Positions 1 to 64,000 of a DNA stretch of 64,000 bases are shown piece by piece. The notes below the pieces were generated by a model. The model did no database searches. It was not told where the DNA came from and saw nothing but the letters and a program-made list of their open reading frames with translations. The position numbers and the translations under genes are program-made. This stretch comes from Demequina pelophila (GTDB lineage Bacteria; Actinomycetota; Actinomycetes; Actinomycetales; Demequinaceae), in NCBI RefSeq assembly GCF_000971175.1, contig NZ_BBLY01000001.1, positions 917,709 to 981,708 of the forward strand, read 5' to 3'. Each line of letters begins with the position of its first letter. Positions within the stretch are counted from its first letter, which is position 1.

Positions 1-4
1 GGCT

Positions 5-802
5 GTGCCTGAGCCGACGACGCCCGCCACGCAGCCGGTCCTGCATGCGACCGGCGTCCGCGTCGTGCTCGGCGACCAGGAGATCCTCCACGGCGTCGAC
101 ATCGACGCCCACCCCGGCGAGGTGGTCGCCCTCATGGGCGGCAACGGCTCCGGCAAGTCGACGCTGGTGCGCGCGCTCGTGGGCGCGATCCCGCTCAGCG
201 GCGGCTCGGTCAAGGTCTTCGGCGGTGACCGCGACCGGGCCGCCCATCGGCGCATCGGATACGTCCCCCAGCGCGTCACCGCCGCCGCCGGCGTGGCCGC
301 GACGGCGCTCGAGGTGGTCGTCTCCGGGCTGCTCGCCGGCGGGCAGCTGTTCGCCCCGCGCCGCGCCACCGAGCGCGCCACGGCCGCCCTGGCGGAGATG
401 GGCGTCGGCTGGCTCGCGCACCGCAACGTCGCCACCCTCTCGGGCGGCCAGCAGCAGCGCGTGCTCATCGCACGCGCCCTGGTCCGCGACCCCAAGCTGA
501 TCTTCCTCGACGAGCCCATGGCCGGCGTCGACGTCCCCACGCAGGACGCCCTCGCGCACACGCTCGAGGAGCACAAGAAGGCCGGCGCCGCCATCGTGAT
601 CGTCCTGCATGAGCTGGGCGCCCTCGCCTCCGTGGTCGACCGCGCGGTGGTGCTCGAGGGCGGCTACGTCACGCACGTGGGAGAACCCCCGACGGCGCTG
701 GGCATGCACGCCCTGCCCGGCCATGAGCACGTCCACGCGCACGAGGGCCCGCAGCCGCCGGAGCGCGCGTTCCTGGAACTGGATCTGGAGGAGGGCGCAT
801 GA
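5..802 (+). CDS. znuC: Zinc/manganese-type ABC transporter ATP-binding protein
   Basis: ATPase of a metal-ion ABC importer, acting on the inner face of the membrane with the permease encoded next. The 265-residue protein shows Walker A (GGNGSGKST, about residues 45-53), the signature LSGGQQQRVLIARAL, Walker B (LIFLDEPMAG) and the switch His in VLHEL. The C-terminal tail is His-rich (HALPGHEHVHAHEG), common in zinc and nickel handling proteins. It starts with GTG at base 5, so its ribosome site and the expected binding-protein gene are largely outside the window. Zinc rather than manganese is inferred from the Zur-like gene two places downstream. Confidence 0.9.
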   Translation: MPEPTTPATQPVLHATGVRVVLGDQEILHGVDIDAHPGEVVALMGGNGSGKSTLVRALVGAIPLSGGSVKVFGGDRDRAAHRRIGYVPQRVTAAAGVAATALEVVVSGLLAGGQLFAPRRATERATAALAEMGVGWLAHRNVATLSGGQQQRVLIARALVRDPKLIFLDEPMAGVDVPTQDALAHTLEEHKKAGAAIVIVLHELGALASVVDRAVVLEGGYVTHVGEPPTALGMHALPGHEHVHAHEGPQPPERAFLELDLEEGA

Positions 803-1644
803 TCGCGCTGCTGGGCGACCCGCTGGTGCAGCGGATGCTCCTGGTCGGAGTGCTCGTGGGCGCCGTGGCGCCCATCGTCGGCACGTACCTGGTGCATCGT
901 CGCATGGCCCTCATGGGCGACGGCGTGGGCCACGTGGCCCTGGCGGGCGTCGCGGCCGGCTGGCTCGCCGGCTCCGCCGCGGGCCTGGCGCAACGGGACG
1001 CGCTCGCGCTCCCGGGCGCGGTGATCTTCGCGATCGCCGGCGCGATCTTCATCGAGCGCATGCGCTCCCAGGGCGGCGCCGCGGACGTCGCGATGGCGAT
1101 CCTCTTCTACGGCGGCATCGCCACGGGCGTGCTGCTCATCGGCATCGCGGGCGGCTCCAACGCGAACCTGCTGGGCTACCTCTTCGGATCGATCTCGACC
1201 GTGAGGTGGCTGGACGTCTGGGTGACCGTGGGCCTCGCCGTGCTCATCCTGGTGGTCGGGCTCGGCCTGCGCCGCGCGCTCTTCGCCGTGACCCACGACC
1301 AGGACTTCGCCCGGTCCACCGGCCTGCCGGTCAGCGTGCTCAACATGATCGTCGCGGTGCTCGCCGCGATCACGATCACCGCCGCGATGCGGGTGGTGGG
1401 TGTGCTGCTCGTCAGCGCGCTGATGATCCTCCCCGTGGCCATCGCCCAGCAGCTCACCCATTCCTTCAACCGGACCATGGTGATCGCCATGGTGATCGGC
1501 ACCGTCCTCACCGTCACGGGCATCTGGATCACGCTGTATCACAACCTGCAGCCGGGCGCGCTGATCGTCGTGCTCGGCGTGATCGCCTATGCTGTCTCCG
1601 CCGTCGGAGCGATGCTGCTGCGACGCAGGAAGGCCAATCGATGA
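799..1644 (+). CDS. znuB: Metal ABC transporter permease, ZnuB/MntB family
   Basis: Integral membrane permease of the ABC-3 family (281 residues, about eight hydrophobic segments) that pairs with the preceding ATPase. Its ATG overlaps the ATPase stop by four bases (ATGA), implying translational coupling. Family features visible are the early GTYLVHRRMALMGDGVGHVALAG segment (coupling region) and the late VGVLLVSALMILPVAIAQ helix. The next gene is a Fur-family regulator in the same transcript, so zinc is the likely substrate. Confidence 0.9.
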   Translation: MIALLGDPLVQRMLLVGVLVGAVAPIVGTYLVHRRMALMGDGVGHVALAGVAAGWLAGSAAGLAQRDALALPGAVIFAIAGAIFIERMRSQGGAADVAMAILFYGGIATGVLLIGIAGGSNANLLGYLFGSISTVRWLDVWVTVGLAVLILVVGLGLRRALFAVTHDQDFARSTGLPVSVLNMIVAVLAAITITAAMRVVGVLLVSALMILPVAIAQQLTHSFNRTMVIAMVIGTVLTVTGIWITLYHNLQPGALIVVLGVIAYAVSAVGAMLLRRRKANR

Positions 1645-2051
1645 CAGCGACCCGCATGACCCGCCAGCGCGCGGCCCTGCTCGACGCGCTCCGCGACGGC
1701 GGGTTCCGCTCCGCACAGGGGTGGCACGAGCGACTGCGCGCGGACGGCTCCACGGTGGGCCTCGCCACCGTCTACCGGGGCCTGCAGGCCCTGTCCGAGT
1801 CGGGCGAGGTGGACACCGTGGTGACCGATTCGGGCGAGACCCTGTACCGCCACTGCGGCCCGGGCGAGGACGAGCACGGCCACCACCACCACCTGCGCTG
1901 CCGCGAGTGCGGCCGCGCGGTCGACATCGACGTGCCCGGCTTCGAGACCATCGTCGCGGAGCTCGCCTCGCACCACGGCTACCGCGACATCTCGCACACC
2001 ATCGAGCTCTCCGGGGTGTGCCCGGAGTGCGCCGCGGCCGCCCGCGACTGA
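1641..2051 (+). CDS. zur: Fur-family transcriptional regulator, probably Zur
   Basis: A 136-residue Fur-family repressor that would sense zinc and control the transporter genes it follows. The start chosen is the ATG overlapping the znuB stop (ATGA); it gives the usual family length. An N-terminal winged helix (TRQRAALLDAL to GLATVYRGLQAL) precedes the metal-binding half, with the HHHH stretch and RCREC around residues 77-88 and a second CPEC near the C terminus, i.e. the two CxxC pairs of the structural zinc site. Fur or Mur is possible, but the zinc-type transporter context favours Zur. Confidence 0.85.
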   Translation: MTATRMTRQRAALLDALRDGGFRSAQGWHERLRADGSTVGLATVYRGLQALSESGEVDTVVTDSGETLYRHCGPGEDEHGHHHHLRCRECGRAVDIDVPGFETIVAELASHHGYRDISHTIELSGVCPECAAAARD

Positions 2052-2587
2052 TGGCCGGAGTCCCCTCCTTCATCTCCGACGGCCCCTGGTGGGGGCTGTT
2101 CGTGTTCCTGTGCGGCGTGGTCTTCTTCCGCACGCAGGGCACCTACTGGATCGCCCGGTGGGCCAGGACGGGGGCCGATGCGGTGGCCGACCGCGCGGAG
2201 GCCCACCACTCCCCTCGGGCCCGGCTGGCGCGCCGCTTCTCCGGGCCCGGCATGGAGCGGGCGCGGGAGGCGATCGAGCGATGGGGCTACCTCGCGATCC
2301 CCGTGTCCTTCCTCACCGTCGGGTTCCAGACCATGGTGAACGCGACCGCCGGGTACACGCGCATGCGCTGGGACCTCTACACCCTCGCGATGATCCCCGG
2401 CTGCCTCGCCTGGGCGACCGTCTACACGCTCGTCTTCCTGGGGTTGTGGGAGGCGTGGTCACGATCTCCGTGGCTGCTCGCCGCCGCCGTGGCCGCCATC
2501 ATCGTGGTCGCGTTCGGCCTCAACCACTGGCGTCGGCGCCGTCGACCCGCCGAGCCGGCCGACGCATCGTCCCCCTACGCGTCGTAG
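2051..2587 (+). CDS. DedA/VTT-family membrane protein
   Basis: Small integral membrane protein (178 residues). The ATG shares its first base with the zur stop (TGATG). Hydrophobic segments lie near residues 13-28, 82-100, 108-130 and 138-155. The central ERWGYLAIPVSFLTVGFQT and NATAGYTRMRWDLYTLAMIPG segments resemble the re-entrant loop and conserved helix of DedA (SNARE-associated/VTT) proteins, thought to move lipid carriers across the membrane. The charged C-terminal tail contains a copy of the GCATCGTCCCC 11-mer. No direct link to zinc is visible; it may simply be the last gene of the operon. Confidence 0.65.
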   Translation: MAGVPSFISDGPWWGLFVFLCGVVFFRTQGTYWIARWARTGADAVADRAEAHHSPRARLARRFSGPGMERAREAIERWGYLAIPVSFLTVGFQTMVNATAGYTRMRWDLYTLAMIPGCLAWATVYTLVFLGLWEAWSRSPWLLAAAVAAIIVVAFGLNHWRRRRRPAEPADASSPYAS

Positions 2588-2836
2588 CGCGGGGTCGCCG
2601 GGGCACGGACGTCGGCCTCGGCCCGCCCCCACCTGTCCGGGACGGTGGAGACCGCACATCCGGCCTCTCTGCGCCCTGCGGGACAGTGCGGACCGATGCA
2701 CGACGACCGCTACGGTCCTCGCTGTCCCGCAGGACGCGACACGCGCATCTCAGCGGTCCTCACTGTCCCGGACCCGCGGGGACGACGAGGGCGGCGGACT
2801 GCGGTGACGCGGGCCGCGACCGAGCGGGATCCGCCC
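2588..2836. other. Convergent intergenic gap holding a nested inverted repeat
   Basis: No gene is seen. The gap lies between the ends of two convergent transcripts (DedA-like and uppS) and is largely taken up by the nested palindrome at 2635-2773. A bidirectional transcription stop is the simplest role. Confidence 0.7.
2635..2773. repeat. Nested inverted repeat, four copies of one 20-base unit
   Basis: Four related units of about 20 bases are arranged symmetrically: two inverted (2635-2655, 2675-2694) and two direct (2714-2733, 2753-2773). The inner pair can form 12 plus 5 base pairs around a 3x3 internal loop (CCTGCGGGACAG against CTGTCCCGCAGG, GGACC against GGTCC). The outer pair can form 9 plus 6 pairs (GTCCGGGAC against GTCCCGGAC). 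The shared core resembles GGTCCTCACTGTCCCG. The convergent setting suggests a double-sided terminator, but the four-unit architecture also resembles a REP-type or protein-binding element. Confidence 0.75.
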
Positions 2837-3592
2837 CTACGCCGCGCCGAACCTCCGGTTGCGCCGCGCGTACTCCTCGATCGCGGCCCACAGGTGCGTG
2901 CGGTCCACGTCCGGCCACAGGGTGTCGCTGAAGACGTACTCCGCGTACGCGGCCTGCCAGGGCAGGAAGTTCGAACTGCGCTGCTCGCCGCTCGACCGCC
3001 AGAACAGGTCCACGTCCGGCATATCAGGCTCGTCGAGGTGCGCGGCGAGCGTCGCCTCCGTCACCTTGTCGGGGTCGATCTCCCCCGCAGCGGCCTTGAG
3101 CGCGATGGCGCGGGCCGCGTCGGCGATTTCCGCGCGGCCGCCGTAGTTGACGCACATCGTGAGCGTCAGCACGGTGTTGTCGCGGGTGAGCTCCTCGGCC
3201 TTCTCGAGCTCCGTGATGACGGACTTCCACAGCTTGGGCCGGCGCCCCGCCCAGCGCACGCGCACGCCCCACGAGTGCATCTCGTCGCGGCGGCGGCGGA
3301 TCACGTCCCGGTTGAAGCCCATGAGGAAGCGCACCTCGTCGGGGCTGCGCTTCCAGTTCTCCGTGCTGAAGGCGTACGCGGAGACGTGCGAGACGCCCAC
3401 CTCGATCGCACCCGCGACCACGTCGAGCAGCGACGCCTCGCCCTGCTCGTGCCCGGCGGTGCGCGGGAGCCCGCGCTCCTTGGCCCAGCGCCCGTTGCCG
3501 TCCATGACGACGGCCACGTGGTGGGGCACCGCGTCGCGCGGCAGGTCGGGCGGCGTGGCACCCGAGGGGTGCGGGAACGGGCGGGACACCAT
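2837..3592 (-). CDS. uppS: Isoprenyl transferase (cis-prenyl diphosphate synthase)
   Basis: Condenses isopentenyl diphosphate units into the long-chain polyprenyl diphosphate lipid carrier for cell-wall synthesis. The catalytic [13 protein letters not shown] motif lies near the N terminus; FSTENWKRS and the C-terminal [14 protein letters not shown] (usually RTSGE..SNFLLWQ) are also present. I prefer ATG at 3592 (251 residues) over GTG at 3598 because a -10-like TAGCCT lies exactly six bases before that ATG. The hexamer overlaps the stop codon of the upstream HAD gene, so uppS may have its own leaderless transcript as well as readthrough from HAD. Confidence 0.93.
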
Positions 3593-3598
3593 GCGCAC

Positions 3599-3604
3599 AG
3601 GCTA
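3599..3604 (-). promoter_or_regulatory. Putative -10 element of uppS (leaderless start)
   Basis: TAGCCT on the minus strand, six bases before the preferred ATG. It includes the TAG stop of the HAD gene. No clear -35 box is seen. Confidence 0.45.
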
Positions 3605-4300
3605 GCGGGGCGCGGTCGTGCAGCCGGTGCCGGTCGGCGCGGCGCCTTGGGCGGCCGCGGCCGCCCAGGCCTCGATGGCGGGGTAGAGCTCCGCGAGCGT
3701 CGCGGCGGCCATGGTGACGCGCGCGACGGTCGCCGCGGGGTGGTGGCCCACGAGCGCGGTGTCCGCGCCCAACGACTCGGCGGGCGCCAGGTCGAACTCG
3801 AAGATGTCGCCCACGGAGAGCACCGGGCCCCGACCCAGCGCATCGGCCAGGATCGGCATGAGGCCCAGCGGCTTGCCGGCCCCGCTGACCACGCGCGACA
3901 GGTGCTCGCGCGCGCCCAGGGACTCGAGAGCCTCGTTGAGGCGCGTCTCGGGTGAGTTGGTGACGAGCACGAGGTCCGCGTGGGGCGCGACCCGCGCCAG
4001 GAAGTCGCCGAGCCCGGCCGGCGGCGCGATGGGAGCCTCGTCGGTCGCGAGCAGCTCTCGGCTGCGCAGATAGCCGGCCTGGAGCGCCTCCGGGCCCACC
4101 CCAGTCGCCACAGCCGCGGCGTGAACGGCGTGGTAGGCGTCGCGGTAGCACTCGCCGTTCTCGAAGCGGGCCCGCTCCGCGGCGGCCGCGGCGCGGAAGC
4201 GAGGCCGACGCGCCTCGTCGTCGACACAACGGACGTACGCGTCGATGGGGCCGTCGCCCAGCGCGAGGGTGCCGTCAAAGTCGAAGATGATCGTGGCCAC
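3602..4300 (-). CDS. HAD-family hydrolase (phosphatase-like)
   Basis: A 232-residue haloacid dehalogenase superfamily protein. Motif I is IIFDFDGTLA at residues 4-13, with the nucleophile Asp and acid/base Asp two residues apart; motif II is LVLVTNSPETRL; the motif III/IV region is VLSVGDIFEFDL. An inserted helical cap lies between motifs I and II. The substrate cannot be told. A GTG start is preceded by AAGGAG at good spacing. A palindrome CCACCCTAGGTGG (4340-4352), containing a -10-like TAGGGT on this strand, lies about 40 bases upstream. The gene sits between recO and uppS, otherwise a conserved actinobacterial pair. Confidence 0.8.
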   Translation of the reverse strand: MATIIFDFDGTLALGDGPIDAYVRCVDDEARRPRFRAAAAAERARFENGECYRDAYHAVHAAAVATGVGPEALQAGYLRSRELLATDEAPIAPPAGLGDFLARVAPHADLVLVTNSPETRLNEALESLGAREHLSRVVSGAGKPLGLMPILADALGRGPVLSVGDIFEFDLAPAESLGADTALVGHHPAATVARVTMAAATLAELYPAIEAWAAAAAQGAAPTGTGCTTAPR

Positions 4301-4432
4301 GCAGGGTGCTCCTTGGGTCGGTACGGCCTGGACGTTCGTCCACCCTAGGTGGCGCGAGAGGGCGCTCGGACCCCGCGCGAGTGAACGTCCCGTGAATGCT
4401 CGGCGGGGACCAGCCGCCCCGTTCTGCGTCGG

Positions 4433-5182
4433 CTACGCCCCGGCGCCGCCCGCCTCCCGATCGACCAACGGGAGCGCCCGGATCCGGCGCTCCAGGTGGA
4501 ACTGTGTGTATGCGGCGACCAGGCCCGCGGCCTCGCGGCGATGCCGGCCCGCCGCCGCATCGGCTACCGCCCACGAGCCCTCGAGCAGGGCCGCGAGCAG
4601 GCGCATCGTCTCCGGGGCGGGCGCCGCGGCGCCCGGGGTGCGACAGTCCTCGCACACGGCCCCTCCCCCGGCGACCACGAAGCTGCGGTGGGGCCCGCCG
4701 GCGCCGCAATTGGCACAGTCGTCGAAACTGGGCGCATAGCCGGCGATCGCGAGCGAACGCAGCAGGAACGAGTCGAGCACCAGCCCCACCTCGTGCTCAC
4801 GCCGGCTCAGAACACCCAGCGCGCCGTGGAGCAGTCGGTACTGCGGGTAGGCGGGCTCCTTCTCATGGTCCACCAGCTTGTCCGCCGCCTCGACCATCGC
4901 GGTGGCCGCGGTGTAGAGCGCGTAGTCCGACGCGATCAGGCGCGCATACGGCTCCCGTGTCTCCACCTGGCTGACGATGTCGAGGTTGCGGCCCTCGTAC
5001 AGCTGCACGTCCACCAGCATGAAGGGCTCGACACGCGCGCCCAGCCGGCTGGTGGTGCGGCGCACCCCCTTGGCGACCGCGCGCACCTTGCCGTGGTGGC
5101 GCGTGAGCATGGTGACGATGCGGTCCGCCTCACCCAACTTGTGGGTGCGGAGGACGATCGCGTCGTCACGGTACAAGGGCAC
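4433..5182 (-). CDS. recO: DNA repair protein RecO
   Basis: RecO (249 residues) anneals single strands and helps RecR load RecA in RecF-pathway recombination. The N-terminal OB-fold is recognisable ([23 protein letters not shown], then [16 protein letters not shown] and [12 protein letters not shown]). The middle is helical and carries a zinc-type CxxC pair (CANCG and CEDC near residues 175-199). A GTG start at 5182 is chosen because GACAAT, a plausible -10, lies six bases upstream, with no Shine-Dalgarno sequence. Neighbours HAD and uppS follow on the same strand. Confidence 0.93.
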
Positions 5183-5188
5183 CCGGTC

Positions 5189-5194
5189 ATTGTC
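5189..5194 (-). promoter_or_regulatory. Putative -10 element of recO (leaderless start)
   Basis: GACAAT on the minus strand, six bases before the GTG. An exact copy of GGGGACGATGC (5202-5212) lies just upstream, where a spacer or -35 region would be. Confidence 0.4.
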
Positions 5195-5236
5195 CCCCGC
5201 GGGGGACGATGCACGGGCGGGCGGCGCGCGGAGGAA

Positions 5237-5917
5237 TCAGGCCGACGCCGGCGTCGCCGCCCTCTGAGCTGCAGCGACGAGGCCGTCGAGGATCATGCCG
5301 AGCCCGACGTCAAAGGACGATCCGAACGAGTAGCCCGGCTTCATCACGTGGTCGACCGTGAGGCGCACCAGCTGCGGGTACGCGTCCGCGTCGAACGCGG
5401 CGGCGATGTCCTGCGCCACCTCCGCCATGCCCTCGCCGCCTTGGGCTGGCAGCGTCGCCTCCTCGAGGGCGAAGCCGAACACGAAGCTGTCGAGGATCGC
5501 ATAGCCGTGCGCCATGAGCGGCAGCGGCAGCCCGCCGCGGTCGAGCGCGGCGAGCATCGCCTCGTGATGGCGGAGCAGCTCGGGCCCCGGCGCGGTGCGC
5601 GACTCGAGCAGCGGCACGGACCACGGGTGGCTCACCAGCACCGCACGCACGGACCGGCACCGCGCGATGATCGCCTCGCGCCAGTCGAGGTCCTCCCGCG
5701 GCGCCTCCATCTCCGCGAAGATGCGGTCCACCATCAAGTCGAGCAGGCGCTCCTTGCCGTCCACGTGGTGGTAGAGCGTCATGGGCTTGGTGCCCAGCTC
5801 GTCGGCGAGGGCGCGGATGGTGAGCGCCTCGATCCCATCGCGGTCGGCGAGTGCGACCGCGGCCTGGGCGATGCGCTCCGGCGTCAGCCTGGGCCTGCGT
5901 CCTGCCTGGTCAGCCAC
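5237..5917 (-). CDS. TetR-family transcriptional repressor
   Basis: A 226-residue TetR-type regulator. The N-terminal helix-turn-helix is clear (LTIRALADELGTKPMTLYHHVDGKERLLD, residues about 33-62), and the ligand domain resembles the TetR_C class. The GTG start has GGAGAAGAA in front. It is divergent from the oxidoreductase/DUF4386 pair, and two matching palindromes lie in the shared promoter region, so it very likely represses both that pair and itself. The inducer is unknown; an electrophile or hydrophobic compound would suit the oxidoreductase it controls. Confidence 0.88.
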   Translation of the reverse strand: MADQAGRRPRLTPERIAQAAVALADRDGIEALTIRALADELGTKPMTLYHHVDGKERLLDLMVDRIFAEMEAPREDLDWREAIIARCRSVRAVLVSHPWSVPLLESRTAPGPELLRHHEAMLAALDRGGLPLPLMAHGYAILDSFVFGFALEEATLPAQGGEGMAEVAQDIAAAFDADAYPQLVRLTVDHVMKPGYSFGSSFDVGLGMILDGLVAAAQRAATPASA

Positions 5918-5946
5918 CGTTCTTCTCCGAATCTCCCCATCAGGGG

Positions 5947-5975
5947 TTGCGCTTCGTACTAAGTACGCCTAGCGT
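5947..5975 (+). promoter_or_regulatory. Promoter of the oxidoreductase operon
   Basis: TTGCGC (5947-5952) and TAGCGT (5970-5975) are separated by 17 bases, the ideal sigma-70-type spacing. The first TetR-type palindrome lies inside the spacer, so repressor binding would block polymerase. Confidence 0.55.
5955..5967. promoter_or_regulatory. TetR-type operator 1
   Basis: A perfect 13-base palindrome, CGTACTAAGTACG, within the -35/-10 spacer of the oxidoreductase promoter. It shares the CGTAC/GTACG arms with operator 2, 34 bases away start to start. Confidence 0.75.
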
Positions 5976-5988
5976 CGAGGGTATCACT

Positions 5989-6001
5989 CGTACAACGTAC
6001 G
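5989..6001. promoter_or_regulatory. TetR-type operator 2
   Basis: CGTACAACGTACG, perfect CGTAC/GTACG arms around a three-base centre, just downstream of the expected transcription start of the oxidoreductase operon and upstream of the divergent tetR promoter region. Confidence 0.7.
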
Positions 6002-6027
6002 AATGACCACCACAGGGGAGGAACACC

Positions 6028-7101
6028 ATGAACGCCAAGACCACCGACACCAGCCAGACCGCCGCGCAGACCGCTGCCGACCCGGCCGCCGCATCGGCCA
6101 CCGCCGCGCCCACCACCATGACCGCGGCGGTCCAGACCCGCTACGCCGGACCCGAGGAGATCCACGTCGACACGATCGCCGTGCCGAAGCCCGGCGAGGG
6201 CGAGGTCCTGGTCGCGGTGCACGCCGCCGGGGTCGACCGGGGCGTGTGGCACCTCGCGACGGGCCGCCCGCTCGTCATCCGCGCGATCGGCTTCGGGCTG
6301 CGCCGCCCCAAGCAGCCCGTCCAGGGCACCGATGTCGCGGGCGTGGTCGCCGCCGTCGGGGCCGGGGTGACCCGTTTCACGGTGGGCGACGAGGTGTACG
6401 GCACCACCGACGGCACCTACGCCGAGTACGCCGTCGCCAAGGAGGACCGCCTGGCGCTCAAGCCGGCCGCCGCCAGCTTCGCCGAGGCGGGCGCGATGCC
6501 CGTATCCGCGATCGCGGCCCTGCAGGCGGTGCAGGACTCCGCACAGGTCGAGGCGGGACAGCGCGTGCTGATCCTCGGCGCGTCGGGAGGCGTCGGCTCG
6601 TACGCGACGCAGATCGCGGTCGCCGCGGGCGCGACGGTCACCGGCGTCGCGAGCGCCGCGAAGGCGGACCTGGTCCGAGAGCTGGGCGCCGCGCGCGTCA
6701 TCGACTACCGCTCCACCGAGGTCACCGCGCTCGACGAGACCTTCGACGTCATCATCGACACCGGCGGCCTCACCCCGCTGCGCAAGCTCCGCCGCATCCT
6801 CTCCCCCACCGGCACGCTCGTCATCGTAGGAGGCGAGGGCGGCGACGCGCTCCTGGGCGGCTCGGGCCGCTCGCTGGTCTCGGGGCTCGTGTCGATGTTC
6901 TCGAAGCAGCGCATGACCGGCGTCATGACCGCGTCCAACGCGGCGCGCCTCGAGCGCCTGAGCGCGCTGGTCGAGTCCGGCGCCGTCCGCGCCGCGGTGA
7001 CGCGGACCTACCCGCTCGACCGTGCCGCCGATGCGGTCACCGACCTGGCCGCCGGCCGCATCGCGGGCAAGGCCTCCGTCGTCGTCCGCGACGCCCGCTG
7101 A
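6028..7101 (+). CDS. NAD(P)-dependent oxidoreductase, quinone reductase-like MDR family
   Basis: Medium-chain dehydrogenase/reductase (357 residues). The GroES-like half begins at MTAAVQTRYAGPEEIHVD, after an unusual Ala/Thr-rich N-terminal extension of about 30 residues; the Rossmann half has LILGASGGVGSYATQIA as the nucleotide-binding loop. The structural zinc cysteines of alcohol dehydrogenases are absent, so a zinc-independent quinone or enone reductase is more likely. GGGGAGGA lies before the ATG; a later start at MTAAVQ would remove the extension but lacks a good ribosome site. Adjacent to a TetR repressor and twin operators, which suggests an inducible detoxification function. Confidence 0.85.
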   Translation: MNAKTTDTSQTAAQTAADPAAASATAAPTTMTAAVQTRYAGPEEIHVDTIAVPKPGEGEVLVAVHAAGVDRGVWHLATGRPLVIRAIGFGLRRPKQPVQGTDVAGVVAAVGAGVTRFTVGDEVYGTTDGTYAEYAVAKEDRLALKPAAASFAEAGAMPVSAIAALQAVQDSAQVEAGQRVLILGASGGVGSYATQIAVAAGATVTGVASAAKADLVRELGAARVIDYRSTEVTALDETFDVIIDTGGLTPLRKLRRILSPTGTLVIVGGEGGDALLGGSGRSLVSGLVSMFSKQRMTGVMTASNAARLERLSALVESGAVRAAVTRTYPLDRAADAVTDLAAGRIAGKASVVVRDAR

Positions 7102-7150
7102 GCGTCCGCGGCTTCGAACCCCACCGCATCGTCCCCACAGGAGAACCGTC

Positions 7151-7894
7151 ATGAGAATTCGCACCGCCCTCGCCCCCGCCACCGCCGCGCGCCTCGCCGG
7201 CCTGGGCTACATCGCCATCGTGCTGCTCGCGATGGGCGCGAACTTCCTCGTGCGCAACCAGCTCGTCATCCCCGACGACCCGGCCGCGACCATGTCCAAC
7301 ATCGCCGAGAACGCCACCACGTTCCGCTTCGGGATCGCCGGCTTCGCGGCCATCGCGATGATCGACATCGGCATCGCGTGGGCGCTGCACGTGCTGCTGC
7401 GCACCACCGGCGAGCGCCGCTCGCTGCTCGCGGCCTGGCTGCGCGTCGCCTACACGGTGGCCTTCATCCCCGCGATCACCTTCATGTACCTGGCGCTGCA
7501 GTTCGCAACCGGTGGCAACCCGGTCGCCGGCCTCGACGCAGGCCAGCGGGAGGCCTGGACGTCCCTCGCAATGGAGGCCTTCGACATCACCTGGCTGCTC
7601 GCGCTGGTCGCGTTCGGCCTCCACCTGTTGGTGCTCGGCCGCATCCTGGTCGCGTCCCGCATCGGCCCCCGCGTGCTGGGATACGGACTCGGAGTCGCGG
7701 GCGTCGCCTACATCGCCGACACCTTCGCCCACCTGCTGCTCGCCAACTACGCCGACTTCGGAGGCGCGTTCCTCGCGATCGTGGCCACCGCGTCGATCGT
7801 CACCGAAGTGTGGTTCACCGTCTGGCTCCTCATGCGCGCACCGCGCGCGGTGGCGGCCCTCCCCGGCCGGGAGCCGGACCTGGTCGCGGCCTGA
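7151..7894 (+). CDS. DUF4386-family integral membrane protein
   Basis: A membrane protein of 247 residues with six hydrophobic segments (near residues 14-34, 55-78, 95-117, 135-160, 172-192, 200-228), matching DUF4386 proteins of unknown function. ATG at 7151 follows CAGGAGAA, a good ribosome site. It is 49 bases after the oxidoreductase stop and probably co-transcribed with it under TetR control. An exact GCATCGTCCCC (7126-7136) sits directly in front of the ribosome site. Confidence 0.75.
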   Translation: MRIRTALAPATAARLAGLGYIAIVLLAMGANFLVRNQLVIPDDPAATMSNIAENATTFRFGIAGFAAIAMIDIGIAWALHVLLRTTGERRSLLAAWLRVAYTVAFIPAITFMYLALQFATGGNPVAGLDAGQREAWTSLAMEAFDITWLLALVAFGLHLLVLGRILVASRIGPRVLGYGLGVAGVAYIADTFAHLLLANYADFGGAFLAIVATASIVTEVWFTVWLLMRAPRAVAALPGREPDLVAA

Positions 7895-8017
7895 CGCCGC
7901 GATCCGCTGCCCCGTCGCGCCCGCGAGGCACGGCGGGGCGGTCGCGCGTGCTGCCGCCTGCATGGCACTCCTGCGCCCCGGCAGCGGCCTCGCGCATCGT
8001 CCCTGGACACAGAGAAA

Positions 8018-8060
8018 CGCGGGGGCGCCCACGAGGATCGCTCGTGCGGGCGCCCCCGCG
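8018..8060. terminator. Bidirectional hairpin terminator between DUF4386 gene and leuA
   Basis: A long GC stem: a 13-base arm CGCGGGGGCGCCC and its complement, continued by ACGAG/CTCGT after a two-base bulge, closed by a short GATCG loop. It lies between the ends of two convergent genes. Confidence 0.8.
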
Positions 8061-8121
8061 CTCGTTCACGCCCGGCCCGGGTTCTCCGGCGGCGTGACGT
8101 TTCTGGGGCCGATGCGGCGGC

Positions 8122-9980
<1,859 letters not shown>

Positions 9981-9986
9981 GGATCC

Positions 9987-9992
9987 ACCATA
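9987..9992 (-). promoter_or_regulatory. Putative -10 element of leuL-leuA
   Basis: TATGGT on the minus strand, six bases before the leader-peptide ATG. No convincing -35 box. Confidence 0.45.
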
Positions 9993-10041
9993 GCCGATGC
10001 GCGAGCCGGGTCCCGCGCCCGGGTCGCCCGCGCATCGTCCC

Positions 10042-10944
10042 CTAGAACCCCAGCCGCCCCAGCTGCTTGGGGTCGCGCTGCCACTCCTTCGCGACCTTGA
10101 CGTGGAGGTCGAGGAACACCTTCCGGCCCAGCAGCCGCTCGATGCCCGCGCGCGAGGTCGCGCCCACCTCCTTGAGCCGCGACCCGCCCTTGCCGATCAC
10201 GATCCCCTTCTGCGAGTCCCGCTCGACGAAGACGTGCGCGCGGATCTCGAGCACCGGACGGCGCGCGTCCTCCGCGTCGGGCTCGACCATCTCCTCGACC
10301 ACGACCGCGAGCGAGTGCGGCAGCTCGTCGCGCACGCCCTCGAGCGCCGCCTCGCGGATGAGCTCCGCGATCATGACGTCCTCGGGTTCGTCGGTGATCT
10401 CCCCGCCCGGGTACAGCGCTGGCCCCTCGGGCAGGCGCTTCGCGAGCACGTCGAGCAGCACGTCCACCTGGATGTCCTTGACCGAGCTCACGGGCACCAC
10501 GTCCGCCCACTCGCCCAGCGCGCTCACCGCGAGCAGGTGCTCGGCCACGCGCTCGCGCGAGACCTTGTCCACCTTGGTGACGATCGCGACCACCGGCGCC
10601 TTCGCCTCCGCGAGCTCGCGCGCGATCCACTGGTCGCCGGGGCCCACCTTCTGGTCGGCCGGCAGGCAGAAGCCGATCACGTCGACCTCGGTGAGCGTCT
10701 CGCGCACCAGGTCGTTGAGCCGCTCGCCCAGCAGCGTCCGGGGACGATGCAGTCCGGGCGTGTCGACGACCACCAGCTGGAAGTCGTCGCGGTGGACGAT
10801 GCCCCGGATCGCGCGCCGCGTGGTCTGCGGGCGGGAGGACATGATCGCGACCTTCTCCCCCACCAGCGCGTTCATCAGGGTGGACTTGCCGGCGTTCGGG
10901 CGTCCCACGAATGCCACGAATCCGGACCGGTACGGCTCAGTCAT
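10042..10944 (-). CDS. era: GTPase Era
   Basis: Era binds 16S rRNA and assists small-subunit maturation. The 300-residue protein has the G1 loop GRPNAGKST, G3 DTPG, G4 TKVD and a C-terminal KH domain with the GKGGSRLKEVG loop, then the typical C-terminal FLDLHVKVAKEWQRD. The ATG at 10944 overlaps the end of the CorC-like gene by eight bases, so it is the last gene of a long ybeY-corC-era run. Its stop codon overlaps an exact copy of GCATCGTCCCC (10032-10042), and another copy lies inside the gene (10740-10750). Confidence 0.96.
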   Translation of the reverse strand: MTEPYRSGFVAFVGRPNAGKSTLMNALVGEKVAIMSSRPQTTRRAIRGIVHRDDFQLVVVDTPGLHRPRTLLGERLNDLVRETLTEVDVIGFCLPADQKVGPGDQWIARELAEAKAPVVAIVTKVDKVSRERVAEHLLAVSALGEWADVVPVSSVKDIQVDVLLDVLAKRLPEGPALYPGGEITDEPEDVMIAELIREAALEGVRDELPHSLAVVVEEMVEPDAEDARRPVLEIRAHVFVERDSQKGIVIGKGGSRLKEVGATSRAGIERLLGRKVFLDLHVKVAKEWQRDPKQLGRLGF

Positions 10945-12241
10945 CGTCCTCGCTCCTCCTCCCGCGCCTGCGCGGCACGGTCTCCTCATCCTCGCCCGTC
11001 GGGCTCGCCTCGCGCGAGACGAGCACCGTGACCAGCCGCCGGCGGCGGCCCTCGGCCCGCTCCGCCTCGAGCTCCAGGCCATGGGCCGATGCACGGGAGC
11101 CGGGCAGCGGCACCTTCCCGAGCGCCTTGGCCAGCAGGCCGGCCACCGTCTCGACGTCCTCGTCGTCGATCTCGACGCCGAACAGCTCCGCGAGCTCGTC
11201 GAGGTCGTAGCGCGCGGGCACGCGGTAGCGTCCCTCGGCCAGCCGCTCGACCTCGGGCGCGGACCGGTCGTGCTCGTCGACCACCTCGCCGACAATCTCC
11301 TCGAGCGCGTCCTCGATGGTGACCAGCCCGGCGACGCCGCCGTACTCGTCGACCACGACGGCCATGTGGAACACCTCGTCCTGCATGCGGCGCAGCAGGT
11401 CGTCCGCCGGCACCGACTCGGGCACGAACACCGGCTCGCGCATGAACGCCTCGACGGGCTCGTCGAGCCGCACCGCATCGTCCCAGGTGTCGCGCACCAC
11501 GTCCTTGAGGTACAGCACGCCCACCGTGTCGTCCACCGAGTCCCCGACCACCGGCACCCGGGAGAAGCCCGAGCGCATGAACAGCATCATCGCCTTGCGC
11601 GCCGAGGTGCCCGCGCGGACCGTGATCATGTCCGTCCGGGGCACCATCACCTCGCGCGTGAGGGTGTCTCCCAGGCCCACCACCGAGCGCAGCAGCTCCG
11701 CGTCCTCCTCCTCGAGCGCATCCTCGGCCTGCTCCATCAGGTCCTCGGCCTCCCGGAGCTCCGGGTAGCGCAGCGCGGGCACGACCGCCCGGACGGGCGT
11801 GGAGAGCCAGATGAGCGTCCAGGCCAACGGCGCGAGCACGCGGACCGTCGCCTCGGGATAGGCGTGCGCGATGCCGCGGGGCAGGGCGCGCACGAGCAGC
11901 AGCGAGATCGCGGCGCCGACGCCGGCGGTCGCCCCGACCGTGGGCAGCCACTCCCAGTCGACGTCCTCCGCGAGCTCCCACGCGACGAAGGCCCAGCTCA
12001 CCAGCGCGACCGCCTCCGCCACCGCGTAGACCACCGAGGCGGCGTTGTCGGCGTGGTCCGGAAGCGCGGCGAGCTTGGCGGCCGTGGTCGGGCGTCCGTC
12101 CGGGCGGCGGGCGGCCTCGATCTGCCGCTCGCGGGCGTAGGGCAGCTGCTGGAAGGCCGCCACCACCGCGTGCATCATCGCGGCCGCCGCGGCGGCGACC
12201 ACCACGATGGCGATGAGGCTCACCCACGGGAACGGCTGCAT
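10937..12241 (-). CDS. CorC/HlyC-family (CNNM-like) membrane protein with CBS domains
   Basis: A 434-residue protein. An N-terminal DUF21 membrane region (hydrophobic segments near residues 5-25, 65-88, 98-115 and 122-145) is followed by a CBS pair (from VMVPRTDMITVRAG to VVVDEYGGVAGLVTIEDALEE) and a CorC_HlyC C-terminal domain. Related proteins take part in magnesium/cobalt transport or resistance, though many are labelled hemolysins. The acidic/Arg-rich C terminus (GEDEETVPRRRGRRSEDDD) is unusual. It sits between ybeY and era, the usual actinobacterial order. TAGCCT lies six bases before the ATG, suggesting its own leaderless promoter. Confidence 0.85.
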   Translation of the reverse strand: MQPFPWVSLIAIVVVAAAAAAMMHAVVAAFQQLPYARERQIEAARRPDGRPTTAAKLAALPDHADNAASVVYAVAEAVALVSWAFVAWELAEDVDWEWLPTVGATAGVGAAISLLLVRALPRGIAHAYPEATVRVLAPLAWTLIWLSTPVRAVVPALRYPELREAEDLMEQAEDALEEEDAELLRSVVGLGDTLTREVMVPRTDMITVRAGTSARKAMMLFMRSGFSRVPVVGDSVDDTVGVLYLKDVVRDTWDDAVRLDEPVEAFMREPVFVPESVPADDLLRRMQDEVFHMAVVVDEYGGVAGLVTIEDALEEIVGEVVDEHDRSAPEVERLAEGRYRVPARYDLDELAELFGVEIDDEDVETVAGLLAKALGKVPLPGSRASAHGLELEAERAEGRRRRLVTVLVSREASPTGEDEETVPRRRGRRSEDDD

Positions 12242-12247
12242 GGGCTC

Positions 12248-12253
12248 AGGCTA
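12248..12253 (-). promoter_or_regulatory. Putative -10 element of the CorC-like gene
   Basis: TAGCCT followed by GAGCCC and ATG. The same 15 bases (TAGCCTGAGCCCATG) occur in front of the MFS gene at 62867. A small hairpin GCGGGAC-CCG-GTCCCGC (12265-12281) lies just upstream and could end transcripts from ybeY. Confidence 0.5.
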
Positions 12254-12306
12254 GTCGCGCGCGTGCGGGACCCGGTCCCGCCTCCGCGAGCGAGTCGACT
12301 TGCTTG

Positions 12307-12759
12307 CTAGGCGCGCTGCGCGAGGAACGTGAGCAGGAGTTGGCGCTGGAGCGCGAACATCTCCTTCTCCTCCTCCGGCTCCGCGTGGTCGTACCCCAGG
12401 AGGTGCAGGATGCCGTGCGTGGTGAGCAGGAGCATCTCCTCCTCCGCCGAGTGGCCGGCCTTCGCGGCCTGCGCGGCCGCGACCGTGGGGCACACGACGA
12501 TGTCGCCGAGCAGGCCGGCAGGAGTGGGCTCCTCGGCGGTGCCGGGGCGCAGCTCGTCCATGGGGAAGCTCATGACGTCCGTGGGCCCGGGCAGGTCCAT
12601 CCACTGCACGTGCAGCTGCTCGATGGCCGGCTCGTCGATGAACATGATCGCGAGCTCCGCGCCGTCCGCGACGTGCATCTCGCGCAGGACGTAGCGCGCG
12701 AGTTCGGCGAACTCGACCTCGTCGATGACCGCGTCGGTCTCGTTGTTGACCTCGATCAC
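12307..12759 (-). CDS. ybeY: Endoribonuclease YbeY
   Basis: A 150-residue zinc-dependent endoribonuclease in 16S rRNA 3'-end maturation and ribosome quality control. The signature [16 protein letters not shown] (three His ligands, near residues 114-129) is intact, and the upstream DVMSFPMDE motif is also conserved. The start overlaps the phoH stop by four bases, so the two are translationally coupled, the standard phoH-ybeY order. Confidence 0.95.
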
Positions 12760-13931
12760 GCGTCGTCCTCCTGGGGTCGGGCCGGCCTGGCCGGGCGGTC
12801 GCGCCGCTCGCGGCCGTGGCTGTCGTGCTTGTCGCGGCGGTCGAAGCGCCGCTGCTGGCCGTCGCCCGCGCGCCGCGAACCGGCCTCGTCGGACCGCTCG
12901 TAGGCCGTGATGATGTCGCTCACCAGCCGGTGGCGCACCACGTCCTGCGCGCCCAGGCGGCAGAACGCGATGTCGTCCACCCCGGCGAGGATCTGCGACG
13001 CGACCTTGAGGCCCGAGTCCGTGCCGCCGGGCAGGTCGATCTGGGTGACGTCGCCCGTCACCACCATCGTGGCTCCGAATCCCAGCCGGGTGAGGAACAT
13101 CTTCATCTGCTCGCGCGTGGTGTTCTGCGCCTCGTCGAGGATCACGAACGCGTCGTTGAGCGTGCGCCCGCGCATGTAGGCCAGCGGCGCCACCTCGATG
13201 GTGCCCGCCTCCATGAGCTTGGGGATCGACTCGGGGTCCACCATGTCGTGCAGCGCGTCGTACAGCGGGCGCAGGTAGGGATCGATCTTCTCGCTGAGCG
13301 AGCCGGGCAGGAAGCCCAGCCGCTCCCCCGCCTCCACGGCGGGGCGGGTGAGGACGATGCGGTTGACCCGCTTGGACTGCAGCGCCGCCACCGCCTGGGC
13401 CATGGCGAGGTACGTCTTGCCCGTGCCAGCCGGGCCGATGCCGAACGTGATGGTGTGCTGCTCGATGGCCTGGACGTAGTCGGCCTGGCCCTGCGTCTTG
13501 GGACGGATGGTGCGCCCGCGCGTCGACAGGATGGACCGGGACAGGACGCCCGCGGGACGCTCGGCCGCTCCACCGGCGGACGCGCCGCCCGCCGGGTCGG
13601 AACCCGAGCCCGCCCCGGCCGCGCCGCTGGCGGCGCCCGCGGCGGCCACGCCGCGCGCGGCCTCGAGCATCCGGACGGACTCGCGCGCCAGGTCGGGCGT
13701 GAGCGGCACGCCCGCGCTCATCACCGACCGCAGCTCCTCGACCGCGCCGGTCGCGGCCGCGACGTCGCCCTCCTCGCCCGACAGGGTGATGCGGTTGCCG
13801 CGGATGTGGATGTCCACCTCAGGGAACGCGCGCTCGACCTCGCGGATCACCTCGTCACCGGAGCCCAGGAGCTCGGGCATGCGCTCCGCGTCCTCGACGA
13901 CCACCACCCGGGTCACGCTCACGCGGACCAT
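12756..13931 (-). CDS. phoH: PhoH-family ATPase
   Basis: PhoH-like protein (391 residues), an ATP-binding protein probably linked to RNA metabolism and always close to ybeY. An N-terminal KH-like segment (residues about 15-80) and an Ala/Gly-rich linker precede the ATPase: [22 protein letters not shown] (Walker A) and [24 protein letters not shown] (Walker B). The C-terminal tail is long and charged. ATG at 13931 overlaps the HIT gene by 13 bases; longer readings would run further into the HIT gene. Confidence 0.92.
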
Positions 13932-14254
13932 CCCAGTGCGCCGCCGTTCATGATGTGGCCGTGCACATGGAACACCGTCTGGCCGGCGGAGGGCCCCGTG
14001 TTGAAGATCAGCCGGAACTCGCCGTCGCACTCGGCGTCCGCCACCTGCTGCGCGACGATCGCCATCCTCGCGAGCACCTCGGGCATCTCCCGCGCGGCCG
14101 CGGCGACGTTGGGCGCGTGCGCCTTGGGGGCCACGAGCACGTGCACCGGAGCCTTGGGGGCGATGTCGCGGAAGGCGATCACGTCCTCGGTCTCGGCCAC
14201 GATGTCCGCCGGGATCTCGCCCGCCCCGATCTTGCAGAAGATGCAGTCCGTCAT
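13919..14254 (-). CDS. HIT-family nucleotide-binding protein (HinT-like)
   Basis: A small histidine-triad protein (111 residues) with the N-terminal CIFCKIGAGEIPADIV and the catalytic triad HVHGHIMNGG near the C terminus (family HxHxHxx). Members hydrolyse nucleoside phosphoramidates or aminoacyl-AMP adducts. The ATG overlaps the rsmE stop (ATGA) and the 3' end overlaps phoH. TACGCT six bases before the ATG, inside rsmE, would also suit an internal leaderless start. Confidence 0.92.
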   Translation of the reverse strand: MTDCIFCKIGAGEIPADIVAETEDVIAFRDIAPKAPVHVLVAPKAHAPNVAAAAREMPEVLARMAIVAQQVADAECDGEFRLIFNTGPSAGQTVFHVHGHIMNGGALGWSA

Positions 14255-15012
14255 GCGCCCAGCGTATTCCACGTGCCCCGCCCGGCCGCGAGCGCGGCGA
14301 TCGCCGCCGGGCCCGCGGAGGAGGCGCGCAGCACGTGCGGGCCCAGCACCACCGGCACGGCGCCGGCCTCCGTGAGCGCGGTCACCTCGTCGTCCGCGAT
14401 GCCCCCCTCGGGGCCCACGATGCACCACACGGGCGTGCGCGCATCGTCCCAGGTCAGGGACGTGAGCGGCACGGCCGCCTCCTCGTGGAGGATCAGCACG
14501 CGCGCGCCGGCGGCGACCGCGTCGCGCACGAGCGCGGCGAGAGCGGGCGTCGCGACCGCCGGGTCGACGGCCGGCACGAGCGCGCGCCGGGACTGCTTCG
14601 CGGCGGCGAGCGCCTGGGACTCCCACGAGGCCCGACCCTTGGCGGCCTTGGGCCCCTTCCACTGGACGATGCACCGGGCGGCGGCCCACGGGACGATGCG
14701 CGTGGCGCCGAGTTCGACGGCGGCCTCCACGGCCTGCTCGTCGCGCCCGCCCTTCGCGAGCGCCTGGACCAGCACCACCTCGGGGTCGTCGTCGCGGGAG
14801 ACGGCCTCGACCCGGATCTCCAGCGCGCCGTCGCCGACCGCCTCGATCGGGCCGCGGGCTCGCGTGCCCGCGCCGTCGACCAGGTCGATGACCTCCCCCA
14901 CGCGGCGACGCTGGACGGTCACCGCGTGGCGCGCCTCCGGGCCGTCGAGCGCGAGCAGGTCGCCCGGGCGCGCCGACGCCGCCGCGGGCGCGACGAACAC
15001 CGGGGCGCTCAC
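14251..15012 (-). CDS. rsmE: 16S rRNA (uracil-1498-N3)-methyltransferase
   Basis: RsmE (253 residues) methylates U1498 of 16S rRNA using SAM. The N-terminal PUA-like part (DGPEARHAVTVQRRRVGEVIDLVDG) and the C-terminal SPOUT knot (WCIVGPEGGIADDEV and VVLGPHVLRASSAG) are both present. GTG start three bases after the dnaJ stop; the stop overlaps the HIT gene. The hrcA-dnaJ-rsmE order is typical for Actinobacteria. Confidence 0.94.
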   Translation of the reverse strand: MSAPVFVAPAAASARPGDLLALDGPEARHAVTVQRRRVGEVIDLVDGAGTRARGPIEAVGDGALEIRVEAVSRDDDPEVVLVQALAKGGRDEQAVEAAVELGATRIVPWAAARCIVQWKGPKAAKGRASWESQALAAAKQSRRALVPAVDPAVATPALAALVRDAVAAGARVLILHEEAAVPLTSLTWDDARTPVWCIVGPEGGIADDEVTALTEAGAVPVVLGPHVLRASSAGPAAIAALAAGRGTWNTLGA

Positions 15013-15015
15013 GCG

Positions 15016-16149
15016 TCAGCGGCCCTTGAAGGCGTCGCGCAGCTTGGAGAACACGCCGCCGCCCAGCGGCGCGAGGCGCGCCTCGGGGCGCTCCTCGCCG
15101 CGCAGATCCGCGAGCCGGCGCAGCAGGTCGGCCTGCTCGTCGGTGAGGTCGTGCGGGGTGGTGACGTGGAGGTGGACGTGGAGGTCGCCGCGGCCGGCGC
15201 GCTGGAGGCGTCCGACGCCGAGCCCGCGCAGGCGGAGGGTCTCGCCGGACTGCGTGCCCGCCTTGACCTCAACCTCGCGGGGGCCGTCGAAGGTCTCGAG
15301 CGTGAGCACCGTGCCCAGCGCGGCCGCCGTCATGGGCACCTCGAGCCGGCAGTGCAGGTCGTCGCCCTCGCGCTCGAACGAGGTGTGCGCGCGCTCGCGG
15401 ATCTCGATGTAGAGGTCGCCGCGCTGCCCGCCCGCGACGCCGGCGTCGCCCACGCCGGCCATGCGGATGCGGGTGCCGGTCTCGACGCCCGCGGGGATGT
15501 CGACGCGCACGTGGTGACGCGAGTGCTGGCGGCCCTGGCCGGAGCAGTCGGGGCACGGCTGCGTGATGGTGGTGCCGTAGCCGCGGCAGTTGGGGCACGG
15601 CTGGGTGGTCATCACCTGTCCCAGCAGCGAGCGGGCGACGCGCTGGACCTGGCCCGTGCCCTGGCACTGCGCGCAGCGCTGGGGCTGGGTGCCCGGGGCG
15701 CAGCAGGACCCGTGGCAGGTGCCGCACACGTCCGCGAGGTCGACGGGAACCTCGCGCGAGACGCCGAACACGGCCTCCTCGAGCGTGACGTCCGCGTGCA
15801 CCAGCGTGTCGCCGCCGCGCTGGGTGCGCGACGCGGGGCCGCGCTGCTGAGCGGCGAACGGGCCGGCCCCGCCGCCGAAGAAGGTCTCGAACAGGTCCTC
15901 GAAGCCGAACCCCTGCGGACCTCCGGCGCCGCCGGAGGCCGCGCGAGGGTCGACGCCGCGGTCGTACTGCGCGCGCTTGTCCGCGTTGCCCAGCACGTCG
16001 TAGGCGGCGGCGACCTCCTTGAAGCGCTCCTCGCCCTCCGCGCCCGCGACGTCGGGGTGCAGCTCGCGCGCGAGCTTGCGGTACGCCTTCTTGATCTCCG
16101 CCTCGGAGGCGTCTCGCGAGACGCCCAGGACGCCGTAGTAGTCCTTCAC
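15016..16149 (-). CDS. dnaJ: Chaperone protein DnaJ (DnaJ2 type)
   Basis: Hsp40 co-chaperone (377 residues) that delivers substrates to DnaK. The J domain has the HPD motif (LHPDVA, residues 31-36), followed by a Gly/Phe-rich linker and four zinc-finger repeats: CGTCHGSC, CAQCQGTG, CPNCRGYG and CPDCSGQG, then the substrate-binding beta domains. Its start directly abuts the hrcA stop; this hrcA-linked form is the second DnaJ of Actinobacteria, separate from the one near dnaK. Under HrcA/CIRCE control. Confidence 0.96.
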   Translation of the reverse strand: MKDYYGVLGVSRDASEAEIKKAYRKLARELHPDVAGAEGEERFKEVAAAYDVLGNADKRAQYDRGVDPRAASGGAGGPQGFGFEDLFETFFGGGAGPFAAQQRGPASRTQRGGDTLVHADVTLEEAVFGVSREVPVDLADVCGTCHGSCCAPGTQPQRCAQCQGTGQVQRVARSLLGQVMTTQPCPNCRGYGTTITQPCPDCSGQGRQHSRHHVRVDIPAGVETGTRIRMAGVGDAGVAGGQRGDLYIEIRERAHTSFEREGDDLHCRLEVPMTAAALGTVLTLETFDGPREVEVKAGTQSGETLRLRGLGVGRLQRAGRGDLHVHLHVTTPHDLTDEQADLLRRLADLRGEERPEARLAPLGGGVFSKLRDAFKGR

Positions 16150-17157
16150 TTAGTGCTCCACCACTTTCGACAGGTAGCGGGCGACGGCGCGCACGGCGGC
16201 CATCGTCCCCGGATAATCCATGCGGGTCGGTCCCAGGGCGCCCACGAGCGATGAGGCGTCGCGCCCGTAGGCGGCGGCCACGATCGAGGTGCGCGAGAGC
16301 GCCTCGTGGTGCGTCTCCGCGCCGATCCGGACCGAGACATCGTCCCCCGAGGTCGTCATCTCGTGCAACAGGCGCAGCAGGACCACCTGCTCCTCGAGCG
16401 CGTCGAGCACCGGGCCGATGCTGTCCGTCTCGAGCCCCGCCCCGGCGCGGGCCAGGTTGGAGGTGCCCGCGAAGACCACGCGCTCGACGGTGCCGCCGCG
16501 CGAGGAGGTCAGCACGGTGGCGGCCACCGCGCCGGCCCACGGGACCTGCCCGGGGCGGCCGGCCCACTCGGCGAGCGAGCGCTCGAGCTCCGCGCCACGC
16601 AGCCCCACGGAGGCCGCGTTCACCTCGGTGATCGCGCGCTCGAACGCCTCGTCCGAGGTCGGCTCGCCCAGCGGCAGGGTCTGCTGGTCCACGCGCGCGT
16701 CCTCGGACACCACGACCACGAGCGCGTGCTCGGAGCCCAGCCTGACGAGCTCGACGCGGCGCACCGCGGACTGGCGCAGCGACGGGTACTGGACCACGGC
16801 GACCTGGCGGGTGAGCTGGCTCAGCAGCCGCACCGAGCGCTCGACCACGTCGTTGACGTCCATGGCGTCGGACAGGAAGGTGCCGATCGCGCGCTTGTGC
16901 GCGTCCGGGATCGCGAGCGCCGCGATGTGGTCGACGAAGGACCGGTAGCCCTTGTCCGTGGGAATGCGCCCGGCCGACGTGTGGGGCTGGGCGATGAGGC
17001 CCTGCTCCTCGAGCACGGCCATGTCGTTGCGGATGGTCGCGGAGCTCACGCCCAGCGATCGCGTCTCCGCCAGCGCCTTCGAGCCCACCGGCTCGTGCGT
17101 CTCGACGTAGCCCTCCACGATCGCGCGGAGCACGGCCTGACGGCGTTCCTCGCTCAC
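16150..17157 (-). CDS. hrcA: Heat-inducible transcription repressor HrcA
   Basis: A 335-residue repressor of class I heat-shock genes that binds CIRCE. The N-terminal winged helix (SEERRQAVLRAIVEGYVETH and KALAETRSLGVSSATIRNDM) is clear, as is the central TSAGRIPTDKGYRSFVD segment. GTG start with GGGGAG upstream. An exact-spaced CIRCE lies immediately in front, so hrcA-dnaJ-rsmE are autoregulated. Confidence 0.96.
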   Translation of the reverse strand: MSEERRQAVLRAIVEGYVETHEPVGSKALAETRSLGVSSATIRNDMAVLEEQGLIAQPHTSAGRIPTDKGYRSFVDHIAALAIPDAHKRAIGTFLSDAMDVNDVVERSVRLLSQLTRQVAVVQYPSLRQSAVRRVELVRLGSEHALVVVVSEDARVDQQTLPLGEPTSDEAFERAITEVNAASVGLRGAELERSLAEWAGRPGQVPWAGAVAATVLTSSRGGTVERVVFAGTSNLARAGAGLETDSIGPVLDALEEQVVLLRLLHEMTTSGDDVSVRIGAETHHEALSRTSIVAAAYGRDASSLVGALGPTRMDYPGTMAAVRAVARYLSKVVEH

Positions 17158-17167
17158 GTCACTCCCC

Positions 17168-17194
17168 TTGGCACTCGGACAACTCGAGTGCTAA
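17168..17194. promoter_or_regulatory. CIRCE operator of hrcA
   Basis: TTGGCACTC, nine bases, GAGTGCTAA: the classical arms at the classical spacing, with one departure (TTGG for TTAG). A -10-like TAGGAT (minus strand, 17194-17199) abuts it, so transcription would start within the operator. Confidence 0.93.
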
Positions 17195-17286
17195 TCCTAG
17201 CGAACACCCCCGCGCCGCCTGCGGGCCGGGTCCGCGCGGGGCGGCGACGCGCCGCCCGGAGCCTGCGCGCACGCGGTCCGCGGGTC

Positions 17287-17292
17287 TAGATT
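17287..17292 (+). promoter_or_regulatory. Putative -10 element upstream of the first DUF4870 gene
   Basis: TAGATT, about 70 bases before the ATG; an AAGGAAGG ribosome site lies close to the start. No firm -35 box. The region between CIRCE and here is GC-rich and shows no gene. Confidence 0.35.
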
Positions 17293-17361
17293 GGCAGGTA
17301 GCGGGCCGGATGAGGGAACGCCGGCGCCGTCCGATCCGAGCCCAAGAAGGAAGGTCGCGAC

Positions 17362-17757
17362 ATGACCACCCCGCCTCCCCCGCCGCAGTCGCCCCCGCCG
17401 CAGGGCCCGCCGCCCCCGTCGGGCGGCGTCCCGCTCAGCCCGTCCGACGAGCGCCTCTACGCGACGCTCGCGCACGCCGGCATCATCCTGTTCGGCTTCA
17501 TCCCGCCGCTGATCTTCTGGCTCGTCGGCAAGGACCGCAGCCGCTTCGTCGACGACCAGGGCAAGGAGGCGCTGAACTTCTCGATCCTGATCTCCATCGG
17601 CTACTTCGTCGCCGGCCTGCTGTCGTTCGTGCTGATCGGCCTGCTGCTCTTCCCCATCATCGGCATCCTGGCGCTCGTGTTCTGCATCATGGCCGCCATG
17701 GCCGCCAACCGCGGCGAGTACTACCGGTACCCGTTCAACTGGCGCATCATCAAGTAG
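17362..17757 (+). CDS. DUF4870-domain membrane protein A
   Basis: A 131-residue protein with a Pro-rich cytoplasmic head (residues 1-25), then a DUF4870 domain: ERLYATLAHAGIILFGFIPP, IFWLVGKDRSRFVDDQGKEALNF and two closely spaced hydrophobic helices. The function of DUF4870 is not known. ATG preceded by AAGGAAGG. A paralogue follows 89 bases downstream beyond a hairpin, so the two appear to be independently transcribed duplicates. Confidence 0.85.
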   Translation: MTTPPPPPQSPPPQGPPPPSGGVPLSPSDERLYATLAHAGIILFGFIPPLIFWLVGKDRSRFVDDQGKEALNFSILISIGYFVAGLLSFVLIGLLLFPIIGILALVFCIMAAMAANRGEYYRYPFNWRIIK

Positions 17758-17784
17758 TCGTCAGGGTTCGACCCCGACACGTTT

Positions 17785-17823
17785 CAGGGCCCCGTTCCTC
17801 CCCCGGGGGGATGCGGGGCCCTG
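17785..17823 (+). terminator. Hairpin terminator between the two DUF4870 genes
   Basis: CAGGGCCCCG pairs with CGGGGCCCTG, with a smaller CCCCC/GGGGG pairing in the loop region. No U tract follows, as is usual in this GC range. Confidence 0.7.
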
Positions 17824-17846
17824 GCGCGTGATGCCAGCCTGGTGCC

Positions 17847-18341
17847 ATGAACGACACGACTCCCCCGCCCCCGCCGCTGCCGGCGGGCGCCGCGCCCCAG
17901 CCCGACGCGAACCCCCAGCCGGGACCCGCGCCGTCCCCCGCATCGTCCACCGGTGCATGGCCCACGCCCGAGCCCATGCTCGAATCCACGGCCCGCACCA
18001 TCGCGATGCTGGTCCACCTGTCCGCGATCCTCGCGACGGTGCTCAGCGGCGGCCTGCTGTCCTTCCTCGCGCCGCTGATCATCTGGCTGCTCTACCGCGA
18101 GCGCTCCGCGCTCGTGGACTTCCACGGCAAGGCCCAGCTGAATCTCCAGCTCACGCTCCTCACCGTGGTGGTGGGAGGCACGGTGCTGGGCATCGCGACC
18201 GTCCTGTTCGGCTTCATCCTCACGGTGCCGCTCATGATCGCCTACGCGGTGTACGCGATCGTGATGGCCATCATCGCGGCCGTCCGCGCCAACCGCGGCG
18301 AGTACTACGCGATCCCGCTCGTCATCCCGTACGTGCGCTGA
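17847..18341 (+). CDS. DUF4870-domain membrane protein B
   Basis: A 164-residue paralogue of the previous gene with a longer Pro/Ala-rich head (about 50 residues, including ASSTGA encoded over a GCATCGTCC copy), then ARTIAMLVHLSAILATVLSG, FLAPLIIWLLYRERSALVDF and two hydrophobic helices. The fold core, ending in RANRGEYYAIPLVIPYV, matches the ANRGEYYRYPFNWRI end of the first copy. No Shine-Dalgarno sequence; CAGCCT lies six bases before the ATG, so translation may be leaderless. Confidence 0.83.
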   Translation: MNDTTPPPPPLPAGAAPQPDANPQPGPAPSPASSTGAWPTPEPMLESTARTIAMLVHLSAILATVLSGGLLSFLAPLIIWLLYRERSALVDFHGKAQLNLQLTLLTVVVGGTVLGIATVLFGFILTVPLMIAYAVYAIVMAIIAAVRANRGEYYAIPLVIPYVR

Positions 18342-18367
18342 GCCCGCACGAGTGCCGCCGCGCTGCG

Positions 18368-20524
18368 TCAGTCCAGCGCGGCGGCGCGGGTGAGCCCGTC
18401 CTCGACGACGTCGACGAAGGTCGCAATGCCGGAGCCGCGCGGGTGGACGCCGTCCGGTCCCAGGATCGACGTGTCTCGCTGGACGGCCTTCTCCCAGTCC
18501 GCGAGCACCACGTTCCCGTGCCGCTCGGCCACCCCGCGGATCGCGGCATTGGTGCCGGGAATCCACGAGCGGTCGGCGTAGCCGGTCACGATGACGACCC
18601 GGCGGTCGCCCACCGCCTCGACGAGAGCCTCGGCCAGGTGGTCGTTGACCGTGGAGTTGGTGGCGAGCGCGACCACCACGTAGGGGCGCAGGGCGCCGCG
18701 GCTGGCGAGGTCGCGCAGGCGGTCGACGCCGGTCGAGAACGCCATGCCCACCTCGGCCTCGACGGTGGCGCCGGGAAGAGCCTCGGCGAGGCCTCCGGCG
18801 GAGCCCAGCGTGACCGAGTCGCCGATGACGAACACCTGGTCCCCGACGGGCGCGGCGGGGGCTGACTCCTCGGGCTCGGGCTGGGACTGCTCGGACTGCT
18901 CGGGCTCTGACTTCTCCGGGGCCGGGTCGGCGGGCGCCTCCGACGCCGCGGGCTCGGGCTTCTCCGACGCTTCGGGCGCCGCGGTGGCCTCGGGGGATGT
19001 CGCCGCCTCGGGCTCGGCGGAGGGCTCGGCCGACGGCTCGGCGGAGGGCTCGGCCGGCTCCGTGGGCGCGGAGGGCTCGGCCGCCGCATCGCCCCCGTCC
19101 CGCTCCTCCGGGGCCGCGGACGGGGCGGTCGACGGGGTCGCCGCCACGACCTGCGCGCCCTCCTGAAGTTGCATCTCGAGCGAGGTGAACTCGGGGGCGT
19201 CGGCTACGGCGGTCGCGGTGAGGCCCAGCACGGCGGCCAGGGTGCCGCCGAAGATCACGGCGCGGCGACCGCGACGGCCGCGCACCTCCGTGCGCGTCGC
19301 CTCGACCACGTCGTGCGTGGGGTACAGCCAGTCGATCAGCGCGCGTCCCGCGCGCCGGAAGCCCAGCGTGCGGACCGGCTGCTCGATCCAGCGGTACGAG
19401 GCGCTGGCGGCGGCAAGCGTCGCCGCCGCGGTGAGCGCAGCGGTCGTCCACGACGAATCGTGCACGCGGCCGCCGTCGATCATGGTGACGACGACGACGA
19501 ACACCGGCCAGTGCCACAGGTAGATCCCGTACGAGCGCTCCCCCAGCCACGTGAGCGGCGCGACATCGAGCACGTGGCCGAGCGCGGGCTGCGACACCAC
19601 CAGGTGGAGCACCGCGGCGGCGGCGATCGAGGCGAGCAGCAGGCCGCCGCGGTAGGTCCAGGGCGAGTCCCAGGGCATGAAGACGGCAAGCGCGCCCACG
19701 GTCACGGCGCCCAGCAGCCCGGCCGCCCAGGTGGCCGTCAGGTGGCGGGCCGTGGGGCGGATCCGGCGGATCGCGCGGTCGCTGTGCCAGAAGGCGAGCG
19801 CCGCCCCGAGCATCAGCCCGAAGGCATGGGTGTCCGTGCCCACGTAGACGCGCGTGGGGTCACCGGCCGCCGGGGCGAGCAGGGCCATCGCGATGGCGGA
19901 GACCGCGGCGACGCCGAGCGCCCAGGACGCGGCGCGACGGCGCACCATCGCCATGCCCGTAATGGCCACGACCACGAGCGGCCACACGAAGTAGAACTGC
20001 TCCTCGACCGCGAGCGACCACAGGTTCCCGAACAGATGCGGAGAGCCGGCCGCGGCGTAGCTCTGGCCCAGCAGCACCGCGAGCCAGTTGCTCGTGAACG
20101 TGGCCGCGGCGGCCAGCTGCGCGCCCACGCCGACCAGCAGGTCGCCCCAGAGCGAGCCCGCCACGGGGTCGCCGCGCAGCTGGACGGCGAGCGCGCCGAG
20201 CCCGACCGCGGACACGCACACGAGCACCACGACGACGAGCGCCGGCAGGAGCCGGCGCGCGCGATGGAGCCAGAAGCGTCGGAGCGAGATCCGGCCGGAA
20301 TGGTCGCGCTCGCGCAGCAGGATGGTGGTGATCAGGAAGCCGGAGAGTACGAAGAACACGTCGACGCCGATGTACCCGCCGGGCAGCGGTGCCGGCAGCA
20401 GGTGGTAGACGACCACGAGGATGACGGCGATCGCGCGCAGGCCGTCGAGCCCCGCGATGCGGCCGAGAGCCGGCGGTCGCGTGGGGGTCGTCCGTGCCTT
20501 CGCGGCCGATGCGGTGCTGATGAT
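18368..20524 (-). CDS. OatA-like acyltransferase: AcylT3 membrane domain fused to SGNH hydrolase
   Basis: Likely O-acetylates a cell-envelope glycan. The N-terminal acyltransferase-3 domain starts at GLDGLRAIAVILVVVYHL, continues with GGYIGVDVFFVLSGFLIT and has about ten membrane helices. An Ala/Pro/Ser/Glu-rich linker with SAEP repeats (about 70 residues) leads to an extracellular SGNH domain with FVIGDSVTLGSAGG (nucleophile Ser) and DGVHPRGSG (His). Start unresolved: no ATG, GTG or TTG exists in frame between the hemW stop (20698) and GLDGLR. I place the boundary at an ATC after a GGAAGGGAAGG tract and a GGCGGCCG/CGGCCGCC hairpin; a CTG overlapping the hemW stop is the other option. Confidence 0.8.
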   Translation of the reverse strand: MISTASAAKARTTPTRPPALGRIAGLDGLRAIAVILVVVYHLLPAPLPGGYIGVDVFFVLSGFLITTILLRERDHSGRISLRRFWLHRARRLLPALVVVVLVCVSAVGLGALAVQLRGDPVAGSLWGDLLVGVGAQLAAAATFTSNWLAVLLGQSYAAAGSPHLFGNLWSLAVEEQFYFVWPLVVVAITGMAMVRRRAASWALGVAAVSAIAMALLAPAAGDPTRVYVGTDTHAFGLMLGAALAFWHSDRAIRRIRPTARHLTATWAAGLLGAVTVGALAVFMPWDSPWTYRGGLLLASIAAAAVLHLVVSQPALGHVLDVAPLTWLGERSYGIYLWHWPVFVVVVTMIDGGRVHDSSWTTAALTAAATLAAASASYRWIEQPVRTLGFRRAGRALIDWLYPTHDVVEATRTEVRGRRGRRAVIFGGTLAAVLGLTATAVADAPEFTSLEMQLQEGAQVVAATPSTAPSAAPEERDGGDAAAEPSAPTEPAEPSAEPSAEPSAEPEAATSPEATAAPEASEKPEPAASEAPADPAPEKSEPEQSEQSQPEPEESAPAAPVGDQVFVIGDSVTLGSAGGLAEALPGATVEAEVGMAFSTGVDRLRDLASRGALRPYVVVALATNSTVNDHLAEALVEAVGDRRVVIVTGYADRSWIPGTNAAIRGVAERHGNVVLADWEKAVQRDTSILGPDGVHPRGSGIATFVDVVEDGLTRAAALD

Positions 20525-20697
20525 GCCTACCCGGCGGCCGGGGCGGCCGCCTTCCCTTCCTGCGGTACCAAGGATAGGCGGCGGGCCGGGCGGAACCGGG
20601 CAAAGCGCGCGGCCCCCGCACGGTTCGGGCGCGTCGCCCGCCGAGCCTCCCGGAGTGTCGCGCGGCGTGTCGCGCGACCAGCGGCCGGACGCGTTGC

Positions 20698-21914
20698 TCA
20701 GAACGCCAGCGCGCGCACCGCGAGGTCCGCGAGCAGGCGTCCCCGGCGGGTGAGTCGCAGCGTGCCCGCGAGAGCGTCCCTGCCGTCGAGGAGCCCGTCG
20801 CCCACGAGCCGGGCGATCTGCTCGGAGCGCCCCTCGACCAGCGAGCGCGGGATGCCGTCGGCGAGCCGCAGCCGCAGCATGACGGCCTCGAGCGCCAGGT
20901 CCTCCGCGGACAGCGGCTCGACCTCGGCGGCGGGGCTCTCCCCCGCCGCGAGCCGCGCCGCGTACGCGCGGGGATGCTTGACGTTCCACCATCGGCGGGC
21001 GCCCGTGCCGTCGGGGCCGGGGCCCAGATACGAGTGCGCGCCGGGGCCCACGCCCCACCAGTCCTGGCTGTGCCAGTAGGCGACGTTGTGGCGGCAGGCG
21101 TCGGCCGGCGTGCGTGCCCAGTTGGAGACCTCGTACCAGGAGTAGCCGGCCTCGCTCAGGAGCGTGTCCGCGAGCTCGTACATGTCCGCCTGCGTGTCCG
21201 GGTCCGTGGCCGCGATCTCGCCGCGGCGCAGCTGGCCGCCCATGCGGGTCCCGGGCTCGATGACGAGGGCGTAGGCGCTCACGTGGTCGGGGCCGAGCGC
21301 GATCGCGGTCTCGAGGCTGGTCCGCCAGTCGGCGAGGGACTCGCCGGGCGTGCCGTAGATGAGGTCGAGGCTCACGGCCAGGCCCGCCGCGCGCGCGCCC
21401 TCGACCGCCCGCGCCACGTTGGCCGGCTCGTGGGTGCGGTCGAGCGTCGCAAGCACGTGCGGCACTGCGGACTGCATCCCGAGGCTCACCCGTGTGAAGC
21501 CTGCCTCCGCGAGCGTCGCGAGCGACTCGGGGGTGACCGAGTCGGGGTTCGCCTCGGTGGTGACCTCCGCATCGTCCGCCAGTCCCCAGGTGGCGCGCAC
21601 GCCGGCCAGGAGGGCCGCCAGCGCGGCCGGATCGAGCATCGTCGGGGTGCCGCCGCCGAAAAAGACGGTGCGCGCGGGACGGCCGTCCCCGTGCATCGTC
21701 CCCCAGGCCATCGCCATCTCCGCCAGGGCGGCCTCGACGTAGCCCTCGCGGGTGGCGCCGGCGGCCTCGCCGGGTGCGTACGTGTTGAAGTCGCAGTAGC
21801 CGCAGCGGACCGCGCAGAACGGCACGTGGACGTAGATGCCCAGGTCGCGGGCGACCTCCGGAGCGGCGCCGTCGCGGGCGACCTCCGGAGCGGCGCCGTC
21901 GCGGGCGGCCTCCA

Positions 21915-21915
<1 letters not shown>
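20698..21915 (-). CDS. hemW: Radical SAM heme chaperone HemW (coproporphyrinogen oxidase-like)
   Basis: A 405-residue radical SAM protein, today regarded as a heme chaperone rather than an oxidase. The cluster motif is CAVRCGYCDF near residue 33, preceded by YVHVPF, with GGGTPTML and the HemN C-terminal domain downstream. GTG start overlaps the lepA stop (TAGTG). The first 23 residues contain a perfect 27-bp tandem duplication (DGAAPEVAR twice), which looks like a recent slippage event and probably is not part of the enzyme fold. The lepA-hemW order is conserved in Actinobacteria. Confidence 0.92.
21847..21900. repeat. Perfect 27-bp tandem duplication in the hemW 5' end
   Basis: Two identical 27-base units (21847-21873 and 21874-21900) and the start of a third partial copy, encoding DGAAPEVAR twice. 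Confidence 0.9.
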
Positions 21916-23768
<1,853 letters not shown>

Positions 23769-23970
23769 GGTGATGTTCGTCCCTCGGGTCGTGCGGGCGT
23801 GGTGGACCCTCTATGTTCCCACGGTTCGGCGCCGACGCTCGCGCCGGGGCCGCGGACCAGGGGACGATGCGCGGAGTGACATCCGTCACTTCCTCCCCTT
23901 CAGCCCCGCTCACCGGGTGCCGATACAGGGACGTGCCTCCCCGCCGGGGAGCGCGCGGCCCGAGGAGGTG
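23769..23970. other. Divergent gap between lepA and the GGDEF-EAL gene
   Basis: No gene. It contains an exact GGGGACGATGC (23860-23870), directly followed by a palindrome AGTGAC-ATCC-GTCACT (23875-23890) that may be an operator, and a -10-like TAGAGG for lepA. Which regulator would bind is unknown. Confidence 0.45.
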
Positions 23971-25674
23971 ATGGAGTCCGTGTCAGGCGACGAGCTGTTC
24001 CGACCCGCGTTCGACGGCTCCCCCATCGGGATGGCCGTCCTGGACGCGGACGCGGCGCTGCGCGACGTCAACATGGCCTTCGCGCGGCTGGTGGGCCGCT
24101 CGGTCGCGAGCCTGCGCACCATGTCCCTCGCGGACGTCACCCACCCGGACGACGTCCAGCACCACCGCGAACTGCTCGCACAGGTGGCCTCGCGCGAGCT
24201 GCCGTACTTCCAGTCGCAGCTGCGGCTGCTGCACCGCGGCGGCGACGCGGTGTGGGCGCGGCTGACGGTCTCCCCCGGCGACCCCGGCTCCGACACGTAC
24301 GTCGCCCACGTCGAGGACATCACCGAGATCCGGCGTGCGCGCGACCTGCTCGAGCGCCGCGCCCTGTACGACCACCTCACGGGGCTGGCGAACCGCACGC
24401 TGGTGCTCGACCGCACCACGCGGGCCCTCGAGTCCCGCCGCGACGACTGTTCGTCCGTCGCGTGCATCTTCCTCGACGTGGACCACTTCAAGGTGATCAA
24501 CGACTCCCTGGGCCACGCCGCGGGCGACGAGATGCTGCGGGAGATCGCGCGCCGCATCCGGCGCACGGTCCGGCCGATCGACACGGTCGCGCGCCTGGGC
24601 GGGGACGAGTTCGTGGTGCTGCTCGACGGCGTCGCGAGCCAGGCGGCGGCGGAGGCGTACCTGACGGTGGTCGCCGCGGAGGTGCAGGTGCCGTTCACGC
24701 TCGCGGACCACGAGGTGGTGCCCACCGTGAGCGCCGGCCTCGCCCTGAGCGAGCCTGGCATGACCGCGGAGACGCTGCTGCGCAACGCGGACACGGCGAT
24801 GTACACGGCCAAGCGGCGCGGCCGCGCCCGCATCGAGGTGTTCAGCCACGACCTGCGCTCGGACGCGCTGAGCCGGCTGTCGATCGAATCGGAGCTGCGC
24901 ACCGCGATCCGCGAGGGCGAGCTGGCGGTCCACTACCAGCCGGTCGTGCGGCTCGAGGACCGCGCCGTGGTGGCCTTCGAGGCGCTGGTGCGGTGGCAGC
25001 ACCCCAACCGGGGCCTGCTCATGCCCGACCAGTTCATCGAGGTGTGCGAGGAGGCCAACCTGGTGGTGCCGCTCGGCGCGTTCGTCATCACCGAGGCGTG
25101 CCGCTTCCTGGCCGACCGGCCCGGCTTCCGCGGTCAGGTGTTCGTCAACGTGTCCACCCGGCAGATCGGCGCCGCGGACCTCACCCGCGTCGTGGCCCAG
25201 GCCCTGGAGTCCACGGGCATCGCGCCGGGCCGGCTGGGTCTCGAGATCACCGAGTCCGGCGTGCTGGGCGCCACCGCGTCCGCGCGGGCGGACCTGGCGG
25301 GGCTCGCGGCGCTCGGGGTGGACCTGGTGATCGACGACTTCGGCACCGGCTACAGCGCGCTCAGCTCCGTGCTGCTCAACCCGGTCAGCGGGCTCAAGCT
25401 GGCCCGCGAGTTCACCGTGCGCCTGGGAGATGCGGCCACCGGAGACCGCATCTCCTCCACCATCGCCATGCTGTCCTCGAGCCTGGGCCTCTACGGCGTC
25501 ATCGAGGGCATCGAGACCGAGCAGGAGTACGACCGCGCCCGCGCCCACGGCTGGGAGCTGGGCCAGGGCTACCTGTTCGGACGCGCCGTCCCGGCCGAAC
25601 ACATCGTCGTCGCCGCGGACGGGACCGCGGCCCTGGCACCGCCCGCGAGCGGGCGGCTACCGTCGATCGGATGA
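23971..25674 (+). CDS. PAS-GGDEF-EAL cyclic-di-GMP signalling protein
   Basis: A cytoplasmic bifunctional c-di-GMP protein (567 residues) without membrane helices. A PAS sensor (about 5-120) precedes the GGDEF domain with intact RLGGDEF and an RPID inhibitory I-site five residues before it, so cyclase activity and product inhibition are both plausible. The EAL domain has FEALVRW, FVNVSTRQ, LEITESGV and DDFGTGYSAL, but LKLAREFT replaces the usual LKID segment, so phosphodiesterase activity is uncertain. ATG at 23971 follows AGGAGG by only two bases; GTG at 23980 is a possible start. Its stop overlaps the next gene (ATGA). Confidence 0.92.
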   Translation: MESVSGDELFRPAFDGSPIGMAVLDADAALRDVNMAFARLVGRSVASLRTMSLADVTHPDDVQHHRELLAQVASRELPYFQSQLRLLHRGGDAVWARLTVSPGDPGSDTYVAHVEDITEIRRARDLLERRALYDHLTGLANRTLVLDRTTRALESRRDDCSSVACIFLDVDHFKVINDSLGHAAGDEMLREIARRIRRTVRPIDTVARLGGDEFVVLLDGVASQAAAEAYLTVVAAEVQVPFTLADHEVVPTVSAGLALSEPGMTAETLLRNADTAMYTAKRRGRARIEVFSHDLRSDALSRLSIESELRTAIREGELAVHYQPVVRLEDRAVVAFEALVRWQHPNRGLLMPDQFIEVCEEANLVVPLGAFVITEACRFLADRPGFRGQVFVNVSTRQIGAADLTRVVAQALESTGIAPGRLGLEITESGVLGATASARADLAGLAALGVDLVIDDFGTGYSALSSVLLNPVSGLKLAREFTVRLGDAATGDRISSTIAMLSSSLGLYGVIEGIETEQEYDRARAHGWELGQGYLFGRAVPAEHIVVAADGTAALAPPASGRLPSIG

Positions 25675-26198
25675 GCCGCTCCTCCCTCCTCAGCCTCGTC
25701 CGCCGCATCGTCAAGGCGGCGCTGTCCACGCCCGCCCCCGGCCGCAAGGCCGGACCCACGCCGGGACCCCGGCGCGGCGGCGGCAAGGGACGCGGCGCAT
25801 CGTCCACCGGCTATCCGGGCGACTTCACCGGCACTCCCCGCGTCGAGTACCGCCCGGACCTGGACGGCGACCCGGACCCGGGCGAGATCGTGTGGACGTG
25901 GGTGCCCTTCGAGGAGGACCACTCGCAGGGCAAGGACCGCCCGGTGCTGCTCGTCGGGCGCGACGGCCGCTGGCTGCTGGGCCTCATGCTCACGAGCAAG
26001 GACCACGACGCGGACGCCGCGGACGAGGCCCGCTGGGGACGGCGCTGGATGGACATCGGCACCGGACCGTGGGACCGTCAGGGGCGCCCCTCCGAGGTGC
26101 GGCTCGACCGCATCATCCGGGTCGACCCGGACAAGGTGCGCCGCGAGGGCGCGATCCTCGACCGGCGCGTGTTCGACCGGGTCGCCAAGTCCCTGTAA
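25671..26198 (+). CDS. PemK/MazF-like protein without a visible antitoxin
   Basis: A 175-residue protein. A basic, Gly/Pro-rich N-terminal region of about 55 residues precedes a PemK/MazF-like fold: PGEIVWTWVPFEEDHSQGKD, RPVLLVGRDGRWLLGLMLTSKD and a C-terminal VDPDKVRREGAILDRRVFDRV. MazF-type proteins cleave RNA, but no small antitoxin gene lies on either side, so this belongs with the solitary actinobacterial forms whose role is unclear. The ATG overlaps the GGDEF-EAL stop (ATGA), implying coupled expression; TACCGT lies seven bases before the ATG, a possible leaderless start of its own. Confidence 0.75.
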   Translation: MSRSSLLSLVRRIVKAALSTPAPGRKAGPTPGPRRGGGKGRGASSTGYPGDFTGTPRVEYRPDLDGDPDPGEIVWTWVPFEEDHSQGKDRPVLLVGRDGRWLLGLMLTSKDHDADAADEARWGRRWMDIGTGPWDRQGRPSEVRLDRIIRVDPDKVRREGAILDRRVFDRVAKSL

Positions 26199-26210
26199 CA
26201 CGGGTATCGG

Positions 26211-26219
26211 TGGTACGAT
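26211..26219 (+). promoter_or_regulatory. Extended -10 promoter of rpsT
   Basis: TGGTACGAT (extended -10 TGn plus TACGAT) about 70 bases before the rpsT start. The leader contains a hairpin formed by GTGAGCGCG and CGCGCCTCAC, perhaps involved in control by S20. Confidence 0.5.
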
Positions 26220-26289
26220 AGGCGCTTGTGTGTGAGCGCGTTGCTCGCGCCTCACCCCAAGATTTCCACCAGAACGCAGAAGGATCGCT

Positions 26290-26550
26290 GTGGCCAACAT
26301 CAAGTCGAAGATCAAGCGCATCGGGACCAACGAGAAGGCTCGCGCGCGCAACGTCGCCGTGAAGTCCGAGCTCAAGACCCACGTGCGCAAGGTGCGCGAG
26401 GCCGTCGCCGCGGGCGACAAGGACAACGCGCAGACCGCCCTCAAGACCGCCTCGGTCAAGCTCGACAAGGCTGTCTCGAAGGGCATCATCCACAAGAACC
26501 AGGCCGCGAACCGCAAGTCGGCGCTGGCCAAGCAGGTCGCCGCGCTGTAA
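26290..26550 (+). CDS. rpsT: 30S ribosomal protein S20
   Basis: Small basic ribosomal protein (86 residues) binding 16S rRNA. The full-length family sequence is visible, from [20 protein letters not shown] to [16 protein letters not shown] start with AAGGA seven bases upstream. Codon use is strongly biased (AAG, GTC, CTC), as expected for a highly expressed gene. A terminator follows directly. Confidence 0.98.
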
Positions 26551-26570
26551 AGGCCGCGACCTTCGCAGAG

Positions 26571-26607
26571 AGCCCCGGACCCGCCACGGCGGCCGGGGCT
26601 TTCGTCT
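26571..26607 (+). terminator. rpsT terminator
   Basis: AGCCCCGG pairs with CCGGGGCT, followed by TTCGTCT, a weak U-rich run. Confidence 0.85.
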
Positions 26608-26623
26608 GCGTGGGGCTCCACTC

Positions 26624-27322
26624 ATGACCATCGCACCTCCCCGCCTCTGGCATCCGACGGCCTGCCAGGCCGCTCCACCGCACCCGCCGCGCCTGCCCGC
26701 GCTGGTGGGCCGTCAGGGCATCTTCACCGCGGACGGCGAGCGCGCCGGCTACGAGCTGCTCTACCGCGCCCACCTGCACGACACGTCGCGCGTGGACCTG
26801 TGGCCGGCCGACGCCCAGGACCGCGCGACCGAGCACGTCATCGCGGCGGCCTTCTGGCGCTCCCCCGACATCACGGTCCCCCACCCGGCGTTCGTCAACG
26901 TCACGCGCGGGTTCCTCATGTCCGGCGCGGCCCTGTCGCACTGCGACCCGGCCACGGTGGTGCTCGAGGTGCTCGAGACCGTCGAGGTGGACGATGCGCT
27001 ACTCGCCCAGGTGCGCGCCCTCCGTGAGCGCGGATTCCGGATCGCGGTGGACGACTTCACCGGCACCGACTCCCAGGTGGCGCTGCTGCCCCTGGCCGAC
27101 TACGTCAAGATCGACGTGCGCGACCTGGGCGCCGACGGCGGCGCCGCGCTGGTCGCGCTCGCACGGTCCGGCCGTGGTGGGCGTGAGCGGCTGCTGGTGG
27201 CCGAGCGCGTCGAGCGCGCGACCGAACTGGAGCGCTGCCGCGACCTGGGCTTCGATCTCTACCAGGGATTCTGGTTCGAGCGCGTGGCCATTCACGTCCA
27301 GGGCGGGTACGCCGCGAGCTGA
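26624..27322 (+). CDS. Stand-alone EAL-like domain protein, probably non-catalytic
   Basis: A 232-residue protein covering most of an EAL fold. The first motif is YELLYR instead of EALxR; AFVNVTRG, VLEVLETVE, IAVDDFTG, YVKIDVRDL and LLVAERVE correspond to the later motifs, ending in LYQGFWF. The loss of the EAL triplet resembles YuxH/CdgJ-type signalling proteins, but the HDOD domain usually fused to those is absent. It probably binds c-di-GMP or a partner rather than hydrolysing it. No clear ribosome site; it is 73 bases after rpsT, beyond its terminator, and close to another c-di-GMP protein. Confidence 0.7.
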   Translation: MTIAPPRLWHPTACQAAPPHPPRLPALVGRQGIFTADGERAGYELLYRAHLHDTSRVDLWPADAQDRATEHVIAAAFWRSPDITVPHPAFVNVTRGFLMSGAALSHCDPATVVLEVLETVEVDDALLAQVRALRERGFRIAVDDFTGTDSQVALLPLADYVKIDVRDLGADGGAALVALARSGRGGRERLLVAERVERATELERCRDLGFDLYQGFWFERVAIHVQGGYAAS

Positions 27323-27355
27323 CCGCTCCGCGGCCCTTGTGGTGCCCGCGCGTCG

Positions 27356-28339
27356 TCAGCCGGATGCGAGGGAGGCGACGGTGCGCACGGCCCGCTCGAG
27401 CGCGAAGCCCGGGGCTCGCGAGGCTCCCTTGATCTCCGCATCGGCGCGGGCGAGCGCCTGCACCGCCTGGGCGAGCCGCTCCGCATCCCACCGCGCCAGG
27501 GCCTTGCGCGCCTGCTCGACCTGCCAGGGCGCCATCTTGAGGTCCACGCCGCGTCCGCGCGACGCGCCCACCTTGATGAGCTGGCGCACCTTCATCGCGA
27601 GCGCCGCGACGAGCGGCACGGGGTCCGTCCCGGTCGCGAGCGCGTGCCGGACCAGGGCGATCGCCTCGGCCTCCTTGCCGGCGATCGCGGCGTCGGCGAC
27701 CGCGAAGCCGGTCGCATTGACACGGGTGCCGTAGTAGCGCGCGACGGCCTGCTCGTCGATCGAGCCCTCGACGTCGCTGACCAGCTGGGCGCACGCGGCG
27801 GCGATCTCCGCGACGTCGTCGCCCACGGCGTCCACGAGCGCCTTGACCGCCCTTCCCCGGGCCGGCCGCCCGGCGCGCTCGAACTCTCCGGTGGCAAAGT
27901 CGAGACGGGCGCGCTCGTTGTCGATCTTGGGGCAGTCGTAGCGCGGGGCACCGGCCTGCTTGAGGGTGTCGAGCAGCTTCTTTCCGCGCTGGCCGCCGTC
28001 GTGCACCACGACCACGACGCAGTCCGGGTCCGGCGCCGTGACGTAGGCGAGGGCGTCGGCGAGGAAGTCGTCGTTCATCGCCCCGGCGTTCTCGAGCACG
28101 ACGATACCGGGCTCGCCGAACAGCGAGGGGCTGGTCGCGCTCACCAGGCTGCCCCGCGAGTAGCCGGCGGCATCGAGGCGCGTCACCTGGACCTCGCCGT
28201 GCGCGCGCTTCTGAACGACAATGCGCTCGACGGCGCGTGCGCGCAGGAGCTCCTCCTTGCCGTGCACCAGCACCAGGGGCGCCGGCGCCGCGCGGTGCCA
28301 CGTGGGCTCCACCTGGGATCGCTGTCCTCGTCCTGCCAC
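27356..28339 (-). CDS. holA: DNA polymerase III subunit delta
   Basis: Clamp-loader delta subunit (327 residues), which opens the sliding clamp. Family features are APLVLVHGKEELLRARAVERIV near the N terminus, VVVVHDGGQRGKKLLDTLKQAG, the helical middle and a C-terminal collar domain ending near ADAEIKGAS. GTG at 28339 lies four bases after the comEC stop and gives a normal length; a second GTG at 28312 is possible. The comEA-comEC-holA order is conserved in many Actinobacteria. Confidence 0.92.
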   Translation of the reverse strand: MAGRGQRSQVEPTWHRAAPAPLVLVHGKEELLRARAVERIVVQKRAHGEVQVTRLDAAGYSRGSLVSATSPSLFGEPGIVVLENAGAMNDDFLADALAYVTAPDPDCVVVVVHDGGQRGKKLLDTLKQAGAPRYDCPKIDNERARLDFATGEFERAGRPARGRAVKALVDAVGDDVAEIAAACAQLVSDVEGSIDEQAVARYYGTRVNATGFAVADAAIAGKEAEAIALVRHALATGTDPVPLVAALAMKVRQLIKVGASRGRGVDLKMAPWQVEQARKALARWDAERLAQAVQALARADAEIKGASRAPGFALERAVRTVASLASG

Positions 28340-28343
28340 GCGC

Positions 28344-30821
28344 CTAGCCTGCCATGTCCGTCCGACACGGCAGCACCAGGCCGAGCTCGCCGGTGCCGGG
28401 CACGGCCGCGAGCGCGATGTCCCCGCAGGTGTCGGTGCGCAGCGCCACGGTGCCGGCCGCCGCGAGCATCGCCAGCGTCGCCGGCGCGGGATGGCCGTGA
28501 ACGTTCCCCTCCCCCGCGCTGATGAGGCCCGCCCTGGCGCGCATCGCATCGGCCAACAACGGCGACTGGACCGCGGACCCGTGGTGGGCGACCTTGACCA
28601 CGTCCACCTCGATGCCCGAGCCGAGCGTCCGCGCGAGCCGCTCCTGCCCGGCGATCTCGAGGTCGCCCAGCGCCAGCATCGTGAGGCCCCGCGCCTGCAC
28701 CCACACGACCGTCGACGAGTCGTTGACCTCGGCGCCGTCGCGACTGCGCGGCGCCGGCCCCGCCTGGAGCGCGCGTACAGCGAGGCCTTCCCACGCGGCC
28801 GCGCTCCCCGCCACAGGTTCCTCGATCACGGCGCCGGTCGCCTCCGCCGAGGCCCGGGTCCGCTCCGCGGCACCGAGGGGAAGCCAGATGCGGTCGATCT
28901 CGACGATGGCCGCAGCGTCGGCGATCCCGCCCGTGTGGTCGGCGTGCTCGTGCGAGAGGACCAGCAGATCGAGCCGTGTGACGCCGAATCGCCGCAGGCA
29001 TCTGTCCAGGCCGGCGCCCGAGACGCCGGTGTCGATGAGCACGGTCGCGTGGGCGCCGCGCGCGAGGATCGCGTCACCCTGTCCCACGTCGCACGCGACG
29101 ATGCTCCATCCGGAGACGGTGCCGCGCAGCGGCGCGGGGAGGACCGGGCCCGCCAACCCGAGGGCCGTGGCGCCTGCCGCGAGCAGCGCGCCGCCCCGCC
29201 ACGATCGCAGCCACCGCCCCCTGCCTCTCCCCCGCGCCGCCGACCCTGCGGGACCTCCGCCACCGAGGCCACTTCCGCCGAGGCGACTGCCACCGAGGCC
29301 GCCCCACGCGAGGCCGACGAGGGCGAGGAGGGCTAGCACCACCCCGGCGCCGCCGCCTGCCCAGCGGACCTCCGCCCCGGGCGCCGAGGAGAACGCGCGC
29401 GCGGCCACCGCCACCGGCCATGCGGCGCCCCCCGCCGCCCAGCCCAGTGCCCCGGCGAGCGTCGGCGCGATCACCCCGAGCGCCAGAGCACCCATGCCCA
29501 GCAGGGTCACCGCGACGGCCGCAGGAGCGGCGACCAGGTTGGCGGCGGGGGCCCAGGGCCCCACCTCAAGGCCGAAAGCGACCAGCAGCGGCATACATGC
29601 GGTCTGCGCGACCACGGTCATGGCGAGCGCATGGGCCACGCCACGACCCACCGCGCGCGACAGCCGCGCCGCCCACGGGGAGGCGAGCGTCGCGAGCCCG
29701 AGGACCGCGGACGCCGAGAGAGCGAGTCCCAGGTCCATCGCGGCCGGCGGGTCGAGGACCAGGATGGAGAGGACCGTCGCGCTGAGCGCGGGCAGGGCGG
29801 AGCTCCGCCTGCCGAGCACCAGCGCGCCAGCGCCCAGGGCGGCCATCCCGAGCGCGCGCACCACGGAGCCGCCGCCCGTCACGATCGTGGCGAGCGCGAC
29901 GGCGACGCCGAGGACGGCGGGACCCGCGATCAAGCGGGGGGCCCGCGCACGACGGAGGACGCCGAGCAGGGCCGCGACCATGATCGCGAAGTGTGCGCCG
30001 GACACCGCAGTGAGGTGGGTGAGCCCAGCGATCCGCATGGCCGCCACCTGTGGCGGAGGCATGGAGGCGCGGTCCCCGAGCACCATCCCGCGCACGAGTC
30101 CGCGCACCTCGTCGGGCAGTTCCGCGGTGGCCCGCGCGAACGCGGCGCGCACGTCGATGACAACCGCCCGCCAGCCCGTGGCCGGTCTGGTCGCCACCAC
30201 CGTGGCGCCCGCGAGGTCCGCGGCATCGGCGGCACGCCACGGCTCGGCGAGGCGCCCGCTGAGCACCACGGTGGCGCCCCATGAGGGTGCGTCGTCGAGG
30301 AAGGCGGACACGGTGCCCCGCGCCTCTCCACCGGAATCGCCCGGTGCAACGACCTGCCAGGTACGCGCGGCGATCGACACCCGCGCGCGGTCGGGCTCCG
30401 CGGCGAGCGGGGCCACGGAGGTCACCACGCCCGTGACCTCGACGCGACCGCCCGAGGTCGCGGCCGCCACCCACGCGCGGTCAGCCGCCGCGGTAGCTGC
30501 CGCACCCACGCCGACCACCAGCGACGCGACCACGACCACGGCGCCCGTCGCCACGGCGGCGCCGGGACGCCAGGGGGCGCCCGCTGCCCCGGTGGCGGCG
30601 CGACGCCGCGACCATCTCGTACCGACCCCATTCGTCCCGCCCCGCCGTGCGCGGGCCCAGCCCGGCCTCGTCCACCGTGCACGGGCCCATCCCGCACCGG
30701 CCCAGGCGGCGGTCGCAAGTGCCGCCGCAGCCGGCACGGCGAGCCAGGCCTCCCCGTGCCAGGCAAGAAGGGCCGCCGCCCACGCCGCAACGGCGGCGGG
30801 GAGGAGGCGCGCATCACCCAC
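28344..30821 (-). CDS. comEC: ComEC/Rec2-family DNA uptake channel
   Basis: Polytopic membrane protein (825 residues) that passes single-stranded DNA through the membrane in competent bacteria. It has an N-terminal DUF4131-like part, a central competence domain with many helices (HLTAVSGAHFAIMVAALLG), and a C-terminal metallo-beta-lactamase-like domain with LLVLSHEHADHTGG (HxHxDH). GTG at 30821 is chosen, five bases after the comEA stop. The HEHADH site is intact; the role in this organism is unproven, as no pilus genes lie here. Confidence 0.9.
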   Translation of the reverse strand: MGDARLLPAAVAAWAAALLAWHGEAWLAVPAAAALATAAWAGAGWARARWTRPGWARARRGGTNGVGTRWSRRRAATGAAGAPWRPGAAVATGAVVVVASLVVGVGAAATAAADRAWVAAATSGGRVEVTGVVTSVAPLAAEPDRARVSIAARTWQVVAPGDSGGEARGTVSAFLDDAPSWGATVVLSGRLAEPWRAADAADLAGATVVATRPATGWRAVVIDVRAAFARATAELPDEVRGLVRGMVLGDRASMPPPQVAAMRIAGLTHLTAVSGAHFAIMVAALLGVLRRARAPRLIAGPAVLGVAVALATIVTGGGSVVRALGMAALGAGALVLGRRSSALPALSATVLSILVLDPPAAMDLGLALSASAVLGLATLASPWAARLSRAVGRGVAHALAMTVVAQTACMPLLVAFGLEVGPWAPAANLVAAPAAVAVTLLGMGALALGVIAPTLAGALGWAAGGAAWPVAVAARAFSSAPGAEVRWAGGGAGVVLALLALVGLAWGGLGGSRLGGSGLGGGGPAGSAARGRGRGRWLRSWRGGALLAAGATALGLAGPVLPAPLRGTVSGWSIVACDVGQGDAILARGAHATVLIDTGVSGAGLDRCLRRFGVTRLDLLVLSHEHADHTGGIADAAAIVEIDRIWLPLGAAERTRASAEATGAVIEEPVAGSAAAWEGLAVRALQAGPAPRSRDGAEVNDSSTVVWVQARGLTMLALGDLEIAGQERLARTLGSGIEVDVVKVAHHGSAVQSPLLADAMRARAGLISAGEGNVHGHPAPATLAMLAAAGTVALRTDTCGDIALAAVPGTGELGLVLPCRTDMAG

Positions 30822-30825
30822 CCGC

Positions 30826-31491
30826 TCACACGGTCGCGGCGTCGGCGAGCCCGGCGAGGATCGCCTGCCCGACCCCGGAGACGCGGCCCAGGTCCTCCAC
30901 CGAGGCGAAGGGCCCATTCGCCTCACGGTCCGCGACGATGCGCGCGGCCAGCACCGGCCCCACGCCCGACAGATCCTCGAGGCGGGACGCGCTCGCGGAG
31001 TTCAGGTTCACCGGCCCCTCCCCGTCGGGCGCCCCCTCCTCACGCACCACGATCTGCTCGCCGTCCGCGACGAATCGGGCGAGATTGACCGATGACGGAT
31101 CCGCGGATCCCGTGAGCCCGCCGGCGAGCTCCACGGCATCGATGATGCGGGAGCCGGCCTCGAGTTCGACCACGCCCGGCTGCGCCACCTCTCCGGACAC
31201 GTGCACGGTCATCATCGCGGGAGGCGTGGCGGCCCACGCGGCCGGAGATGCCGTGGGCTCCGCGGCGGGCGCGAGCGGCATCACGGCGGGTGGCCGAAGC
31301 CCCCACCACGCCCACGTTCCCAACACCAGCAGCACCACGACGACGGCGACAGCGGCCCGCGGTTCGATGCGCCACCGCGATGGTGCGCGCTCGGGCTCCG
31401 CATGCAGGCCGCTCGCTGCCGTGTACGCCTGGTCGGCGGCCTCGCGCAGCCCGCGCGCCCACCGCGTGCTCACATCCTCGGCATCTCCCAT
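30826..31491 (-). CDS. comEA: ComEA-like helix-hairpin-helix DNA-binding protein
   Basis: Membrane-anchored DNA receptor (221 residues). A single transmembrane helix (AVAVVVVLLVLGTWAWWGL, near residues 48-66) is followed by an SLBB-type segment (MTVHVSGEVAQPGVVELEAG) and two helix-hairpin-helix motifs (LNSASASRLEDLSGVGPVLA and VEDLGRVSGVGQAILAGL). The ATG is seven bases after TACCGT, a leaderless-type start; upstream is a 362-base repeat-bearing gap. Followed by comEC and holA. Confidence 0.9.
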   Translation of the reverse strand: MGDAEDVSTRWARGLREAADQAYTAASGLHAEPERAPSRWRIEPRAAVAVVVVLLVLGTWAWWGLRPPAVMPLAPAAEPTASPAAWAATPPAMMTVHVSGEVAQPGVVELEAGSRIIDAVELAGGLTGSADPSSVNLARFVADGEQIVVREEGAPDGEGPVNLNSASASRLEDLSGVGPVLAARIVADREANGPFASVEDLGRVSGVGQAILAGLADAATV

Positions 31492-31853
31492 GCGCGCGAC
31501 GGTAGGCCTGTGCTCCCTGCCGACGCTGTGAGCGGGACGCGCTCTGGGGAGAGTCGACTCAGGCGCGGTCGGGGGACATCACCGCGGCGGGCAGGTGCGG
31601 GCAGGTGCGGGCAGTGGCGGGCGCGGGCGGTGAGCCGCGGCGTCACGGCTGCGCGGGCGGGTTCGAGCCTCTGCGCTCCGGGAGGTGCTCAGTGACCAAT
31701 ACCAGGCATTTCGAGCACTCAGCACCTCGCGGGGCGCGCGCGACGGTGCGGCGCGCACTCAGCACCTCACAGTGCGCGCCCGACGCTGCGGCGGGCGCTC
31801 AGCACCTCACGGCGCACACACCGGAACACACACCGCAGCACGCGAAGCGCCGC
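31492..31853. other. Repeat-bearing gap between comEA and degV
   Basis: No gene is supported. The comEA -10-like TACCGT is at 31499-31504. The remainder contains a decayed inverted repeat (31680-31728) and 40-base tandem repeats (31716 onwards), plus short ACACAC tracts. Base composition is less GC-rich near 31800-31840. Confidence 0.7.
31680..31835. repeat. Imperfect palindrome and 40-bp tandem repeats, family shared with 60448-60518
   Basis: The core CTCAGCACCTC recurs at exactly 40-base intervals (units start at 31716, 31756 and 31796). The first two units also share GACG-TGCGGCG. The left part, GGAGGTGCTCAGTGACC, is an imperfect inverted partner of CACTCAGCACCTC. The same blocks (GGAGGTGCTCA, GAGCACCTC, GACGCTGCGGCGCACTC) are found at 60448-60518, so this is a dispersed family. 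Confidence 0.7.
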
Positions 31854-32702
31854 TCAGTCCCCCAACACGCCCCACGGCGCCACACAAACGGCGACCGTGC
31901 CGGGACCGGTGTGCGCGGCCAGCGCCGCGCTCACGTCGCCCTCGACCGTCATGGCGGCGGACTCCGGCGCGTGGGGAACGCTGGCCGGGCCGGCGCTCAA
32001 CACCGCGACCCCGCCGGTCAGCCCGCGCAGCGCCAGGTCCGCGAGGGCGTCGCGCGCGGCGTCCGCGAGCGCCGCACGCGCCCGCGCCGACGACCGGACG
32101 GGCCCGCGCATGGCCACCGCCCCGTCCACCATGTGCAGCACCGGCCGGATGCCCAGTACGCGACCCACGGCGGCGATCGCGGGGCTGATGCGCCCTCCGC
32201 GCCGCATGTAGTCGAGGGTGTCGACGGTGAACACGCAGGTGGAGCCCCGCGCGGTGCGCTCGGCGGCGTCCCTCACCGCAGCCGCCGGCGCCCCGTCCGC
32301 GGCCGCCTGGGCGGCCGCGAGCACGGCGAAGCCCTGGCCCATCGCGACGGTGCGCGAGTCGACCACCTCGACCGGGATGGGGGCCGCGGCGGCCGCGGTG
32401 CCCGCGGCCGAGAACGTCCCCGACAGGTCCTTCGACAGGGTGACGATCACCGCCTCGGCGGCCCCCGCATCGGCCGCCGCCTGGATGGCCGCGGCGAACT
32501 CCTCGGGCGAGGGCTGCGAGGTGGTGACCACGCTCCCCTCCTCGAGGCGCGCGACCACCTCCGCGGAGGTGATGTCGACGCCCTCGCGGTACCCGACGCC
32601 GTCGACGATCACCTGCAGCGGCACCACCGTCACCCCGTGCGCGGCCGCCAGCTCGGACGGCAGGGAGGCCGCCGAGTCGGTCAGGACCGCGACGCGGGAC
32701 AT
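31854..32702 (-). CDS. DegV-family fatty-acid-binding protein
   Basis: DegV proteins (282 residues here) bind fatty acids and, in some bacteria, present them to fatty acid kinase (FakB). Recognisable are VAVLTDSAASLPSELAA at the N terminus, TSQPSPEEF, the LSKDLSGTFSAAG ligand loop and VDTLDYMRRGGRISP. ATG shares a base with the leuS stop (TGATG), so it is read from the leuS transcript. No FakA gene lies in the window. Confidence 0.9.
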   Translation of the reverse strand: MSRVAVLTDSAASLPSELAAAHGVTVVPLQVIVDGVGYREGVDITSAEVVARLEEGSVVTTSQPSPEEFAAAIQAAADAGAAEAVIVTLSKDLSGTFSAAGTAAAAAPIPVEVVDSRTVAMGQGFAVLAAAQAAADGAPAAAVRDAAERTARGSTCVFTVDTLDYMRRGGRISPAIAAVGRVLGIRPVLHMVDGAVAMRGPVRSSARARAALADAARDALADLALRGLTGGVAVLSAGPASVPHAPESAAMTVEGDVSAALAAHTGPGTVAVCVAPWGVLGD

Positions 32703-35203
32703 CAGGCCGGGACGATGTTCACGAGCTTGGGAGCGCGCACGATCACGGCGCGGATGCCGGCGTCGCCGATCGCGCGCCGGGCGCCGTCCGTGGCGAGCGC
32801 GAGCTCGCGGAGCTCGTCCTCGCCGATGCCGGGGGCCACCTCGAGGCGGTCGCGCACCTTGCCCTTGACCTGGACGATGCAGGTGACGGTCTCCTCGACC
32901 AGGAGGGACTCGTCGACGGCCGGGTAGGTGGCGAGCGCGACGTCCTCATGGCCCAGCATGGACCACATGTCCTCGGCGCAGTAGGGCGCGACGAGGGACA
33001 GCAGGATGGCGACCACCTCGGCGGCCTCGCGCACGGCCGGGTCGGCCGGGCCCGCGCCCGAGTCGATGGCCTTGCGGGTGACGTTGACCAGCTCCATGAC
33101 GCGCGCGACCACCACGTTGAAGCGGAAGGACTCGACCAGTTCCTGCGAGTCCTTCAGCGTGCGGTGGGTGTGGGCGCGCAGTGCGGCGTCGCCGGCGGCG
33201 GGGTCCACGCCGGGCTCGCTCGTCACGTCCCGGGCGAGGCGCCAGGCGCGCGCGAGGAACTTGGCGGAGCCGGCAGGCGAGACGTCCGCCCAGTCGATGT
33301 CGTCCTCCGGCGGGCCGGCGAACGCCATGGTGAGGCGCACGGCGTCGACGCCGAACTCGTCGAGCTGCTCGGACAGGCGCACCAGGTTGCCGCGCGACTT
33401 CGACATCGCGGAGCCGTCCATCTGCACCATGCCCTGGTTGAGCAGCGCGGAGAAGGGCTCCCCGAAGTCGACCATGCCCATGTCCCGCAGCGCCTTCGTG
33501 AAGAAGCGCGCGTAAAGCAGGTGCAGGATCGCGTGGGTCACGCCGCCCACGTACTGGTCGATGGGCGCCCAGCGCTTCGCGTCCTCGACGTCGAAGGGGG
33601 CGTCCGTGTTGGTCGGGTCGAGGTAGCGCAGGAAGTACCAGGACGAGTCCACGAAGGTGTCCATCGTGTCCGTGTCGCGCAGTGCGGCGGCGCCGCAGCG
33701 CGGGCAGGTCGTGTTCACCCAGTCCGTGGCGGCCGCCAGCGGCGACTGGCCCTTGGGCTTGAGGTCGAGGCCCTCGGCCGGGGGCAGCACCACAGGCAGC
33801 TGGTCGTCGGGCACCGGGACCTCGCCGCAGTCGTCGCAGTGGACGATCGGGATGGGCGTGCCCCAGTAGCGCTGGCGCGAGATGAGCCAGTCGCGCAGGC
33901 GGTAGTTGACCGCCTCCGCGCCGGTGCCGGCGGCGTCGAGCTCCGCGATGATCGCGGCGATCGCCTCGGCCTTGGCGAGCCCGTCGAGGCTGCCGGAGTT
34001 GACGAGCGTGCCGTCGCCGGTGGTCGCGACGCCGGACTCGGCCGGGTCGGGCAGCTCCGCGCCGTCCTCGTCGCGGCAATCGAGCACCGTGCGGACGGGC
34101 AGGTCCATCGCCTTCGCGAAGTCGAGGTCGCGCTGGTCGTGCGCGGGGACGGCCATGATCGCGCCGTGGCCGTAGTCGGCCAGCACGTAGTCCGAGGCCC
34201 AGATGGGCAGGCGCTCGCCGTTGACCGGGTTGACCGCGTGGCGCTGCAGGAACACGCCGGTCTTCTCGCGCTCGGTGGACAGGCGGTCGATCTCGGACTC
34301 GCCGCGCACCTTCTCCAGGTACGTCGCGAACGCGGCGCGCGTCTCCTCGTCGGCGTCCGCGGCGAGCTCCGCCGCCAGCTCCGAGTCCACCGCGACCACC
34401 ATGAAGGTCGCGCCGTGGAGGGTGTCGGGGCGCGTCGTGTAGATGTCGATGGGCTCGTCGCGGCCCTCGATGCGGAACTTCACGTCCGCACCGGTGGAGC
34501 GCCCGATCCAGTTGCGCTGCATCGCGATGACCTTGTCGGGCCACGCGCCGCGCAGGGTCTCGAGGCCGTCGAGCAGCTCGTCCGCGTACTCGGTGACCTT
34601 GAAGTACCACTGGGTGAGCTTCTTCTTGGTGACCGGGGTGTCGCAGCGCTCGCACAGGCCGCCCACGACCTGCTCGTTCGCCAGCACGGTCTGGTCGTTC
34701 GGGCACCAGTTCACCTGGCTGGGCTTGCGGTACGCCAGGCCCTTCTCGAACATGCGCGTGAAGATCCACTGGTTCCAGCGGTAGTAGTCGGGCCGGTGCG
34801 TCATGAGCACGCGGTCCCAGTCGAACGAGCACGCGTAGCGCTTCATCGAGCGCAGCTGCTGCGCGATGTTGTCCTCGGTCCAGCCGGCGGGGTCGATGCC
34901 GCGCTTGATCGCGGCGTTCTCGGCCGGCAGGCCGAACGAGTCCCACCCGATCGGGTGGAGCACGTTGAAGCCCTTCTGAACCCAGTGGCGCGCGATGACG
35001 TCGCCCAGCGCGTACGCCTCGGCGTGGCCCATGTGCAGGTCGCCGGAGGGGTACGGGAACATGTCGAGCACGTACTTGGTGGGCCGCGCATCGTTCTCCC
35101 GGCCGGACCGGAAGGGCTGGCGCTCCTCCCACACGGGGAGCCAGCGCTCCTCGATGGCGTGGAAGTCGTAGCGGGCATCGTCGAAGGCGGGCGTCTCGGT
35201 CAC
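32702..35203 (-). CDS. leuS: Leucine--tRNA ligase
   Basis: Class I aminoacyl-tRNA synthetase (833 residues). The HIGH-equivalent HMGH lies in [15 protein letters not shown] and the KMSKS-equivalent in [10 protein letters not shown]; between them are the CP1 editing domain and a zinc-type [21 protein letters not shown] segment. GTG start at 35203, six bases after TAGAAT, with no Shine-Dalgarno sequence, so probably leaderless. An exact GGGGACGATGC (35247-35257) lies upstream. No T-box structure is visible in the short leader. Confidence 0.97.
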
Positions 35204-35209
35204 CCGAGG

Positions 35210-35215
35210 ATTCTA
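35210..35215 (-). promoter_or_regulatory. Putative -10 element of leuS (leaderless start)
   Basis: TAGAAT on the minus strand, six bases before the GTG; the best -10 match among the leaderless candidates. Confidence 0.55.
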
Positions 35216-35292
35216 CCGAGGGAAGCGCATGCCCTCCCGGGCCTCCGGGGACGATGCGCGGGCCGGGCGGGCCGAGCGCCCCACCGTCCGGA

Positions 35293-35416
35293 GAGTTCAC
35301 GTGAGCGTTACAGACAATTCATGTGAGTTGCGACACTTCTGGCTGTATTTGCTCAAGTTTCCGGCGATCCTGTCGTTTGTACCGGTGCAGGCCAAGGTGC
35401 GAGGGCGGCCTGCACC
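35293..35416 (+). promoter_or_regulatory. AT-richer control region of the CAP-domain gene
   Basis: This stretch is clearly less GC-rich than its surroundings. It holds direct repeats TTCACGTGAG and TTCATGTGAG; the second continues as TGTGAGTTGCGACAC, which partly matches a CRP-type TGTGA-N6-TCACA site. TTGCTC (35349-35354) and TCGTTT (35373-35378) at 18 bases may be the promoter. A perfect 10-base hairpin GGTGCAGGCC/GGCCTGCACC (35384-35416) lies in the leader, 15 bases before the ribosome site. Confidence 0.45.
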
Positions 35417-35441
35417 ACCAGCCCCTGCCTCGGAGGTCTCT

Positions 35442-36698
35442 GTGTTGTCGCGCGCCCATGCACTCCTGTCCCGCCCCGTCCGACTCGTCGCCGCGGGGCT
35501 CACCGCCGCGGTCGCGCTCGGCATGCTGGGCACCGCACCCGCCGCCGCGGCGGACAGCCCGCTCGAGATCATCCTGCGCGAGACCAACGACTACCGGGCC
35601 GAGCACGGCCGCTCGGCTGTGGCTCTCAACTCGGGCGTCTCCGCGGTCTCCCAGGCCTGGAGCGAGAAGATGCTCGCCTCCCGCACCCTGGCCCACAATC
35701 CCTCCTACTCGACGCAGATGCCGGGCGGCTGGTCGACCGCGGCGGAGAACGTCGCCTACGCGTGCGGCTACGGCGGCGCCAACGCGAACGCCAAGCGCAT
35801 CATGCACAACTGGCGCGCGTCCGCCGGCCACGCGGAGAACATGCGCGGCGCGTTCTCGGACATCGGCATCGGAATCGCCTACGACGCCGCGACGGACTGC
35901 ATGTACGCCACCCAGAACTTCGGCGCCTATCCGGCCTCGTCGACCCGTATGCCCACCGGCAGTGCATCCTCCAACACCGCCACCGTGACGGCCGATGATG
36001 GGCGATCGGCGGCAGCGGTGTCAGACTCCCTGGCGCTGCGTCGTGGGAACGTCTTCTATGTCTCGGATGAGATCAAGGCCGGCCCCGCGGATCTGGCGGT
36101 GTCGTACGGTCGGGCCTCGGATGAGGTGCTGGTGGGCGATTGGGACGGCGACGGTCAGGACAGCTTCGCGCTGCGTCGTGGTCGGACCATCTACTTCTCG
36201 AACTCGCTGACGGACCCCAACAAGGGCACCTGGTCGGTTGCGTACGGTCGTCCCTCCGACACGATCCTGGTCGGCGACTGGGACGGCGATGGCAAGGACA
36301 CGTTGGCGGTGCGTCGTGGTCGGACGTACTTCATCGCCAACGCGATCAAGGCCGGCGACGCGGACAAGGTGGTCAACTATGGTCGTGCGTCGGATGCGAT
36401 CCTGGTCGGCGACTGGGACGGCGACGGGACGGACACCCTGGCGGTGCGTCGTGGTCGGACGTACTTCATCGCCAACGCGATCAAGGCCGGCGACGCCGAC
36501 AAGGTGGTCAACTATGGTCGTGCGTCGGATGCGACGCTGGCCGGTGACTGGGACGGCGATGGCAAGGACACGTTGACGGTGCGTCGTGGTCGGACGTACT
36601 TCATCGCCAACGCGATCAAGGCCGGTGACGCGGACAAGGTCGTGAACTTCGGCCGGGCCGGAGACACGGTCTTCGCGATCCACGTCGACCTCGACTGA
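35442..36698 (+). CDS. Secreted CAP/SCP-domain protein with FG-GAP-like C-terminal repeats
   Basis: Exported protein of 418 residues. GTG at 35442 is preceded by GGAGG at five bases and followed by a signal peptide (basic start, LVAAGLTAAVALGMLG, cleavage near APAAAADS). A CAP domain follows: NDYRAEHGRSAVALNSG, SRTLAHNPSY (active-site His region), AENVAYACGYG, HNWRASAGHAENM and a typical DIGIGIAY. The C-terminal half has five repeats of about 45 residues with GDWDGDGKDTLAVRRGRTY, like secreted VCBS/FG-GAP repeat domains that may bind calcium and glycans. Function unknown; surface attachment or peptide/glycan recognition is plausible. Confidence 0.88.
   Translation: MLSRAHALLSRPVRLVAAGLTAAVALGMLGTAPAAAADSPLEIILRETNDYRAEHGRSAVALNSGVSAVSQAWSEKMLASRTLAHNPSYSTQMPGGWSTAAENVAYACGYGGANANAKRIMHNWRASAGHAENMRGAFSDIGIGIAYDAATDCMYATQNFGAYPASSTRMPTGSASSNTATVTADDGRSAAAVSDSLALRRGNVFYVSDEIKAGPADLAVSYGRASDEVLVGDWDGDGQDSFALRRGRTIYFSNSLTDPNKGTWSVAYGRPSDTILVGDWDGDGKDTLAVRRGRTYFIANAIKAGDADKVVNYGRASDAILVGDWDGDGTDTLAVRRGRTYFIANAIKAGDADKVVNYGRASDATLAGDWDGDGKDTLTVRRGRTYFIANAIKAGDADKVVNFGRAGDTVFAIHVDLD
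36033..36697 (+). repeat. Five 135-bp coding repeats
   Basis: The unit begins at 36033, 36168, 36306, 36441 and 36576 (spacing 135, 138, 135, 135). Units three to five are nearly identical at the DNA level. They use CGT and GGT codons that are rare elsewhere in this gene, which points to recent homogenisation or transfer. Confidence 0.9.
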
Positions 36699-36742
36699 CC
36701 CTCGCTGCAACCCATCCGGGACCTGTCCACGATCGGGTTCGG

Positions 36743-36783
36743 CGATCCCCGCAACCCCCGACAACCGAGAATTGCGGGGATCG
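36743..36783 (+). terminator. Hairpin terminator of the CAP-domain gene
   Basis: A perfect 12-base stem, CGATCCCCGCAA with TTGCGGGGATCG, around a 17-base loop, 45 bases after the stop codon. Confidence 0.8.
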
Positions 36784-37097
36784 TGTCTCCTCAGAAGCCA
36801 CGGATCAGTTCGGCTGCACGCTTCAGCGGATCACCGAACGGTGAGCGACTGGCGAACCCGATACGGACCGTCCGGGCTCACGAGCCAAGAGCCGGATGCA
36901 GGCGCCATGGCTGATGCGAGCGGGGCGGAGGGGACTGAGAGCGCCGGGTGGGGGCCAAGGCGTCACGGGTCATGCGGGCGAGCGCGCGCATCTCAAGAAC
37001 GATGCGGCGCCCCGCGCGGTGGGACGCGAGGCCCATGGCAACCCGCGGAGCGCAGTTCACACGACCATGCCGCGCATCGAGGGAGAATCTCCGCGGG
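36784..37097. other. Intergenic stretch without a recognisable gene
   Basis: No supported gene. Several short frames are open on both strands but lack ribosome sites and family features. The stretch lies between two convergent genes and could be the remains of a decayed gene; I cannot identify one. Confidence 0.5.
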
Positions 37098-37934
37098 CTA
37101 CTCGACCTGGGTGATGTTGACCGAGACGTCGAGGGACTCCGTGCTGCCGGCCACCACGCCGGTGAGCGGCGGGATGTCCCGGTACTCCCGGGCGCGGGCC
37201 ACGATCACGTGGTGGTCGCCCACCTCGCGGTCGTTAGTGGGGTCGAAGCCGTACCAGTCCCCCGTCCACCACTCGACCCACGCGTGCGACTCGCCGGTCA
37301 CAGTCTCGCCGATCGCGGCGGTGCGCTTGGGGTGCAGATAGCCCGAGACATAGCGGGCGGGGATGCCGATGGTGCGCAGCGCGCCGATCGCGAGGTGCGC
37401 GAAGTCCTGGCACACGCCCGAGCGGGCGGCCCACGCCTCCGACGCCGGCGTGTGCACGGTGGTGGAGCCGGGCACGTACTTGATCTCGTCGTAGAGGAAC
37501 TGGCAGATCTCCCGCGCGGCCGCGTCGGGGTCGAGTCGGCCGGCGGCCTCGCGGGCGAAGTCGGCGACCTCCTCCGTCGGATCGGTGACGCGGGACAGCC
37601 CCAGGTACTCGCTGAGGAGGTCCTGGAAGCGCGGCCCGGAGAGGGTGTCCCAGGAGGTGCGCTCGGCGCGGGCGGGCTGGCCGATCACCTCGACGAGGCT
37701 CGACGACGCCACGGTGAGGGACTCGTGCGCCTGGAGCACCTCGAAGAAGACCACGGAGGCCTCCCAGTAGTCGCGGTACGTCGAGCGCCACGTGACGGGG
37801 CTGATGTCGATGGTCGACTCGAGCACGCGCTGGCGCGGGAGCCAGGCCGGCGTGAGGCGGGCCTCGTTGTAGCTCGAGACGATGGGCGCCTTGTAGTCGA
37901 AGTGCGTCCGGTGTTCGATGCGCAGCTGGGTCAC
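37098..37934 (-). CDS. Bacterial transglutaminase-like cysteine protease-fold protein
   Basis: A 278-residue protein with an N-terminal beta domain (LRIEHRTHFDYKAPIVSSYNEARLTP) and a transglutaminase-like domain with the full triad: Cys in RSGVCQDFAHLAIGALR, His in ESHAWVEWW and Asp in FDPTND. Such proteins are thought to act as peptidases or amidases rather than cross-linkers. GTG start overlaps the alpha-E stop (GTGA). Last gene of a conserved trio with alpha-E and circularly permuted ATP-grasp genes. Confidence 0.9.
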   Translation of the reverse strand: MTQLRIEHRTHFDYKAPIVSSYNEARLTPAWLPRQRVLESTIDISPVTWRSTYRDYWEASVVFFEVLQAHESLTVASSSLVEVIGQPARAERTSWDTLSGPRFQDLLSEYLGLSRVTDPTEEVADFAREAAGRLDPDAAAREICQFLYDEIKYVPGSTTVHTPASEAWAARSGVCQDFAHLAIGALRTIGIPARYVSGYLHPKRTAAIGETVTGESHAWVEWWTGDWYGFDPTNDREVGDHHVIVARAREYRDIPPLTGVVAGSTESLDVSVNITQVE

Positions 37935-38854
37935 AGTGCCTCCTGACTCCACAGCACGGTGGACGCCGGCAGGAAGTAGCGGTCGCGGATGAGGTCCGAT
38001 GCGGTGGCGCACGCGCTCTGCACGTCGCGCATCTGCGCGGGCAGCTCGGCGAGCACGTCGCGCACGTCGCGGTACTCGAGGTTGGTGCGCGCACGGCCGA
38101 GCGCGAGGCGCGCGCGGTCGCTGAGCGCCCGCGAGCGCGAGGCGCCCTCGATGAGGCCGAGCGTGTCCTCGGCCTTCTGGAGGCTGTACGCGATCGAGCG
38201 CGGGAACAGCTTGTCGATGAGCAGGAACTCGGCCGCGCGCTCCTCCGTCACCAGCGAGCGCACCGTGCGCAGGTACGCCTCGTGCGCCGAGCACGAGCGC
38301 AGCAGCGTGGTCCAGTTGGGGCCGGTGGTGCCCTCGAGGTGGCGCGTCATGAGCAGGCGCGCGATCATGTCCGCCCGCTCGAGCGAGCGGCCCAGCTCCA
38401 TGAAGTGCCAGGCGTCGTCGCGCGACGTGGTCGCCGAGTGCAGGCCCCACACGACGGCGGCCCGCTCGCGCACCCACACGAAGTACTCGTGCGGCCGTGC
38501 CGCCGACGCCCACCGTGGCAGCTGGTTGCGGGTGGTGTTGAGGGATTCCCACACCTCCGTAGAGATCACCTCGCGGGCGCGGCGGGCGTTCTCGCGGGCG
38601 GCGCCCAGGGTCCACGCGATGGACGACGACTGGTTGCGGTCGAGCGCGAGCGTCGCCAGCACGTCGCGGCGCGACACCGGCATCTCGTACTTGCAGTTCA
38701 TCACCGTGAGCAGCGAGGCGTTGGCGCTCGGCTCGTCGACCCACGGGTCCTCGAGGAGGACGTTGAGGTGCACGTCCAGCAGGCGGGCGGTGTTGTCCGC
38801 GCGCTCGACGTAGCGGCCGATCCAGAAGAGGGACTCGGCGATGCGGCTCAGCAT
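37931..38854 (-). CDS. Alpha-E domain protein
   Basis: A 307-residue all-helical protein matching the alpha-E (DUF403) family: MLSRIAESLFWIGRYVERAD at the start, SLERADMIARLL in the middle and SLQKAEDTLG further on. No catalytic motif is known. ATG overlaps the ATP-grasp stop by seven bases and its own stop overlaps the transglutaminase gene. The strict linkage suggests a protein partner or scaffold for the ATP-grasp enzyme. Confidence 0.92.
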   Translation of the reverse strand: MLSRIAESLFWIGRYVERADNTARLLDVHLNVLLEDPWVDEPSANASLLTVMNCKYEMPVSRRDVLATLALDRNQSSSIAWTLGAARENARRAREVISTEVWESLNTTRNQLPRWASAARPHEYFVWVRERAAVVWGLHSATTSRDDAWHFMELGRSLERADMIARLLMTRHLEGTTGPNWTTLLRSCSAHEAYLRTVRSLVTEERAAEFLLIDKLFPRSIAYSLQKAEDTLGLIEGASRSRALSDRARLALGRARTNLEYRDVRDVLAELPAQMRDVQSACATASDLIRDRYFLPASTVLWSQEAL

Positions 38855-40437
38855 GAGCCACCCCCCTGCTGTTGCTGCTGCTGTTGCTGCTGGTCGTGGG
38901 TCGCGTCGTCGGGGTGGGCGCCCTGCGGCACCGCTCCCAGACCCGCGAGCTCGATGCGGGACTCCGGGGGCGGGGTCGAGGCGCCGCGCTGGCGCACGCC
39001 GCCCAGCACCCAGGTGTCCTTCGAGCCGCCGCCCTGGGAGGAGTTGACGATGAGCTGGCCGCGCGCGAGCGCGACGCGGGTGAGGCCGCCGGGCAGCACC
39101 CACACGTCGTCGCCGTCGTTGATGGCGAAGGGGCGCAGGTCCACGTGGCGCGGCTCGAGGCCGTCCTCCGTGAGCGTGGGCACCGTGCTGAGCTGCACGA
39201 CCGGCTGGGCGATCCACCCGCGCGGGTCGCGCAGGATCTGGGCGCGGACCTTCGCGAGCTCCTCCGCGGAGGTCTTGGGGCCGATGGTGACGCCCTTGCC
39301 GCCGGCGCCGTCCACGGGCTTGACGACGAGCTCGTCGAGGCGGTCCATGACCTCCTCGCGGGCCTCCTTCTCCTCAAGGCGCCAGGTGTCGACGTTGGGG
39401 AGGATCGGCTCCTCGCCCAGGTAGTAGCGCGTGAGGTCCGGCATGTACGTGTAGATGAGCTTGTCATCCGCGACGCCGTTGCCCACCGCGTTGGCGATGG
39501 TGACGTTGCCCTGACGGGCGGCGTGGATGAGGCCCGGGGCGCCCAGCGCGGAGTCCGGCCGGAACGCGACGGGGTCGAGGAAGTCGTCGTCGACGCGGCG
39601 GTAGATGACGTCGACGCGCTGGCGACCCGCGGTGGTGCGCATGTAGACACGGCCGTTGTGGGTCTCGAGGTCGCGGCCCTCGACCAGCTCGACGCCCATG
39701 GTGCGGGCCAGCAGCGAGTGCTCGTAGTACGCGGAGTTGAACACGCCGGGCGTGAGCACCACGATCGTGGGGTCGTCGACGTCCTCCGGCGCGGACTTCG
39801 CGAGCGCGGAGCGCAGGCGCTGCGAGTACTCGAGCACGGGCCGCACGCCCATGGCGCCGAACATGTCGGGGAACATCTGCGACATCGCGCGGCGGTTCGA
39901 CAGCACGTAGCTCACGCCCGACGGCACGCGCACGTTGTCCTCGAGCACGCGCCAGATGCCGTGCTGGTCGCGCACCAGGTCGATGCCGGAGACGTGGATG
40001 CGCACGCCGTTCGCCGGGTCGATGCCGGCGGCGGCGCGGTAGAAGTACTGCGAGGTCGCGATGAGGCGGCGCGGCACCAGCCCGTCGTTGACGCAGTGCT
40101 GCGAACCGTAGACGTCCGTGAGGAACGCCTCGAGGGTCTTGACGCGCTGCGCGACGCCGGGCGAGATGATGTCCCACTCGTCGGCGCCCACCACGCGCGG
40201 GACGATGTCGAGCGGGAACGGCCGCTCCTCGCCCGCGTGGTCGAAGGTGACGCCCTGAGCGAGGTAGGTCGAGGCGAGCGCCTCCGCGCGCGAGAACAGA
40301 TCGTCGCCCGACATGCGGTCGATCTCCGCGTACACGCGGGAGTAGGGCTCGCGCACGCTCCCGTGGAGGTCCATCGCCTCGTCCCAGGCCTGCGACGGCT
40401 GATAGCCCGTCCATGGTGTGTGCTGCGACGCGGTCAT
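38848..40437 (-). CDS. Circularly permuted ATP-grasp protein
   Basis: A 529-residue circularly permuted ATP-grasp type 2 enzyme, predicted to join an amine to a carboxylate, as in peptide tagging. Motifs are GVRIHVSGIDLVRDQHGIWRVLEDN, PSGVSYVLSNR and VVKPVDGAGGKGVTIGP. The C terminus is a nine-glutamine run (from CAG/CAA codons) followed by GGGSC. ATG at 40437 is preferred over GTG at 40443 because TAGTCT lies six bases before the ATG. First gene of the ATP-grasp/alpha-E/transglutaminase operon. Confidence 0.92.
   Translation of the reverse strand: MTASQHTPWTGYQPSQAWDEAMDLHGSVREPYSRVYAEIDRMSGDDLFSRAEALASTYLAQGVTFDHAGEERPFPLDIVPRVVGADEWDIISPGVAQRVKTLEAFLTDVYGSQHCVNDGLVPRRLIATSQYFYRAAAGIDPANGVRIHVSGIDLVRDQHGIWRVLEDNVRVPSGVSYVLSNRRAMSQMFPDMFGAMGVRPVLEYSQRLRSALAKSAPEDVDDPTIVVLTPGVFNSAYYEHSLLARTMGVELVEGRDLETHNGRVYMRTTAGRQRVDVIYRRVDDDFLDPVAFRPDSALGAPGLIHAARQGNVTIANAVGNGVADDKLIYTYMPDLTRYYLGEEPILPNVDTWRLEEKEAREEVMDRLDELVVKPVDGAGGKGVTIGPKTSAEELAKVRAQILRDPRGWIAQPVVQLSTVPTLTEDGLEPRHVDLRPFAINDGDDVWVLPGGLTRVALARGQLIVNSSQGGGSKDTWVLGGVRQRGASTPPPESRIELAGLGAVPQGAHPDDATHDQQQQQQQQQGGGSC
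38866..38892 (-). repeat. Triplet repeat encoding nine glutamines
   Basis: Nine consecutive CAG/CAA triplets near the 3' end of the ATP-grasp gene; a likely length-variable tract. Confidence 0.85.
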
Positions 40438-40443
40438 GGGCAC

Positions 40444-40449
40444 AGACTA
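40444..40449 (-). promoter_or_regulatory. Putative -10 element of the ATP-grasp operon
   Basis: TAGTCT on the minus strand, six bases before the ATG at 40437. Confidence 0.45.
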
Positions 40450-40570
40450 CTCACGGCCGCCGACACTTCCGCACCCCGCTCGCGCGACGCCCGGGCCCGC
40501 CGCGCCGACCGGTGCGCGGGTCCCGCCCGGGACCCGTCCATCGTCCCTTCCGAGGCGGCCGGGGCGCTGC

Positions 40571-40576
40571 TACGTT
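40571..40576 (+). promoter_or_regulatory. Putative -10 element of the PH-domain gene
   Basis: TACGTT, seven bases before the ATG at 40584; no Shine-Dalgarno sequence. Confidence 0.4.
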
Positions 40577-40583
40577 CGGCCTC

Positions 40584-41279
40584 ATGGCGTACCCCCGCAA
40601 CCTGCTGGCTCCCGACGAGAAGGTCGTCGTCGACGCGCACACGCATTGGAAGGCCCTGGTGCTTCCCGTGATCGTCGCGGTGTTGGCGATCGCGGCGGGC
40701 GTGACCGCGTTCGTGTGGACCGACGGCGCGGCGATCGGCACGGCGGCGCGCACCACCATCCTCATCGTCGTCGCGGTCGTGCTCGTCGCCGCCGTGGCGT
40801 GGTGGGCGGTCGCGCCGTACATCCGCTGGGCGACCACCCACTTCGTGGTGACCGACCGGCGCGTGATCTACCGCACGGGCGTGTTCACCAAGTCGGGGAT
40901 CGACATCCCGCTGGTGCGCATCAACTCGGTGCAGTTCCGGCACGGGTTCGTCGACCGGATGTTCAAGGCGGGCACGCTGATCATCGAGTCCGCGTCGGAC
41001 GACCCTCTCGAGTTCGAGGACATCCCGCACGTGGAGAAGGTCCACGCGCGGCTCTATCACGAGGTCGACGACTCGCTCTCGCGCGACGAGGACGAGCCCC
41101 TCGCGCCCACCCCCGGCCTGCAGCGACGCGGCGAGGGGCGTCCCGCGCGGCGCGGGAACCAGGGAGCGGCGCCGGCGCCCGGGGCGACCGATGCATCGTC
41201 CCCGGCCAGTGCATCGTCCCCCGAGGCCGAGGCGAGTCCCTCCCCCGAGACCCCGCGCGAGGGCGACCGCCCGGCCTGA
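40584..41279 (+). CDS. Membrane protein with bacterial PH domain (bPH2)
   Basis: A 231-residue protein with two transmembrane helices (residues about 27-46 and 54-80) followed by a bacterial pleckstrin-like domain (HFVVTDRRVIYRTGVFTKSG, DIPLVRINSVQFRHGFVDRM, GTLIIESASDD). Related proteins are membrane components of unknown function. The C-terminal 70 residues are disordered (Pro/Ser/Ala/Glu) and contain two copies of GCATCGTCCCC (41193, 41211), read as ASSP each time. Translation is probably leaderless. Confidence 0.85.
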   Translation: MAYPRNLLAPDEKVVVDAHTHWKALVLPVIVAVLAIAAGVTAFVWTDGAAIGTAARTTILIVVAVVLVAAVAWWAVAPYIRWATTHFVVTDRRVIYRTGVFTKSGIDIPLVRINSVQFRHGFVDRMFKAGTLIIESASDDPLEFEDIPHVEKVHARLYHEVDDSLSRDEDEPLAPTPGLQRRGEGRPARRGNQGAAPAPGATDASSPASASSPEAEASPSPETPREGDRPA

Positions 41280-41300
41280 GGCCTCGATCCGCGAGGGCTC

Positions 41301-41993
41301 TCACCCCACCTGGGCGTCGTGGAAGCGCTCGAGGACGATCTCGACGAGCTTGGGGTGCGGCGCCAGCGGCGCCGTGACGTAGTCGGCGCCCGACTCGGTC
41401 AGGCGGGTCTGGAAGACTCCCGGCGCGAGCAGGAACGATGCGATGGCCACCTCGCCCTCCTCGCCGAACCGGCGGGCCTCGGCCACGGCGTCCTTCACGG
41501 TCGGCTCGATGCCCGCGGCATAGCCGATGCGCACGGGGCCTCCCCAGCGGGCGCGCAGCATCTCCGCGGCGGCCTCGGTATCCGCTCGGGAGCGCGGGTC
41601 CGACGATCCGGCGGGCGCGAGGATGAGCGTCGCGGTCGGGGGAACCCGCGCCTGGTCGACCCGCTCCAGCACGATGTCGATGAGGCGCTGGTCCGGCCCG
41701 AGCGCGGGCGCCGCCGGGATGTCGACCCGGCCATGCACCGCCTTCGCGATGTCGTGATAGACGTGATAGCCGCCGGAGAGCAGCAGGGGCACCACCACCG
41801 CGCTCACCCCGTGCGTGTCCTCCGGCACCGCCTCGACCACGTCGCCGAGTTCGGGTCCGTGCACGTCGACGTAGGCCTCGCGCACCTCGCGCTCGGGCAG
41901 GGCCGCACGGACCTCCGCGATCAGCCTGCGCACCGTGTCCTGCCCGTCCGTGTCCCGGGTGCCGTGCGCGCAGCCGATGAGAATCGCGCTCAT
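41301..41993 (-). CDS. CbiX/SirB-type sirohydrochlorin chelatase
   Basis: A 230-residue chelatase with two CbiX repeats. It inserts iron or cobalt into sirohydrochlorin, the product of the siroheme synthase encoded nearby. LIGCAHGTRDTDGQD holds the N-terminal catalytic His; SAVVVPLLLSGGYHVYHDI is the second conserved block; the second repeat has AGIEPTVKDAVAEA and VAIASFLLAPGVFQ. GGGGGAGGGG precedes the start. Same strand as the hem operon but separated from it by the HNH gene. Whether iron (siroheme) or cobalt (cobalamin) is used cannot be told. Confidence 0.87.
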   Translation of the reverse strand: MSAILIGCAHGTRDTDGQDTVRRLIAEVRAALPEREVREAYVDVHGPELGDVVEAVPEDTHGVSAVVVPLLLSGGYHVYHDIAKAVHGRVDIPAAPALGPDQRLIDIVLERVDQARVPPTATLILAPAGSSDPRSRADTEAAAEMLRARWGGPVRIGYAAGIEPTVKDAVAEARRFGEEGEVAIASFLLAPGVFQTRLTESGADYVTAPLAPHPKLVEIVLERFHDAQVG

Positions 41994-42492
41994 ACGGACC
42001 CCTCCCCCGCCTCGCCGTGCACCGTCGCACCGCGCGGGTCCCCATGCCCCAGCATCCGGCCACCTCCCGGCCCGGCCCCTCGCGCGTGCGTCGCGGCGAC
42101 CCAGGGGCCAGCGGTTGCGGTCGGGCGACGTTGCCGCCGACGCTAGCGGCGAGACGTTTCACCCCTGTTTCCGTTGCGAGAAGACTGGTGTTCGGGTGTT
42201 TCGTCCGGGTGACCGGGCGGGCGTTGGCGGGGCGCGGGCCTGGCGCCGTCTCGGCGCCGGGCCGGGGGTCGCGGGGCGCCGTCTCGGCGCCGGGCCGGGT
42301 GCGGGTGGGGCACGGGCGGGGCGCGGGCTGGGCGCAGGCATAGTATGGCCTCGACGCCGGACCTCAGCGTCTTCCTCGGGTCGCCTCGGCGCCGGCCCGC
42401 AGTGATGTCCCCAATCCTCGGCACCCCATACCCCTCCACATAGCAGGCACAATGCGATTGTTCGACTATCGTCCCGGTGGTCGACTGGTCGC
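41994..42492. other. Repeat-rich gap before the HNH gene
   Basis: No gene is supported. It contains GC-rich direct repeats (42242-42299), a third degraded copy near 42390, and then a less GC-rich 100 bases in front of the HNH gene with a -10-like TATCGT (42467-42472). A GTTCGA half-site of the actinobacterial LexA box lies at 42459-42466, but the other half is missing. Confidence 0.6.
42242..42299. repeat. Two 33-bp-spaced GC hairpin repeats
   Basis: Two copies (42242-42266 and 42275-42299) of a block that itself folds as GGCGCCG-TCT-CGGCGCC. They may terminate the divergent transcripts or be part of a mobile repeat. Confidence 0.75.
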
Positions 42493-43890
42493 ATGGAGAT
42501 CCTCTTGGAAGACGCGGCGCGGGGCCTGCTGGCGCTCGAGCCGTTCGCCAAGCGGGATCTCGCCACTCTTCGCGACGATGAACTCGCGACGGTGCTCGAC
42601 CTCGCCACGCGCTTCGCCAAGCTCGCAGACGTCCCTGCGCTCAAGGTCGCTGCCGAGGTGTCGCGCCGGTCGCCGCGACGGCGCGGCGGCGGGATGGCCC
42701 GCAAGCACGGCCACCGCAGCGCGAACAGCATGGTCGCCAAGTCGCGCGGCGGCAACAACGGCGACGCCAACAACGCGATCCGGACGGGCAGCCTCTTCGA
42801 TCAGGCAGGCGGGGATGGCTCCAACAGTGACTGGAGCCCGGGGGACGACGCCGGCGACGATGCGAGCAACGAGGGCGGCGGGAATGACACCGGCGGCGCC
42901 CCGGGCTCTGGCGCGGGCGGAGCCGGGCCCCGCTATCCCCACGTCCGCGAGGCCGTCGAGGCGGGCGACCTCTCCGCCGCACAGGCGTCGCAGATCATCG
43001 CCGCTCTCGACGAGCTCGACGGCGCCGACGAGGAGTTGGAGAGGCAGCTGGTCAGCAAGGCCCGGACACTCTCGCTCGACGACCTCCGCCGCGTCTGCGT
43101 CGAGGTGGTGGCTCGCTGGAATCAGGAGCTGTGGAAGGAGCGGGAGACGCGCATGCGCGATGAGCGCTATCTCAGCCTGTCCGAGCGCGCCGACGGCATG
43201 GTGTCGCTCTCGGGGCGCCTCGACCCCGAGTCCGCGGCTGCGGTGAAGACCTGGCTCGACGCGCAGGTGAAGACCGGCTTCCAGACACGACGAGAGCTTG
43301 GCCTGGGACCGGCCGAGGCGGGCGAGGCCGGCCGCATGAGGGTCGATGCGCTCGTCGCGCTCGCTCGGCATGGCATGCGCTGCGACCGCCCGGGCTCTGG
43401 CACGTCGACCGAGGTGGTGATCCGGCTGTCGGAGTCGTCTCTGCGCACGGGACTCGGACTCGGGACGTGCGATGCCCTGTCGACGCCATTCTCGGCCGGG
43501 ACGCTGCGCCGCATGGCGGTCGACGCGAAGGTGATTCCCCTCGTGCTGGGCGGCGGCTCCCAACCACTCGACCTGGGCTACGCCCAGCGTCTGTTCAGCC
43601 AGGCGCAGAGGCACGCGCTGGCGGAGCGGGACGGTGGTTGCGCCTTCTGCCACGTGCCCGTCTCGTGGTGCGATGCGCACCATATCGACTGGTGGAAGCG
43701 CGACCACGGCCCGACGAACCTGTCGAACGGGGTCCTGCTCTGCGTGCGATGCCATCACCGCATCCACGACGACGGCTGGGAGGTCGAGGCCACCCCCACC
43801 GAGGTGTGGTTCGTCCCGCCCGCGGCGGTGGACCCCGCACGGAGGCGCCGCCAGGGAGGAAAGGCCGCGCTCCACGTGCCACTCAGATGA
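42493..43890 (+). CDS. HNH endonuclease with DUF222 domain (13E12-type)
   Basis: A 465-residue protein of the DUF222/HNH family, scattered in multiple copies in actinobacterial genomes. The N-terminal DUF222 region ends near LGGGSQPLDLGYAQRLFSQA; the HNH nuclease follows: GGCAFCHVPVSWCDAHHIDW, NGVLLCVRCHHRIHDDGW, with both CxxC pairs and the catalytic His. A Gly/Asn/Asp-rich spacer occupies residues about 60-150. It stands opposite to its neighbours and splits cbiX from the siroheme synthase, which fits insertion of a mobile-type gene. Biological role unproven. Confidence 0.9.
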   Translation: MEILLEDAARGLLALEPFAKRDLATLRDDELATVLDLATRFAKLADVPALKVAAEVSRRSPRRRGGGMARKHGHRSANSMVAKSRGGNNGDANNAIRTGSLFDQAGGDGSNSDWSPGDDAGDDASNEGGGNDTGGAPGSGAGGAGPRYPHVREAVEAGDLSAAQASQIIAALDELDGADEELERQLVSKARTLSLDDLRRVCVEVVARWNQELWKERETRMRDERYLSLSERADGMVSLSGRLDPESAAAVKTWLDAQVKTGFQTRRELGLGPAEAGEAGRMRVDALVALARHGMRCDRPGSGTSTEVVIRLSESSLRTGLGLGTCDALSTPFSAGTLRRMAVDAKVIPLVLGGGSQPLDLGYAQRLFSQAQRHALAERDGGCAFCHVPVSWCDAHHIDWWKRDHGPTNLSNGVLLCVRCHHRIHDDGWEVEATPTEVWFVPPAAVDPARRRRQGGKAALHVPLR

Positions 43891-43957
43891 TGCCGCTCCG
43901 ACGGCGCCACCCGATCCCGGGCGGGCGCCGCATCGGCACGTCCGGATTCGGCCGGCG

Positions 43958-45181
43958 TCACTCCATCGCGGGAGTCGCCGCCACCGCTGAGGCCAGCAGC
44001 TCCGGCGCCGCCACCGCGCCGATCACGATCACCGCGGGAGGTCTCACACCCGCCGCACCCGCCGCGGCCACGATGTCCGCCAGCGTCGCTCGCGTCACTC
44101 GCTCGTCGACGGTGGTCCCGGACTCGACGATGGCCACGGGCGTCGACGGCGCGACCCCACCCGCGAGCGCGGCGGCCACGATGTCCGGCAGCGCGGAGAC
44201 GCCCATGAGCACCACCACGGTGGTGCCGTGGGCCATCGCGGTGACCGCCGTCGCATCGGCCCCCGCGTGCCCGGACGTCACCAGGACCGAGGTCGACACA
44301 CCCCGCTGCGTCACCGGGATGTTCGCGCGGGCCGGGACGGCGAGCGCGGAGGTGATGCCAGGCACCACCTCGACCGGCACCCCTGCCTCGAGGCACGCAT
44401 GAACCTCCTCGCCCCCGCGTCCCAAAAGGAACGGGTCCCCGCCCTTGAGCCGCACCACGGTCCGGCCTTCGCGCGCGTGGGCGACGAGCAGCGCGTTGAT
44501 CTCCGCCTGCGGGACCGGGTGGCGGGTGGGCGACTTGCCCACGTTGACCACCTCGACGTCGTACGGGACGGTGACGAGCAGCCCGGTGGCGCCCAGGCGG
44601 TCGGTGACCACCACGTCGGCCTCCGCGAGCGCCTGCCTCCCGCGCACCGTGATGAGGCCGGGATCGCCAGGCCCGGAGCCCACGAGGATGACACGCCCCT
44701 CCCCCGCACGCCGCCTGCGCAGGTCCACCGCGCCCGCATCGATGTGCGCGGCCACCGCGTCGCGCACCGCGCGGATGCGCGCGGGATCGGGACGATCCTG
44801 GGAGATCACCCCCACGGTGAGATCACCGTGACTGCTGGTCGCGGCCTGGCGGGCCGTGCCCCGTCGCGCGTCCGAGGCATCGATGCAGAACACGCGCCGC
44901 TCCTCGGCCCAGCGCGCGACCTCGTCGTTGAGGGCGGGGTCGTTCGTGGCGGCCACCACGAACCACGCGCCGTCGAGGTCCGCGGCCGTGATCCCGCGCG
45001 GCGTCCACGTGAGGTCGCCGTGCGCGGCGTGCCGCCGCACGTCGTCCGATGCCTCGGGCGCCACGGCCTCGATGGCCGCACCCTCGGTGAGCAGCCGGCG
45101 AATCCGGCGCGACGCGACCACGCCCGCGCCGGCGACCACGACGCGGCGCCCCCGAAGGTCAAGCCCGAGCAGCGAGGTCAT
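43958..45181 (-). CDS. cysG: Siroheme synthase (CysG-type: uroporphyrinogen-III C-methyltransferase and precorrin-2 dehydrogenase)
   Basis: A 407-residue fusion. The N-terminal half is the NAD-dependent precorrin-2 dehydrogenase (VVVAGAGVVASRRIRRLL, then FVVAATNDPALN). The C-terminal half is the SAM-dependent methyltransferase (VILVGSGPGDPGLITVRG, VVTDRLG, VRLKGGDPFLLGRGGEE and PGITSALAVPARANIPVTQR). The ferrochelatase activity would come from the N-terminal half or the nearby CbiX protein. ATG 16 bases after the hemL stop; last gene of the tetrapyrrole operon. Confidence 0.93.
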   Translation of the reverse strand: MTSLLGLDLRGRRVVVAGAGVVASRRIRRLLTEGAAIEAVAPEASDDVRRHAAHGDLTWTPRGITAADLDGAWFVVAATNDPALNDEVARWAEERRVFCIDASDARRGTARQAATSSHGDLTVGVISQDRPDPARIRAVRDAVAAHIDAGAVDLRRRRAGEGRVILVGSGPGDPGLITVRGRQALAEADVVVTDRLGATGLLVTVPYDVEVVNVGKSPTRHPVPQAEINALLVAHAREGRTVVRLKGGDPFLLGRGGEEVHACLEAGVPVEVVPGITSALAVPARANIPVTQRGVSTSVLVTSGHAGADATAVTAMAHGTTVVVLMGVSALPDIVAAALAGGVAPSTPVAIVESGTTVDERVTRATLADIVAAAGAAGVRPPAVIVIGAVAAPELLASAVAATPAME

Positions 45182-45197
45182 GGGGCGCTCCGGCGCG

Positions 45198-46505
45198 TCA
45201 CGGCGCCTCGGCCTCCGCCGCGGCCCAGGCCGCCACCGCGTCCACGATCGCCTCGATGTCCCCGGAGGAGTGCGCCGCCGAGACGAACCACGCCTCGTAG
45301 GCGCTGGGGGGCAGCGCCACCCCGGCCGCGCGCAGCGCGTGGAACAGCCGCGCGAAGGCCGCCGTGTCCTGGCGCGAGGCCTCCTCGAAGGTGACCGGCG
45401 CATCGTCCACTCCCAGGAAGACCGAGAACAGGGTCCCGGCCCGCCCCACGGCGTGGCGCACCCCCGCGGCCGTGAGCGCCTCCGACACCCCCATCCGCAG
45501 CGCGTCCGAGGCCGCCGCGACCCGTGCGTGCACCGCATCGTCCAGCAGGCGCATGGTCGCCAGCCCGGCCGCCACCGCGACCGGGTTCCCCGACAGCGTT
45601 CCGGCCTGGTAGACGGGGCCCAGGGGGGCGAGCCGCTCCATGAGCTCGGTGCGGCCGCCCACGGCCGCGACCGGCATGCCGCCGCCGATGACCTTGCCGA
45701 AGGCGACCAGGTCGGGCACCCACGGGTCGAGCCCCGCAGCGACGTCGTGGGCGCGTTCGACGCCCCACCACCCGGCCGGCCCGGCACGGAAGCCGGTGAG
45801 CACCTCGTCGAGGATCATCACCGCCCCCTCGTGGCGGCACAGCGTCGAGATGAGGCGGTTGAACCCCGCCGGCGGAGCGACGACGCCCATGTTGCACGGC
45901 GCGGCCTCGGTGATGACGGCGGCGATCCGCGCCCCGTGCTCCGCGAACGCGTCGGTGAGCGCCGCGTCGTCCCCGTACGGCAGCACCAGGGTGTCGCGGG
46001 CCGCGCCGGGCGTCACACCCGCCGAGTCCGGCACCCCCGCCGTCGCGAGCCCCGACCCCGCCGCGACCAGCAGCGCGTCCGAGTGGCCGTGGTAGCAGCC
46101 GGCGAACTTCACGATGAGGTCCCGTCCCGTGGCCGCGCGCGCGAGGCGGATCGCGGTCATGGTCGCCTCGGTGCCCGTCGAGACCAGGCGGACGCGCTCG
46201 GCGGGCGCGTAGCGGGCGCGGATCTCCTCGGCCAGCTCGACCTCGGCCTCCGTGGTCGCGCCGAAGGACAGCCCGCGCGCGGCCGCCTCCTGCACCGCGG
46301 CCACCACCTCGGGGTGCGCGTGGCCCAGGATCGCGGGCCCCCACGAGCCCACGAGGTCGATGAGGGAGGCGCCGGAGGCGTCGACGATGCGGCTGCCCCG
46401 GGCCGATGCGAGGGGCACCGGGTCTCCGCCCACCCCGTTCCAGGCGCGGACCGGGGAGTTCACTCCCCCGGGCAGGACGGCGCGGGCACGGTCGGCGAAG
46501 TTCAC
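45198..46505 (-). CDS. hemL: Glutamate-1-semialdehyde 2,1-aminomutase
   Basis: PLP enzyme (435 residues) forming 5-aminolevulinate in the C5 pathway. GTG start overlaps the hemB stop (GTGA). Recognisable blocks are VLPGGVNSPVRAWNGVGGDP, STGTEATMTAIRLARAATGR, KFAGCYHGHSD, ILDEVLTGFR and LVAFGKVIGGGMPVAAVGG, the last holding the PLP lysine. The C5 partner glutamyl-tRNA reductase (hemA) is not in the window, although it often heads this operon. Confidence 0.96.
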   Translation of the reverse strand: MNFADRARAVLPGGVNSPVRAWNGVGGDPVPLASARGSRIVDASGASLIDLVGSWGPAILGHAHPEVVAAVQEAAARGLSFGATTEAEVELAEEIRARYAPAERVRLVSTGTEATMTAIRLARAATGRDLIVKFAGCYHGHSDALLVAAGSGLATAGVPDSAGVTPGAARDTLVLPYGDDAALTDAFAEHGARIAAVITEAAPCNMGVVAPPAGFNRLISTLCRHEGAVMILDEVLTGFRAGPAGWWGVERAHDVAAGLDPWVPDLVAFGKVIGGGMPVAAVGGRTELMERLAPLGPVYQAGTLSGNPVAVAAGLATMRLLDDAVHARVAAASDALRMGVSEALTAAGVRHAVGRAGTLFSVFLGVDDAPVTFEEASRQDTAAFARLFHALRAAGVALPPSAYEAWFVSAAHSSGDIEAIVDAVAAWAAAEAEAP

Positions 46506-47476
46506 CGGGACTCCTCCAGCCAGGCGGCGAGCTCGAGCGCCGCATAGGTGACGACGATGTCCGCACCGGCCCGGCGCATCGAGGTGAGCGCCTCGAGGTG
46601 CGCCGCGCGGCGGTCGATCCAACCGTGGGCGGCGGCCGCCTCGATCTGGGCGTACTCGCCGGACACGTGGTAGGCCGCGACGGGGACGCGCGACTGCGCG
46701 GCGACCTCGGCCAGGACGTCCAGGTAGGGCAGCGCGGGCTTCACCATGATCAGGTCGGCGCCCTCGAGCTCGTCGAGCTCGGCCTCCCGCAGGCCCTCGC
46801 GGCCGTTCGCGGGATCCATCTGATATGTGCGCCGGTCCCCCACGAGCTGCGAGTCGACGGCCTCCCGGAACGGCCCGTAGAAGGCGCTCGCGTACTTGGC
46901 GGCGTAGGCCAGCAGCGAGATGTCGGTGAGTCCGGCGGCGTCGAGCGCCCCGCGCACCGCGGCCACCTGGCCGTCCATCATGCCGCTCAGCCCGAGCACG
47001 TGCGCGCCCGCGCGCGACTGCGCGCGAGCCATGGCCGCGTAGACCTCGAGCGTCGCGTCGTTGTCCACGGCGCCGTCCGCGTCGAGCACGCCGCAGTGGC
47101 CGTGCGAGGTGAACTCGTCCAGGCACAGATCCGCCATGACGACCAGCCGGTCGCCGGCGGCCCGGGAGGCCGCTGCGATCGCCCGGTTGAGGACCCCGCC
47201 GGGCGCGCACGCGGCGGAGCCCTCCGCGTCCCGGACGGACGGGATGGCGAAGAGCATGATGCCGCCGATCCCGGCCTCCACGGCCGCCTCCACCAGCGCG
47301 GGCACCGCGCTCAGCGGGTGCTGCGAGACGCCGGGCAGCGAGCCGATGGGCCGCGCCTCGCTCAGGTCCTCGTGGATGAACACGGGCAGCACCAGGTCGG
47401 CGGGGTGCGGACGCACCTCTCGCACCAGCCGCCGCATCGCGGGCGTGGTCCGCAGCCGACGGGGACGGACGGTCAT
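46502..47476 (-). CDS. hemB: Porphobilinogen synthase
   Basis: Condenses two 5-aminolevulinate molecules (324 residues). The Schiff-base lysines lie in LLAYAAKYASAFYGPFREA and LIMVKPALPYLDVL. The metal-site segment DLCLDEFTSHGHCG has Cys at only two of the three zinc-ligand positions (Asp replaces one), so metal dependence may differ from the classic zinc enzyme. ATG overlaps the hemD stop (ATGA). Confidence 0.96.
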   Translation of the reverse strand: MTVRPRRLRTTPAMRRLVREVRPHPADLVLPVFIHEDLSEARPIGSLPGVSQHPLSAVPALVEAAVEAGIGGIMLFAIPSVRDAEGSAACAPGGVLNRAIAAASRAAGDRLVVMADLCLDEFTSHGHCGVLDADGAVDNDATLEVYAAMARAQSRAGAHVLGLSGMMDGQVAAVRGALDAAGLTDISLLAYAAKYASAFYGPFREAVDSQLVGDRRTYQMDPANGREGLREAELDELEGADLIMVKPALPYLDVLAEVAAQSRVPVAAYHVSGEYAQIEAAAAHGWIDRRAAHLEALTSMRRAGADIVVTYAALELAAWLEESR

Positions 47477-48360
47477 GGGGACTCCTCTCCGAGGGCCTCG
47501 TCCAGCGCGGCCCGGATCCCACCGTAGTGGGGCGCCGCGGCCACGGCGTCCACGCGCAGCCCTGCGGCGCGGGCACCCGCCTCGGTGGTCCGGCCCATGG
47601 CGACGATGCGCGTGCCCTCGCCCACGGAGGGGCACGTCGCCGCGAACCGCGCGGCCACCGAGCCGGCCGTGAGCAGCACCGCGTCGAAGGCGCCCGCCGC
47701 CACCGCGGCGACCGTCGCGCGGTCGGGGCCGGGGCCGTCGACCGTGCGGTAGGCCTCCACGGCATCGACGCTCCAGCCCTTGCGCGCGAGCCCGCGCGCG
47801 AGCACCGGCGAGGCGAGGCCGCCCAGCGGGGCGAGCACGCGCCCCGTGCCGGCGGGGAACGCCGCGACGAGGGCGCGCGCGTCCGCGCGGCCGCCCGGCG
47901 TGAGCGCCACCGTCAGCCCGAGCTCCTCGCACACGCGGCGCGTCGCCTCCCCGACGGCCGCCACCCGGGCGGCGGGCCGAGGATCCGGCCCGGCTACGGG
48001 TCGCGGCTCGGGCCGGGCTCCGGGTCGCGGCTCGGGCCCAACTCCGGGCCGAGGATCGGGCCCGGCGACGGGCTGATCAGCGGACCCGGCTACGGGCCGG
48101 GGGTCGGCGAGCGAACGCCCGTGCGCGCGGGCCGCCCGGTCCAGGGCGAGCACCGCGTTGCGGCTGGTCACCGCGAGCCAGTCGTACTCCCCCGCCGTCC
48201 AGGCGAGGGCGGCGTCGTCGAGCGGGGCCGGGTCCGACGGCCCGGCGATCGCGATGAACTCGACGGCCACCACCTCGGCGCCCTCGGCCGCGAGCTCGTC
48301 GGCGAAGAAGCGTCTCCCGGCCGTCACCGGCACGAGCAGGCGGCGACCGGCGAGCGTCAC
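47473..48360 (-). CDS. hemD: Uroporphyrinogen-III synthase
   Basis: Closes hydroxymethylbilane into uroporphyrinogen III. 295 residues, longer than the usual 250-270 because of a Pro/Arg/Gly/Asp-rich repetitive insert (DPRPVAG, GPEPRPG, GPDPRP units, about residues 93-140) between YDWLAVTSRNAVLAL and RVAAVGEATRRVCEELG. Otherwise the fold is intact, ending in the LLTAGSVAARFA domain. GTG start overlaps the hemC stop (GTGA). The insert is encoded by DNA repeats around 47960-48112. Confidence 0.88.
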   Translation of the reverse strand: MTLAGRRLLVPVTAGRRFFADELAAEGAEVVAVEFIAIAGPSDPAPLDDAALAWTAGEYDWLAVTSRNAVLALDRAARAHGRSLADPRPVAGSADQPVAGPDPRPGVGPEPRPGARPEPRPVAGPDPRPAARVAAVGEATRRVCEELGLTVALTPGGRADARALVAAFPAGTGRVLAPLGGLASPVLARGLARKGWSVDAVEAYRTVDGPGPDRATVAAVAAGAFDAVLLTAGSVAARFAATCPSVGEGTRIVAMGRTTEAGARAAGLRVDAVAAAPHYGGIRAALDEALGEESP

Positions 48361-49274
48361 GCCCGGCCCATGAGCCTCGCGGCCCCGCGGCCCAGCAGCG
48401 AGTGCGCGCTCGCGCGCCCGATCGCCTCCGCCTCGGACACGTGACCATGGTTGCGCTCGTTGAGCGCGAGCCGCCCGTCGGGCCCGATGACCCGCGTGTG
48501 GAGAGACAGCGTCTCGCCCGCGACCGTCGCGTACGCGGCCACGGGCGCGGCACAGCCGGCCTCCAGGGTCGCGAGCGCCGCGCGCTCCGCGGTCACCGCC
48601 GCCCGCGTGGGCGCGTCGTCCAGCGCAGCGAGCAACGCGCGCAGGTCGGCCGGAGCATCGTCCCTGATCTCGATCGCGAGCGCGCCCTGCGCGGGCGCGG
48701 GCACCATGACGTCGACGTCGAGGGGCTGGGTCGCATCGGCGCCGCGGCCCAGGCGGTTGAGCCCGGCCGCCGCGAGCACCACGCCGTCGAGCCCGTCGCC
48801 CACGCGCCCCAGCCGCGTGTCGACGTTGCCGCGCAGCGGCTGCACGTCGAGGTCGGGGCGGCGCGCGAGCAGCTGGGCGGCGCGGCGCGGGGATCCGGTG
48901 CCGATGCGCGCCCCGCGGGGGAGCTCGTCGAGCAGGGCCCCAGCGGTGCAGAGGGCGTCGCGCGGGTCCTCGCGGCGCGGGATCGCGACCACCTCGAGGC
49001 CCGGGAACGATGCGGTGGGCACGTCCTTGAGGGAGTGCACCAGGAAGTCGCACTCGCCGGCGAGCAGGGCCTCGCGCAGGGCGGTGACGAACACGCCGGT
49101 CTGGCTCAGGCCCACGAGCGAGCCGCGGTCCACGTCGCCCTTGGTGGTGACCTTGACGAGCTCGACGTCGACCCGGGTGCCGCGCGCCAGGCCCGCCCGC
49201 ACGACCGCGTCCGCGAGCTGGCCCGACTGCGCCGTCGCGAGCGCCGACCCGCGGGTCCCCAGGCGCACACTCAT
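48357..49274 (-). CDS. hemC: Porphobilinogen deaminase (hydroxymethylbilane synthase)
   Basis: Joins four porphobilinogens (305 residues). The N-terminal VRLGTRGSALATAQSGQLAD, HSLKDVPT, GTGSPRRAAQLL and the cofactor-binding loop LEAGCAAPVAAYA (dipyrromethane Cys) are all present. ATG with AAGGA upstream; first gene of the operon hemC-hemD-hemB-hemL-cysG. A copy of the AGCATCGTCC motif lies inside. Confidence 0.96.
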   Translation of the reverse strand: MSVRLGTRGSALATAQSGQLADAVVRAGLARGTRVDVELVKVTTKGDVDRGSLVGLSQTGVFVTALREALLAGECDFLVHSLKDVPTASFPGLEVVAIPRREDPRDALCTAGALLDELPRGARIGTGSPRRAAQLLARRPDLDVQPLRGNVDTRLGRVGDGLDGVVLAAAGLNRLGRGADATQPLDVDVMVPAPAQGALAIEIRDDAPADLRALLAALDDAPTRAAVTAERAALATLEAGCAAPVAAYATVAGETLSLHTRVIGPDGRLALNERNHGHVSEAEAIGRASAHSLLGRGAARLMGRA

Positions 49275-49316
49275 GGTCGCGATCCTTCCACAGGGCCCGG
49301 GGCCGTCCGCACGCCG

Positions 49317-49333
49317 CGGGAGCACCTCCCGCA
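49317..49333. terminator. Small hairpin between the MFS gene and hemC
   Basis: GCGGGAG-CAC-CTCCCGC, 18 bases past the MFS stop on the minus strand; probably ends the metal-uptake operon transcript before hemC. Confidence 0.55.
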
Positions 49334-49351
49334 CGCCGCGTGACGGATCTC

Positions 49352-50569
49352 TCAGGAGCGGCGGAAGCCCGGGCCCACCATCACCACGACCAGGGCGATG
49401 CATGCGAGCGGCAGCGCCACCCCGACCGGCGCGACGAAGCCCCAGCCGAGCCCGATGACCACGGCGCCCAGGCCGGACCCCACGACGGTCGCGGCGTTGA
49501 ACGACGAGTGCGCGATCGCCGCACCGAGCGAGGGCGACGTGTGCACCACGTCCATGAGGTGCGCCTGCGCGGCCTGCGCGAACGTCTGGATCCACGCGCC
49601 CAGGCTCACGAGCGCGGCAACGGCCCACCAGCCGTGGGTGCCCAGAACGAGCAGCGCGGCGAGGCTCGCCACCACGCCGAGGAGCGCGACGCGCGCCGAG
49701 CCCGTGACGGACCAGTCCGTGAGGCGGCCGCCCATGACGGCGCCGAGCGTCATGCCGACGCCGAACAGCGCGAGCACCAGGGTGACGGTCGCGGGCGAGA
49801 AGCCGTTGGACTCCTCGAACAGCGGCACCATGTAGGACTGCACCGCGCCCAGTCCCGTGAATCCGACGATCACCGCGATCACGGCCGTCGCCACCAACGG
49901 GCCGCGCAGCGCGGCCAGCTCCGAGCGGGCCGAGCCGCCCTCCGCCCCCGGCGCCTGCGGAACGAACGCCCACATGAGCGCGAGCGACGCGAGGCCGACG
50001 AGGGTCACGACGCCGTACGAGGCCCGCCACCCGATCGCCTCCGAGATCCACTGCATGCCGGGCACGCCGACGATCGAGGCGGCCGTGAGCCCGTACATGA
50101 GCGTCGCGATCCCCTGCCCGCGTCGCTCGGGTCCCACCGCGCGCACCGCCATGTAGACGGCCGTGCCCAGGAGGGCGCCGTGGGGAAGCCCCGCGAACAG
50201 GCGCACCCCCAGCAGCACGCCCACGTTGGGGGTGATCACCGTGAGGGCGGACGTCACGACGAAGATGCCGGACATGGCGAGCAGCAGGTGGCGACGGTCC
50301 CACCGGGCGAGCCAGATCATGAACAGCGGCCCGCCCACGACCACGCCCAGCGCGTAGGCGACGTGGGTGTAGCCGATCATGTCGACGGTGGTCGACAGGG
50401 ACCGCACCTGGTCCTGGATCACGGCGCCCGCGCCGGCCTGCGTGAGGCCGATGCCGAAGGCCGCGAGCACCATCGACGCGAGCACCCACGCGGGGTGCGC
50501 GGCATGGGACGTGCGGGGCGTGAGCCAGCGCGGCTGCGCGCTCGGGCGGGTGGGGGGCAGCGCGGTCAT
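49352..50569 (-). CDS. MFS transporter (AraJ/sugar-efflux-like)
   Basis: A 405-residue major facilitator with 12 predicted helices. VLASMVLAAFGIGLTQAGAG starts the first helix; the family loop between helices 2 and 3 reads WLARWDRRHLLLAMSG and RLFAGLPHGALLG lies in helix 4. The ATG overlaps the MntR stop (ATGA), so it is co-expressed with the metal ABC importer. Substrate unknown; members of this MFS group export drugs, sugars or other small molecules. Confidence 0.88.
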   Translation of the reverse strand: MTALPPTRPSAQPRWLTPRTSHAAHPAWVLASMVLAAFGIGLTQAGAGAVIQDQVRSLSTTVDMIGYTHVAYALGVVVGGPLFMIWLARWDRRHLLLAMSGIFVVTSALTVITPNVGVLLGVRLFAGLPHGALLGTAVYMAVRAVGPERRGQGIATLMYGLTAASIVGVPGMQWISEAIGWRASYGVVTLVGLASLALMWAFVPQAPGAEGGSARSELAALRGPLVATAVIAVIVGFTGLGAVQSYMVPLFEESNGFSPATVTLVLALFGVGMTLGAVMGGRLTDWSVTGSARVALLGVVASLAALLVLGTHGWWAVAALVSLGAWIQTFAQAAQAHLMDVVHTSPSLGAAIAHSSFNAATVVGSGLGAVVIGLGWGFVAPVGVALPLACIALVVVMVGPGFRRS

Positions 50570-51243
50570 GCGCGGGCCTCCGGAAGGAGCCACACCGCGG
50601 ACGCGGCGGGCGCGGGCAGGTCGAGCGGCGCGCCGCCGTCCACCTCGATGCGGGGACCGGATCCGTCCTCGCCCGGCCGCAGGACCGTCAGTCGCGCGTC
50701 GACCACCACCCCGAGCGCCGCGAGCTCGCGCAGCACCTCCGGGTCGGCATCGGACACGCGCGTCACGACCCACCGGCCGACCGCGGCCGCGGCCAGGTTC
50801 ACGCCCTCCACGGCGTCGACCTCGCCCGCCGGGCTGGGGATCGGGTCGCCGTGCGGGTCACGGCGCGGGTGGCCGAGCAGGCCGTCGAGCGCGTCGATGA
50901 GACGCGCCGAGCACGCGTGCTCGAGCACCTCCGCCTCGTCGTGGACCTCGTCCCAGCCGTAGCGCAGCTGGGTCACCAGGAAGGTCTCGATGATGCGGTG
51001 CCGGCGCACCATCTGCAGCGCGCGGCGCTCGCCCTCGCGGGTCAGCGTGATGGCACCGTACGGCTCGTGCTCGAGCAGGCCGGCGGTCACGAGCTTGCGC
51101 ACGTTCTCGGAGACGGTCGGGGCGGAGACGTTCAGCCGCTGGGAGAGGAACTTGGTGGTGACCGGGGTGTCGGTCCACTCGGTCGCGCTCCACACCACCT
51201 TCACGTAGTCCTGTGCGGTGGCAGACAGCTCCGCCTCGTCCAT
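50566..51243 (-). CDS. mntR: DtxR/MntR-family metal-dependent repressor
   Basis: A 225-residue iron/manganese-dependent repressor. The N-terminal winged helix (AQDYVKVVWSATEW, TKFLSQRLNVSAPTVSENVRKL) is followed by the metal-binding and dimer domain (RRHRIIETFLVTQL, DEVHDEAEVLEHACSARLI) and a C-terminal FeoA-like SH3 domain. It lies inside the operon it would control, ten bases after the permease. A matching palindrome at 53701-53720 is the probable operator. Manganese is favoured over iron because the ABC genes are of the manganese/zinc type. Confidence 0.88.
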   Translation of the reverse strand: MDEAELSATAQDYVKVVWSATEWTDTPVTTKFLSQRLNVSAPTVSENVRKLVTAGLLEHEPYGAITLTREGERRALQMVRRHRIIETFLVTQLRYGWDEVHDEAEVLEHACSARLIDALDGLLGHPRRDPHGDPIPSPAGEVDAVEGVNLAAAAVGRWVVTRVSDADPEVLRELAALGVVVDARLTVLRPGEDGSGPRIEVDGGAPLDLPAPAASAVWLLPEARA

Positions 51244-51253
51244 CGTCTCCTCC

Positions 51254-52102
51254 TCAGCGCACCGCCCGACGCAGGTGTCGCCGGAGGACACCGTACCTGC
51301 CGAAGGCGAAGGCCAGACCGAACGCGAGCCCGTGGACCGTGACGACGGTCGCGCCGGAGGCGGTGTCCAGGTGATAGCTCGCGTACAGGCCCACCACGGT
51401 GACCGCCGCGGCGATCGCCGGCGCGAGCCAGAGCATGCGCGCGAGCGAGTTGGTGAGCAGATGGGCGGTGGCACCAGGCGTGATGAGCATCGCGACCACG
51501 AGCACCACGCCCACCGCCTGGAGCGCGGCCACCGCGACCAGGGCGAGGACCGCGAGGATCATGGCGGCGGTGGCCCGGGGCGAGCGTCCCAGCGACGCCA
51601 TGTGCGCGCGGTCGAACGCGAACCACGTGAACCGGTGCCGGAACGCGAGCATCACGCCCAGCGCGATCGCGGACAGCACGAAGACCTGCAGCGCGTCCGC
51701 ATCGGACACGCCCAGCATGTTGCCGAAGAGGATGTGCGACCGGTCCACCTCGGACGTGGTGACGGAGATGAGCACCAGGCCCGCCGCGAACAGCGTCGAG
51801 AACACCACGCCGATCGCGGCGTCCTCCTTGATGCGGCTGTGCTCGTGCACCCCCTGGATGAGAGCGACCGCGAGCAGCCCGAACACGATGGCGCCCACCG
51901 CGTAGGGCAGCCCCAGCAGCGGGGCGAGCACCACCCCGGGAAGCACCGCGTGGCTCACCGCGTCACCCAGCAGCGACCAGCCGATGTGCACCAGCCACGC
52001 CGACAGCATCGCACCCACGCACGACGCCGCGAGCGTGATGACGAGCGCCCGCACCATGAACGAGTACGACCACGGGTCGACCAGCCACTCCACCGCGCTC
52101 AC
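51254..52102 (-). CDS. Metal ABC transporter permease (MntB-like)
   Basis: Membrane permease of the ABC-3 family (282 residues, eight or nine helices), with AWLVHIGWSLLGDAVSHAVLPGV near the N terminus and VGVVLVVAMLITPGATAHLLT late, as in MntB/ZnuB. ATG overlaps the ATPase stop (ATGA). Confidence 0.9.
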   Translation of the reverse strand: MSAVEWLVDPWSYSFMVRALVITLAASCVGAMLSAWLVHIGWSLLGDAVSHAVLPGVVLAPLLGLPYAVGAIVFGLLAVALIQGVHEHSRIKEDAAIGVVFSTLFAAGLVLISVTTSEVDRSHILFGNMLGVSDADALQVFVLSAIALGVMLAFRHRFTWFAFDRAHMASLGRSPRATAAMILAVLALVAVAALQAVGVVLVVAMLITPGATAHLLTNSLARMLWLAPAIAAAVTVVGLYASYHLDTASGATVVTVHGLAFGLAFAFGRYGVLRRHLRRAVR

Positions 52103-52800
52103 CGGCGCACCCCGAACGCGCGCGCGAGCAGGTCGTCGGTGAGGGCCTCACGCGGGGGTCCGTCGGCGATGACCCGCTGATGCAGGAGGATCGCGCGGTC
52201 GGCGAGGTCCGGCACGGACGCGAGGTCGTGCGTCGACATGAGGATGGTGCGCCCCTCCCCCACGAGCTCGCGCAGCAGCGCGTAGAAGGTGGCCTGCACA
52301 CCCGCGTCGACGCCACCCAGCGGCTCGTCGAGCACGATGGTGGGCGCGTCCTGCACGAGCGCGCGGGCGAGCAGCACCCGCCGGCGCTGGCCGCCCGACA
52401 GCTCGCCGATCTGCCGGCGCTCGAGCCCGTCGAGGCCCACGCGCGCGAGCGCGTCGCGCACCGCGACGCGCAGGTGCGCGTGCGAGACGTGGCGCGCGTA
52501 CGTGCCCATGGCGACCACCTCGGAGACGCTGACGGGGAAGTCCCTGTCCACCGCATCGGCCTGCGGCACGTATGCCAGCCGGCCCGCCCGGCGCGCGACC
52601 GCGGCGTCGCCCCCGTCGATGTGCACGGTGCCGCGCGTGGGGACCAGGGAGCCCGCGATGGCGGCGAGCAGCGAGGACTTGCCCGAGCCGTTCACGCCCA
52701 GCAGCACCGTGAGGCCCGGGCCCACGGCGAAGGAGACGTCGTCGAGCGCGAGCACCTCGCCGTACGCGACCGTGAGGCCGCGCACCTCGACGCCGTTCAC
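52099..52800 (-). CDS. Metal ABC transporter ATP-binding protein (MntA/SitB-like)
   Basis: ATPase (233 residues) with Walker A GVNGSGKSS, signature ELSGGQRRRVLLARAL, Walker B TIVLDEPLGG and switch His in STHDLA. GTG start overlaps the binding-protein stop (GTGA). Confidence 0.92.
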   Translation of the reverse strand: MNGVEVRGLTVAYGEVLALDDVSFAVGPGLTVLLGVNGSGKSSLLAAIAGSLVPTRGTVHIDGGDAAVARRAGRLAYVPQADAVDRDFPVSVSEVVAMGTYARHVSHAHLRVAVRDALARVGLDGLERRQIGELSGGQRRRVLLARALVQDAPTIVLDEPLGGVDAGVQATFYALLRELVGEGRTILMSTHDLASVPDLADRAILLHQRVIADGPPREALTDDLLARAFGVRR

Positions 52801-53711
52801 GATCCCAGGCCCGCGGTCAGCGTGTCCACGTTCGTGGCGAGCAGGTCGAGGTAGGTGGAGGCCGGACCGTCGGCCGCCGTGAGCGAGTCCACGTACAGCA
52901 CCCCGCCGAAGGTCGCGCCCGACTCCTGCGCCACGCGCTCCATCGCGGACGTGTTGACGGTGGACTCGCAGAAGACGGCCGGCACGTCGCGATCCCGGGC
53001 GATCTCGACGGCGTCGGCGACCGACTGCGGGGTGGCCTGGGTCTCCGCGTTGACGGGCCACAGGTAGGCCTCGTCGAGCCCGGCGTCCGCGGCGAGGTAC
53101 GCGAACGCCCCCTCGCACGTGATGAGCACCCGCCGCTCGGGCGCGATCTCCGCGAGCGCCTGCGCGAGCCTGTCCCCCTCCGCCGCGATCTCGGCGACGT
53201 AGGCGTCCGCGTTGGCCGCGTACGTCGCGGCCCCGTCCGGGTCCATGTCCGCGAGCGCCGCCTCGATGGCCCGCACGTAGATCTCGGCGTTGTCCGGCGA
53301 CATCCAGGCGTGAGGGTTCGAACGCCCCTCGTACTCGCCGCCGGCGATCGCGAGAGGCTCGATGTCCTCGGTGAGCGTCACGCGCGGCACGTCCACCTGC
53401 GCCAGGAAGTCCTCGAACCACGCCTCCAGGCCCAGCCCGTTGTCCAGGATGAGGTCCGCCTCCGACGCCCGCACCACGTCCGAGGCGGTGGGCTCATACC
53501 CATGGATCTCCGCGCCCGCGCGCGTGATCGACTCGACGCGCGCGCGGTCGCCCGCGACGTTGGCGGCCATGTCCGCGATGACGGTGAAGGTGGTGAGCAC
53601 GACGAACTCGTCGCCGTTGGCCGTCGCGTCGTTGCAGCCGCCCAGCAGCGGCGTCGTGGCCAGGACCGCGGCGGCAGCGCCGATCCTTGTCCACCCGGGG
53701 AAGTTAGACAT
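52797..53711 (-). CDS. Metal-binding lipoprotein of the ABC importer (cluster A-I)
   Basis: Periplasmic-type receptor (304 residues) anchored by lipid. The lipobox LLGGC lies at about residue 26 after a hydrophobic signal. Predicted metal ligands are His in SNPHAWMSP, His in ITRAGAEIHGYEPT and Asp/Glu residues in the C-terminal domain (CESTVN), as in the MntC/PsaA group. ATG at 53711 rather than a longer start 36 bases upstream, because the signal peptide follows directly and TACAAG lies six bases before it. The near-perfect palindrome at 53701-53720 overlaps this ATG. Confidence 0.92.
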   Translation of the reverse strand: MSNFPGWTRIGAAAAVLATTPLLGGCNDATANGDEFVVLTTFTVIADMAANVAGDRARVESITRAGAEIHGYEPTASDVVRASEADLILDNGLGLEAWFEDFLAQVDVPRVTLTEDIEPLAIAGGEYEGRSNPHAWMSPDNAEIYVRAIEAALADMDPDGAATYAANADAYVAEIAAEGDRLAQALAEIAPERRVLITCEGAFAYLAADAGLDEAYLWPVNAETQATPQSVADAVEIARDRDVPAVFCESTVNTSAMERVAQESGATFGGVLYVDSLTAADGPASTYLDLLATNVDTLTAGLGS

Positions 53712-53720
53712 GCCTAACTT
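53701..53720. promoter_or_regulatory. Putative MntR/DtxR operator over the start codon
   Basis: AAGTTAGACATGCCTAACTT is palindromic at 18 of 20 positions. It covers the ATG of the binding protein and overlaps the end of a -10-like TACAAG (53718-53723, minus strand). TTAGNNNNNNCTAA resembles DtxR-family sites. Binding would block a leaderless transcript at its first base. Confidence 0.75.
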
Positions 53721-53762
53721 GTAGCGGTCCTGGCCCCTCGGGGGCAAGTCGCCGCGCGCGAG

Positions 53763-54470
53763 TCAGCCGCGCTCGCCCGGACGGCGGCGCGCCTTGACGA
53801 CCAGCGCGATCGCCGTCGCGGTGAGGCTCAGCGCGCCGAAGCCCAGGAGCGCGCCGCGCGGCAGCGCCTCGGCCGGGGTCGTCGGCTCGTCGGAGGTCGA
53901 CCCGGCGGTCCCGGTCGCCTCCGTTGCCTCCGTCCCCCCTGTCGTTCCCGCCTCACCAGTCGTCCCCGCCTCCCCAGTGGACGATGCATCGGCCGGGGAC
54001 GACGCCCCGGTCGCCCCCTCGTCGGGGGCCCCGGACGCGCCGGCACCCCCCGCATCGTCCCCCGGCGCGAAGGTGAACGCGATCGTGCCCTCGATGGGGT
54101 GCCCGTCCTCCGCGACCACCCGCCAGGCGAGGGTCGCCTCGCCCGGCGCGAGCGCGCCGGCGGGCACGGAGGCCTCGATCACGTGCGTTTCGGGCAGCTC
54201 GGGCTCGAGCGTGGTCCGGGTCCCGTCCGCGGACTCGAGCACCAGCTGGTGGCCCAGGTCCAGCAGCGCGCTCGTGAACTCGAGCGACACCTCGGGCAAC
54301 TCCTCGACGCTCGCGTCGGGGGCCGGGGTCGAGTCGACCAGCGCCGTGTGCGCCGCCGCCGGCGCGGCGACACCCACCACCCCGACGCCCACCACCCCGA
54401 CACCGACGATCACGACGCCGAGGAACGCCGCGAGGGCCACCAGCACGGACGAAACAGAGGCTCGGCGCAT
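53763..54470 (-). CDS. CopC-domain secreted, membrane-anchored protein
   Basis: A 235-residue protein: signal peptide with an odd VGVGVVGVGVVGV core, cleaved before AAHTALVDSTPAPD, which puts a His at the mature N terminus as in the copper-binding CopC fold. LEFTSALLDLGHQLVL and WRVVAEDGHPIEGTIAFTF complete the domain. A low-complexity linker of about 70 residues (Ala, Ser, Thr, Gly, Glu) then leads to a C-terminal transmembrane helix and RRRPGERG tail. It is a candidate copper-handling protein; no copper ATPase is in the window. The -10-like GACACT six bases before the ATG suggests leaderless translation. Confidence 0.85.
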   Translation of the reverse strand: MRRASVSSVLVALAAFLGVVIVGVGVVGVGVVGVAAPAAAHTALVDSTPAPDASVEELPEVSLEFTSALLDLGHQLVLESADGTRTTLEPELPETHVIEASVPAGALAPGEATLAWRVVAEDGHPIEGTIAFTFAPGDDAGGAGASGAPDEGATGASSPADASSTGEAGTTGEAGTTGGTEATEATGTAGSTSDEPTTPAEALPRGALLGFGALSLTATAIALVVKARRRPGERG

Positions 54471-54476
54471 GGGACC

Positions 54477-54573
54477 AGTGTCCCGCAGCGCGCGGCATCA
54501 CCCGACCGTCACCGGACATTCACCGTCCGTTAGGGTCGCGTTGCACCCTTCGTTCACCTCGACTCCCGACACT
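54477..54573. promoter_or_regulatory. Divergent promoters of the CopC-like and glycosyltransferase genes
   Basis: GACACT lies six bases before the CopC ATG (minus strand, 54477-54482) and seven before the glycosyltransferase GTG (plus strand, 54568-54573). The flanks mirror each other: GGACC then AGTGTC on one side, GACACT then GGGGTCC on the other. TTGCAC at 54541-54546 is a weak -35 candidate. Confidence 0.4.
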
Positions 54574-54580
54574 GGGGTCC

Positions 54581-55708
54581 GTGAAGGTTGCCCTGGTTGC
54601 TGAGTCGTTCCTGCCGCACACCAACGGCGTCACCCATTCGCTCCTCAGGGTGCTGGACCACCTCACCGCGCAGGGTCATGAGGCGGTCATCATCGCTCCC
54701 GAGGCCAAGGGTGCCCCCGACCGCGTGGGCGCCGCCCGCGTCCGCCACGTGCCCGCCGTCGGCTGGCCCGGCTACCGCGACGTCCGCGTCTCGCTGAGCG
54801 GCCCGTATGCGCTGGGCCGCATGCTCGACGAGGAGCGGCCCGACCTGGTGCACCTCGCCTCCCCCTTCATGCTCGGCTGGTCCGCCGTGCGCGCCGCCTC
54901 CGCCCGCGCGATCCCCACCGTCGCGATCTACCAGACCGACGTGCCGGCCTACGCCGAGTCCTACAAGATGCCGTGGGGCTCGCCGCTGCTGTGGCACCGC
55001 GTCCGCCGCATCCACGAGCAGGCGGACCTCACCCTCGCCCCGTCGAGCCACGCCATGGACCAGCTCCGGGCCGCCGGCGTGCCCCGCCTGCGGCTCTGGG
55101 GCCGCGGCGTCGACACCGTCCGCTTCGACCCGGCCCACCGCTCCGAGGCGCTCCGCGCCGCCTGGGCGCCCCGCGGCGAGACCATCGTCGGCTACGTGGG
55201 CCGCCTCGCCCAGGAGAAGCAGGTGGAGGACCTCGCCGCCATCTCCCGCCGGCCCGGCACCCGGCTCGTCGTCGTGGGCGACGGCCCCGAGCGGGCCCGC
55301 CTCGAGCGCCTCATGCCCGAGGCCGTCTTCACCGGCTTCCAGGGCGGCGACGACCTGGCCCGCGCGCATGCGAGCTTCGACGTGTTCGTCCACCCCGGCG
55401 AGCGCGACACCTTCGGTCAGACCATCCAGGAGGCGCACGCCTCGGGCGTGCCCGTGGTCGCCGTCGGCGTGGGCGGCCCGGTCGACCTGGTCCGCCACGG
55501 CTCCACCGGCTACCTCTACGAGCCCGGCCGCCTCGACTGGATGGAGGCCGCGGTGGCCTCGCTGGTCGACAACCCCGCCGAGCGCCGCCTCATGGGCGCG
55601 CGCGGGCGCGCGGGTGTCGAGACGCGCACGTGGACCCACGTGTGCGACGCGCTCATGGAGCACTACCGTGACGCGGCCGGCAGCAGCTCGGTCGGAGTGG
55701 CGGCGTGA
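54581..55708 (+). CDS. Glycosyltransferase family 4 (GT-B), MgtA/PimB-like
   Basis: A 375-residue retaining-type glycosyltransferase. KVALVAESFLPHTNGVTHSL at the N terminus and the donor-binding block VHPGERDTFGQTIQEAHASG (E-x7-E) near residue 280 are clear, with VGYVGRLAQEKQVEDL between. It resembles actinobacterial mannosyltransferases of envelope lipoglycans, but the acceptor is not known. GTG start seven bases after GACACT. Overlaps the next glycosyltransferase gene (GTGA). Confidence 0.88.
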   Translation: MKVALVAESFLPHTNGVTHSLLRVLDHLTAQGHEAVIIAPEAKGAPDRVGAARVRHVPAVGWPGYRDVRVSLSGPYALGRMLDEERPDLVHLASPFMLGWSAVRAASARAIPTVAIYQTDVPAYAESYKMPWGSPLLWHRVRRIHEQADLTLAPSSHAMDQLRAAGVPRLRLWGRGVDTVRFDPAHRSEALRAAWAPRGETIVGYVGRLAQEKQVEDLAAISRRPGTRLVVVGDGPERARLERLMPEAVFTGFQGGDDLARAHASFDVFVHPGERDTFGQTIQEAHASGVPVVAVGVGGPVDLVRHGSTGYLYEPGRLDWMEAAVASLVDNPAERRLMGARGRAGVETRTWTHVCDALMEHYRDAAGSSSVGVAA

Positions 55709-56823
55709 GGATCGCCCAGGTAGCGAACTTCTACGGACCGTCCTCCGGTGGACTGCGCACCGCGCTGCACGCGCTGGGCCACGGCTACGTGGGCCACGGC
55801 GACGAGGTCCTGCTGGTGGTCCCGGGCGACCACGACGCGGACGAGGACACCCCGCACGGGCGCCGCATCACGCTGCACAGCCCCGTCCTGCCGGGCACGG
55901 GCGGCTACCGGGCGATCACCCGCCTGGGCGCGGTGCACGATGCGCTGACGGAGTTCGCGCCCGACGCCCTCGAGGTCTCGGACCGGACCACGCTCGCCTC
56001 GCTGGGCCCCTGGGCGACCCGTCGCGGCATCAACGCGACCTTCATCGCCCACGAGCGCGTCGACCGCGTGGTCGGCGTGGCCATGCCGGCCGCCCTCGAG
56101 GGCGCCGTGCCCGGGCTCGCCGCCCGCCACGTCCGCTGGCTCACCCAACGCTTCCCCAGCATCGTCGCCACCACCGCCTTCGCCGGCGAGGAGTTCGCGC
56201 GCGCCGGCCACCCGGTCACCACCGTGCCGCTCGGCGTCGACCTCGACCGGTTCCACCCGGGCCACCACTCCCCGCTCGTCCGGCGTCGCCACGCGGAGGA
56301 CGGCGAGGTGCTCATGCTCCTCGCCTCGCGCCTGTCGCCGGAGAAGAACCCGCACATCGCGATCGATGCGGCGCGCGAGCTCGCGCGGCGCGGTCGCCCC
56401 GTGCGGCTGGTGTGCGCCGGCGCGGGCCCCCTCGACGGGAGCCTCCGCCGCCGCGCCGCCGGAGCCCCGGTCGAGTTCCTGGGCTTCGTCAACGACCGCG
56501 CCCGGTTCGCGGCGCTGCTCGCGACCGCGGACCTCATCCTCGCGCCCGGGCCGCACGAGACGTTCGGCCTGTCGGCCCTCGAGGCGCTCGCCTCTGGCAC
56601 CCCCGCCGTGGTGAGCGCGACGTCCGCGCTGCCGGAGGTCGTGGGCGACGCGGGCGTCGCGGCCGCGAACACCGCCACCGCCTTCGCCGATGCGGTCGAC
56701 GCGCTCCTCTCCCGCGACGGCCGGGGCCGCCGCGCCGCGGCCCGCGCCCGGGCCGAGCAGTTCCCGTGGGAGGCGACCGTCAGCCGGATGCGGGCGGTCC
56801 ACGGGACGCCGGTGGCCGCGTGA
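55705..56823 (+). CDS. Glycosyltransferase family 4 (GT-B)
   Basis: A second GT-B enzyme (372 residues). RIAQVANFYGPSSGGLRTAL is the acceptor-side glycine loop; VLMLLASRLSPEKNPHIAIDAA and GPHETFGLSALEALASGTPAV carry the donor site. GTG start overlaps the previous stop; its own stop overlaps the SGNH gene, so the three form one translationally coupled set, probably for a decorated envelope glycan or glycolipid. Confidence 0.88.
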   Translation: MRIAQVANFYGPSSGGLRTALHALGHGYVGHGDEVLLVVPGDHDADEDTPHGRRITLHSPVLPGTGGYRAITRLGAVHDALTEFAPDALEVSDRTTLASLGPWATRRGINATFIAHERVDRVVGVAMPAALEGAVPGLAARHVRWLTQRFPSIVATTAFAGEEFARAGHPVTTVPLGVDLDRFHPGHHSPLVRRRHAEDGEVLMLLASRLSPEKNPHIAIDAARELARRGRPVRLVCAGAGPLDGSLRRRAAGAPVEFLGFVNDRARFAALLATADLILAPGPHETFGLSALEALASGTPAVVSATSALPEVVGDAGVAAANTATAFADAVDALLSRDGRGRRAAARARAEQFPWEATVSRMRAVHGTPVAA

Positions 56824-57638
56824 CCAGGGGGCCGCGGGTCGTCGCGCTCGGCGACTCGATCACCCTGGGCATCGGCGACGGCGTCCAGCACTCCGACGGG
56901 AGCGTGGGCTGGGCCGCGCTGACGGCCCAGGCGCTCGGCGCGAGCCGCTTCGTCAATCTCGCGGCCAACGGGGTGCGCGCGCGTGACCTCCTGCGCGACC
57001 AGGTGGCCATCGCCGCCGCGGAATTCCCCGACGTCGTCCTGCTCACCGTCGGCGGCAACGACGTGCTGCGCGGCGACTTCTGCGCCACCGAGGTCGAGGA
57101 CGCCCTGGGCGACGCCGTCACCGTGCTCGCCCAGCCCGGCCGGCGCATCGTCGCCATCCGTCTCGAGCGCATCGGCCTGTTCGACCTCGCACCCAAGGCC
57201 GTTACGGACGTCATGGCCCGCCGCATCGCCCAGGTGAACGCGGCCATCGCGCGCGTGGCCGCCCGCGGCGGCGTCGAGCTGTTGGACGGCGGACGCGTCA
57301 TCGAGTCGGTCGGCGCCGAGGCCTGGCACATCGATCGCATCCACCCGTCGCCCGCGGGGCACCGAGCCCTCGCCCGGGCCGCCGTCGCGCGCCTCTCGGA
57401 TCCGCGCGTCGCGGATGCCTGGCCCGCCGCGCGGCCCATCCCGGCGGCCCCCAAGCCGCCGTCGCGCCTCGCCATCGCGACGTGGCTCGTCGTCAACGGC
57501 GCGCCCTGGCTTCTGAAGCGCAGCCGCGACCTGCTGCCCCAGATCGCCGGAGTGGTGATGCGGGGCCTGGCAGACGAACGGCGTGCCCGCCCCACGGGCG
57601 GACACGCCGTCGAGGGCTACGCCCCCGTCGAGGCCTGA
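56820..57638 (+). CDS. SGNH/GDSL-family hydrolase
   Basis: A 272-residue hydrolase: block I VVALGDSITLG (nucleophile Ser), block III VGGNDVLRG, block V DRIHPSPAGH (Asp and His). Likely a lipase or esterase, e.g. removing or adding acyl groups on the glycan built by the adjacent transferases. No signal peptide, so it should act in the cytoplasm. The last 70 residues (after LSDPRVADAW) are not part of the usual fold and include a hydrophobic helix. GTG start overlaps the preceding stop. Confidence 0.88.
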   Translation: MTRGPRVVALGDSITLGIGDGVQHSDGSVGWAALTAQALGASRFVNLAANGVRARDLLRDQVAIAAAEFPDVVLLTVGGNDVLRGDFCATEVEDALGDAVTVLAQPGRRIVAIRLERIGLFDLAPKAVTDVMARRIAQVNAAIARVAARGGVELLDGGRVIESVGAEAWHIDRIHPSPAGHRALARAAVARLSDPRVADAWPAARPIPAAPKPPSRLAIATWLVVNGAPWLLKRSRDLLPQIAGVVMRGLADERRARPTGGHAVEGYAPVEA

Positions 57639-57666
57639 GCCTCGGCCGGGGGCGCGTCGCCCCGCG

Positions 57667-58236
57667 TCAGACCAGCCAGCTCTTCTCCCCGACCAGTCCG
57701 CGCCACCACTTGCCCAATCCGATGGACTGGTGCGCGAGCTCCACGTAGACGATCGCGAGCATCGCGAGCGCCATGACGATGTGGTCGTCGAGGACCGGGT
57801 TGGTGGTCGGCCACATCTGGGTCGCGTACATCATGAGCAGCATGGCCGTGCCGGCCCACGCGCCCACCTTGGTGCCGATGCCCAGGATCAGGGCGAGGCC
57901 CACACCCAGCAGGCCCAGCATGAACGGCCAGTCGGTCCAGCGCTGGCCGCCGAGCTCGACGAAGAACGCGTTGAACGGGCTGTTCACATTGCCGCCGTAG
58001 ACCAGGTAGCCCTCGGTGATGGCGCCGCCGTTGATCCACGCCCGCTCGCAGAACGCGTCGATCGTGAACGAGCCGTCCTCCGCCGCGGTGCGGCAGGTCG
58101 AGAAGCCGAGGCCCAGGAACTTGTCCAGGAAGGCCCACAGGAAGTAGAAGCCGAGCGCGATGCGCGTGATGGACAGCATGGCCCATCCGAAGCGGCTGCG
58201 GCTGGTCGTCGTACTCGACGCCTCCGTATCGGTCAT
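57667..58236 (-). CDS. DoxX/DoxD-family membrane protein
   Basis: A 189-residue membrane protein with four helices (near residues 18-36, 95-120, 122-140, 148-168). LSITRIALGFYFLWAFLDKF starts the family domain, and a soluble loop FSTCRTAAEDGSFTIDAFCE with two Cys residues is inserted after the first helix, as in DoxD-like proteins. Family members take part in quinone-linked sulfur or redox chemistry. ATG with GGAGGGAGAA upstream. Convergent with the SGNH gene and 28 bases away. Confidence 0.83.
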   Translation of the reverse strand: MTDTEASSTTTSRSRFGWAMLSITRIALGFYFLWAFLDKFLGLGFSTCRTAAEDGSFTIDAFCERAWINGGAITEGYLVYGGNVNSPFNAFFVELGGQRWTDWPFMLGLLGVGLALILGIGTKVGAWAGTAMLLMMYATQMWPTTNPVLDDHIVMALAMLAIVYVELAHQSIGLGKWWRGLVGEKSWLV

Positions 58237-58408
58237 GTTGTTCTCCCTCCGATGCACGGGTCGCCGCCACGCGCGGCATAGAACCCGCTCCCTCACGCTA
58301 CTCCCGTCTGTCGGGCATCTCGGCAGGTACGCGACGAAAACGCGGGAATCGTCACTCGCTCGCAACGCGACGTTCACGGCTCCGTCACGGGTCTCGCGCC
58401 CCGCCGCC

Positions 58409-58414
58409 TAGCAT
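58409..58414 (+). promoter_or_regulatory. Putative -10 element of the M3 peptidase gene
   Basis: TAGCAT, six bases before the ATG, with TCACGG 18 bases upstream as a weak -35. Confidence 0.45.
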
Positions 58415-58420
58415 CGAGGC

Positions 58421-60394
<1,974 letters not shown>

Positions 60395-60447
60395 ACCTCG
60401 CGGCCCGCTGCGGCCCGCCGCACCCGCGGCACCCGGGATGCGCCCCG

Positions 60448-60496
60448 GGAGGTGCTCATTGCCCGTTTCGGCTCGAAATGGGCAATGAGCACCTCC
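60448..60496. repeat. Near-perfect 23-bp hairpin repeat
   Basis: Arms 60448-60470 and 60474-60496 pair over 23 positions with a single G-T wobble and a three-base loop. It follows the M3 gene by 53 bases and would act as a strong terminator, but similarity to the block at 31680-31770 marks it as one member of a repeat family. Confidence 0.9.
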
Positions 60497-60526
60497 GGAG
60501 ACGCTGCGGCGCACTCCACCCCGCCC

Positions 60527-60544
60527 TGTCGAAGCGTTTCGACA
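60527..60544. promoter_or_regulatory. LacI-type operator of the beta-glucosidase gene
   Basis: TGTCGAAGCGTTTCGACA, palindromic except for two central positions, matches the general LacI-family form with a central CG. The putative promoter TTCGAC (60538-60543) and TACAAA (60562-60567), 18 bases apart, overlaps it, so binding would repress. No lacI-type gene is in the window. Confidence 0.8.
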
Positions 60545-60602
60545 CGGCGCCCGGGCCGTGGTACAAATCACCACGAAGCACATCGCCGTGAAAGGGATCC
60601 GC

Positions 60603-62843
60603 ATGTCCGCACCCGCCTACCTCGACGCCACGCTGCCCACCCCGGAGCGCGTCACCGACCTCATCTCCCGCATGACGCTCCCGGAGAAGGTCGGCCAGAT
60701 GATGCAGATGCACACCTACGACGGCGTGCCCCACGTCATCGAGGAGTTCCACGTCGGCTCGATCCTCCACGCCTCGCCCGAGCGCCTCGACGAGGCCCAC
60801 ACCCTGCAGGAGCGCACGCGCCTGGGCATCCCGCTGCTGGTCGGCGAGGACTGCATCCACGGCCACTCCTTCTTCGACGGCGCCACGATCTTCCCCACCC
60901 AGCTGGGCATGGCGGCGACCTTCGATGCCGACCTGGTCCGGCGCATCGGCCGCGCGACCGCCCGCGAGGTGGCGACCACCGGCATCCACTGGACCTTCTC
61001 CCCCGTCCTGTGCCTCACGCGCGACCTGCGCTGGGGCCGGATCTCGGAGACGTTCGGCGAGGACCCGTGGCTCATCGGCGAGCTCGCGTCCGCGCTGTTC
61101 CGCGGCTACCAGGGCGACGGACTGTCCGACCCGACGGCCATCCTCGCCACCGCCAAGCACTTCGCCGGCTACTCCGAGACCCAGGGCGGCCGCGACGCCT
61201 CCGAGGCGGACCTGTCTCGCCGCAAGCTCGCGTCCTGGTTCCTGCCGCCGTTCGAGCGCGTCGCCCGCGAGGGCTGCCGCACCTTCATGCTGGGCTACCA
61301 GGCCACCGACGGCGTCCCGATCACCGTCAACGAGTGGCTGCTCAAGGACGTCCTGCGCGACCAGTGGGGCTACACGGGCACGCTCATCACCGACTGGGAC
61401 AACGTGGGCAACCTCATGCGCGAGCAGCGCCTGTTCCCCGACTACGGCCACGCCGCCGCGGCCGCCGTCAACGCGGGCAACGACATGATCATGTGCACGC
61501 CCGACTTCTTCCAGGGCGCCCAGGACGCGGTCGCCCACGGCCTGCTGTCCGAGCAGCGCATCGACGAGGCGGTCGCCCGCATCCTCACCCTCAAGTTCGA
61601 CCTGGGCCTGTTCGAGGACGTGCGCCGCGCGGACCCCGAGCGCCAGCGCGAGGTCATCGCCTGCGCCGAGCACACGGAGCTCAACCTCGAGGCCGCGCGT
61701 CGGTCCCTGGTCCTCCTCCAGAACGACGGCACCCTGCCGCTCGAGCGTGGTGGTCGCGCGCCGTCGCGGATCGCGGTGGTAGGCCCCAACGCCGACGACG
61801 CCGACTGGACCCTGGGCGACTGGGCCGGCGCCTCCGGCCAGGCCGACTGGCTCATGCACGGTCACCCGCGCGAGCAGATCGCCACCGTCCTGGACGGCCT
61901 GCGCGCGCTCGCGCCGTGCGAGGTGACCTACGCCCGCGGCGCGGACATCCTCACCACGGGCCCCGACCCGGAGGGCGCCTTCTTCGCCGACGGCCAGCCC
62001 CGCCCCCAGGTGGTCGTGCCGTGCGAGCCCGACGAGGCGATGATCGCGGCGGCCGTCGAGGCCGCCACGGGGGCCGATGCGGTGGTCGCCGTCGTGGGCG
62101 ACCGCATCGAGCTGGTGGGCGAGGGGAAGTCGACGGCCACCCTCGAGCTGGTGGGCGCCCAGGTCGCCCTGCTCGACGCGCTCGAGCGCACCGGCACGCC
62201 GGTGATCGTGGTCGTCGTGGCCTCGAAGCCGCTGGTGCTCCCCCCGTCCGCGCACCGCGCGGCCGCGATCGTGTGGGCCGCCAACCCCGGCATGCAGGGC
62301 GGCACCGCGGTGGCCGAGCTGCTGCTGGGCCGCATCGAGCCGTCCGGCCGCCTGCCCATCTCCTTCGCCCGCCACGCCGGCCAGCAGCCCACTTACTACA
62401 ACCAGATCGACGCCCAGCACGGCACGCGCTACGCGGACCTCACGCAGCGTCCCGCGTGGGTGTTCGGCGAGGGGCTGTCGTACACGACCATCGAGTACTC
62501 GGACGCGCGCCTCGCGGCGACGGACCTGGGGATGGACGACGCCGTCGAGGCGACGGTCACGCTCACCAACACCGGCGACCGGCCCGCCCTCGAGACGGTG
62601 CAGCTGTACATCCGCGACGTCACCACGTCCGCGACGTGGGCCGACCGCGAGCTCAAGGCGGTCGCTCACGTGACCGTCGAGCCCGGCCAGTCCGTCGACG
62701 CCACCGTGACCGTGCCGGTCGCGGAGTGCTCGATCGTCAACGCGCGGGGCGAGCGCGTGGTGGAGCCCGGCGCGTTCCAGGCGCTCATCGGTCCGTCCTC
62801 CCGCCGCGACCAGCTCCTCGCCGCGGACTTCACCGTCGCCTGA
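60603..62843 (+). CDS. Glycoside hydrolase family 3 beta-glucosidase
   Basis: A 746-residue GH3 enzyme without a signal peptide. The (beta/alpha)8 domain has LPEKVGQMMQMHTYDG at the start, TAKHFAGYSETQGG (substrate Lys-His) and LITDWDNVGNL (nucleophile Asp). The second domain has GDRIELVGEGKSTATLEL with the likely acid/base Glu, and a fibronectin-like C-terminal domain closes it. Probably takes up cellobiose or other beta-glucosides from outside and cleaves them inside. ATG 60603 follows AAAGGGA. A LacI operator lies in front. Confidence 0.92.
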   Translation: MSAPAYLDATLPTPERVTDLISRMTLPEKVGQMMQMHTYDGVPHVIEEFHVGSILHASPERLDEAHTLQERTRLGIPLLVGEDCIHGHSFFDGATIFPTQLGMAATFDADLVRRIGRATAREVATTGIHWTFSPVLCLTRDLRWGRISETFGEDPWLIGELASALFRGYQGDGLSDPTAILATAKHFAGYSETQGGRDASEADLSRRKLASWFLPPFERVAREGCRTFMLGYQATDGVPITVNEWLLKDVLRDQWGYTGTLITDWDNVGNLMREQRLFPDYGHAAAAAVNAGNDMIMCTPDFFQGAQDAVAHGLLSEQRIDEAVARILTLKFDLGLFEDVRRADPERQREVIACAEHTELNLEAARRSLVLLQNDGTLPLERGGRAPSRIAVVGPNADDADWTLGDWAGASGQADWLMHGHPREQIATVLDGLRALAPCEVTYARGADILTTGPDPEGAFFADGQPRPQVVVPCEPDEAMIAAAVEAATGADAVVAVVGDRIELVGEGKSTATLELVGAQVALLDALERTGTPVIVVVVASKPLVLPPSAHRAAAIVWAANPGMQGGTAVAELLLGRIEPSGRLPISFARHAGQQPTYYNQIDAQHGTRYADLTQRPAWVFGEGLSYTTIEYSDARLAATDLGMDDAVEATVTLTNTGDRPALETVQLYIRDVTTSATWADRELKAVAHVTVEPGQSVDATVTVPVAECSIVNARGERVVEPGAFQALIGPSSRRDQLLAADFTVA

Positions 62844-62854
62844 GCACGTGCCCG

Positions 62855-62860
62855 TAGCCT
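62855..62860 (+). promoter_or_regulatory. Putative -10 element of the terminal MFS gene
   Basis: TAGCCT, six bases before the ATG at 62867; identical with the CorC-like gene's start region for 15 bases. Confidence 0.5.
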
Positions 62861-62866
62861 GAGCCC

Positions 62867-64000
62867 ATGACCGCCGTCCCCGCGGCCTCCGGCCCCGCGT
62901 CGGGCCCGTCCACGTCGCCCCCGAGGCGCCTGCGACGGGCCCGGCTGGGCGTGGCCCTGCTGTTCCTCACCAACGCCATCGCGTACGCCAACCTGGTGCC
63001 CCGGCTGCCCCAGGTGCGCGTCGACCTGGGGCTCAGCTACACGCAGTTCGGCCTCGCGATCGCCATGATGCCGGTGGGCGCCCTGGTGCTCGGGCTCAGC
63101 GCGGGGGCGCTGCTGCGTCGATTCCAGTCCGCGCGCGTGGGCACGGCCGGCATGATCGCGATCGCAGCCGCCGTGGTCGTGGCGGGCCTCGCGCCGAACG
63201 GCTGGGTCTTCGCGGGGGCGCTGTTCTTCGCGGGCGCCTTCGACGCCGTCGCCGACGTGGCCCAGAACGCGCACGGCCTGCGCGTCCAGCGCGGGTACGG
63301 GCGCTCGATCCTCAACGGGATGCACGGCATCTGGTCGATCGGCGCCGTCGCCGGCGGACTCATGGGCGGCGCGGCCGCCGGGCTGGGGATCCCGCTGTCG
63401 TGGCACCTGCTGGGCGTCGCCGTCCTCGTCGCCGTCGTGGTGCTGGTGGGACACCCGATGCTGCTGACAGGGCCGGACCCGCGCACGGACGCCGCGGCGC
63501 CCGACGAGCGCACCCCCGATGCCCCCGCCACCGGCGCTCCCACCGCAGAGGCTCCCGCCCCCGATGCGCCCCACCACAGCGTGCCCAACCCCGACGAGCT
63601 CACCCACGATTCGTCGGGCTCCCTCGCCGACGCCCCCGCCGTCGCCGCCCCGCACGTCTCCACCCAGCACACAGCCGACCCCACAACCGCCCACGGCGCC
63701 ACGGCGCGCCCAGGCGTCGCGGGCCGCACGTGGCTCACCCTGGTCGCCCTCGGAGTCATCGCGATGTCCGGCACCTGGGTCGAGGACGCGGGAGCCACGT
63801 GGGGTGCGAGCTACCTGGGCGACGAGCTGGGCGCCGGCGCCACCCTCGCCGCGCTGGGATTCGTGGCGCTGCAGCTGTTCCAGTTCGTGGGCCGCATCAC
63901 GGGCGACCGGATGGTCGACCGCTGGGGGCAGCGGGCGGTGGCACGCACGGGCGCCGCGATCGGCCTGCTCGGCATGGGCACCGCGCTCGCCCTCCCGACC
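62867..64000 (+). CDS. MFS transporter, truncated by the window end
   Basis: An open frame of 378 codons runs off the right edge, so the C terminus is missing. The first six helices (RRARLGVALLFLTNAIAYAN to HLLGVAVLVAVVVLVGHP) resemble YbjJ/FucP-like MFS proteins. Between helices 6 and 7 is an unusually long loop of about 80 residues rich in Ala, Pro, Asp and His, after which TWLTLVALGVIAMSGTWVED restarts the membrane part. ATG six bases after TAGCCT, no Shine-Dalgarno sequence. Confidence 0.85.
   Translation, partial: MTAVPAASGPASGPSTSPPRRLRRARLGVALLFLTNAIAYANLVPRLPQVRVDLGLSYTQFGLAIAMMPVGALVLGLSAGALLRRFQSARVGTAGMIAIAAAVVVAGLAPNGWVFAGALFFAGAFDAVADVAQNAHGLRVQRGYGRSILNGMHGIWSIGAVAGGLMGGAAAGLGIPLSWHLLGVAVLVAVVVLVGHPMLLTGPDPRTDAAAPDERTPDAPATGAPTAEAPAPDAPHHSVPNPDELTHDSSGSLADAPAVAAPHVSTQHTADPTTAHGATARPGVAGRTWLTLVALGVIAMSGTWVEDAGATWGASYLGDELGAGATLAALGFVALQLFQFVGRITGDRMVDRWGQRAVARTGAAIGLLGMGTALALPT

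Follow-up and report, generated by a model that had tools for sequence, protein, structure and literature searches.

What is a nested, four-armed inverted repeat doing between two converging genes, and is it anything other than an elaborate transcription terminator? The question arises from the window, a 64,000-nucleotide stretch of Demequina pelophila DNA (73% G+C; the source genome is 2.68 Mb in 11 contigs) in which a small membrane protein gene and uppS face each other across an intergenic gap. The initial annotation had described two inverted and two direct copies of a 20-base unit in this gap, nested around a common center, and had read them as a duplicated palindromic unit or a recognition array. 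A repeat search detected inverted and direct repeats across positions 2624 to 2784, and the arm coordinates and shuffle-tested folding likewise bear out the nested arrangement, with folding z scores of -6.1 and -7.3 on the two strands against dinucleotide shuffles (0 of 200 shuffles as good). The repeat is real, but the unit had to be redrawn: the true arm is 17 nt rather than 20, with the consensus CGGTCC-N5-GTCCCG, in which the 5 central bases are variable, and the arm starts are spaced 41, 34, and 41 nt apart (Table 1). A search of the window element against Rfam returned only subthreshold chance matches.

Table 1. Features of the window element, its neighboring genes, and the related nuclease gene (window positions unless a contig is named)
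Feature	Position	Strand	Remarks
Small membrane protein gene	2051-2587	+	Convergent upstream neighbor
GTC extension of arm 1	2635-2637		
Arm 1, outer left	2638-2654	-	CGGGACGGTGGAGACCG; one mismatch among the fixed positions
Spacer 1, 24 nt	2655-2678	.	Weakly conserved TGC...CTG beside arm 2 (column information)
Arm 2, inner left	2679-2695	-	CGGGACAGTGCGGACCG
Central spacer, 17 nt	2696-2712	.	Length constant in all complete copies of the source genome; sequence nearly free
Arm 3, inner right	2713-2729	+	CGGTCCTCGCTGTCCCG
Spacer 3, 24 nt	2730-2753	.	CAG...GCA beside arm 3
Arm 4, outer right	2754-2770	+	CGGTCCTCACTGTCCCG
GAC extension of arm 4	2771-2773		
uppS (isoprenyl transferase)	2837-3598	-	Convergent downstream neighbor
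pcnA-linked nuclease of the source genome	G000 C6:172816-173715		

The element belongs to a dispersed family. The source genome (G000), covered in stretches, holds about 23 complete four-arm copies of the same geometry together with half-copies and tandem extensions, and a control search for the four-arm geometry with the reversed pattern returned none. The initial annotation had proposed a genome search for further copies, and its contrary case, a unit with no other copies, does not hold. Including that of the window, 22 complete copies align without gaps, their arm starts always 41, 34, and 41 nt apart; the 23rd, at C11:1234561-1234693, is more degenerate. In the 22 aligned copies the fixed positions, twelve to an arm, carry 5 mismatches in 1,056 (99.5% conserved), while the five central arm bases are 57% identical and the 24-, 17-, and 24-nt spacers about 46% identical, against a composition expectation of 29%. 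Copies cluster at convergent gene ends: 14 of the 22 lie in convergent gaps, with 7 in tandem gaps and 1 in a divergent gap; the share in convergent gaps exceeds that among neighboring gene pairs in the window (8 of 57; binomial P = 1.2e-7), with gene orientations taken from a simple codon-usage gene caller whose calls are approximate.

Strong folding invites the view that the RNA hairpin is what selection maintains, in which case two halves should be more alike when they come from a single element than when they come from separate ones. They are not: spacer 1 matches spacer 3 at 0.509 within an element and 0.492 between elements, the middles of arms 1 and 4 match at 0.536 within and 0.627 between, and mid-arm positions are often unpaired (14% and 23%). 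Pairing within an element is thus no better than between elements, which indicates that the arms are conserved as sequence and not as a hairpin, and selection for RNA structure was rejected for lack of within-element covariation. Conservation of the arms at sequence level and at constant spacing supports the recognition-array reading of the initial annotation. Duplication of a palindromic unit was not quite right, since the unit consists of two nonpalindromic arms 41 bp apart, present once in each orientation, as at the two ends of a nuclease gene described below.

Several other features of the arms and their surroundings in the source genome were recorded. Arms also surround the nuclease gene and stand in tandem within coding sequence; in one array (L063; C11:93408-93688), 5 to 6 in-frame arm copies (CGGGACASTGAGGACCG) follow one another in tandem at intervals of 30 or 42 nt within a coding sequence for acidic DRDSEDRES repeats. 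Between argG and argH (L064; C11:298831-298929) there are 3 to 4 arms in the same direction, 41 bp apart, and the inverted half is missing. Several genes enter the first arm and stop just inside the element, giving C termini like ...TVRDTEDR (L055, L070, L051, and L052). Many elements are directly adjoined by short C- or G-rich units repeated in tandem (flanks of L047, L053, L056, and L062), as if these junctions were prone to slippage.

We then compared element sites with the corresponding junctions in relatives. The exact arm core is missing in the first 58 relatives searched, and a scan of 84,980 species for it yielded 11 stretches elsewhere, with other center lengths and no nuclease of the family nearby, which were taken as unrelated. 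In same-genus relatives uppS and the membrane protein gene are also convergent neighbors, separated by just a few bases, and UppS is 93% identical in the nearest relatives compared. The whole gap of about 250 bp is absent there, and its ends are not clean: the extra DNA exceeds the element by about 66 and 51 bp of flank, so either the insertion itself was imprecise or flanking DNA has been added since. On nonsystematic inspection, no target-site duplication was recognized at this locus. For 7 more elements the two flanking genes stand side by side in the relatives G022 and/or G059, usually with less DNA between them (for example, 304 bp in the source genome versus 58 to 74, 219 versus 99 to 156, and 350 versus 167 to 194). 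No arms of the source type were found in these relatives at 6 of the 7 sites; the seventh has two one-mismatch arms of uncertain meaning in the G022 locus. Sites occupied in the source genome and empty in relatives indicate that copies have been gained or lost on the scale of species.

A candidate partner for the repeats appears at contig C6:172505-173884 of the source genome, where a nuclease gene lies between two complete elements, adjoining pcnA, in the order pcnA, element, nuclease, element, MFS. The same gene stands next to pcnA between double arms in G059 (L173), and in these two genomes, which were the ones inspected, the Vsr-type nuclease is the only coding unit found within the double ends. 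The protein of about 300 amino acids joins an AbiEi-like first part, covered by a PADLOC AbiEi match, to a C-terminal Vsr-type restriction endonuclease domain (PF18741 MTES_1575/PF04480 DUF559). Matches of single members to Pfam are weak, that of the source genome falling just below the DUF559 cutoff, and the comparison with solved structures gave a weak link to AbiEi (6y8q; E value, 1.6); PF18741 is nonetheless matched by 12 of 13 aligned members (best E value, 9.7e-9). The profile match together with conserved active-site residues places the family among Vsr-type PD-(D/E)XK nucleases (MTES_1575/DUF559). Six residues of the Vsr-like active site (D228, E239, D241, H245, D254, and R257) are invariant in 48 of 48 nucleases, and because of this the nuclease chemistry is probably in use, as judged from these sequences. 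Homologs were found neither in plasmids nor in viral contigs, so nothing points to an origin from phage or plasmid.

All 44 same-genus genomes searched encode at least one member of this family. Inverted repeats with a score of 38 or more bracket 33 of 48 nuclease loci, compared to 1 of the 53 loci used as controls (uppS and further flank genes), a difference with a Fisher P of about 7e-14 after removal of one duplicate; the 48 loci are partly orthologous and the 33 bracketed cases therefore not all independent, though their arm sequences differ. The remaining 15 genes have no detectable bracket. A typical bracket places two arms 41 to 42 bp apart at each end of the gene, in a sequence specific to that gene (for example, TTCGGGACACTCAGTCCTC in G017, TGCGGGGCACTCACGCACC in G013, and GTTCGGGTGAGTGAGTGTC in G001), and the best self-repeat lag was 41 bp in 23 nuclease ends and 42 bp in 4, with any other lag in at most 3. 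In at least 16 genomes the nuclease gene adjoins pcnA, yet the two neighbors evolve at very different rates: the pcnA-linked nuclease is 36 to 72% identical between species (median, 42%), while PcnA, itself a nucleotidyltransferase, is a housekeeping protein conserved at 82 to 91%. A second nuclease group (L223, L237, L240, and L219) has closely similar arms (GGTAGGTNNTGGTCGG) across several species, unlike the fast-changing pcnA-linked group, and at a distant paralog (L228; flanks of G059:C12:295874-296716) a near-perfect palindrome of about 28 bp on each side (CCTGTGAGGAGATGAGGGTACGAATCG...) replaces the 41-bp doublets.

Other species carry arm families of their own. A relaxed search brought up G059, of the same genus, whose arms, CAGTACTGAGCGTCCCG and GAGGACTGAGTGTCCCG, form doublets of 41-bp spacing in --++ order with variable centers. 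A generic doublet pattern, which favors GGGAC-type arms, matched 15 of 44 same-genus genomes, with a reversed-pattern control near zero, and --++ elements are present in G017, G061, and G011, many again at convergent ends. Dispersed arms resemble the nuclease flanks of their own genome: in 8 genomes the mean best match was 14.6 of 17 positions, versus 12.9 when labels were permuted, and only 1 of 2,000 permutations reached the observed value. The best-matching locus was mostly the pcnA-linked nuclease (G000, G017, G059, G061, and G011); the dispersed families of G061 and G026 match the sampled nuclease genes only partly. A region of G059 (C12:314608-317496) considered as a long parent transposon was dropped, because the two half elements in it enclose a ClpC-like housekeeping gene.

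From these patterns it seems likely that the window element is a nonautonomous, dispersed four-arm repeat belonging to a nuclease-repeat partnership that resembles the REPIN/RAYT systems and is run by an unrelated Vsr-type nuclease. Half an element, a pair of 17-bp arms pointing the same way at a distance of 41 bp, corresponds to one end of a gene-sized unit carrying the nuclease, and the complete four-arm copies would be minimal units in which two such ends are joined, multiplied by the nuclease or dependent on it. The enzyme would recognize the double arms as DNA, at the level of sequence, binding a doublet probably on one face of the helix at sites about four helical turns apart. The sequence comparisons show the association of nuclease and arms, and from it we infer that the nuclease binds, nicks or cuts, and mobilizes these repeats; its activity may copy, move, or homogenize the arms, and copies would survive chiefly where they do little harm, just beyond gene 3' ends. 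A nuclease locus held vertically and evolving fast together with its arm sequence would leave each species with its own arm family. The weakest step of this model is that simple transposition does not explain arms that are nearly fixed beside spacers that have strongly diverged; this combination requires either selection for binding at each copy or nuclease-driven conversion between arms. Given the divergence of the spacers, moreover, no copy looks recent, an odd trait in an active mobile element.

Each of the other explanations that we weighed accounts for part of these data. Copies conserved for RNA folding as bidirectional intrinsic terminators without a U tract, placed between convergent genes, would fold strongly on both strands and be enriched at convergent 3' ends, as observed. 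However, we looked for a T-run at the window element and none is present, the pairing data reported above run counter to selection for folding, termination requires neither exact spacing nor a particular arm sequence, and arms are also found around the nuclease gene and, in tandem, within coding sequence. We regard this explanation as very improbable, in keeping with the initial view that the structure is not a simple terminator, and termination may be a side effect of the elements. It is unlikely, though less so, that the arms are operator or anchoring sites for the winged helix-turn-helix part of the nuclease, with the four-arm arrays serving as a selected regulon or nucleoid-organizing site that spread by ordinary duplication and was never mobilized by the nuclease. 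This reading accommodates the conservation of arms and not spacers in each copy, agrees with the AbiEi match over the N-terminal part of the protein, and has a precedent in AbiEi and Rv2827c, whose own promoters contain arrays of 23-bp inverted repeats to which these proteins bind (PMC7319586). Against it, arms occur also downstream of the nuclease gene and at the 3' ends of unrelated genes, with a single one of the 22 copies in a divergent gap; known AbiEi operators have gaps of 3 or 13 bp and not 41-bp periods, element sites differ between species, and the active-site residues of the nuclease are invariant.

A conventional miniature inverted-repeat element (MITE) of some other transposase, with the nuclease gene as a passenger caught between two copies, would also produce symmetrical, inverted ends carrying two sites each, nonautonomous copies of compact size, and empty sites in relatives. 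This we consider improbable, as a passenger does not account for brackets around 33 of the 48 members of one gene family, with an arm sequence particular to each, or for dispersed arms that track the nuclease flanks of their own genome; moreover, no other coding sequence was seen to be common to the doublets and no target-site duplication was recognized.

The nuclease-repeat partnership would have consequences beyond this locus. Nuclease genes are present in every one of the 44 genomes searched without a known role there, and the species-specific arms provide a concrete DNA target for them, open to immediate testing in vitro. If the nuclease does maintain or spread the arms, partnerships between repeats and nucleases arose more than once, and such repeated origin, if true, bears on why bacteria retain RAYT-like enzymes. 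Fast joint change of arms and protein could further supply a natural series of paired DNA-recognition specificities. In the search of published open-access papers, none turned up that connects nucleases of this kind with repeats, whether flanking or dispersed.

Among known systems, the fold family of the C-terminal domain is that of the Vsr-type restriction endonuclease MTES_1575 (PF18741), which is defined, in an account whose domain description mentions no association with flanking or dispersed repeats, within a large HEPN fusion protein (PMC3710099). With AbiEi antitoxin operators (PMC7319586) the system shares an AbiEi-type winged helix-turn-helix protein and repeated site arrays near its own gene. 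The protein here differs in its fused C-terminal nuclease part and in that no AbiEii toxin gene is adjacent to it in the source locus, and the sites differ in flanking the gene on either side, at 41-bp spacing, and in being dispersed, whereas AbiEi sites are promoter repeats. The four-arm repeats resemble MITEs of insertion sequence elements in being short and nonautonomous, in having inverted symmetrical ends, and in being missing from the same junctions in relatives; unlike those elements they combine fixed arms with strongly diverged spacers and show no recognized target-site duplication, and no transposase partner was identified for them among the coding units inside double ends in two genomes, the linked enzyme being a solitary Vsr-type nuclease.

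The closest parallel is with REP/REPIN repeats, which pair with RAYT (TnpA_REP) tyrosine transposases (PMC3116915, PMC8049555, and PMC3733652). Both have short conserved arms at a fixed distance with diverged spacers, arranged as inverted pairs in extragenic positions, often at gene 3' ends, and both have a single, vertically kept gene of nuclease type flanked by the arms of the dispersed family, with one arm family per enzyme. The components differ: no match to the Y1/HUH RAYT transposase (PF01797) was found in the source genome, compared to 5 positives among 14 control genomes, and the enzyme here is of the PD-(D/E)XK, Vsr-like type with an AbiEi-like part; there are four arms, with double ends 41 bp apart, and the arm (that of Table 1, outer right) is not palindromic and has no GTAG/GGAG tag. 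We lean toward a new class of systems resident in the genomes of high-G+C bacteria, in which solitary AbiEi-like/Vsr-type nucleases would recognize 41-bp doublets, codiversify with them species by species, and propagate or maintain four-arm repeats, as a convergent counterpart of RAYT/REPIN built from double-stranded DNA nuclease parts. Such a class would be categorically new in that it shares no component with its closest known relative; the logic is shared, so where logic is held to outweigh parts it would count as a variant of REPIN/RAYT.
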